DNA of 36,627 bases from Deltaproteobacteria bacterium (GTDB lineage: Bacteria; Desulfobacterota; BSN033; UBA1163). Shown one piece after another: positions 1 to 36,627 of the stretch (its first letter is position 1; each line of letters begins with the position of its first letter). A program made the position numbers and the translations under genes. The notes beneath the pieces were generated by a model. It saw only the letters and a list, made by a program, of their open reading frames with translations, had not been told where the DNA came from and did not search any database. Where the stretch lies: assembly GCA_018333535.1 (NCBI GenBank), contig JAGXTA010000152.1:1-36627 (forward strand), given 5' to 3'.

Positions 1-163
1 CCCGACAGCTCATCTCCTTCGGCTTGCCATTGGGACTCTTCCAGTTGAGCCACTGGCAGACGCGCAACGACAATGCCCGACGCGATATCGTCGGCTCCGA
101 TTCAATGGTAGCCCGGATTCGGTCACAAATTTCGTCGCTAAACTCCTGGCCGCATATCCGCAC
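1..163 (-). CDS. DUF4338 / DruA-like protein, N-terminal fragment running off the left edge
   Basis: Reading the minus strand from a GTG at 161-163 to the window edge gives 54 codons without a stop, beginning MRICGQEF and containing SRRALSLRVCQWLNW and ending with KEMSCR. From memory this is the characteristic N-terminus of DUF4338 proteins, the family that includes DruA of the Druantia defence system. The same domain also occurs in many stand-alone or transposase-linked genes of mobile elements. An in-frame TAG lies two codons upstream of the GTG (one GCC codon between), which fixes the start. The Shine-Dalgarno is weak. Only the first part of the domain is inside the window, so the full length, any C-terminal fusion and the true function cannot be seen. 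The next conserved gene, rtcA, is on the opposite strand. I am fairly confident of the family and unsure of the role. Confidence 0.62.
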   Translation of the reverse strand, partial: MRICGQEFSDEICDRIRATIESEPTISRRALSLRVCQWLNWKSPNGKPKEMSCR

Positions 164-191
164 GGCCTATCTATAACACAGTTCTCCCCTT

Positions 192-219
192 GTGTCCAGC
201 CCCCCAACTTATGGGACAC
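192..219. repeat. Inverted repeat, possible mobile-element end
   Basis: GTGTCC at 192-197 is mirrored by GGACAC at 214-219, with 16 bases between, just upstream of the DUF4338-like start codon. It is well placed to be the terminal region of the element carrying that gene or an operator for it. With only one end of the element in the window the choice cannot be made. Confidence 0.4.
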
Positions 220-246
220 GATCAGTTTTACAAAGGGGGATAATTA

Positions 247-280
247 TCCCTCCCTTTGGCAAAAGGGAGGTTGGGAGGGA
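247..280. repeat. Small palindrome with two competing hairpins
   Basis: CCTCCCTTT (249-257) pairs perfectly with AAAGGGAGG (262-270) over a four-base loop. The overlapping TCCCTCCC (247-254) can instead pair with GGGAGGGA (273-280), so the two stems exclude each other. It lies in the leader in front of rtcA. Similar C/T-rich palindromes are common as dispersed repeats in environmental bacterial genomes, so a repeat element is as likely as an rtcA regulator. Confidence 0.5.
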
Positions 281-307
281 TTTTAAGAAGCTATTTTCCA
301 AGAAATC

Positions 308-1360
308 ATGATGGGCCATCTGATCGAAATCGACGGATCTTACGGAGAGGGGGGAGGGCAGATATTAAGAACCGGGCTCGCTTACTCCGCCATCCTGAAT
401 AGGCCGATTAAAATCGCTCGTATCCGGGCGGGACGGAGGAATCCCGGTTTACAGCCCCAGCATTTGAAAAGCATAGAAGCGCTGGCAAAGATTACGAAAG
501 CCAGAACAGATGGAGTCAAAATCGGGTCGGATGCCATTACCTTTATTCCCGAAAAGATTACTCCGGGTCGCTACGAGTTCGACATAGGGACAGCAGGCTC
601 TGTGACCCTTCTTCTTCAGGCGCTTCTTCTTCCGCTCTCTCTTTCAGAGTCAAGTTCGCATTTAGTCCTGACCGGGGGGACGCATGTGGAGTGGAGCCCT
701 CCTTTCCACTATCTTTCCGAAGTTCTTCTTCCAACCCTTGCTTCGATGGGGATTCAAGCAAAGGCAGAGATCGAGAGGTGGGGTTGGTATCCCAAGGGCG
801 GCGGCAGGATCAAGATAGAGATCCACCCTGCTTCTGATTTGGCCCCTGTCTTATTGACTGATCGCGGTCCTCTTAAGAGGATTTATGGCATTTCGGCCAT
901 CTCCAATCTTCCGAACCATGTGGCAGAGAGGCAGAAGGACCGCGCCCTCAGAAGAATTGAAAAGGAGTTAAAGATAGAGGCAAAGATAGACCTTCTTTTT
1001 AGGATTCCCTCGAATGGTCAAGGATCGTTCCTCTTTCTCATTGCTGAGTCAGAAGGAGTGAAGGCAGGGTTTTCATCCTTGGGGAGAAAAGGGAAGAGAG
1101 CGGAGGATGTGGCTGACGAGGCGATTGATTCTCTAAAAGAGTATATGGAGTCTGAAGGGTGTGTTGATCCCCGCCTCGCAGACCAGATCGTTCCCTTTAT
1201 GGCCTTTGCTAAAGGAAAGTCTTCCTTCACGACCACCCGCATCACTGAACATCTATTAACCGATCTCTGGGTCATTGAACACTTCCTGAAAATTTCTGTT
1301 TCGAGATCAGGGGGCAAGGAAGAAAGAGGAAGGATTGACTTGATTCCCGCATCGTATTAA
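308..1360 (+). CDS. rtcA: RNA 3'-terminal phosphate cyclase RtcA
   Basis: This cytoplasmic enzyme uses ATP to convert RNA 3'-phosphate ends to 2',3'-cyclic phosphates, through a covalent histidine-AMP intermediate. The 350-residue protein has the expected family length. It opens with the RtcA signature EIDGSYGEGGGQILRTGLA near residues 7-25 and carries TGGTHVEWSPP near residue 123. The likely nucleophile is His315 in the context TEHLLTDLWVIEHF, equivalent to His309 of E. coli by family knowledge. Two ATG codons in a row (308 and 311) are possible starts and neither has a strong Shine-Dalgarno. hflX follows after 22 bases and is probably co-transcribed, which couples RNA end repair with ribosome rescue. 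No rtcB ligase gene or RtcR regulator is visible. The identification is secure; the substrate in this organism is unknown. Confidence 0.94.
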   Translation: MMGHLIEIDGSYGEGGGQILRTGLAYSAILNRPIKIARIRAGRRNPGLQPQHLKSIEALAKITKARTDGVKIGSDAITFIPEKITPGRYEFDIGTAGSVTLLLQALLLPLSLSESSSHLVLTGGTHVEWSPPFHYLSEVLLPTLASMGIQAKAEIERWGWYPKGGGRIKIEIHPASDLAPVLLTDRGPLKRIYGISAISNLPNHVAERQKDRALRRIEKELKIEAKIDLLFRIPSNGQGSFLFLIAESEGVKAGFSSLGRKGKRAEDVADEAIDSLKEYMESEGCVDPRLADQIVPFMAFAKGKSSFTTTRITEHLLTDLWVIEHFLKISVSRSGGKEERGRIDLIPASY

Positions 1361-1370
1361 TATTGAGATA

Positions 1371-1377
1371 AAGGAGG
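1371..1377 (+). promoter_or_regulatory. Strong Shine-Dalgarno for hflX that points to an AUC start
   Basis: AAGGAGG at 1371-1377 is followed after five bases by ATC at 1383-1385. The in-frame stop TAA at 1380-1382 lies directly before it. No ATG, GTG or TTG exists in the hflX frame until 1503, so this ribosome-binding site makes sense only if translation starts at or next to the ATC. Confidence 0.7.
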
Positions 1378-1382
1378 AATAA

Positions 1383-3074
1383 ATCAGCAGGGTTTTCGGA
1401 AACACTATCGGTTTAAAGTCCAATCAAATCCGGAGGATCGAACATATCTACCGGAGGAAGATCCCTCCCCAGAAGATTGTTACTCCTGAAGTCGCTCGCC
1501 TTTTGATAGACCTTTCGAATGAAATCCGCCGCCAGATCGGCATCCTCGTAGGAAGAAGAGGTTCGATTGAGATGGTCATGGTGGGAGACCAGAGAGGGAT
1601 AACGATCCCTGATTTATCCCGGTATCGGGCCGGCGTTCCGAGATTGAGGGGTCTTCGGCTGATCCACACCCATCTTCAGGGGGAGCCTCTGACCGAAGAG
1701 GATCTGACAGACCTGGCCCTTTTAAGGCTGGACATGATGGTCGCCCTGTTGACCGATGGCAAGGGTGATCAGGAGCCGGTTCACTCCGCCCATCTGCTTC
1801 CTGACAATCCCGAAAAAAAGGTGTGGGAAGTCGCTCCTCTGTCTTCGGTGAGGCAGATGGATATCGATTTTTTGAAGTGGATTCAGTCTCTCGAAGATGA
1901 ATTTCAGAAGGGTCAGAGAGCGCTCTCCACCAGGGGGTCACGGGAAAAGGCGATTCTTCTCTCAGTGAGCAGAGAGAAGCGGGAGGCTTTAGAGAACTCC
2001 ATGGAGGAGTTAAGAGATCTGACAGAATCGAGCGGCGTACAGATAGCCGAAACGATCATTCAGAGGCCGCAGAATATTTCCCAGTCCACCCTGATCGGAG
2101 AGGGGAAGTTAAAAGAGTTACTGGTAAAATGTATGCAATTAGGTGTGGATCTGATCATCTTCGATCAGAACCTGACGCCCGGCCAGATGGCCTCGATCTC
2201 TGACCTGACGGAATTGAGGGTGATCGACCGGACTCAGCTCATTCTCGACATCTTTGCCCAGAGGGCCCACACAAGGGATGGGAAGACTCAGGTGGAGCTG
2301 GCCCAGTTGAAATACCTCCTCCCGCGCCTGGCCAGAAAGACATTAGCCCTCTCAAGGCTAACCGGAGGAATCGGAGGCCGGGGGCCGGGCGAAACAAAGC
2401 TTGAAATTGATCGCCGGAGGGCAAGGGAAAGGATTCATCTTCTTGAAAAGGAGCTGGAGAAGCTAAGCCGGAGGAGGGAGCAGAGAAGGGCCCTACGAAA
2501 GAGAGCCGGAGTTCCCATCCTTTCGATCATTGGATATACCAATGCCGGCAAGTCAACCCTTTTTAATCTTTTAACGAAAAGCCAGTTTAATATGGAGGAT
2601 AAACTTTTTGCCACACTGGATACGGCGACACGAAGATTAAGGTTAACGAACTCCCTCCTGAAGAAGGGGGGGGAAGATTTGGTGATCACTGATACGGTCG
2701 GTTTTATTAAAGACCTGCCAAAAGACCTGATGGGGGCGTTTCGCCCCACCTTTGATGAACTCAGGGAATCAGACTTATTGATTCATCTGGTCGATGTCAG
2801 CAGTCCGAGGCGCGAGGATCATATCGAGGCGGTCGACAAGATTCTTCTCGAACTTGGCCTGGAAGATGTTCCAAGATTTCTCGTTTTAAATAAAGAGGAT
2901 AAATTGGATCAGGAGGAGGTAAGGGCGCTTTGCAAGCGGTATGGGGCCGTTTCGATCTCCGCCCTACGGCCTGAAACCCTTGAAGATTTCTTTAAGGGGC
3001 TGGAGAAAAAGTTATTGGAGATCGGGCTTTTGGCGAAGGAACCGGGGGTTGATCGCGCCTTCAGTGATTTATAA
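1383..3074 (+). CDS. hflX: GTPase HflX (ribosome-splitting / rescue), probable AUC start
   Basis: HflX is a translational GTPase that binds 50S subunits and splits stalled ribosomes under stress. Starting at the ATC, the protein has 563 residues. An HflX N-terminal domain comes first, then the glycine-rich GGIGGRGPGETKLEIDRRR linker. The G domain has Walker A GYTNAGKST (G384-T392), G3 DTVGF (437-441) and NKED (503-506). The first ordinary start is TTG at 1503, but the 40 codons before it encode VFGNTIGLKSNQIRRIEHIY and IPPQKIVTPEVARLL. By my recollection of the family this matches the conserved N-terminus of the long HflX found in Geobacter and Syntrophus. The TTG start would remove it. The gene follows rtcA closely. 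A run of eight G at 2666-2673 keeps the frame. The function is certain; the exact start is inferred, and a base error turning ATG into ATC is the alternative. Confidence 0.9.
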   Translation: MSRVFGNTIGLKSNQIRRIEHIYRRKIPPQKIVTPEVARLLIDLSNEIRRQIGILVGRRGSIEMVMVGDQRGITIPDLSRYRAGVPRLRGLRLIHTHLQGEPLTEEDLTDLALLRLDMMVALLTDGKGDQEPVHSAHLLPDNPEKKVWEVAPLSSVRQMDIDFLKWIQSLEDEFQKGQRALSTRGSREKAILLSVSREKREALENSMEELRDLTESSGVQIAETIIQRPQNISQSTLIGEGKLKELLVKCMQLGVDLIIFDQNLTPGQMASISDLTELRVIDRTQLILDIFAQRAHTRDGKTQVELAQLKYLLPRLARKTLALSRLTGGIGGRGPGETKLEIDRRRARERIHLLEKELEKLSRRREQRRALRKRAGVPILSIIGYTNAGKSTLFNLLTKSQFNMEDKLFATLDTATRRLRLTNSLLKKGGEDLVITDTVGFIKDLPKDLMGAFRPTFDELRESDLLIHLVDVSSPRREDHIEAVDKILLELGLEDVPRFLVLNKEDKLDQEEVRALCKRYGAVSISALRPETLEDFFKGLEKKLLEIGLLAKEPGVDRAFSDL

Positions 3075-3104
3075 AAAATGGGGCAGGCGAAAGCGCATCA
3101 TAAG

Positions 3105-3133
3105 TTGACAAACCGGGTTTGGTCTGATATATG
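3105..3133 (+). promoter_or_regulatory. Sigma-70 type promoter for guaB
   Basis: TTGACA at 3105-3110 and TATATG at 3128-3133 are separated by exactly 17 bases. The site lies in the 91-base gap between hflX and guaB, so guaB can be transcribed independently of rtcA-hflX. The leader before the ATG at 3166 is about 25 bases, with GGGAGAG as ribosome-binding site. Confidence 0.65.
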
Positions 3134-3162
3134 AAATAAAATCTTTCATAGGGAGAGAATAA

Positions 3163-4635
<1,473 letters not shown>

Positions 4636-4756
4636 GCCCGTTTAGAAAGGGTAAAAACTTTTTCCCCGCCTCTTCTGGATGATATTAAAAAGGTTTAACT
4701 TAACTCATCCTGTAAATGGGGGTTTCTCACGGGGGTAGAAAGGGGAGGGAATCGCC

Positions 4757-6697
4757 TTGAAAAAGACCTTATTGCTCTTCCTTATCATTATCCTCTCCCT
4801 GCTTTATTACCTGGGGTTTCTCACCCGAAAGGAGACCCTTCCGTTATCAAAAGAATTCTTCTCCGCAGAGAGTTCCTCTTCGGTTGAACAGTTCCTGGAT
4901 CTCAAGGGGGTTGGGTTGATTCGATCGAAGATAGCGGAAAGAAAACCTCTTTCATTAGACAAGAAGGATCTGGAACAGCTCTATCAGATGAAATTGGACA
5001 AGGGGATCCGGAATCTTTCCACACTTTCTTTATTGCTGACCAGGCAGGCCACACAGGCCAGAGAAACAGGCGACCTCAATCGAGCCATTGAGCTGGCGAC
5101 CTATGCCAGCAAACTCTCGCCCGATATTCCCCAACCCTACTTCGAATTAGCCCGAACCCGGTTCCAAAGCAAACCGTTTCAACTCGATGGGGTTCTTCCT
5201 GAAATCCTTAAGGGGTACAGGGCGAAATTCAACAATTATCCCGCTTCTCTGACCCTCTTTTACCACATCTTCTATATTCTCTCCAACGCCCTTCTGATGG
5301 CTTTTATCATTTTCGGCATCGTCGTCCTCTGGAAATATTTCTCCCTCTATTTCTATGACATCCGGAGAAATATGACACAGGAGATCTCCAGTCTCTTCGT
5401 CAACGGCCTGAAGGTCTTTGTCCTTTTTATTCCATTCTTCCTGCGGCTGGATATCTCCTGGGCCATTCTCTTCTGGTCCATTCTGTTGTGGGGCTATGTG
5501 CCGGCAAGGGAGAGGCAATTCATCGTTGTCTTTCTGATCGTTTTAGTTTATCTGCCCTTCTTCCTCCGGACCTCCTCCTCTTTTTTAAATGGGCCTGCAT
5601 CGGATATCGTTCTGGAGATGAACGAGGCCAACCATGAGAACTGGGATAAAGGGACAGAAGAGAAATTGAAGGCCTGGTCGCTCTCCCGTTCCGATGACGC
5701 CGGGGCCCTCTTTACCCTGGGCCTGATCGAGAAGAAGCAGGGACGTTACGCTCAAGCCGAAGACTTTTACCGGAGAGCCATCGAACGCGATCCAAATTTG
5801 AGCGAAGCCTATTCCAATCTGGGTAACGTCTACCTGGCCCAGAAGCAAATCCAGTCGGCTATTGCTTCCTATCAGCGGGCCATCGAACTCAATCCGGAAA
5901 AAGGATCGTATTACTACAACCTCTATCGCGCCTATTCCCAGGAGACCTTTTTATCTGGAAAGTCGGACAAAGCCTTCCAGAAGGCCAGACAACTCGACCC
6001 CGAATTGATTCAGCATTATTCCACCATCGAGCCTTCCAATATGAACCGGGTGGTGATCGATGAGGTCTTCACCACGCAGATGTTCTGGAGGAGATTTCTG
6101 GACCAGTATATTGGAAAAGAAGGACTTTTGTTCCGCCTGTTTAAGGCCTGGTTTGAGGCGATTCCATCCGCCCTTCCCCTTCTGGCGCCGATTCTCTTTT
6201 TGGCCTTTCTCATCGGAATGACGAGGTATACCCGGGCGAAGCGTTTCTTGACCCGTTGTCCCATGTGCGGGAGCGCTACCCATCGCTTCTATTTGGGCGC
6301 CTGGGAAACCCCGGAGCAGGAGTTCGTTTGCTTTAACTGCCATCGGCTTTTTGTCCAGAAAGAGAAGCTCCATCCCAAAATCACAGAGAAAAAATCGATC
6401 CAGGCCAATGCGTTTCAAAAGCAGAACCAGTTTACGGGAAAATTTCTCTCTTACTTCCTGGTCGGATTCGGCGACCTTTGGAGAGGCCATCCACTCAGGG
6501 GGCTCTTGCTCCTCTTCCTCTTTTTCATCTTCATTCTGAGATTTGTCTTCTGGAGCGGGGTTCTGCCGGAGTCGGCCTTGCAATCGAGGTTTTCCTGGGG
6601 AGATCTTCTTTTCTGGGGAGGGTTTTTCGGCCTGTTCTACTTCCTCTACTATCGACGAATACGGCGACAAAAACCGGAGTTCGAGATTCCGAAATAA
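4757..6697 (+). CDS. TPR / zinc-ribbon integral membrane protein of unknown function
   Basis: I do not recognise a named family for this 646-residue protein. It starts at TTG 4757, six bases after AGGGGAGGGA. A hydrophobic N-terminal helix (about residues 4-21) is followed by a soluble stretch. Four or so membrane segments lie near 175-285. Two to three tetratricopeptide repeats follow at about 315-395 (GRYAQAEDFYRRAIERDPNLSEAYSNLGNVY is split over two units). Another membrane helix lies near 476-494. A four-cysteine zinc ribbon follows (C501, C504, C525, C528), and two more membrane helices end the protein. TPRs suggest protein-protein contact and the ribbon metal binding. The PATAN-like gene begins 12 bases downstream with its own good ribosome-binding site, so the two are likely made together. 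A scaffold for envelope or pilus-related assembly is possible but only a guess. Confidence 0.8.
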   Translation: MKKTLLLFLIIILSLLYYLGFLTRKETLPLSKEFFSAESSSSVEQFLDLKGVGLIRSKIAERKPLSLDKKDLEQLYQMKLDKGIRNLSTLSLLLTRQATQARETGDLNRAIELATYASKLSPDIPQPYFELARTRFQSKPFQLDGVLPEILKGYRAKFNNYPASLTLFYHIFYILSNALLMAFIIFGIVVLWKYFSLYFYDIRRNMTQEISSLFVNGLKVFVLFIPFFLRLDISWAILFWSILLWGYVPARERQFIVVFLIVLVYLPFFLRTSSSFLNGPASDIVLEMNEANHENWDKGTEEKLKAWSLSRSDDAGALFTLGLIEKKQGRYAQAEDFYRRAIERDPNLSEAYSNLGNVYLAQKQIQSAIASYQRAIELNPEKGSYYYNLYRAYSQETFLSGKSDKAFQKARQLDPELIQHYSTIEPSNMNRVVIDEVFTTQMFWRRFLDQYIGKEGLLFRLFKAWFEAIPSALPLLAPILFLAFLIGMTRYTRAKRFLTRCPMCGSATHRFYLGAWETPEQEFVCFNCHRLFVQKEKLHPKITEKKSIQANAFQKQNQFTGKFLSYFLVGFGDLWRGHPLRGLLLLFLFFIFILRFVFWSGVLPESALQSRFSWGDLLFWGGFFGLFYFLYYRRIRRQKPEFEIPK

Positions 6698-6709
6698 GAG
6701 GAGATATCC

Positions 6710-7822
6710 ATGGCGCTTCAAGGGACACTCAAAGACTTCAGCATTACCGAAATCATCCAGCTCATCGGGCAGCAGCTCAAAACAGGAGTCTTGAAGATAC
6801 GCCGGGGCAAGAGTCTGGTCGAAATCTCTTTTGTCGACGGAATGATCGTCCATGTTTACTCCAATTACCGGGGGAAAAAAGACCTCATCGGCGAAATCCT
6901 GGTTAAGGCCCAGTTGATCACTGACGAACAACTCGAAAGGGTGCTGAAGGTTCAGAAAGAGACGCTCAAATATATAGGAGAGATTCTGGTTGAGCTCGGA
7001 TTGTTGACCAAAGAAGACATCCTGAAGGTGATCACGACTCAGATCTATGAGACGATCTACGACCTTTTTTGGTGGGAGGATGGAGCCTTCAACTTCGATC
7101 TCAAACTCGTGGAAAGTTATAAGAAGATCCCCTTTGCCCTCAGCACGGAGCAGGTCCTGTTGAACATCCTCCGGATGGTCGATGAGTGGTCGGAGATTGA
7201 AAAAAAGATCTTTTCCCCCCATCTCGTCTTTCGGAGAATCTTAGGGGCCGAGGAGAAGATGGCGGGCGTCCTCTCTCCTCAGAGCCTGATGAGGGAGAAG
7301 CTGACTTCGGAACAGGAGTTGATCCTGACCCTGATCGATGGGACACGGACCGTTCAGGAGATCATCGACCGATGCCTTTTAGGGAAGTTCAACACCAGCG
7401 AGATTTTACTCAACCTCATGGAAATGGGGTTTGTCGAGGTGGCCGGGATCCAGACCCCGAGCCTCGTCAAGAAGGTAAGGATGATCAATTTCAGGGAGGC
7501 GCTGACTTTCGTCTATTATGGCGCCTTTTTGATCTTCATCTTTCTCCTTCTGATCTATTTCAAGCCCAATTTTTTGCGCCTCTTCTGGGATTCGAAGATT
7601 GAACGGGTCAATATCGAAGCGCCCGCCCTGTTTGTCCATCGAGCTCAGCTCGACCGGATCAGGAGCGCCCTGGAAATATTCTACCTGGAGAAGGGAGCCT
7701 ATCCTCAAAAACTGGAGGAGCTGGTGGCCGCCCGACTCCTCGGGGAAAGCGACCTCTTCTACCGTAAAGGCGTCTCCTATCAATATGAGGCGAAAGATGG
7801 AAAATATATTTTGAAACATTGA
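6710..7822 (+). CDS. PATAN / DUF4388-like protein with one membrane helix and a pseudopilin-like C-terminus
   Basis: The 370-residue protein begins [19 protein letters not shown], the typical opening of a PATAN (DUF4388) domain (residues 1 to about 60). Then come two segments shaped like the N-terminal domain of GspE/PilB ATPases ([19 protein letters not shown] and [18 protein letters not shown], about 65-120). A winged-helix-like middle region follows, with a single membrane helix at about 263-283. The periplasmic tail (about 305-370), including [19 protein letters not shown], resembles the post-helix part of GspG-type pseudopilins. DUF4388 proteins are generally linked to two-component signalling and gliding or pilus control. 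The start ATG has AGGAGA upstream. It pairs with the preceding TPR membrane protein and precedes guaA by 55 bases. Its exact role is unknown. The domain reading is from motif memory, without a profile search. Confidence 0.75.
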
Positions 7823-7877
7823 AGCAAGCCTTTTCCGTTCTTCACATCCTTTTCTCATCTCAAGGCCCCGGAAAAAA

Positions 7878-9437
7878 ATGGAGAAATCGTCAATCTTCGA
7901 TAAGATACTCATACTCGATTTTGGCTCGCAATATACCCAGTTGATTGCCCGACGCGTGAGGGAATGCCGGGTCTATAGCGAAATTCAGCCCTTTGACTTT
8001 CCTCTGGAGAAGATCAAGGCCCTCTCGCCGAAGGGAATCATCCTCTCCGGAGGCCCTTCCAGCGTGTATGAATCAGAAGCCCCTTGCTGCGACCCCAGGC
8101 TGTTCCGATTGGGAATTCCCATCCTGGGGATCTGTTACGGAATGCAATTGATCGCCAACCTGTTGGGAGGGGAAGTTGCCCATTCGGAGAAGAGAGAATA
8201 TGGGAAAGTCCGGTTGATCATCGACCGCGGGGGGAGGCTTTTCAAAGGGATTGGAGGGAAAGGAGATTTCTTACAGGTATGGATGAGTCATGGAGATCAA
8301 CTCCGGAGATTGCCGCCTGGATTTCATCCGGTCGCCCATTCCAGCAGCACCCCTTTTGCCGCGATTGAAGATCGCCGGAGAAGAATCTACGGGCTTCAGT
8401 TCCATCCGGAGGTCATTCATACCCCGAAAGGGATCGACCTCATCCGCAATTTTCTCTTCCCTATCTGTGAATGCCAGCATCCCTGGGACATGCGGTCATT
8501 TGTGGAGGAGGCGACAGGCGAGCTTAAGAAAAAGATCGGTTCAGGAAGCGTGGTCTGCGGCCTGAGCGGAGGGGTCGATTCCACGGTGGTCGCCATTCTT
8601 CTTCACCGGGTGATCGGCGATCGCTTGAAATGCATCTTTGTCAACAACGGGTTGTTGAGACGAAATGAGCCGGAGCAGGTCGTGGACCTCTTCAGCCGCC
8701 ATTTTAATATCCCTCTCATCTATGTGGACGCCGAAGAGCGTTTTCTTAAACGGTTGAAAGGGATGACCGATCCGGAAGAGAAGAGGAAGAAGATCGGGAG
8801 GGAGTTTATCGCCGTTTTCGAAAAGGAAGCAAGAAAGATCGGCGGGGTAAACTATCTGGCTCAGGGGACCCTCTATCCTGATGTGATCGAAAGCATCTCG
8901 TGGAAGGGGCCCTCTGCCACGATTAAGAGTCATCATAACGTCGGGGGATTGCCGGAAAAGATGAAATTGAAGCTGGTGGAACCCCTGCGGGAATTGTTTA
9001 AGGATGAGGTAAGAAAGCTGGGCAGAGTGCTGGGGCTTCCTTCAGAGATGGTTCATCGGCAGCCCTTCCCGGGGCCCGGGCTCGCCATCCGAATCATCGG
9101 AGAGGTTAACAAGGAGAGGCTGGAGATTTTGAGAGACGCGGATGAGATCGTTATGGAAGAGATGAGAAAGAACGATCTCCTGAATAAGGTCTGGCAGTGT
9201 TTTGCGGTCCTGCTTCCCATCAAAACGGTGGGAGTGATGGGAGATTTCCGGACGTATGAAAATGTGGTCGCCCTGCGGGTCGTGGAAAGCCAGGATGGCA
9301 TGACCGCCGATTGGGTGAAGCTGCCTCATCGGATCCTGGAACAGATGGCCAACCGGATCATCAACGAGGTGAAGAAGGTGAACCGGGTGGTCTACGATAT
9401 TAGCTCGAAACCGCCCAGCACGATTGAGTGGGAATAA
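7878..9437 (+). CDS. guaA: GMP synthase (glutamine-hydrolysing)
   Basis: GuaA aminates XMP to GMP using ATP and glutamine and completes the guanine branch begun by guaB. The 519-residue protein has both domains. The N-terminal class I glutamine amidotransferase opens with [18 protein letters not shown], has nucleophile Cys86 in GICYGMQ, and its partners His176 and Glu178 lie in FHPEV. The ATP-pyrophosphatase domain has its P-loop at S230GGVDS. The C-terminal dimerisation domain ends in the standard KPPSTIEWE. The ribosome-binding site (CCGGAAAAAA) is moderate. It may be read through from the two membrane-protein genes upstream. No terminator is visible between it and dnaE; the gap is filled by a palindromic repeat. 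Confidence 0.97.
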
Positions 9438-9444
9438 GGTGAAG

Positions 9445-9588
9445 AAATGTCGAAACCCGAAGCACGAAATTCGAAACAATCTCAAATAACCAAAATTTAA
9501 ATGATTGAAACAAACCGGAATTTAGAAATTTTGAATTTTGAACATTCGAATTTGTTTCGGATTTCGACATTCGAATTTCGGATTTAGG
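9445..9588. repeat. Large imperfect palindrome (AT-rich repeat) between guaA and dnaE
   Basis: The left arm from about 9445 (containing CGAAATTCGAAACAA, 9465-9479) is matched by the reverse complement of the right arm (TTGTTTCGGATTTCG and ACATTCGAATTTCGGATTT, to about 9588). The arms are roughly 34 bases and the centre is A/T rich. It differs in sequence from the other intergenic repeats of the window. It contains an in-frame ATG at 9538 that would add 19 repeat-encoded residues to DnaE. This has the look of a REP/MITE-type non-autonomous element. Confidence 0.7.
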
Positions 9589-9594
9589 AGAAAT

Positions 9595-12500
9595 ATGTCG
9601 CACAACGAATTTGTCCATCTCCATCTCCATAGCCAGTACAGTCTGCTGGACGGAGCCATCCGGTTTGATGAGGTCTTCGATTTAGCAAAGAAGTACCGGA
9701 TGGATACCGTGGCGCTGACCGATCATGGGAATATGTTCGGAGCCATCGAATTTTACCAGATGGCCATCAAACATGGAATCAAACCCATCGTGGGATGCGA
9801 AATCTATGTTGCTCCCGGAAGCCGATTTGAGAGGAAGACCGCGGCCGAAGGGGGAGAGGGAGCCTTTCATCTCACCCTGCTGGTAAAAAACCGGACAGGC
9901 TATTTCAACCTCATCAAACTAATCAGTCTCGCGCATATCGAGGGGTTTTACTATAAGCCGAGGGTCGATAAGGAACTCCTGAGCAAGTATCATGAGGGGT
10001 TGATCTGCCTCAGCGGATGCCTCAAGGGCGAGGTTGCCCTCCTGGCGCGCCGGGGGGAGATGAAGAGGGCGATTCAAGCCGCTGAGGAATATCGAACGAT
10101 CTTTGATGATCGGAGGTTCTTCATCGAACTGATGAAGAACGGAGTTGAAAACCAGGCCCTGGTCAATGAACGGCTCCTTGAGATCAGCCGTGAGCTCTTC
10201 ATCCCTGTGGTGGCGACGAATGATTGCCATTACCTCCACCGCGAAGATGCGCAGGCCCATGAGGTGTTGCTCTGCATCCAAACCGGCAAGACGCTCAGCG
10301 ATAAAGAACGGATGAGATTTTCTTCGGATGAATTCTATTTCAGGTCCCCCCAGGAGATGATGGAACTGTTCAGAGACACTCCGGAGGCTATCGCTCACAC
10401 GATGGAGATCGCCGAGGCATGCAACCTGGAGTTGAAGTTTGACGAGAAACATATTCCGCGGATCACCGTGCCTTCCGGAGAATCACCCGATAGCCATCTC
10501 GAGAGGCTTGCACGAGAAGGATTGGAGAAAAGGCTTCTACCCGACCGGGATTCGGAGAATTTCGAGGAACGCGCCTCACGATACCGCGGTCGCCTGGAAG
10601 AGGAGCTGAAGATCATCAAATCCATGGGATATCCCGGGTATTTTTTAATTGTGGCTGATTTCATCCATTATGCCAAACAGAAAGGCATTCCGGTCGGTCC
10701 GGGCCGGGGTTCGGTCGCCGGAAGCCTGGTCGCCTATGCGCTCCATATCACGGATCTGGATCCTCTCGAATATGACCTCATCTTCGAAAGGTTTTTGAAC
10801 CCGGGCCGAAGGAGCAGCATGCCCGATGTGGATGTGGATTTCTGTATGGAGGGAAGGGATGAGGTAATCCGGTATGTGATGGATAAATATGGAAAGGAGA
10901 ATGTCGCCCAGATCATCACCTTTGGCAAGATGCAGGCAAGGGCGGTGCTTCGGGATGTAGGCCGGGTGATGGGAATTCCCTATGCCGAGGTGGACCGGAT
11001 TGCCAAGCTCATCCCCGGCGCTCTCAATATCAGCCTTGAAGAAGCGGTTGAAAAAGAGACCCAATTGAAGGAAATGATCCAGAGAGATTCAAAAGTCGCC
11101 TCTCTCTTTAAGATTGCCCGATCCCTCGAAGGGCTGACCCGACACGCCTCCACCCATGCGGCAGGAGTGGTCATCTCGAACCGGCCGTTGATGGATTACC
11201 TTCCCCTCTACCGGGGCCAGGACGGTGAGGTGGTCACTCAGTATGCGATGAAAGAGGTGGAGGCCATCGGGTTGGTTAAATTCGATTTCCTGGGGCTCAA
11301 GACCCTGACGATGGTCAACCATGCCATTGAACTCATTAAGAGGAATCAGGGGATATCGATCGATCTCTCAAAAATCCCTCTCGATGCCCCCGACGTGTTT
11401 GCATCCCTTGGGGCTGGCTCCAACCTGGGCATCTTCCAGCTTGAAAGTTCAGGGATGAGGGATCTTCTGACCAAACTCAAGCCGGAGGGCTTCAAGGACA
11501 TCATTGCGCTGGTGGCCCTCTACCGGCCGGGCCCTCTCGACAGCGGAATGGTGGAAGAGTTTGTCAAACGAAAACACGGAAGGGTGGCCATCACCTATGA
11601 AGTTCCGGCTCTCGAAGGGATCCTGAGAGATACCTATGGGGTCATCGTCTATCAGGAACAGGTGATGCACATTGCGAGCAGTCTTGCCAGTTTTACGCTC
11701 GAAGATGCGGATAACCTGCGAAGGGCCATGGCCAAGAAAGACACCTCCGAAATGGAGAAACAAAAAGAGAAGTTTTTCGAAGGAACGAAAAAGAACCGAA
11801 TCTCTCCCAGGAAAGCCGAGAAGATCTTCGACCAGATGGAGACCTTTGGCCGCTATGGCTTCAATAAATCGCACAGCGCGGCGTATGCCCTTATCGCCTA
11901 CCAGACCGCTTATTTAAAAACCCGCTATCCGATCGAATTTATGGCGGCCCTGCTGACCAGCGAGGTGCAGAATACCGATAAAATCATGAAGTATATCGCG
12001 GAATGCCGCGAGATGTCCATTCCCATTCTGCCTCCGGACATCAATGAGAGTCACAGGGATTTTACCGTAGTGGGACATCAGGTTCGGTTCGGACTGGCTG
12101 CGGTCAAGAATGTGGGGGATGCCGCCATTGAGGTCATCCTCAAAGAAAAAGAGGAGAAAGGGAGATTCCAATCCCTTGACGATTTCTGCCGGAGGGTTGA
12201 TCTGAGAAAGGTGAACCGGCGGGTGATTGAAAGTCTGATCAAATGCGGGGCTTTCGACTTTTCAAAAGCCCATCGCTCCCAGATGCTCAGCGTTCTGGAT
12301 GAGGTTTTGGAGCGATCTCAGGGGGCCCAGCGGAAGATGGATACGACCCAGATGAGCATGTGGGAAGTCTCTTCGGGAGAAAGAGAGAAGGCCTACCCCG
12401 ACATCGAAGAATTTCCAGAATCCCAGTTGATTCTTTTTGAAAAGGAGACGATCGGTTTCTACATCTCCCGGCATCCTCTGTCAGCCTACCAAGAAGAGAT

Positions 12501-13056
12501 CAAAAGACATACTGAGGATGACACCTCCACGTTGCTCCAATTGCAGAACGGCCAGGAGGTGAGGATCTGCGGACTGGTCAGCAGCCTGAAAGAGATCGTC
12601 ACCAAAAAAGGGGACAGGATGGCGTTTTTAAACCTTGAGGATATGAAAGGATTTGTTGAAGTCATCCTCTTCCCCGAGGTCTTTAAAAGCGCTTCAAATT
12701 ACCTCAAGGGAGGAGACCCTCTCCTGGTCCGAGGGAGTCTCGATCTTGCGGAGGACCGGATCAAGATCAAAGGGATGGAGGTGCGGCCCCTCGCCAGCCT
12801 GGCATCCTCTCCCCCGAGGTCCGTTCATTTAAAAATTCCTCAATCCTCTTTATCGCAAACGGGTCTTACCCAACTGAAGGAGATGATCCTTGCCCATAAG
12901 GGGGCTTGCCGGATCTTTTTACATATCACCAACGGAGAGCAACAGGAGACCGTGATTGCCTTTTCAGATGAGTACAGGGTTGATCCCTCTCCCATTTTTC
13001 AGGATCGCATCAAAACACTATTTCCCTCTCCACGCCTCTCTTTGGAATGGGGTTAG
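9595..13056 (+). CDS. dnaE: DNA polymerase III subunit alpha
   Basis: DnaE is the replicative polymerase subunit. I place the start at ATG 9595 because it has TTAGGAG upstream and gives the family N-terminus MSHNEFVHLHLHSQYSLLDG. The earlier in-frame ATG at 9538 lies inside a repeat and encodes non-homologous residues. The 1153-residue protein has an N-terminal PHP domain with its histidine motif. The palm has catalytic aspartates D411 and D413 in PDVDVDF, matching E. coli D401 and D403. Helix-hairpin-helix and OB-fold regions lie at the end (VRICGLVSSLKEIVTKKGDR, near residue 985). QMSMW at 919-923 sits where E. coli DnaE has its beta-clamp binding motif. accA starts three bases after the stop, the same order as in E. 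coli, so the two are probably co-transcribed. Confidence 0.97.
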   Translation: MSHNEFVHLHLHSQYSLLDGAIRFDEVFDLAKKYRMDTVALTDHGNMFGAIEFYQMAIKHGIKPIVGCEIYVAPGSRFERKTAAEGGEGAFHLTLLVKNRTGYFNLIKLISLAHIEGFYYKPRVDKELLSKYHEGLICLSGCLKGEVALLARRGEMKRAIQAAEEYRTIFDDRRFFIELMKNGVENQALVNERLLEISRELFIPVVATNDCHYLHREDAQAHEVLLCIQTGKTLSDKERMRFSSDEFYFRSPQEMMELFRDTPEAIAHTMEIAEACNLELKFDEKHIPRITVPSGESPDSHLERLAREGLEKRLLPDRDSENFEERASRYRGRLEEELKIIKSMGYPGYFLIVADFIHYAKQKGIPVGPGRGSVAGSLVAYALHITDLDPLEYDLIFERFLNPGRRSSMPDVDVDFCMEGRDEVIRYVMDKYGKENVAQIITFGKMQARAVLRDVGRVMGIPYAEVDRIAKLIPGALNISLEEAVEKETQLKEMIQRDSKVASLFKIARSLEGLTRHASTHAAGVVISNRPLMDYLPLYRGQDGEVVTQYAMKEVEAIGLVKFDFLGLKTLTMVNHAIELIKRNQGISIDLSKIPLDAPDVFASLGAGSNLGIFQLESSGMRDLLTKLKPEGFKDIIALVALYRPGPLDSGMVEEFVKRKHGRVAITYEVPALEGILRDTYGVIVYQEQVMHIASSLASFTLEDADNLRRAMAKKDTSEMEKQKEKFFEGTKKNRISPRKAEKIFDQMETFGRYGFNKSHSAAYALIAYQTAYLKTRYPIEFMAALLTSEVQNTDKIMKYIAECREMSIPILPPDINESHRDFTVVGHQVRFGLAAVKNVGDAAIEVILKEKEEKGRFQSLDDFCRRVDLRKVNRRVIESLIKCGAFDFSKAHRSQMLSVLDEVLERSQGAQRKMDTTQMSMWEVSSGEREKAYPDIEEFPESQLILFEKETIGFYISRHPLSAYQEEIKRHTEDDTSTLLQLQNGQEVRICGLVSSLKEIVTKKGDRMAFLNLEDMKGFVEVILFPEVFKSASNYLKGGDPLLVRGSLDLAEDRIKIKGMEVRPLASLASSPPRSVHLKIPQSSLSQTGLTQLKEMILAHKGACRIFLHITNGEQQETVIAFSDEYRVDPSPIFQDRIKTLFPSPRLSLEWG

Positions 13057-13059
13057 AAG

Positions 13060-14031
13060 ATGGTCAAACATTATCTTGATTTTGAAAAACCGCTCGTCGA
13101 TCTGGAAAACGAGATCGAACACCTGAAGAGATTTTCTAAAGGCAAGCACCTCCATATCGATGAGCAGATCAATACCCTCGAAGAGAAACTGCACCGACTG
13201 CGGAAAGAGGTATTCTCAAGCCTGACAGGCTGGCAGATTACACAGATGGCCCGGCATATCGACCGACCCAAATCTTCCTACTATATTGAAACGATCCTCA
13301 ATGATTTTATCGAACTGCATGGAGACCGAAATTATGGGGATGATCCGGCCATTGTCGGGGGAATGGCCAGGCTTAATGGAAAGCCGGTCATCGTGGTGGC
13401 TCACCAGAAGGGGACCGACGTGAAAGAGATGGCGGACCGAAATTTCGGGATGCCTCATCCGGAGGGTTACCGGAAGGCATTCAGGCTGATGAAGATGGCG
13501 GAGGTCTTTCAAAAACCGGTCATCACCATGATCGACACGCCGGGCGCCTTTCCGGGTATCGGAGCGGAGGAGAGGGGCCAGGCCGAGGCCATTGCACGGA
13601 ACCTTAAAATGATGGCGATGCTCAGAGCACCGATTCTTACTCTCGTCATCGGGGAAGGGGGCAGCGGAGGCGCCCTTGCCATCGGAGTCGGGGACCGGAT
13701 ATTAATGCTGGAATATTCCATCTATTCGGTCATCTCTCCGGAGGGATGTGCGGCGATCCTCTGGAAAGACGGTGAGAAGGGCAAGGCAACGGCTGCGGAT
13801 TCACTGAAATTGACCGCCAGCGATCTGTTTAGACTGGGGGTCATCGATGAGGTGATTGAGGAGCCTCTGGGAGGAGCGCACCGGGATCCGAGAGAGATGG
13901 CCAACCGGCTAAAAGGGTCATTGGAACGTCACCTGATGGAATTAGAGAAGATGGAAATGGATTCCCTCTTGGCGAATCGGTATGAGAAATTCAGAAAGAT
14001 GGGGACGTTTCTGGAGGAGAGTGGAAAGTAG
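13060..14031 (+). CDS. accA: Acetyl-CoA carboxylase carboxyltransferase subunit alpha
   Basis: AccA, with AccD, transfers the carboxyl group from biotin carrier protein to acetyl-CoA to give malonyl-CoA, the first step of fatty-acid synthesis. The protein is 323 residues, normal for the family. It has an N-terminal coiled-coil-like helix region, then the crotonase-fold core with RNFGMPHPEGYRKAFRLM, the oxyanion segment TPGAFPGIGAEERGQAEAIA, and GEGGSGGALAIGVGDRILML and SPEGCAAILWKD. The start ATG lies three bases after the dnaE stop, implying translational coupling. No accD, accB or accC is in the window. A palindromic repeat follows the gene. Confidence 0.97.
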   Translation: MVKHYLDFEKPLVDLENEIEHLKRFSKGKHLHIDEQINTLEEKLHRLRKEVFSSLTGWQITQMARHIDRPKSSYYIETILNDFIELHGDRNYGDDPAIVGGMARLNGKPVIVVAHQKGTDVKEMADRNFGMPHPEGYRKAFRLMKMAEVFQKPVITMIDTPGAFPGIGAEERGQAEAIARNLKMMAMLRAPILTLVIGEGGSGGALAIGVGDRILMLEYSIYSVISPEGCAAILWKDGEKGKATAADSLKLTASDLFRLGVIDEVIEEPLGGAHRDPREMANRLKGSLERHLMELEKMEMDSLLANRYEKFRKMGTFLEESGK

Positions 14032-14040
14032 TGGATAGAA

Positions 14041-14233
14041 GGTGAACGGTTATGGGTGACGATGCTCGTATCGAAGCAAGAGGCTTGAAAAGCGAAGCTC
14101 GAGCATCCAGATTCTATTCGCGAGTCTCGATACGAGCTTCGACAACGACAAACGTCATTTTCAATTTAACGAAACGGCCACTGAACCTAATATGGTACAG
14201 GGCGGGCCTCGTTACCCTTACCATCAGAGATTA
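14041..14233. repeat. Palindromic intergenic repeat, copy C (inverted) with tail module
   Basis: The core at about 14041-14155 is the reverse complement of the same element found at 28561-28665, with GCTCGTATCGAAGC near the left end and GATACGAGCTTCGACAACGA near the right end. A second module (about 14190-14233, containing GGGCCTCGTTACCCTTACCAT) is shared with the copy in front of asnB. It sits between accA and mutL, both on the plus strand. The short reading frame inside it encodes only repeat sequence. Confidence 0.75.
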
Positions 14234-14250
14234 AACCTATATTTTCAATT

Positions 14251-15996
14251 ATGGCGGGTAAAATTCGAATATTGCCGGAGCCTGTTGCACAAAAGATTGC
14301 GGCCGGAGAGGTCGTTGAAAGGCCGGCTTCTGTCGTGAAGGAGCTGATGGAAAACGCAATCGATGCGGGGGCCTCTGAAATCATTGTAGAGCTAAAATCA
14401 GGCGGACTCCAGCTCATCCGCGTGACCGATAACGGGGAAGGGATGGTTCCGGAGGATGTTCCCCTTGCCCTTCAACGATTCGCCACCAGTAAGATCCGGC
14501 AGGCCGAAGACCTCTTTGCCATCGAGACCCTTGGGTTCAGAGGAGAGGCGTTGCCCAGCATCGCCTCTGTCTCACAGATGGTTCTCAAGACCCGGCCATC
14601 GAATTCGATCAGCGGAACAAAAGTGATCTCTGAAGGAGGCGAAGTCAAACGTATATCAGAGGTTGGCTGTCCCGTGGGGACCGACGTGGAAGTCCATGAT
14701 CTCTTTTACAATTTTCCGGTTCGCAGAAAATTCTTAAAATCGATTCGCACGGAACTCCGGTACGCCCTCCTCCACTTTCACAGGATGAGCCTTGCTTATC
14801 CTTCCATCACGTTTAAATTCATCCATGACGGCCGCATCCTCCAGGAGTTGATAAAAACGGAGTCCTTCTTGACGCGGGTCGAAGCGATTCTCGGGAAGGA
14901 GGTAATCGGTCACCTCAAACCCATCCGGCATGAGGAAGATGAAATTCAGATCGAGGGGTTTACGAGCCTTCCTTCATTCGCAAAGGGAAACAGGGACGGA
15001 ATCTCTACCTATATTCACGGCAGATATGTGAAGGATCGAATTATTCAGAAAGCCATCCTGGATGGTTACCGGCACGTCCTTCCTGCGGATAAATATCCTG
15101 TTTCCATTCTATTGATCAGCCTTCCTCCTTCTTCCGTCGATGTGAATGTTCATCCGACCAAGGCAGAGGTAAAATTTAAAGAACCGGAGAGAATCTATCA
15201 AGCTGTATGGTCTTCGATCCGGAGAGCGCTGGAAGAATCTCCTTCGGAGGGGAGATGGATCTCTCCGGGAAAAAGAGGGGAGTCCATTCAGGAAGGAGAA
15301 CTCCAGGCCTCTCTCTCTTTCCAGGGTTTTCGGAAACCCTATTCCGAAGTCGGCGATAATGGATTTAATCCTCCAAAGGTGGGAGAGAGAGAGGACCTTC
15401 AATGGGAAGTGGAGAAGAGGACCCCTTACCGTGTTGTCGGCCAACTCTGGGCGACCTATATTCTCTGCGAGGCAGAGGGAACGCTCATCTTCGTTGACCA
15501 GCACGCTGCCCACGAACGGATTCTGTTTGAGAAATTGAAGAGGAAATACGACGACGGAGCGCTGACAACGGAGAAATTACTTCTTCCTGTGTTGTTGGAA
15601 CTTTCACTCGAGGAATCGCTCATTTTCGATTCGGCTGAAGAGGCCTTTAAGGCAATCGGATTTGAAATCGAATCTGTTGGTGAGAGGCTCTACGCCATTC
15701 GAACGATCCCCTCCTTTATCGAGCAGAAGGAAGCAGGAGAGAGAGTGAGGGAGATGCTCGAAGAACTCTCTTTTTTAAAGAGGGGAGGGGAGGGATCGAT
15801 CCCCCTCCAGACCCTTCTCATCTCCCTGGCCTGCCATTCTGCGGTGCGGGCCAACTTCCCGTTGAGGAGGGAAGAGATGGAAGAGTTGATCGGGAATCTC
15901 TATCCCTTCAATCCTTCAACCACCTGCCCGCATGGCCGACCCGTCTTCTTTCTTCTTCCCCTCGATGAGATGAACCGCCAGTTCAAACGGAACTGA
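14251..15996 (+). CDS. mutL: DNA mismatch repair protein MutL (endonuclease-type)
   Basis: MutL links mismatch recognition by MutS to strand removal. The 581-residue protein has the GHKL ATPase N-terminus: ELMENAIDAGA, VTDNGEGM, RFATSKI and TLGFRGEALPSIASV. Its C-terminal dimerisation domain contains the metal-binding motif DQHA(X)2E(X)4E (D416, H418, E422, E427), plus ACHSAVRAN and CPHGRP. By family knowledge this motif marks MutL proteins that nick DNA themselves, as in bacteria lacking MutH. No Shine-Dalgarno is evident before ATG 14251, which lies just after a palindromic repeat, but the N-terminus MAGKIRILPEPVAQKIAAGE fits the family exactly. mutS is not in the window. Its end is six bases from the converging pilR end. 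Confidence 0.96.
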   Translation: MAGKIRILPEPVAQKIAAGEVVERPASVVKELMENAIDAGASEIIVELKSGGLQLIRVTDNGEGMVPEDVPLALQRFATSKIRQAEDLFAIETLGFRGEALPSIASVSQMVLKTRPSNSISGTKVISEGGEVKRISEVGCPVGTDVEVHDLFYNFPVRRKFLKSIRTELRYALLHFHRMSLAYPSITFKFIHDGRILQELIKTESFLTRVEAILGKEVIGHLKPIRHEEDEIQIEGFTSLPSFAKGNRDGISTYIHGRYVKDRIIQKAILDGYRHVLPADKYPVSILLISLPPSSVDVNVHPTKAEVKFKEPERIYQAVWSSIRRALEESPSEGRWISPGKRGESIQEGELQASLSFQGFRKPYSEVGDNGFNPPKVGEREDLQWEVEKRTPYRVVGQLWATYILCEAEGTLIFVDQHAAHERILFEKLKRKYDDGALTTEKLLLPVLLELSLEESLIFDSAEEAFKAIGFEIESVGERLYAIRTIPSFIEQKEAGERVREMLEELSFLKRGGEGSIPLQTLLISLACHSAVRANFPLRREEMEELIGNLYPFNPSTTCPHGRPVFFLLPLDEMNRQFKRN

Positions 15997-16002
15997 GCAG
16001 GA

Positions 16003-17394
16003 TCAGGATTCCTCGCCGTTATTCAATCCGTATTTCTCCAGCCGGTAGCGCATGGATCGGAAATTGATATGGAGCAGTTCGGCTGCTTTCTTTTTAATCC
16101 CTTTGGTCCGGTCGAGGGCCTTAAGCAGAAGCGTCCTCTCGACATCCTCCACGATCTTTTCGAGGTCGACCCCTTCGCTCGGGATTTCGAGATCGAGTGG
16201 TTTTCTCTTGAGGGGAAGCTGTTCCTCGATATAAGAATTGAGATTTTGGGCGGTCAATTCCTGAGATGTTTCAAGGGCCACTGCCCTCTCGATAATATTC
16301 TGAAGTTCCCTCACATTCCCGGGATAATCATATTGAACCAGAATCCGGAGGGCTTCGGGAGATATCTGGGAAATCTGTTTCCCAAGTTCTTCCGAATATT
16401 TCTTCAAAAAATGGCTGGTCAGAAGAGGAATGTCTTCTTTATGTTCCCTCAGAGAGGGAATTTTTATCTGAATCACATTGAGCCTGTAAAAAAGGTCCTC
16501 TCGAAACTGTTTTTCCCGGACGGCTTCTTCGAGGTCTTTGTTGGTTGCAGAGATGATCCGGACATCGACACGGATGTCCTCGGTCCCTCCCACCCGCTTG
16601 AACTCCCTGTCCTGTAAGACACGGAGTAACTTAACCTGCATCATCAGGGGGAGTTCGCTGATTTCATCGAGAAAGAGGGTCCCCTCGTCAGCGACTTCGA
16701 ATAACCCCTTCTTGGTTGAAATGGCATCGGTAAAAGCTCCTTTCATATGCCCGAAGAGTTCGGTTTCGATGAGGGATTCGGGGATGGCGCCACAGTTTAA
16801 AGTGACGAAGGGTTTGTCCTTGCGCGGACTGTTATAGTGAATCGCCTTGGCCGCCAGTTCCTTGCCGGTCCCGCTTTCTCCGGCGATCAGGATGTTTGTT
16901 TTGGTGGGGGCAACCTTCTCCAGAAGGTCATAAAGATCGAGCATCCTGGAACTCTGCCCGATGATATTTTCGAAATGATACCGATCCCTGACGACCTGTT
17001 TGAGAAGGAGGTTTTCATTCTGAAGATGTTTCTTTTCGAGGGCGTTCTGGATGATCAGCTTGATCTCTTCAATCTTAAAGGGTTTCATGATATAATCATA
17101 AGCCCCTTCCTTCATTGCTTTAATAGCAGTATCGGCAGAGGCATAAGCCGTGATCACGATGACAACTGTTTCGGGCGAGATCGATTTAATCCTTTTCAAG
17201 ACGGAGATGCCATCCTGTCTGGGCATGCGGATATCCACCAGGGCCAGGTCAAAAATATCCTTTTCGATCAGCTTCATCACCTCTTCTCCGTTAGAGGCAA
17301 GCGTGACCTTATAGCCCTCCTTTTTCAGCATGATGTCCAGAAACTCCCTCATGCTTTTTTCATCATCAGCAACCAGAATCTTATCCTTTTGCAT
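16003..17394 (-). CDS. pilR: Sigma-54-dependent response regulator of the NtrC family, PilR-like
   Basis: This 463-residue activator is expected to turn on sigma-54 promoters when phosphorylated. The receiver domain has phospho-acceptor Asp54 in LALVDIRMP. The AAA+ domain has Walker A GESGTGKE (about 171-178), GAFTDA at 219-224 in place of the usual GAFTGA, Walker B LFLDEI, and ISATNKDL. A Fis-type helix-turn-helix ends the protein (KKKAAELLHINFRSMRYRLEKY). It follows the PilS-like kinase after seven bases, so they are a cognate pair. Its place at the end of the pilB-pilT-pilC cluster, which has a sigma-54 promoter, supports PilR rather than another NtrC relative. The Gly-to-Asp change in the sigma-contact loop is notable but occurs elsewhere in the family, as I recall. 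Confidence 0.9.
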   Translation of the reverse strand: MQKDKILVADDEKSMREFLDIMLKKEGYKVTLASNGEEVMKLIEKDIFDLALVDIRMPRQDGISVLKRIKSISPETVVIVITAYASADTAIKAMKEGAYDYIMKPFKIEEIKLIIQNALEKKHLQNENLLLKQVVRDRYHFENIIGQSSRMLDLYDLLEKVAPTKTNILIAGESGTGKELAAKAIHYNSPRKDKPFVTLNCGAIPESLIETELFGHMKGAFTDAISTKKGLFEVADEGTLFLDEISELPLMMQVKLLRVLQDREFKRVGGTEDIRVDVRIISATNKDLEEAVREKQFREDLFYRLNVIQIKIPSLREHKEDIPLLTSHFLKKYSEELGKQISQISPEALRILVQYDYPGNVRELQNIIERAVALETSQELTAQNLNSYIEEQLPLKRKPLDLEIPSEGVDLEKIVEDVERTLLLKALDRTKGIKKKAAELLHINFRSMRYRLEKYGLNNGEES

Positions 17395-17401
17395 TCTCTT
17401 T

Positions 17402-19141
17402 TTACCCTGTTTTCATCGGTTCGACTTGGGTTGATCCGGCAGGCAGAAAAACGGTGAAGACGGATCCCCTGCCGATATCGCTCTCCACTCTGATCACTCC
17501 GTTATGGTTTTCAATAATTTTATGGACGATGGAGAGGCCCAATCCCGTTCCTCCCTCTTTGGTCGTATAGAAGGGCTCGAAGATTTTTTCTTTTTCCTGA
17601 GAGGAGATCCCGTTTCCGGAATCGGTGATCGCGATCTTCACCCATTCGATCTCCCTCTTCGCAGCGCCAAAAGGGAGGCCTCCTACAAAGGTCTCGCTTG
17701 TTCTTTCAATACCAATCCGAATGTCACCGCCGTCCGGGATGGCCTGAGCCGCATTGATCAGAAGATTCCAGAAGACCTGCCGTATCTGGTCCGGGTCGAC
17801 CAGCGCCTCAACGCCTCCATTTTTAGGTGTCCTCGTAATGCGGAGCCCATCATGGAAAGCCGGAGAGTGGATGAAAAGTTCAACCGTTTCGTCAAGGATC
17901 TTTCCGATCTCCCACGGGGATCGATAGGTCTGAGGGGGATGGGCAAAAAGGAGGAAATCGGTGATCAATGCATTGAGCCTCTCTGACTCCCTGAGGGTGA
18001 TGGCCATCAGATGTTCCTGCTGTGGATCGAGAGAGAGCTCCGATTTTAACATCTGAATCGATCCGCTCAATGAGGCCAGCGGATTTCTGATCTCATGGGC
18101 CATCCCTGCGGCGAGGGCGCCGATGGCGGCCATCCGGTCGTATCGTTTCATCTGCTCTTCCATCTCTTTGAAACGGGTGATGTCCTGAAAGATGAGCGTA
18201 TGCCCGATCACGGATCCTTTGGGGTCGGTCAGGGGAGAAATGGAAAACCCGAGATAAATCTTTTCTCCGTACTCTTCGGAAAAAAGGGTTTCATACCGCT
18301 TGTAATCGAGGGGGAAGCCTGACGCCTTACTTTTCAGCTCCCCAAGGACTCCGGCAATCTCTGGAAAAAGATCATAGATGGAGACATTCTTCAGCCCTTC
18401 TCCTTTCCGGTTCAGAATCTTTTCTGCGGTTCGGTTGAGGAAATTGATCCGGCCGTTGAAATCGATGGTGAGGAGCCCACTGTCAAGGCTCTGGACGATA
18501 TTCCGGTTGAAGGCTTCGAGTTGATCGTAATCGACCTGCTTCTGGATGAGTTCACCCTTCTTCTTTTTCAATTCTTCGGAGATCGTGCTGCTCAGAAATG
18601 CCACAATGTAATAGGCGGCTAAATAGGTGATCAGGGAGTAGAAAACCTGGCTGGCCTCAGGCGTGACGAACTGACCCGGGAGGCGGATCCACTCGTAGAG
18701 CTGAAGGAGCAGGATGAGGCCGTAGAGAAAGGTGGAGAGCGATGCCGAATAGAAGGCCCCCCGTTTATAGAAGAGGATGCTGGTTCCGATAATCGTAAAG
18801 ATGTAGGCAAGCGGAAAGAAGCTCTCCTTTCCGCCGGTAAAGGCGATGAGGCCCGCGATGAAGAGATGATCGATCACCAGCTGGATAAAGGTAAATCGAC
18901 GGAGGTTTTTAACACGCTTTAGAAGAAACGCATAAACGATCGTCACCAGATAGAAGAGGCTGATAAAATAGTAGAACTGGTTGGTCATGGGGATGAAGAA
19001 ATATTTCTTCTCGGAGAGCTGAAAGATATAAGCAATCGCGAGCAGGAGGGTGAGGATGATGACACGGGAGACCATCAATCCTTTCACATTTTTCAGGATT
19101 TTCTGCTGGGGGTCGAGAGGAATGTTCAGGTTCGAATTCAT
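17402..19141 (-). CDS. pilS: Membrane sensor histidine kinase, PilS-like
   Basis: This 579-residue inner-membrane kinase is the partner of the adjacent PilR-like regulator. About six hydrophobic helices occupy residues 22-185, as in PilS. A PAS domain follows at about 210-325 (NIVQSLDSGLLTIDFNGRIN). The dimerisation domain has the phospho-acceptor His349 in AAGMAHEIRNPLASL. The ATPase domain contains NLLINAAQAI, DSGNGIS and GTGLGLSIVHKII. In Pseudomonas and Myxococcus PilS responds to pilin level in the membrane; the same is inferred here. The start ATG at 19141 follows a 102-base gap after pilC, which contains an inverted repeat. That suggests an extra control point inside the cluster. Confidence 0.9.
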   Translation of the reverse strand: MNSNLNIPLDPQQKILKNVKGLMVSRVIILTLLLAIAYIFQLSEKKYFFIPMTNQFYYFISLFYLVTIVYAFLLKRVKNLRRFTFIQLVIDHLFIAGLIAFTGGKESFFPLAYIFTIIGTSILFYKRGAFYSASLSTFLYGLILLLQLYEWIRLPGQFVTPEASQVFYSLITYLAAYYIVAFLSSTISEELKKKKGELIQKQVDYDQLEAFNRNIVQSLDSGLLTIDFNGRINFLNRTAEKILNRKGEGLKNVSIYDLFPEIAGVLGELKSKASGFPLDYKRYETLFSEEYGEKIYLGFSISPLTDPKGSVIGHTLIFQDITRFKEMEEQMKRYDRMAAIGALAAGMAHEIRNPLASLSGSIQMLKSELSLDPQQEHLMAITLRESERLNALITDFLLFAHPPQTYRSPWEIGKILDETVELFIHSPAFHDGLRITRTPKNGGVEALVDPDQIRQVFWNLLINAAQAIPDGGDIRIGIERTSETFVGGLPFGAAKREIEWVKIAITDSGNGISSQEKEKIFEPFYTTKEGGTGLGLSIVHKIIENHNGVIRVESDIGRGSVFTVFLPAGSTQVEPMKTG

Positions 19142-19161
19142 AAGTCCCCATTGTTGGCGTT

Positions 19162-19194
19162 AATTGGGACAGGTGAATTATTTAAATCCCAATT
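19162..19194. repeat. Inverted repeat between pilC and pilS
   Basis: AATTGGGA (19162-19169) and TCCCAATT (19187-19194) form a perfect eight-base inverted repeat with a 17-base spacer, in the 102-base gap before pilS. It could be an operator or an mRNA hairpin that sets pilS-pilR expression apart from the structural pil genes. Confidence 0.4.
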
Positions 19195-19243
19195 TCAGCA
19201 TGAAGGGATGTTTTTTTAAAAACAGCCTGTTCTATTAAATATT

Positions 19244-20449
19244 TTAATGCACGGCCGAGGCCATCTGGAAGATTGGCAGATACATTGCGATGACGACCCC
19301 TCCGATCACCACTCCCAGAAAGACCATCAGGAAAGGTTCGAGGAGCGAGGTCAGGTTGCTTACGGCCACATCGACCTCGTCGTCATAGAAATCCGCAATT
19401 TTCGTCAGCATCGAATCCAAGGCGCCCGTTGATTCTCCGACGGAGATCATCTGGATCACCATGGGCGGAAAGACATTGCTCCGGCCCAGGGGGTCGGCAA
19501 TGGTTTCACCCTCACGGATGCTGGCTCTGGCACTCAAGATGGCCGTTTCAATGGTCCTGTTTCCGGCCGTCCTCGAGACAATCAGGAGACCGTCGAGGAT
19601 GGGAACACCGCTGCTCACGAGCGTTCCAAGCGTCCGAGCGAATCGGGCCACGGCGACTTTTTTGAGGAGCATTCCGAAGACAGGCACTTTCAAAATGAGT
19701 CGATCGATCAGGGTTTTTCCCGCCTCCGTCTTATAGAACTTTCTGAAAAGAAAGACGAGAAGGATGACTGCGGGAATGATGACAACGATATATTTCTGGA
19801 TGATCTTGCTCATGGTGAGCACAATGAGGGTGGGGAGCGGAAGAGACTGGCCCGCCGATTTGAACATCGTCTCAAAGACCGGGATGACGAAGATCATCAG
19901 AATGATCACCACAAGGATGGCCACTGACACGATGATGGCGGGATAGATCATGGCGGACTTGACCTTCTTTCTCAGGGCTTCCGCTTTTTCGATATAGTTT
20001 GAGAGCCGGGTGAGGATATTATCGAGAATGCCTCCTTCCTCGCCCGCCACGACAAGGTTCGTATAGAGGTCATCAAAGGCGGCCGGATGCTTTTTAAGGG
20101 CTCCGGCAAAGGTGGACCCGCCTTCCACATCCTCTCTGATTTCTCTGAGGATATTCTTGAAGAGCTTATTTTCCTGCTGAGAAGAAAGGATATCCAGCGA
20201 TTGGACCAGGGGTAGCCCGGCGTCGATCATCGTTGCCAATTGCCGGGTGAAGATGGCGATACTCCGCTGAGGGACCTTCTTCCCCATTGGCAGGGAGATC
20301 TTGAACTCCTTGCCTTTGGCTGCGATTTTTGTGGGGATGATGCTCTGCTGCCGGAGATGGATGCGGATGGCGGCTTCACTCGGAGCCTCCATCTCCCCCT
20401 TCTTGATCGATCCCTTCAGTGTCTTTCCTTCCCATTTAAAGATTGGCAT
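19244..20449 (-). CDS. pilC: Type IV pilus inner-membrane platform protein PilC
   Basis: PilC (GspF family) is the polytopic inner-membrane platform on which the PilB and PilT motors act. The protein is 401 residues, the usual length. It starts MPIFKWEGKTLKGSIKKG and has two GspF domains. The first contains FTRQLATMIDAGLPLVQSL and the second FARTLGTLVSSGVPILDGL. Membrane helices lie near residues 170-195, 218-238 and 374-395. The duplicated cytoplasmic domain is clear. The start ATG has GGAAAGG upstream. It follows pilT by 53 bases in the order pilB-pilT-pilC found in many Deltaproteobacteria. Confidence 0.95.
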   Translation of the reverse strand: MPIFKWEGKTLKGSIKKGEMEAPSEAAIRIHLRQQSIIPTKIAAKGKEFKISLPMGKKVPQRSIAIFTRQLATMIDAGLPLVQSLDILSSQQENKLFKNILREIREDVEGGSTFAGALKKHPAAFDDLYTNLVVAGEEGGILDNILTRLSNYIEKAEALRKKVKSAMIYPAIIVSVAILVVIILMIFVIPVFETMFKSAGQSLPLPTLIVLTMSKIIQKYIVVIIPAVILLVFLFRKFYKTEAGKTLIDRLILKVPVFGMLLKKVAVARFARTLGTLVSSGVPILDGLLIVSRTAGNRTIETAILSARASIREGETIADPLGRSNVFPPMVIQMISVGESTGALDSMLTKIADFYDDEVDVAVSNLTSLLEPFLMVFLGVVIGGVVIAMYLPIFQMASAVH

Positions 20450-20502
20450 AATTCACCTTTCCAGATTCTTCCCCTTGGTTAAAGAGGAAGAAAAATGACA
20501 AT

Positions 20503-21609
20503 TTAGGTTGGTTTGCCCTGTCTCTCTCTCTTTCCGCCCATGATGCCCGCGTTGGATAACATCTGACGAAATTCATCGAGATTATGGCTGCGTTCTAAAG
20601 CGTCTTCCAGGGAGATAAAATGACGCTCCACAAGGGAGAGGAGGGCCTGGTTCATCGTCTGCATTCCGAATTTGGCCTGACCGACCTGCATCAGGGAATA
20701 GAGCTGCTGGATCTTGTCCTCACGGATCAGGTTCCGGATGGCAGGGTTCGGGATCAGGACCTCCATGGCCAGGGCCCGGCCTTTTCCTCCTAATTTTGGG
20801 AGAAGCTGCTGGGACAAAATTCCCTCAAGAACAAAGGAGAGCTGTGTCCGCACCTGCTGTTGCTGGTGGGGCGGGAAGACATCGATGATCCGGTTGATCG
20901 TCTCCACGCAGGAGTTCGTGTGCAGTGTGGCAAAAGTGAGATGACCTGTTTCAGCCGTCAGAAGGGCAGCCTGAATCGTTTCCAGATCCCTCATCTCACC
21001 GATGAGAATGATATCCGGGTCCTGGCGGAGGACGTGCCGCAGGGCGTGGGTAAAGCTTTTGGTGTCGGAGTTGACCTCCCGTTGATTGACGATGCAATTT
21101 TTGTGGCGATGGAGGTATTCGATCGGATCTTCGATCGTAATGATATGGGCATTTTGCTCATTATTGATCTTGTCGATCATGGCGGCAAGGGTGGTGGATT
21201 TCCCGGTGCCCGTGGGGCCTGTGACCAACACGAGGCCCTTTGGTTTCTTAATCAATTCATTGACGATGGGGGGGATTCCCAGTTCAGAAAAGTTGAGGAT
21301 GTCGAAAGAGATGGCCCGGAAGGCTCCAGCCACAGCGCCTCTCTGCATATAGATGTTCCCCCGGAATCGGCTCAAACCTTTAATGCCAAAGGAGAAATCC
21401 AGTTCTGTCTCCTCCTCAAACTTGTGACGTTGTGCATCGGTGAGCACGCTGTAACAGAGCCGTTTCGTGTCGGGAGCAGTGAGAAGGGTTGCATCGACGC
21501 CCATTAACTTTCCATCGATCCTGCACTGGGGAGGAGAGCCTGTGGTGATATGCAAATCGGAGGCTTTCTTTTCTATCATGAGTTCAAGTAGTTTCTGTAA
21601 TTCGATCAT
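20503..21609 (-). CDS. pilT: Type IV pilus retraction ATPase PilT
   Basis: PilT is the hexameric ATPase that powers pilus depolymerisation and twitching motility. The 368-residue protein opens with ELLELMIEKKASDLHITTG. It has Walker A at G131PTGTGKST, an Asp-box region ITIEDPIEYLH, Walker B ILIGEMRD and the His-box GHLTFATLHTNS. It also has the C-terminal TMNQALLSL segment typical of PilT. Its smaller size and lack of an MshEN domain and zinc cluster separate it from PilB next door. It starts 27 bases after the pilB stop, with GGAGAAGAGGAAAC as ribosome-binding region. Confidence 0.96.
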   Translation of the reverse strand: MIELQKLLELMIEKKASDLHITTGSPPQCRIDGKLMGVDATLLTAPDTKRLCYSVLTDAQRHKFEEETELDFSFGIKGLSRFRGNIYMQRGAVAGAFRAISFDILNFSELGIPPIVNELIKKPKGLVLVTGPTGTGKSTTLAAMIDKINNEQNAHIITIEDPIEYLHRHKNCIVNQREVNSDTKSFTHALRHVLRQDPDIILIGEMRDLETIQAALLTAETGHLTFATLHTNSCVETINRIIDVFPPHQQQQVRTQLSFVLEGILSQQLLPKLGGKGRALAMEVLIPNPAIRNLIREDKIQQLYSLMQVGQAKFGMQTMNQALLSLVERHFISLEDALERSHNLDEFRQMLSNAGIMGGKRERQGKPT

Positions 21610-21636
21610 GTTTCCTCTTCTCCTTCTTTTAAAAGA

Positions 21637-23430
21637 TTATCGATCGTCCATGGTCGATCGGAGCACTTCTTCGATCGTGGTCAATCCTTCTCGAATCTTA
21701 ATGATCCCGCTCTGCCGGAGGGTCTTCATCCCTAACCGCATGGCTTCTTTCTTAACTTCCGAAGTCGATGCCCGGGAAAGGATAAGCTCCTTGATCTCTT
21801 CTTTGATCGCCATCACCTCATAGAGTCCGACCCGGCCTTTATAACCCGTATTATTACAGATCGAACATCCTTTCCCTTTATAAACCGGGAAAGATTTTAC
21901 CTCATCCGGTGAAACCCCCAGATCGATCAGGAGCTGAGGGTGAACCTTGATGGGTTCCCGGCATTCCATGCAAATTTTTCGAATCAACCTCTGTGCCAGG
22001 ATGAGGATGACCGCAGAGGAAATCAAAAAGGGCTCAATGCCCATATCGATCAAACGAGTCACGGTTCCAGGAGCATCATTGGTATGAACCGTGCTCAGGA
22101 CGAGGTGTCCGGTGAGAGCGGCCTGAACCGCAATCTGGGCGGTTTCAAAGTCACGGACCTCGCCCACCATGATGATGTCCGGATCCTGTCGGAGGAACGC
22201 CCGGAGCGAAGAGGCAAAGGTTAGCCCGATCTCCTCATGCATCTGGACCTGATTGATCCCCATAAAATTATATTCCACGGGGTCTTCGGCAGTGGTGATA
22301 TTCTCCGTCTCTTTATTCAATTCGGATAGAGCCGAATAGAGGGTCGTCGTCTTTCCACTCCCCGTGGGCCCGGTGACGAGAATCATCCCCACAGGTTTTC
22401 GGAGGGCATTCTTGAAATCCTCAAGGGATGATTCTTCGAACCCTAATTTGACCATGTCCAGTTGTAAAGACGATTTATCGAGGAGGCGAAGAACCACCTT
22501 TTCTCCGAAGAGGACAGGAACGGTGGAAACCCGGAAGTCCATCTCACGGCCTTTGCCGAGGCGCAATTTGATTCTCCCGTCCTGGGGAAGGCGCCTTTCA
22601 GCGATGTCGAGCTTGGACATGATTTTTAGACGGGAGACAATGGCATTTTTGATCTGGGTGGGGAGCGTCATCTCCCGTCTCATGACGCCATCGACACGGT
22701 ATCTGACCCGGAAACTCTTCTCGTAAGGTTCAAAATGGACGTCACTGGCTCCCAATTTGATCGCCTTGATCAGGACCCCGTTGACGATTTTGATGATCGG
22801 ACCTCCGATCTCATCTGTTTCATCCGCGGTCTGGTTTTCAACAACCTCAATATTATCGACCGCTCCATGGACCAGCTTGTCAAACTCATCGACATCGACC
22901 AAACTGGTGTCGATGAGGTCGAAATCAGAATCCGAGGATTTATCTTCATCAAGGGAGTAATCGAGGGCCTGGAAAGACGTCGTTCCCAGGCCAGCCACAC
23001 TTCCCCCACCGCCGTAATATTTCTTTATGGCATCGACGATCTCCGTCTCGGAAGCCACTACTGGCTCAACATTAAAACCGGTCATAAATTTGATTTCATC
23101 GATGACGACAATGTTGCTTGGATCAGCCATCGCCAGTGTCAATTTGGGACCTACGCGATTAATGGGTATGATAAAGTATTTTTTTGAGATACTCGGGGGG
23201 ATCAATTTAGTGACATTGGGGTTGATTTCGATTTTCGAGATTTTTACAGAGGGAACCCGGTACTGGGCGCTCAAGAAGGAAAGAAGCTCATCCTCTTTAA
23301 TATAGCCCAACTTCACCAGATTGGACTCTAAACGCCCCCCCTTCAGTTTTTGCTCATCCTGCGCCTTTTTTAGTTGCTCAGGTGTAATAAAATTTCTTTT
23401 GATGAGCAGTTCGCCTAATCTTTCTGACAA
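21637..23430 (-). CDS. pilB: Type IV pilus assembly ATPase PilB
   Basis: PilB drives pilus extension. The 597-residue protein has an N-terminal MshEN domain (LGELLIKRNFITPEQLKKAQ; this fold is known to bind cyclic-di-GMP in some relatives). A linker follows, then the ATPase core with Walker A G354PTGSGKTTT, an Asp box TAEDPVEYNF, Walker B IMVGEVRD and the His-box GHLVLSTVHTND. A tetracysteine zinc site has C-M-E-C near residue 492 and C-S-I-C near 527. Translation starts at TTG (23430-23428), with GAGGGGGTAGGAG upstream. It is the first gene of the pil operon, and a sigma-54 promoter lies 80 bases upstream. No pilin (pilA) or pilMNOPQ genes are in the window. Confidence 0.96.
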   Translation of the reverse strand: MSERLGELLIKRNFITPEQLKKAQDEQKLKGGRLESNLVKLGYIKEDELLSFLSAQYRVPSVKISKIEINPNVTKLIPPSISKKYFIIPINRVGPKLTLAMADPSNIVVIDEIKFMTGFNVEPVVASETEIVDAIKKYYGGGGSVAGLGTTSFQALDYSLDEDKSSDSDFDLIDTSLVDVDEFDKLVHGAVDNIEVVENQTADETDEIGGPIIKIVNGVLIKAIKLGASDVHFEPYEKSFRVRYRVDGVMRREMTLPTQIKNAIVSRLKIMSKLDIAERRLPQDGRIKLRLGKGREMDFRVSTVPVLFGEKVVLRLLDKSSLQLDMVKLGFEESSLEDFKNALRKPVGMILVTGPTGSGKTTTLYSALSELNKETENITTAEDPVEYNFMGINQVQMHEEIGLTFASSLRAFLRQDPDIIMVGEVRDFETAQIAVQAALTGHLVLSTVHTNDAPGTVTRLIDMGIEPFLISSAVILILAQRLIRKICMECREPIKVHPQLLIDLGVSPDEVKSFPVYKGKGCSICNNTGYKGRVGLYEVMAIKEEIKELILSRASTSEVKKEAMRLGMKTLRQSGIIKIREGLTTIEEVLRSTMDDR

Positions 23431-23509
23431 CTCCTACCCCCTCATAATAACCTACAACCATTTAGGAATATTAAATACAATGAACCGAATACAATTCGAA
23501 TCTAAAGAA

Positions 23510-23525
23510 AGCAAGATGGGTGCCA
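23510..23525 (-). promoter_or_regulatory. Sigma-54 promoter of the pil operon
   Basis: On the minus strand TGGCAC (23525-23520), five bases, then TTGCT (23514-23510) match the sigma-54 consensus TGGCAC-N5-TTGCW at every defined position, with correct -24/-12 spacing. Transcription would start near 23498, leaving a leader of about 70 bases before the pilB TTG. The A/T-rich 100 bases upstream could hold activator and bending-protein sites. The operon's last gene encodes a sigma-54 activator. Confidence 0.85.
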
Positions 23526-23646
23526 AAAATTGACATTTTTTTAATCTATCGATATAATTAGGTTAATTTAATTCTATATTTTTTAATCTTTGATGAAACG
23601 ATATAAAAAGGAGTTCCATTGGTTAATAATTATCCAGATTCTATCT

Positions 23647-25116
23647 TCAGGGAGAATAGAAGGGTAATCTGACAATGAAGGCGCTTCCTTTCCCAGGTTC
23701 GCTCTCAACGGTGATTTCCCCTTGATGAGCCTCGACAATCCACTTGCAGATGCTGAGCCCGAGACCGCTGCCTCCCTGTTCTCTTGAACGGGCCTTGTCC
23801 ACTCTAAAAAATCGATTAAAAATCTTCTCTTGATCCTCTTTGGCAATTCCTATGCCCGTATCTGCAATGATGATTTTAACAAACGCTGCAGGTTTTTTTT
23901 CTTTTGGCATTAGCGGGTTTACGGAACCATTCATTTCTTTTTTCAGAGTGATCAGGATGCTTCCCCCCGCTTCAGTATATTTTATTCCGTTTTCAATCAA
24001 GTTGATAAAAAGTTCTCTCATACGGAGAGTATCTCCGAGAATATGGAGCTCCTCCTCGTGTTCCGCTTCGTGATTCGAAATTTGGATCCGAATGTTCTTG
24101 GGCTGAGCCAGAATCTTCATCTGCTCGGTCAACCCACTGATGAACGGGGTCAAATGAATATCTTCTCTATTCAATCGGATCTCACCGATATCCGCTCTTG
24201 AGAGAAGCAGGAGATCTTCCACGATCTTCGACATTCGATCGATCTCTTCAAGATTGCTCTCCAGAATCTGTTCATATTCGTGAAGCTGTCTTTTTTTCCG
24301 CAGGGCCACCTCCACTTCTCCCTTGAGGATGGTCAGGGGAGTTTTTAATTCATGAGAAGCGTCCGTGGTAAATTGTTTAATCTGGCGGAAAGACTGATCC
24401 AGTCGTGAGATCATCTCATTGAAAGTATCGATCAACCTTGATATCTCATCCTTCACTTTGAGGGTCTGGATTCTCTGGTTCAAATTTTGCGAGGTGATCA
24501 TTCGAGCTGTCTGGGTGACCCGATCGACCGGTTTTAATGCTTTATGGGCAAGGAATTGTCCTCCCAGGCTGGCGATCAGGAGAATCGATGGAACAGTGAC
24601 AAGGAGAATGATCAACAGGGTGTTGAGGGCATCCTCCACATCTTCAAGGGAGGAGGCGACCTGAATCATTTTAGTTACGTGGTTTTGTTCTTTCACAGGG
24701 TAGGTAATGATACGCAACGGGGTGTTTCTAAGGGAGCGATTGGTTTCATAAGTGATCAAACCCTTTGATGCATTCCTGAGAGCATTCAGGCTGATCGGAA
24801 GCCGGGCGCTTTTTAAGTTTTCGGACCTTCGCCCGATCCTTCCCGATTCGTCGAGAACCTGGATGAATTTCCCGATCGGTTTTAAATTCATCGAAGTCTC
24901 AAGGGTCTGATCGATGCTCCCAAAATCGAATTTCGATAATGGCGAAGTTGATTCTGAAGCAATCAGTTCGGCAAGAGACCTCAATTTATGATCCACGTCA
25001 CGATAGAGGCTTCGAGAGAGGGTGAGGTATAAAAAACTGCTGAAGGAGATCAATAGAATTCCCAGGATGAGAACATACCATAGGGTGAGTTTAAAACGGA
25101 GGCTCCTAAAGTCCAT
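23647..25116 (-). CDS. HAMP-domain sensor histidine kinase, partner of the OmpR-type regulator
   Basis: This 489-residue kinase has two membrane helices (about residues 8-30 and 170-190) bracketing a periplasmic sensor of about 140 residues. A HAMP linker follows (ALKPVDRVTQTARMI). The dimerisation domain has phospho-acceptor His255 in TDASHELKTPLTIL. The ATPase domain has NLIENGIKYT, DTGIGIAKEDQ, FNRFFRVDKARS and GSGLGLSICKWI. I chose ATG 25116 because AAAAAGGAA lies seven bases upstream and LRFKLTLWYVLI then follows the start. An upstream reading to 25191 overlaps the regulator and has no ribosome-binding site. The layout resembles metal- or envelope-stress kinases such as CusS, but nothing shows the signal. 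No target genes for it are evident nearby. Confidence 0.88.
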   Translation of the reverse strand: MDFRSLRFKLTLWYVLILGILLISFSSFLYLTLSRSLYRDVDHKLRSLAELIASESTSPLSKFDFGSIDQTLETSMNLKPIGKFIQVLDESGRIGRRSENLKSARLPISLNALRNASKGLITYETNRSLRNTPLRIITYPVKEQNHVTKMIQVASSLEDVEDALNTLLIILLVTVPSILLIASLGGQFLAHKALKPVDRVTQTARMITSQNLNQRIQTLKVKDEISRLIDTFNEMISRLDQSFRQIKQFTTDASHELKTPLTILKGEVEVALRKKRQLHEYEQILESNLEEIDRMSKIVEDLLLLSRADIGEIRLNREDIHLTPFISGLTEQMKILAQPKNIRIQISNHEAEHEEELHILGDTLRMRELFINLIENGIKYTEAGGSILITLKKEMNGSVNPLMPKEKKPAAFVKIIIADTGIGIAKEDQEKIFNRFFRVDKARSREQGGSGLGLSICKWIVEAHQGEITVESEPGKGSAFIVRLPFYSP

Positions 25117-25159
25117 TGAATTCCTTTTTAGAATTTTCCTGGCCTGCACCATGCTCGGT

Positions 25160-25837
25160 TCAGGGCTTGCTTGGAGAGAGGATATATCCAACCCCCCGGA
25201 TGGTATGAATCAATTTAGGTTCGAACCCCTTATCGATCTTCTTCCTGAGGTAGTTGACATAGACATCGATGACATTGGTCATGGAATCGAAGTGATAATC
25301 CCAGACATGCTCGGAAATCATCGTCCGTGTCAGCACCTTGTTCGGATTCCTCATAAAATATTCCAAAAGCCCATATTCCTTGCTGGTGAGCTCGATCTCT
25401 GTCTCTCCTCTTATGACCCTGTGGGTCACCGGAGATAGGGTTAAATCAGCCAACTTTAGAACAGGCTCCGCATCCGCCCTTTCCCTGCGCAAAAGAGCGC
25501 GAACCCTGGCCAAAAATACTTGAAATTCGAAAGGTTTGGTTAAATAGTCATCGCATCCCGAGTCCAAACCTTTCACAATATCCTCGGCCGTGTCTTTTGC
25601 CGTGACCACCAGAATGGGAACCTTATTCTTATTGATCCGGATTTTCCTCAAAACCTCCAGGCCGGATATTTTGGGGATCATTAAATCGAGCACAATCAAG
25701 TCGTAATCGTTGACTTCAGACATATAGAGGCCTGACTCTCCATCGAAAGCCGTATCAACAGCATAGTGTTCTTCTTCGAGTCCTTTTTTAATAAAATTGG
25801 CTACTTTGGCCTCGTCTTCTATGACAAGAATTCTCAT
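25160..25837 (-). CDS. OmpR/PhoB-family response regulator
   Basis: This DNA-binding regulator is phosphorylated by the kinase encoded directly downstream (44 bases between the stop and the chosen kinase start). From ATG 25837 it has 225 residues. The receiver domain has acidic pair E8/D9 in MRILVIEDEAKV, phospho-acceptor Asp51 in DLIVLDLMIP, and the conserved switch Thr and Lys in VVTAKD and LTKPFEF. The C-terminal winged helix contains LTSKEYGLLEYFMRNPNKVLTR and VDVYVNYLRKKID. An in-frame GTG at 25852 would add five residues, but the family begins MRILV. A promoter with a good -10 lies upstream, in the gap shared with the divergent amidohydrolase gene. The regulon is unknown. Confidence 0.92.
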   Translation of the reverse strand: MRILVIEDEAKVANFIKKGLEEEHYAVDTAFDGESGLYMSEVNDYDLIVLDLMIPKISGLEVLRKIRINKNKVPILVVTAKDTAEDIVKGLDSGCDDYLTKPFEFQVFLARVRALLRRERADAEPVLKLADLTLSPVTHRVIRGETEIELTSKEYGLLEYFMRNPNKVLTRTMISEHVWDYHFDSMTNVIDVYVNYLRKKIDKGFEPKLIHTIRGVGYILSPSKP

Positions 25838-25876
25838 AAGCAATTTCCACACGGTTCAGGATGTAATCTTTATAAC

Positions 25877-25904
25877 ATTATAAATTTAATATAAAAAATT
25901 GCAA
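25877..25904 (-). promoter_or_regulatory. Putative promoter for the response regulator-kinase pair
   Basis: On the minus strand TTGCAA (25904-25899) and a perfect TATAAT (25882-25877) are 16 bases apart, in a strongly A/T-rich stretch about 40 bases before the regulator start. Confidence 0.5.
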
Positions 25905-25927
25905 TATCAATTCTTTTTCCCTTTTGC

Positions 25928-25957
25928 TTGACACCATCCCACCAACTCTGTTAGCAT
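25928..25957 (+). promoter_or_regulatory. Putative promoter for the amidohydrolase gene
   Basis: TTGACA at 25928-25933 and TAGCAT at 25952-25957 have an 18-base spacer. The TTG start codon lies 32 bases further on. It is back to back with the promoter of the response regulator, so one 150-base region drives both directions. Confidence 0.5.
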
Positions 25958-25989
25958 TTTGAAAATTTTTCAAACCGGAGAGGCGATCC

Positions 25990-26802
25990 TTGATCAAGCT
26001 GGCAGGAATCCAGATATCTTGCAGTGAGGAGAAAGAAAAGACTATAGAAAAAGCGACAAAATTTGCGCAAATTGCTGTCGAGCGGGGGGCCCATATCATC
26101 TGCTTTCAGGAGCTGTTTACTACCCACTGGTTTCCAAGAGAGATGAACCCCGGCCATTTTCTTTTGGCCGAGACAGTGGAAGGCCCAACCGTAATGAGGA
26201 TGAGAGAATTGGCAAAACAGCACGGGGTGGTTTTGGTCTGTCCCATTTTTGAAAAAGACAAGGAGGCGTTTTATAATTCTGCGGTGGTCATCAATACGGA
26301 AGGAGAGGTTTTGGGAATCTATCGGAAGGTCCATGTTCCACAGATTCCCCTCTGGGAAGAGAGGTTCTACTTCTCTTCAGGCAACCTCGGATTTCCTGTG
26401 TTTCAAACGAAATTTGGAATGATCGGCGTTCAAATCTGTTGGGACAATTTTTTCCCGGAGGGATCCAGAATATTGGCCCTGAAGGGGGCCCAGATCATCT
26501 TTGCCCCTACGGCAGCCGCCTTTGCCTCACAGGAAAGATGGAGGACAGTGATTTCGAGCCATGCGATGACCAATGGTGTGTTTATCTTCAGGGTGAACCG
26601 GGTGGGAAGCGAAGAGAAACAGGATTTCTATGGTAAATCTTTCTGTGTGTCTCCGGAAGGGGAATTGATGGACAAACCAAGCGGAATGAAGGAAGGCATC
26701 GCCTTGATTGACGTCGACCTTAAACACATTGACCGGGCCAGAAAGGAATGGCCTTTTTTAAAAGAGAGGAAACCGGAAACGTATCGGGAGATCATTGAAT
26801 AA
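25990..26802 (+). CDS. Carbon-nitrogen hydrolase (nitrilase superfamily), N-carbamoylputrescine amidase-like
   Basis: The 270-residue cytosolic enzyme carries the nitrilase-superfamily triad: Glu41 (CFQELF), Lys113 (YRKVHVPQ) and Cys150 (VQICWDNFFPE). The Lys and Cys neighbourhoods, and EERFYFSSGNLGFPVF between them, resemble N-carbamoylputrescine amidase (AguB) and beta-ureidopropionase. These hydrolyse an N-carbamoyl amine to the amine, CO2 and ammonia. It is somewhat shorter than typical AguB and I see no agmatine deiminase (aguA) beside it, so the substrate remains open and I give no symbol. Start TTG 25990 has CGGAGAGG upstream and gives the typical MIKLAGIQ opening. lepB follows, separated by a degenerate repeat. 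Confidence 0.85.
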   Translation: MIKLAGIQISCSEEKEKTIEKATKFAQIAVERGAHIICFQELFTTHWFPREMNPGHFLLAETVEGPTVMRMRELAKQHGVVLVCPIFEKDKEAFYNSAVVINTEGEVLGIYRKVHVPQIPLWEERFYFSSGNLGFPVFQTKFGMIGVQICWDNFFPEGSRILALKGAQIIFAPTAAAFASQERWRTVISSHAMTNGVFIFRVNRVGSEEKQDFYGKSFCVSPEGELMDKPSGMKEGIALIDVDLKHIDRARKEWPFLKERKPETYREIIE

Positions 26803-26823
26803 AGCCACATAGAAGATGGGCTA

Positions 26824-26951
26824 CGTCCAACGGTAACGATGCCCTTATCGTAAATAAAATAAAAGGCTACGTCTGTCGTGCTTAATTCTTTTAAACGTAA
26901 CCGTTACCGAATGACGATACGGGCTTCGTCACCATAACCATAACCGATTAA
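26824..26951. repeat. Degenerate intergenic repeat, copy E
   Basis: Fragments such as CGGTAACGATGC near the left end and GACGATACGGGCTTCGTCACC near the right end recall the modules of the repeats at 14041-14233 and 32151-32305. The middle is diverged and contains a local inverted pair (AACGGTAACG at 26829-26838 against CGTAACCGTT at 26896-26905). It fills the gap between the amidohydrolase and lepB. Confidence 0.5.
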
Positions 26952-26973
26952 CCCTCAACCCAAAGGCAGACCA

Positions 26974-27606
26974 ATGAACAAAAGAAAATTTATTAAGGAA
27001 TACTTAGAGCCGATACTCATCGCCATATTGATCGCTCTTTTTATTCGAACCTTTATTGTTCAAGCCTTTAAAATTCCCTCCAGTTCGATGGAACCAACCC
27101 TTCAGGTCGGGGATCATATCCTTGTCAGTAAATTTATTTATGGGATTAAAATCCCCTTTACCCAGGCCAAACTGTTTCAATATAAAAATCCTCAGAGAGG
27201 AGATGTGATCGTTTTCATCTTTCCCAAAGACTCTTCAAAGGATTTCATCAAGAGAGTGGTTGGAATCAGTGGGGATCGGGTCGATATCGAGGGGGACAAA
27301 GTTTATATCAATGGAAAGCAAATGGAGGACCCGTGGGGGTATTACGACACAAAAAACGAGTGGAGGAGAACCCTTGGCCCAGTGGGCCCTTTTGAACATG
27401 TGGTTGTGCCGGAAGATCACCTCTTTGTCCTGGGAGATAACCGGGACAACAGTCAGGACAGCCGTTTTTGGGGATTTGTCCATCTGAGCGAGGTGAGGGG
27501 GAAAGCTTTTATCATTTATTTTTCAGGACCAAGTTTCTTAAATATTTTATTCCCGTGGATATGGGATGAGATCAGGTGGAGAAGGTTTGGCAAGTTCATT
27601 TATTGA
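26974..27606 (+). CDS. lepB: Signal peptidase I
   Basis: LepB removes signal peptides from exported proteins at the outer face of the inner membrane. The 210-residue protein has one N-terminal membrane helix (about residues 12-30). Catalytic Ser38 lies in PSSSMEPTL, followed by QVGDHILVSKF. The general base is Lys93 in RGDVIVFIFP...FIKRVVGISGDRV. The closing box is GDNRDNSQDSRFWG. This is the short single-helix form, with no second helix as in E. coli. A fair ribosome-binding site (AAAGGCAGA) precedes the ATG. Its last seven bases overlap the end of ribF on the other strand. Confidence 0.95.
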   Translation: MNKRKFIKEYLEPILIAILIALFIRTFIVQAFKIPSSSMEPTLQVGDHILVSKFIYGIKIPFTQAKLFQYKNPQRGDVIVFIFPKDSSKDFIKRVVGISGDRVDIEGDKVYINGKQMEDPWGYYDTKNEWRRTLGPVGPFEHVVVPEDHLFVLGDNRDNSQDSRFWGFVHLSEVRGKAFIIYFSGPSFLNILFPWIWDEIRWRRFGKFIY

Positions 27607-28529
27607 TTTCGGAAGACATTTGTTTTGGCCCATTCGATATCTTTTCTGATCTGCTCGATTAACATTTCTATTGAAGTAAAACGGATTTCATCACGGATTC
27701 TTTTCGTAAAGCACACCTGGAGGTCCTCGCCGTAAATCTCACGATCAAAGTTTAAGATATGAACCTCCAATGACACAGCGTTTGCATTAAAGGTCGGATT
27801 GAATCCGATATTGGCAAGGCCATTGAAACACTGGCCATGCAAATTCACCCTGACCGCATACACCCCGGGCTTGGGATAAAGCTCTTCAGTCATTTCAAGA
27901 TTGGCCGTGGGAATACCAAGAGTATGACCCCTTTTCGCCCCCTCGATCACACGCCCGATCACCGGATAATCTCTTCCCATTAATTTCGAAGCCTTTTCAA
28001 CCTCTCCATCCCCGATAAGGTCTCTGATCTTGGAACTGCTGACGATGGCGTCATCAACGGTTAATGCCTCCACCACCTCGACTTCAATTCCAAATCTGGC
28101 GCAATTTTCTTTAAGGGAATCGACATCCCCGCTCTTCTCTTTGCCAAATCGATAATTATATCCGACAAAAATCTTTTTAGCTCCGACTTTCCCCGCCAGG
28201 ATGCTTTTTACAAATTCAGGAGGTGAAAGCCATGCAAAAGCCATGGTAAATTGAATGCAAAGGACTTTGTCCACCCCGGTTTCTTCGATGAACATCATTT
28301 TCTTTTTAAACGGGGTGAGCAGGGGAGGGCATTGATCGGGGGAAAGTATTTTCAGGGGATGGGGTTCAAAGGTGATGACAACGGATTCCCCGCCAATCTT
28401 TCTGGCTTCCTCTTTGACTTTTTTAAATATTCTCTGGTGCCCGAGATGAACGCCATCAAAATTTCCCAGTGTGACCACGGGATTCCTGAAGGGTCCTTTT
28501 AAATTTTCAATTCCTTTGATGATTTCCAT
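27600..28529 (-). CDS. ribF: Bifunctional riboflavin kinase / FAD synthetase
   Basis: RibF phosphorylates riboflavin to FMN and adenylates FMN to FAD. The 309-residue protein is of normal length. The N-terminal nucleotidyltransferase domain has GNFDGVHLGHQRIF near residues 23-36, followed by GYNYRFGKEKSGD. The C-terminal kinase domain has GRVIEGAKRGHTLGIPTANLEM with the flavokinase PTAN motif, and a GLANIGFNPTF segment. The ATG has no clear Shine-Dalgarno. The 3' end overlaps lepB by seven bases, tail to tail, with no terminator between them. No FMN riboswitch is recognisable upstream; that region holds a palindromic repeat. Confidence 0.95.
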   Translation of the reverse strand: MEIIKGIENLKGPFRNPVVTLGNFDGVHLGHQRIFKKVKEEARKIGGESVVITFEPHPLKILSPDQCPPLLTPFKKKMMFIEETGVDKVLCIQFTMAFAWLSPPEFVKSILAGKVGAKKIFVGYNYRFGKEKSGDVDSLKENCARFGIEVEVVEALTVDDAIVSSSKIRDLIGDGEVEKASKLMGRDYPVIGRVIEGAKRGHTLGIPTANLEMTEELYPKPGVYAVRVNLHGQCFNGLANIGFNPTFNANAVSLEVHILNFDREIYGEDLQVCFTKRIRDEIRFTSIEMLIEQIRKDIEWAKTNVFRNQ

Positions 28530-28560
28530 GGTGATAATTTTCGTCTTGATTAAAAATTAG

Positions 28561-28665
28561 CGCTTATCGTTGTCGAAACTCGTATCGAGGCTCGTATATG
28601 GAATCTGGATGCTCGAGATTCATTTTCCGAGTTTCGGGCTTCGATACCAGCATCGTCACCGTTAA
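28561..28665 (+). repeat. Palindromic intergenic repeat, copy A
   Basis: This 105-base element begins CGCTTATCGTTGTCGAAACT and ends CATCGTCACCGTTAA. It is the same length and orientation as copy B at 28856-28960, with about a dozen differences counted by eye. Its ends are imperfect inverted repeats. It lies between ribF (minus) and the tRNA-Leu promoter (plus), so upstream of both. Confidence 0.8.
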
Positions 28666-28694
28666 ACTCTAATGGGGGTTCAACGTATGATCAC

Positions 28695-28722
28695 TTGACT
28701 TTAATCGAAAAAAATATAAAAT
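28695..28722 (+). promoter_or_regulatory. Promoter of tRNA-Leu
   Basis: TTGACT at 28695-28700 and TAAAAT at 28717-28722 are separated by 16 bases, about 36 bases upstream of the tRNA 5' end. The gap between copy A of the repeat and the tRNA is otherwise A/T rich. Confidence 0.55.
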
Positions 28723-28758
28723 AGTATCTGACTTTTTTCAATGCAGTGATTTGCAGAG

Positions 28759-28847
28759 GCCGAAGTGGCGGAATTGGTAGACGCGCTAGATTCAGGGTCT
28801 AGTGGGGAGTAGTCCCCGTGGGGGTTCAAGTCCCTTCTTCGGCACCA
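28759..28847 (+). tRNA. tRNA-Leu (anticodon CAG)
   Basis: The cloverleaf folds by eye. The acceptor stem GCCGAAG (28759-28765) pairs with CTTCGGC (28837-28843), followed by discriminator A and an encoded CCA (28845-28847). The anticodon stem CTAGA/TCTAG closes the loop TTCAGGG, giving anticodon CAG at 28793-28795, which reads CUG. A long variable arm (GGGGAGTAGTCCCC) and GGTTCAAGTCC in the T arm mark a class II leucine tRNA. It is flanked on both sides by direct copies of one palindromic repeat. Confidence 0.95.
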
Positions 28848-28855
28848 ACCTTCCT

Positions 28856-28960
28856 CGTTTATCGTTGTCGAAGCTCGTATCGAGGCTCAATAATGGAAAC
28901 TGGATACTCGAGCTTCGTTTTTCGAGCTTCGGGCTTCGATACCAGCATCGTCACCGTTAA
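28856..28960 (+). repeat. Palindromic intergenic repeat, copy B
   Basis: This is the direct repeat of copy A, beginning CGTTTATCGTTGTCGAAGCT and ending CATCGTCACCGTTAA. It starts nine bases after the tRNA CCA and ends 20 bases before the PBP stop codon. It therefore lies between two converging transcripts, where a strong hairpin could also terminate transcription. An internal GAGCTTCG is duplicated (CGAGCTTCGTTTTTCGAGCTTCG, split here: two CGAGCTTCG units five bases apart). Confidence 0.8.
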
Positions 28961-28980
28961 CCTTTTGACTCCTTCTACCA

Positions 28981-31035
28981 TTACTTCGTTTTTGAAGAAA
29001 GATTCATGTCGAATTTGAAGAAGTCGGTAGTTGCAACCAATCGGGTCGAAGTTTTTGGAGTGGGTCCTGTTCCTTCCTTGAAACATTCAAGAACTCCTCC
29101 TTTATCCGAACCCATCTGGCCTGTTTTAGGATCGATCTTCATAAACTCGATCCCTTCGGGAATGGGGAAGGCTTTAATGTCTTTGTCCTTCAACGCCCTT
29201 GACATAAAAGCGACCCAGATGGGAGAGGCCGCACGAGCGCCGGTCTCATTTTCACCAAGGGACCTCTCTTCATCGAAACCCACCCATACACCGGTGAGGA
29301 GTTCGGGAGTATAACCGACAAACCAGGCGTCGAAAAATTGATCGGTTGTGCCTGTTTTTGCCGCCACAGGCCTTCCGAGCGCTTTTGCCCTCCATCCTGT
29401 TCCACTCCGAACCGCGCTCTCGAGAAGGTGTGTGATGAGAAAAGCTGTTTGAGTACTGATGACCTGGTCGACATGATTTAATTCGCCGGGATGATTGAGG
29501 GGGAGATGCTCTTCGAGTAAATTTCCGTCCCGGTCGAGAATTTTTTTAATAAAAAGAGGTGTGAACTTTTTCCCCTGATTGCCAAAGACAGCATAGGCTT
29601 TCGTTAATTCATAAAGCGAGAGACCCGAGGAACCCAGGGCCATGGCAAGGTTGTCGTGGAGTGAAGATGATATCCCAAGATTTCGGGCATAATCCCTGAT
29701 GTAATCAATTCCGATATCGCGGGCAATCTTCACGGTGACGACATTCATCGAATGGGTGAGCGCATTTCTGAGGGTGGTCGGCCCCAAAAATTTGTCTTCA
29801 AAATTTTTCGGTCTCCATTTTTTGTTTCCGAATTCGAACACGATCGGAGCGTCAACAACAATCGAAGCAGGGGTATAACCTTTATCTAAAGCCGAAGCGA
29901 AGATAATGGGTTTAAAAGCTGATCCGCTCTGTCTTCTGGCCTGGGTAACCCGGTTGAACTGACTTTTTCTGAAATCTCTTCCGCCCACCATTGCCCTGAC
30001 ATATCCTGATTCTAATTCGAAGCAGAACAATGCCCCTTCTAAAATGGAAGCCATCTCGCCGGGGCGGTACTTCTGTCTGTTTTCTATCTCTTTTAATCCG
30101 GATTCAAGCGCTTCCTGAGCGATGTTTTGGGCATAGAGATCGATGGTTGTATGGACCTGGAGGCCGCCTTTATAAAGGGCATCTTTTCCATATCTCTCTT
30201 CGATATATCTCCTCACATGCTCGACAAAATGGGGGGCTTTTTCAAAAGAAAGGCTTTGCTTTCCCTTAACCTTTAACGGGGTCTGTAATGCTCTCAGAGA
30301 TTCACTATGAGAGGTATATCCTTCTTCAACCATCCGGTTCAGAATGTAGATCTGCCTCTTTCTTGCTTGTTCGGGGTGTTGATGAGGAGAATATTTGGAG
30401 GGGGCCTGGGGAAGTCCTGCAAGCAGGGCGGATTCCGCAAGATTCAGCTCTTGAACATCCTTTCCGAAATAATTTTCAGAAGCAACTGCAACTCCATAAG
30501 CTCCGTGTCCTAAATAGATTTGATTAAGATAGAGATGAAGTATCTCCTCCTTGGAAAGATACTTCTCAATTTTAAAGGACAGGATGGCCTCACGTATCTT
30601 CCTCGAGAAACTCTTTTCTGGGGTAAGGAGAAGCGACTTGACAACCTGCTGAGTGATGGTGCTGCCGCCCTGTATGATCTCTCCGGAGAAGATATTTTTA
30701 AAAAGCGCTCGCAAAATAGCCCAGTAGTCCAATCCCTTATGCTGAAAAAATCTGGCGTCCTCTCCTGCGACAAAGGCTTGAATTAAATGATTGGGGAGCC
30801 TATCAAGAGAGATGACCTCTCTCTTCTCCATAAAAAATTCTCCAATCAGCTCTCCATTTTCAGAAAAAATTTTGGTGATGGCAGGAGGTTTATAATTCTT
30901 TAAACTTTCAATGCTTGGAAGATCGTGGCTGAAATAGAAGTAGGAGACGCCTCCAAATACGATGATGGAAGTTAGAGATACCATCAGTATTGAAATCAAA
31001 ACCTTAGCCGTTTTTTCTGTTAAAGGTGATTTCAT
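28981..31035 (-). CDS. Class A penicillin-binding protein (PBP1A-like peptidoglycan glycosyltransferase/transpeptidase)
   Basis: This bifunctional enzyme polymerises glycan strands and cross-links peptides in the periplasm. The 684-residue protein has a membrane anchor at about residues 10-33. The GT51 domain has catalytic Glu92 in AGEDARFFQHKG and GGSTITQQVVKSLLL. The transpeptidase domain has Ser372-X-X-Lys375 (SGSAFKPI), an SMN motif (THSMNVVTVK) and Lys560-Thr-Gly (KTGTT). It is shorter than E. coli PBP1A (850 residues) and lacks its extra OB-like insertion; PBP1A/mrcA or ponA would be the usual label. The ATG has no evident Shine-Dalgarno. It is divergent from the glycosyltransferase gene, with a 142-base A/T-rich gap between. 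Confidence 0.93.
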   Translation of the reverse strand: MKSPLTEKTAKVLISILMVSLTSIIVFGGVSYFYFSHDLPSIESLKNYKPPAITKIFSENGELIGEFFMEKREVISLDRLPNHLIQAFVAGEDARFFQHKGLDYWAILRALFKNIFSGEIIQGGSTITQQVVKSLLLTPEKSFSRKIREAILSFKIEKYLSKEEILHLYLNQIYLGHGAYGVAVASENYFGKDVQELNLAESALLAGLPQAPSKYSPHQHPEQARKRQIYILNRMVEEGYTSHSESLRALQTPLKVKGKQSLSFEKAPHFVEHVRRYIEERYGKDALYKGGLQVHTTIDLYAQNIAQEALESGLKEIENRQKYRPGEMASILEGALFCFELESGYVRAMVGGRDFRKSQFNRVTQARRQSGSAFKPIIFASALDKGYTPASIVVDAPIVFEFGNKKWRPKNFEDKFLGPTTLRNALTHSMNVVTVKIARDIGIDYIRDYARNLGISSSLHDNLAMALGSSGLSLYELTKAYAVFGNQGKKFTPLFIKKILDRDGNLLEEHLPLNHPGELNHVDQVISTQTAFLITHLLESAVRSGTGWRAKALGRPVAAKTGTTDQFFDAWFVGYTPELLTGVWVGFDEERSLGENETGARAASPIWVAFMSRALKDKDIKAFPIPEGIEFMKIDPKTGQMGSDKGGVLECFKEGTGPTPKTSTRLVATTDFFKFDMNLSSKTK

Positions 31036-31177
31036 AATTATTATAAGGTGTTAGAGCAAAGAACATCAGATATTTCTTGACTTCTTAGCCCAAAATATAC
31101 AATAATGACGGAGATTTTTCAATTAATTTCCATTTGTCTCCTTCCCTCCTGATGGAGAGAATAAAAAGGAGCAATCC

Positions 31178-32134
31178 ATGGCCCATAAACCACTCGAGAC
31201 ACTTTCAATCTTGATCCCTGTTTATAATGAAGTAGACAATATCTTGCCATTGTTTGAAAGATTAAGCGCGGCGCTTAAGAAGACAGAAAGGCCTTATGAA
31301 GTGATCTTCATTGATGATGGGAGCACGGATGGAACCCTGGACGCTTTAATAGACATCAACCGCAAAAATCAGAATATAAAGATTATCAGTTTTACCCGTA
31401 ATTTTGGTCAGACGGCGGCATTGAGCGCCGGGATCGATTCCTGCAAGGGAGATATTATCATTCCGATGGATGGTGATCTTCAAAATGATCCGGAGGATAT
31501 TCTCCTTCTTCTCCAAAAAATCGAGGAAGGTTACGATGTTGTGAGCGGATGGAGAAAAGACCGCAAAGATCCCTTCTTGAACCGAAGATTGCCATCCGTC
31601 ATTGCCAATAAGATGATTTCGTTCATCGGCGGCGTTCACCTTCATGATTACGGGTGTACGTTGAAGGCGTATCGAAAAGATATTTTGAAGAATATCCGTC
31701 TCTATGGCGAGATGCACCGTTTCATTCCCATTTATGCAAAGTGGGTGGGGGCCCATGTAACTGAGGTTCCTGTTAAACATCTTGCAAGAAAGGCCGGTTC
31801 TTCAAAATATGGGATAGGCAGAGTCTTCAAAGTGATTCTAGATCTGATGGTGGTGAAGTTCCTTATGTCCTATTCGCAAAAACCCATCTATGTCTTCGGT
31901 GGAATGGGGCTGTTGATGGTTTTGGGTGCTTTTATCTCCGGGGGATACGCCATTTACCTGAAACTCTTAAAGGGGGTTTCATTTATTTTAACCCCTTTGC
32001 CACTGTTAAGCGTCCTTCTTTTAATGCTGGGTTTTCTTTCCATTCTAATGGGTTTTTTGGCGGAGATCCTGACCAGAACTTACTACGAATCGCAAGGAAA
32101 ACCCACTTATCATATTAAGGAGACCATCCCATAG
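31178..32134 (+). CDS. Family 2 glycosyltransferase, polyprenyl-phosphate sugar transferase type (DPM1/GtrB-like)
   Basis: The 318-residue protein has an N-terminal GT-A domain with ILIPVYNEVDNI, IDDGSTDGT and the metal/nucleotide motif D98-G-D100 in PMDGDLQNDPEDI. The acceptor-side region contains WRKDRKDPFLNRRLPS and is followed by RKAGSSKYG. Two C-terminal membrane helices lie at about 232-256 and 266-292. This arrangement is shared with GtrB, ArnC and dolichol-phosphate mannose synthases, which load a sugar onto a lipid phosphate for later transfer. The sugar cannot be told from sequence. The ATG has AAAAAGGAG upstream. The neighbours (PBP, AsnB) suggest envelope glycan work. Confidence 0.88.
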   Translation: MAHKPLETLSILIPVYNEVDNILPLFERLSAALKKTERPYEVIFIDDGSTDGTLDALIDINRKNQNIKIISFTRNFGQTAALSAGIDSCKGDIIIPMDGDLQNDPEDILLLLQKIEEGYDVVSGWRKDRKDPFLNRRLPSVIANKMISFIGGVHLHDYGCTLKAYRKDILKNIRLYGEMHRFIPIYAKWVGAHVTEVPVKHLARKAGSSKYGIGRVFKVILDLMVVKFLMSYSQKPIYVFGGMGLLMVLGAFISGGYAIYLKLLKGVSFILTPLPLLSVLLLMLGFLSILMGFLAEILTRTYYESQGKPTYHIKETIP

Positions 32135-32150
32135 TATAAATATGGATGAA

Positions 32151-32305
32151 CGTTTATCGTTGTCGAAGCTCGTATCGAAGCAAGAGGCTCGAAACTTGAA
32201 GCTCGAGTATCCAGCATCCATATACGAGCCTCGATACCAGCTTCGACAACGTCAAACGTCAATTTTAGTTCAACGATACGGGCCTCGTTACCCTTACCAT
32301 TAGAC
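32151..32305. repeat. Palindromic intergenic repeat, copy D with tail module
   Basis: The arms at 32151-32177 and 32232-32258 are inverted and match at 24 of 27 positions by my count, with TTGTCGAAGCT in both, making this the most symmetrical copy. The tail (about 32271-32305, ACGATACGGGCCTCGTTACC and CTTACCATTAGA) matches the tail of copy C. It ends 16 bases before the asnB start codon, so it forms most of the asnB leader. Confidence 0.78.
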
Positions 32306-32321
32306 TTTTTAGGCAATTAGT

Positions 32322-34232
32322 ATGTGCGGCATCGTAGGATTTCTCACCTCAAATCCATCCGATATTCCCGACCACCAAATTCTACAAAGGATGCGGGATC
32401 TCCTGACCCATCGCGGGCCAGACGACCAGGGCGAGTATATTCGGTCCCTGAATGAAAAAGGTCCTTTTCTCTTTTTGGGACATCGACGATTAAGCATCAT
32501 CGATCTGGTTTCAGGTCAACAACCCCTTTCTAATGAGGATGGAACGGTATGGGTCATCTTTAACGGAGAGATATATAATTTCAAAGAATTGAGGGAAAAA
32601 TTAAGAACACTTGGCCACCGGTTTGCGACCAAGTCAGATACCGAAGTCATCGTCCATTCCTATGAAGAGTATGGAGAAGGATGTTTCAAACATCTGAATG
32701 GGATGTTTGCCCTTGGAATCTGGGATGAGCGCAAAAAACAACTCCTCCTTGCGAGGGACCGGCTCGGAAAGAAACCTCTCTATTATAGCGCTCTCCCTGG
32801 TACATTCTTATTTTCTTCAGAATTGAAAGCGATTATGGCCTACCCCAAATTCAAACGAAAGATTTCATCTCTTTCTCTGATGAAATATCTTTTCTATGAA
32901 TTTATCCCCTCACCGCATACCATCTTTGAAGATGCGATGAAACTTCCGGCTGCCTCCTGCCTGATCTGGAAAGATGGAAAAAGGGAAATAAAAGAATATT
33001 GGACCCCATTTGATACGGGAGAGGTGAAAGACATTTCAGGGGAGGAGGCTGAGTTGAGAATGATCGATCTCCTGAGAACATCGGTCAAAAGGAGACTCAT
33101 CAGCGATGTTCCTCTGGGTATTTTTTTAAGCGGAGGAATTGATTCAAGCGCGGTGGCCGCCTTTGCCCAAAGAGAAGCGCCCGGAAAGGTGAAAACATTT
33201 TCCATTGGCTTTGAAGACCCATCGTTTGACGAATCGGGATATGCCTCCCTTGCGTCCGCTTTTCTCGAAACAGAACATTATGAACAGAGGATGACCCCCG
33301 AGGATTTGCTTGCCGTTGTTCCTCAATTGCCCGATATCTTAGATGAACCGATGGCGGATGCCTCCATCCTGCCCACTTTTCTTCTTTCTAAATTCACAAG
33401 GAAGCATGTAACAGTTGCCCTGGGTGGAGACGGAGGAGATGAGTTATTTGCGGGGTATCCCACCTATCTTGCTCATAAACTGGCTAAACCTTATGAGAAT
33501 TATTTAGGTTGGCTTCATCCGCTTGCAACCTATCTTGGGAATTTACTTCCTGTATCCGATAATAACATCAGTTTCGATTTTAAGGTGAAGAAATTTCTCT
33601 CCGGCATCGGCTATCCCGATGGGATCAGAAATTCGATCTGGTTAGGATCCTTTCCTTTCATAGAAAATGAAAAAGTATTATCTGACGAGATTCGTAACCC
33701 ATTCAATCGAGATCGATTGGTTGAAGACCTCGTGCGATATGAGAAGGGTTATCCATTGAATGACCGAATGACCCTACTGCAATACCTCGATTTAAAACTC
33801 TATCTCCAGGAAGCGATTCTGGTTAAGGTAGATCGAGCCAGCATGGCCTGTTCTCTTGAGGTGAGAGCGCCTTTTCTGGATTATGAGTTAGTCGAGTTTG
33901 TCATGGGACTTCCTTCCAAACTTAAATTAAAGGGATTTACGTCGAAATACATTTTAAAAAAGGCGATGGAGAAATTTCTTCCGCCCAGGGTGGTCCATAG
34001 GCCCAAAAAAGGATTTGGCGTTCCCATTGCCAAATGGGTAAAGGGGCCGCTGAAGGAGTTGTTTAGAGATATGCTGTCGTTGGAAAGGATAGAAAGGGAA
34101 GGGTTCTTAAACCCTGAATATGTGGCTGACCTGCTTGAAGATCACGTAAAAAACAAGAAGGACAACCGAAAACCACTCTGGACCCTCCTCATCTGGCAAC
34201 TCTGGGTCGATCGTTATCATCCCTCACATTGA
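32322..34232 (+). CDS. asnB: Asparagine synthetase (glutamine-hydrolysing)
   Basis: AsnB makes asparagine, or in some relatives another amide, from glutamine and a carboxylate with ATP. The start is fixed because Cys2 of MCGIVGF must become the N-terminal nucleophile of the class II amidotransferase domain (about residues 1-215, with LTHRGPDDQG, GHRRLSIID and NGEIYNF). The synthetase domain has its pyrophosphate loop at S270GGIDSS and GDGGDELFAGYP. The 636-residue length and C-terminal extension fit the group of AsnB-like proteins often found in polysaccharide and exosortase loci. A role in glycan or protein amidation is therefore an alternative to free asparagine synthesis. No strong ribosome-binding site is seen; a repeat fills the leader. 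Confidence 0.9.
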   Translation: MCGIVGFLTSNPSDIPDHQILQRMRDLLTHRGPDDQGEYIRSLNEKGPFLFLGHRRLSIIDLVSGQQPLSNEDGTVWVIFNGEIYNFKELREKLRTLGHRFATKSDTEVIVHSYEEYGEGCFKHLNGMFALGIWDERKKQLLLARDRLGKKPLYYSALPGTFLFSSELKAIMAYPKFKRKISSLSLMKYLFYEFIPSPHTIFEDAMKLPAASCLIWKDGKREIKEYWTPFDTGEVKDISGEEAELRMIDLLRTSVKRRLISDVPLGIFLSGGIDSSAVAAFAQREAPGKVKTFSIGFEDPSFDESGYASLASAFLETEHYEQRMTPEDLLAVVPQLPDILDEPMADASILPTFLLSKFTRKHVTVALGGDGGDELFAGYPTYLAHKLAKPYENYLGWLHPLATYLGNLLPVSDNNISFDFKVKKFLSGIGYPDGIRNSIWLGSFPFIENEKVLSDEIRNPFNRDRLVEDLVRYEKGYPLNDRMTLLQYLDLKLYLQEAILVKVDRASMACSLEVRAPFLDYELVEFVMGLPSKLKLKGFTSKYILKKAMEKFLPPRVVHRPKKGFGVPIAKWVKGPLKELFRDMLSLERIEREGFLNPEYVADLLEDHVKNKKDNRKPLWTLLIWQLWVDRYHPSH

Positions 34233-34252
34233 TCTTGTTCATATCATTCCGG

Positions 34253-34271
34253 CAGACCCATAAGAGGTCTG
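34253..34271. other. Hairpin after asnB
   Basis: CAGACC (34253-34258) and GGTCTG (34266-34271) form a six-base stem with a seven-base loop, 20 bases after the asnB stop. No T-run follows directly, so as a terminator it is weak. It touches the -35 box of the tetR-type gene and might instead be an operator. Confidence 0.35.
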
Positions 34272-34272
34272 G

Positions 34273-34316
34273 TTGACAAAACCTATTTTTTAGTTTAGAA
34301 ATGAATACTCGTTCAT
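34273..34316 (+). promoter_or_regulatory. Promoter and putative operator of the TetR-type gene
   Basis: TTGACA (34273-34278) and TAGAAA (34296-34301) have a 17-base spacer. Immediately after lies ATGAATACTCGTTCAT (34301-34316), an inverted repeat with arms ATGAA/TTCAT, and ATGAAT recurs at 34320-34325. Palindromes built on ATGAA/TTCAT are typical of TetR operators, so autoregulation of the regulator and the following tolC-like gene is likely. Confidence 0.6.
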
Positions 34317-34352
34317 AAAATGAATTAACATTGATGACCAGGAGAGAATCGT

Positions 34353-34979
34353 ATGGAAACGATCGGCAGGAAGAAGAGGGAACACCTGGTCCACCGGGGA
34401 GAGATCCTTCGGGCGGCGGAAAAGGTCTTTGCCGCCAAGGGTTTTTTCCAGACGACCATGAGCGAAATTGCCCAGGCAGCGGAGTTTGGAACGGGAACCC
34501 TTTACAAATACTTCAAATCGAAAGAAGACCTTTATTTTACCCTTATCGACGAGAAAACGGATGAAATCAATCGTCTGGTCAAGGCCGAACTCTCCCGGAA
34601 AACTTCCGCCATCGAAAAGATCAAAAAAGTCCTGATCCTCGAGCTGGAATTCATTGAACGGAACCGGGATTTTTTCAGGATCTATACCTCGGAAGGAAGC
34701 CGTTTTGAATGGTCGATCAAAGACGATTGCGGAAAAAAGATCCACGATAAGATGGTGGACTATATCCATCTCCTTGCCCAGGTTTTAAAGCAGGGAATGA
34801 ATTCGGGTGAGTTAAAAGCCATGAACCCCCTGGATTTAGCTCATGCCTTCGAAGGAATCGTTCATTCTTTTATCTTTGAGTGGCTGATCAGTCCGGAATC
34901 ATATCCGCTCATTTCAAAGGTGGAAACCATTTTAGAGATCTTCTTAAAAGGAACCGAAAAGAGGGAAAGGAGGAAATAG
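34353..34979 (+). CDS. TetR/AcrR-family transcriptional regulator
   Basis: The 208-residue protein has the TetR N-terminal helix-turn-helix (about residues 35-55) in TTMSEIAQAAEFGTGTLYKYF, followed by KSKEDLYFTLIDEK. An all-helical ligand-binding C-terminus begins near residue 75 and is unlike any I can name. A palindrome resembling a TetR operator overlaps its promoter. The tolC-like gene starts within a few bases of its stop, so the two form an operon, the usual arrangement for an efflux system repressor. The inducer is unknown. ATG 34353 has the modest ribosome-binding region CAGGAGAG. Confidence 0.9.
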   Translation: METIGRKKREHLVHRGEILRAAEKVFAAKGFFQTTMSEIAQAAEFGTGTLYKYFKSKEDLYFTLIDEKTDEINRLVKAELSRKTSAIEKIKKVLILELEFIERNRDFFRIYTSEGSRFEWSIKDDCGKKIHDKMVDYIHLLAQVLKQGMNSGELKAMNPLDLAHAFEGIVHSFIFEWLISPESYPLISKVETILEIFLKGTEKRERRK

Positions 34980-34983
34980 GTTG

Positions 34984-36291
34984 ATGAGAACGAGATGGTC
35001 TGTGGGATTGGCTTTAGGAATTCTCCTCTCCGCAGGAGTGGTTTTGGCCCAGGAGTCCCAGAAGCCGCTGACCCTTGAGGAGAGCATCAAGATCGCTTTG
35101 GATCGTAACTTAAAACTTCATTCTTCGATGGAGGGCGTGGCGGGCTCCGAATTCAGAAGAAAGGCCGCCATGACTGATTTCTTTGCAAAATGGACAGGAC
35201 AGTATGGTTACACTTATTATAACAGTCCAACGGTTGTTGGTTTTTTTGGAGGCGGTGTGACGGGAGCAGACCGGAATGTCTACAACTTAGGGACCACCGT
35301 TAGCCAGCCCCTTTTCGCAGGAGGCTCCATCCTCTCAAATTATCGTCTTGAGAAACTGGGCGTGGATGTCTCGAAAACGGATGTGGAGACGGTTAAAAGG
35401 GACATTGTGCTTCAGGTGAGAGAAGGATACTTCAATATCTTGAGGGCTGAGAAATTTCTGGATGTGGCCCGCCAGACGGTCAAACAATTTACAGCCCAGT
35501 TGGAGGTAACCCGAGCTTTTTTTGAGGTGGGGATCGTTCCCAAGAATGATGTCCTTCAGGCAGAGGTGAGGCTTGCCAATGCAAAACAGGGGCTGGTCAG
35601 GGCAGAAAGTGACGTGGTTTTGGCCAAGGCTTCATTTAATTCATTGCTTCGCAATGAAATTAATACGCCTTTCCATATTATCGATATTCTCAGTTACGCG
35701 CCATTTAAACTTCCATTTGAAGAATCCCTCAAGGAGGCGTTTGAAAAGAGACCGGAGATAAAGGCGGCCGGATTGAAGATCGAACAGGCCAAGGAAGGGG
35801 TGAAGATTGCGAAGAGCGGATTCTTTCCCACTATTAATCTTTCGGGCAATTATTCCCGATTTTCAGAGGAGCCTACGCTCATGGGCGATCTTCGAAGTGA
35901 GAGATGGACCATCCAGGGCATTGCAACGATTACCCTCGGGGATTGGGGAAAGACCGCGCATAAAGTTGGAGAGAGCAAGGTAAAGGTGACACAGGCCGAG
36001 GATGCAAAAGTTCAATTGGTCGAGGGGATCACCCTGGATGTTAAGAATGGCCATCAGGTTATGCTGGTTGCTGAAAAAAATATCGGCGTGGCGGAAAAAG
36101 CAATTGAGCAGGCAGAAGAGAATTTGAGGATGAATGAGGAACGATATAAACATCAGGTGGCCACAGCCACCGATGTTCTCGATGCAGTCACTTTGTTGGC
36201 TCAGGCAAGGGTCAATTACTATGGAGCCTTAAGCGATTTTAATATCGCCAAAGCAAGACTGGAACGGGCCATGGGAAGGATGTATCCGTAA
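34984..36291 (+). CDS. TolC-family outer-membrane efflux protein
   Basis: TolC-type trimers form the outer-membrane channel of efflux pumps and type I secretion systems. The protein has a signal peptide (LALGILLSAGVVLA, cleavage likely before QES). Two repeated halves follow, each rich in the helical pattern of the OEP family: KPLTLEESIKIALDRNLKL at the start, LRAEKFLDVARQTVKQF and FEVGIVPKNDVLQAEVRLA in half one, and ATDVLDAVTLLAQARVNYY near the end. The length, about 435 residues, is normal. ATG 34984 and an adjacent TTG at 34981 both suit the strong AAAGGAGG site inside the end of the TetR gene. A periplasmic adaptor and inner-membrane pump normally follow, but here the next gene is an unrelated one on the other strand. 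Confidence 0.9.
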   Translation: MRTRWSVGLALGILLSAGVVLAQESQKPLTLEESIKIALDRNLKLHSSMEGVAGSEFRRKAAMTDFFAKWTGQYGYTYYNSPTVVGFFGGGVTGADRNVYNLGTTVSQPLFAGGSILSNYRLEKLGVDVSKTDVETVKRDIVLQVREGYFNILRAEKFLDVARQTVKQFTAQLEVTRAFFEVGIVPKNDVLQAEVRLANAKQGLVRAESDVVLAKASFNSLLRNEINTPFHIIDILSYAPFKLPFEESLKEAFEKRPEIKAAGLKIEQAKEGVKIAKSGFFPTINLSGNYSRFSEEPTLMGDLRSERWTIQGIATITLGDWGKTAHKVGESKVKVTQAEDAKVQLVEGITLDVKNGHQVMLVAEKNIGVAEKAIEQAEENLRMNEERYKHQVATATDVLDAVTLLAQARVNYYGALSDFNIAKARLERAMGRMYP

Positions 36292-36337
36292 AAAAACAGT
36301 GAATAGTAAATAGCTTGAGAGTACCGAGTTCTTAACG

Positions 36338-36356
36338 ATCAAGATAGCTTGATTTT
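36338..36356 (+). terminator. Possible intrinsic terminator after the tolC-like gene
   Basis: ATCAAG (36338-36343), loop ATAG, CTTGAT (36348-36353) and a short T run form a small hairpin 47 bases after the tolC-like stop. The stem is A/T rich and overlaps the last codons of the gene on the opposite strand, so it is only a candidate. Confidence 0.35.
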
Positions 36357-36627
36357 GCCTTCCTTTGCAAGTGTGATTTTCATCTGCGAGAGTTGAATCG
36401 CTAAATCGATCCACTGTTGCGTGAGTTTTTTAAATCGTTTGAATGTCGCGATTTGTCGTTTGAGGTCTTGTACGAATTCAGCCTTGACGTATTCGGTTTT
36501 GCTTTTCATCCGATAGGTGTAACTGATCTGATAGAATCCGCCTTTTTTTTCTTTGGGCCTCTGATATTGGTACGTCAGTGACCCTGGCCTCATCTCCCCG
36601 ATGCTCATCAGTTTTTCTTTGACTCCA
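36339..36627 (-). CDS. DUF6788-like small protein, 5' end beyond the right edge
   Basis: The minus-strand frame ends at 36339 and contains IGEMRPGSLTYQYQ and GGFYQISYTYRMKSKTEYV, then a basic helical tail (LKRQIATFKRFKKLTQQWID). I recall this pattern from DUF6788-type proteins, short proteins often found beside transposase genes. The first ATG in view is at 36608 (89 residues), but the frame stays open to the window edge with VKEKL before it, so the gene may begin outside. The cysteine cluster seen in many relatives after the RPGSL segment is absent. Function is unknown. Its position directly after a tolC gene that lacks pump genes suggests an insertion nearby. Confidence 0.6.
   Translation of the reverse strand, partial: GVKEKLMSIGEMRPGSLTYQYQRPKEKKGGFYQISYTYRMKSKTEYVKAEFVQDLKRQIATFKRFKKLTQQWIDLAIQLSQMKITLAKEGKIKLS

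Follow-up and report, generated by a model that had tools for sequence, protein, structure and literature searches.

The cyanobacterial PATAN-REC regulators PixG, PixE and LsiR are reported to bind PilB1/PilC and to steer type IV pili, the binding of both proteins being described for PATAN regulators of Synechocystis (PMC12288463, PMC7690835). A second group of described proteins, the MshEN/GSPII receptors (MshE and Thermus PilF), carries a domain composed of two 24-residue motifs and a 5-residue spacer, and domains of the MshE type are reported to bind c-di-GMP (PMC5013675, PMC12002112). A change of Arg9 in MshE reportedly lowers the affinity no more than about fivefold (PMC5013675/PMC12002112). 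Myxococcus has a polarity module formed by MglA and SgmX. Genes for PATAN proteins in the vicinity of MglA genes have already been reported (PMC4316618), and two M. xanthus PATAN proteins, MXAN_3211 and MXAN_4965, are stated to co-occur with SgmX by STRING (PMC11580455). Here we compare with these systems, and with GspG/EpsG pseudopilins and PilW/PilF-type pilus TPR proteins, a pair of genes found in a stretch of DNA of 36,627 nucleotides, the whole of which is called the window below.

The two genes, ORF1 (4757-6697, + strand, 646 aa, TTG start) and ORF2 (6710-7822, + strand, 370 aa, ATG start), are separated by 12 nt and flanked in this lineage by genes that we take to be guaB upstream (3166-4635, + strand) and guaA downstream (7878-9437, + strand). 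These neighbors are given for context only, and their names come from their sequences and from mutual BLAST in relatives rather than from a family search. The first-pass annotation had described a pair 12 bases apart, wedged between guaB and guaA, and this layout is correct in its coordinates and strand. Both genes have ribosome-binding sites rated good, AAGGGGAGGG at 4740-4749 for ORF1 and AGAGGAG, beside the ORF1 stop, for ORF2. About 8 kb beyond ORF2, the window carries a further block of genes (16003-23430) in the opposite orientation, consisting of PilB (21637-23430, - strand; TIGR02538, 759 bits, cut-off 675.65) and, adjoining it at 16003-21609, genes which we presume to be pilR, pilS, pilC and pilT.

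ORF1 has the features of a polytopic inner-membrane protein with two helical-repeat segments, a TPR domain and a zinc ribbon. The TPRs were recognized in a Pfam scan (TPR_2, 73.2 bits, cut-off 27), and the predicted model (mean pLDDT 84.2, pTM 0.82), as all models here folded from alignments of the window and related loci only, has a helical segment near the N-terminus (residues 69-138; 4961-5170, + strand) and the TPR domain at residues 278-423 (5588-6025, + strand; 278-425 in the model comparison). By both Foldseek and VIA-align these are generic TPRs: the domain fits consensus TPRs with a Z of about 18, and its fit to 2ho1, with a Z of 16.1, is equaled or exceeded by those of many unrelated TPR proteins. 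ORF1 shares the TPR domain with PilW/PilF-type proteins, but it reaches only 35.1 bits on TIGR02521, the cut-off of which is 154. The four cysteines of the CxxC...CxxC ribbon (C501, C504, C525 and C528; residues 501-528; 6257-6340, + strand) are invariant, both in 49/49 aligned homologues and in another set (52/52). Residues 194-213, 246-253, 492-578 and 633-646 are on average rich in Lys+Arg; the content is lower in residues 21-160 and 278-475. From this distribution and the positive-inside rule we infer that the N-terminal segment and the TPR domain lie outside, in the periplasm, and the zinc ribbon inside, in the cytoplasm.

The PATAN (DUF4388) domain of ORF2 was recognized by family search (PF14332, 109 bits, cut-off 25), and it is matched by 52/52 homologues. 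Inside this domain there is an MshE-type insert (residues 59-111; 6884-7042, + strand), that is, two 24-residue motifs (59-82 and 88-111) with a 5-residue spacer, 53 residues in all, which split the domain. NF053729, which represents the MshE-related c-di-GMP motif, matches ORF2 residues 60-111 with 54 bits (cut-off 38), and at E<=0.01 it is matched by all 52 of the aligned homologues. When the ORF2 profile was compared with the PDB at E<=1, 14 of the 15 sequences found were PilF, PilB or MshE chains, MshE 5htl aligning without gaps (E 1.2e-11). In the predicted AlphaFold model (mean pLDDT 81.9, pTM 0.61) residues 57-114 superimpose on the c-di-GMP-bound PilF GSPII-B with a Z of 6.8 over 57 residues at 1.4 A (VIA-align). 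A Foldseek search with this model found nothing at E<=0.001.

ORF2 is thus similar to the MshEN/GSPII receptors in motif lengths, spacer, Gly/Leu/Gln positions and the fold of residues 57-114, while it differs from them in that the motif lies inside a PATAN domain, the protein has no ATPase, and the arginines are replaced in the window. The glycine and the glutamine of both motifs are kept almost throughout (G61 in 52/52 homologues; G90, Q82 and Q111 in 51/52 each). The first-position arginine is lost from both window motifs, being L59 in one and Y88 in the other; among homologues it is found in 5/52 (motif I) and 27/52 (motif II), and in families f10, f34 and f44 the whole MshE-type motif of ORF2 is decayed. 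Judged from these sequence features, ORF2 probably carries a receptor motif for c-di-GMP, to which it may bind. As regards PixG, PixE and LsiR, the common element is the PATAN domain; in contrast to them, ORF2 is predicted to be membrane-anchored, shows no receiver domain in the Pfam scan, and has in addition a winged helix, a tail and an MshE-type insert that is complete. In C159 (285 aa), the other protein with DUF4388 that the window genome encodes, no such insert is apparent by eye.

The remainder of ORF2 consists of a winged helix (residues 162-248; 7193-7453, + strand; Z 8.9 over 74 residues at 2.9 A to a winged helix of GATOR1), a single transmembrane helix predicted from the model and charge counts (residues 263-284; 7496-7561, + strand), and a GspG/EpsG-like tail (residues 305-370; 7622-7819, + strand), recognized by model comparison, that would be periplasmic. 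Model residues 301-370 fit EpsG with a Z of 7.0 over 69 residues at 2.5 A and 23% identity, a Z below 8 being of the kind that may reflect a common arrangement. PF08334 (GspG) scores 13.4 bits on the window tail and 18 bits on the Archangium homologue, both under the cut-off of 21; T2SSG is matched by 34/52 homologues at E<=0.1, and GspG TIGR01710 by 9/52 at E<=0.01. A PDB sequence search with the tail profile was discounted, as GspG chains (E 0.76-0.96) ranked behind unrelated winged-helix proteins (E 0.11). The tail may resemble GspG/EpsG pseudopilins in its modeled fold, and it has weak family matches below the cut-off; unlike in pseudopilins, the transmembrane helix (263-284) is internal, behind a large cytoplasmic part, and no prepilin peptidase cleavage site was seen in ORF2 by eye. 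Seven of nine distant ORF2 proteins read by eye are devoid of the GspG-like tail, and because the motif is decayed in the three families named above, neither tail nor motif is universal.

A genome collection was scanned with the ORF2 alignment alone, and ORF1 neighbors were then found by profile searches. Among the best 80 of 137 ORF2 relatives, an ORF1 homologue lies directly upstream on the same strand in 80/80 loci, with gaps of -1 to 82 nt. These 80 come from Syntrophaceae, Deltaproteobacteria, Thermodesulfobacteriota, Proteobacteria and Myxococcota, the last including Myxococcus, Archangium, Corallococcus and Anaeromyxobacter. We also sampled 197 genomes of the window's phylum, each at least 90% complete. 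The C-terminal part of ORF1 was matched at E<=1e-4 in 61 of them, and in 58 of these 61 ORF2 is located directly downstream, a count verified by script on the fetched stretches (G003 and G007 were verified separately). The other three are G139, where ORF1 is at the contig end, and G083 and G109, which gave weak partial matches. Twelve Myxococcota genomes each encode one full-length ORF2 (E 1e-140 or better), their other PATAN proteins scoring E 1e-31 or weaker.

The first-pass annotation had suggested that the two proteins both join soluble domains to membrane helices and that, if conserved elsewhere as neighbors, they would be a candidate for an undescribed envelope system. Domain searches and models agree on the former, and no homologues separated from each other were encountered among the best 80 of 137. 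As the pair is co-oriented, closely spaced and conserved, and both proteins have soluble and membrane parts, it can fairly be called an undescribed envelope module. No account of the ORF1-ORF2 pair was found in the accessible portions of the literature on PATAN/DUF4388 proteins. Two deviating arrangements were recorded. In L103:1273-4521 guaB and ORF1 form one open frame of 1082 aa, either a fusion or a stop lost in a draft assembly. In genome G140 an ORF2-like PATAN protein (L172:6959-7981) occurs without ORF1; 3-4 kb downstream of it there are a GTPase of the MglA type and another PATAN-like ORF that matches in part (L172:10971-12143).

Genes of the type IV pilus are more frequent in genomes that have ORF1. 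PilM is mildly enriched (51/61 ORF1 genomes against 88/136 others, p 0.007). Since this difference was only modest, we next used PilB as the pilus marker, calling it by TIGR02538 at E<=1e-195 with up to 6 candidates scored per genome. PilB was found in 57/61 genomes with ORF1 and in 62/136 without it (odds ratio 17, Fisher p 2e-11, statistics that ignore kinship). Counted by family, the figures are 19/19 and 31/59, respectively (p 6e-5), with f44 placed among the families without ORF1 as its diverged ORF1 fell under the cut; the family sets and the relative sets are non-independent samples. The ORF1 genomes without PilB at the cut used, with no more than 6 candidates scored in each, are G007, G031, G097 and G195. 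In Myxococcota, PilB exceeds the cut-off in all 12 pair-bearing genomes checked, a figure that stands without a comparison group. Ten ORF1 genomes, the window genome included, have no strong PilM; PilB is over the cut-off in nine of them and just under it in G045, and PilO was found in 1/10 of them and in 3/12 chosen genomes. For the window genome itself, PilM matches are only weak and PilO was not found. No operon joining the pair with pilus genes was seen in the loci examined.

An MglA-type GTPase is present in 53/61 ORF1 genomes and in 56/136 others. At E<=1e-30 there is no MglA in the window genome (G000), G003 or G008, three members of one genus which all are also without strong PilM. In G005, G010, G011, G012 and G017, PilM and MglA are 4-5 kb apart, and therefore one missing locus could explain both absences. 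In the phylum sample, 22 of the 24 strongest MglA matches (E<1e-115) adjoin the pair, a proportion favored by the query, as eight GTPases from such operons had been used to make it. Across eight members, the GTPases upstream of the pair measure 287-414 aa and contain, besides a linker that varies, a small C-terminal part that is conserved; long examples are L181:3656-4822, L175:4335-5429 and L176:5032-6276. In several families the genes upstream of the pair encode a TPR protein and a GTPase of the MglA type, which is reminiscent of the MglA-SgmX module; the differences are that ORF1 is polytopic and has a zinc ribbon, and that the window is without such an operon.

The genomic setting of the pair is not constant. 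The fetched stretches, chosen for holding a pair and thus an uneven sample, contain 63 distinct pairs: 20 have guaB upstream, 14 have phoH downstream, 17 have an MglA-type GTPase directly upstream (a place taken by guaB in the window), and 12, some of them on short contigs, have none of these. Four further stretches (L080, L172, L209 and L210) are without a complete pair. Among the 80 named loci (the best 80 of 137), guaB is upstream in 29, counting the fused frame of L103; PhoH is present in 43/53 stretches of the named loci L109-L161; and the neighbors in named loci of Myxococcota are phoH, 7TM-HD and ybeY, with prfB-like genes also near. The first-pass annotation had proposed to look for the pair with or without guaA/guaB: the pair itself is kept, while the guaB/guaA setting holds for only 20/63. 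Even this setting can be rearranged. In G010 (L066:11982-12055) guaA is gone between ORF2 and dnaE, guaB being still upstream, and in G018 (L070:2886-8058) guaB-ORF1-ORF2 are still together, but guaA and dnaE lie upstream of hflX in the opposite orientation. A further setting, seen in families f47 and f24, is a short ORF, encoding about 106-109 aa, just upstream of ORF1 (L212:9271-9591, L200:5283-5612, L179:6137-6466), FSGFIVSLAQAA-like in two of the three examples.

The reading that we prefer, to which we give about even credence, is that ORF1 and ORF2 are one functional unit, an inner-membrane regulator of type IVa pili with c-di-GMP input in the lineages that keep the motif. It is suggested by the reported binding of PATAN regulators of Synechocystis to PilB1 and PilC and of MshE-type domains to c-di-GMP, together with the anatomy of the two ORFs. 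ORF2 would be held in the inner membrane by its one transmembrane helix, with the PATAN domain, split by the 53-residue motif, and then the winged helix in the cytoplasm, and, in this lineage, with the pseudopilin-like tail outside the inner membrane. ORF1 would be the membrane partner, and because its TPR parts would face the periplasm and its ribbon the cytoplasm, it could meet ORF2 on both sides of the membrane. The state of ORF2 would be set by c-di-GMP, or by an MglA-type GTPase instead where the motif has decayed, and the pair would relay this state to the pilus motor or to minor pilins. What the analysis shows directly is the pair with its conservation and its domains, and that it co-occurs with PilB; as with the topology, we infer the contact between ORF1 and ORF2, the binding of c-di-GMP, the pilus as target and the direction of control. 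The pair looks like an undescribed inner-membrane switch which may let c-di-GMP act on the pilus machine. Only tentatively do we offer a more specific form, a transmembrane pilus relay of Desulfobacterota-type bacteria and Myxococcota, in which c-di-GMP at the MshE-type site within the membrane-anchored PATAN protein would move the periplasmic pseudopilin-like domain and the TPR/zinc-ribbon partner would read or hold it, MglA-type GTPases being plugged in in several families.

It is possible, if rather doubtful, that the pair is instead an envelope-assembly or housekeeping unit, acting for instance on lipoprotein, cell-wall or secretion factors, which merely shares larger-genome lineages with type IV pili, its PATAN and MshE parts being scaffolds without a ligand. 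The frequent PhoH, the nearby 7TM-HD, ybeY and prfB-like genes, the lost motif arginines and the lack of a PilO or MglA match in the window genome all fit such a unit, and the PilB statistics ignore kinship. On the other hand, the setting varies among guaB/guaA, phoH and MglA, so there is no constant housekeeping neighbor; the PilB association persists at the family level; and the glycine and glutamine of both motifs are kept in 51-52 of 52 homologues.

A part in type II secretion, where the GspG-like tail would dock into pseudopilins and the MshE-type motif would have been taken from the GspE/PilB class, seems improbable to us. The tail is indeed nearest to EpsG/GspG, but it is absent from most of the distant ORF2 proteins read, and no gsp neighbors were recorded beside the pair (a weak argument, as the reference set held no gsp genes). 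That the pair serves GMP/GTP supply, being located between guaB and guaA, is hardly credible, since this location, although kept in this lineage, is one of several settings, and 43/63 pairs are set elsewhere; GTP supply was thus rejected as a general explanation. Of the speculative link to GTP or c-di-GMP supply made in the first-pass annotation, only c-di-GMP is retained, in another form, that of the probable receptor motif inside ORF2.

A location between guaB and guaA can thus mislead about function. If our preferred reading, that of a pilus regulator, is true, one membrane module would unite c-di-GMP with MglA-type GTPases and PATAN proteins, which have hitherto been considered separately, and Myxococcota and Desulfobacterota-type bacteria would offer a directly testable gene pair for the setting of type IV pilus activity.
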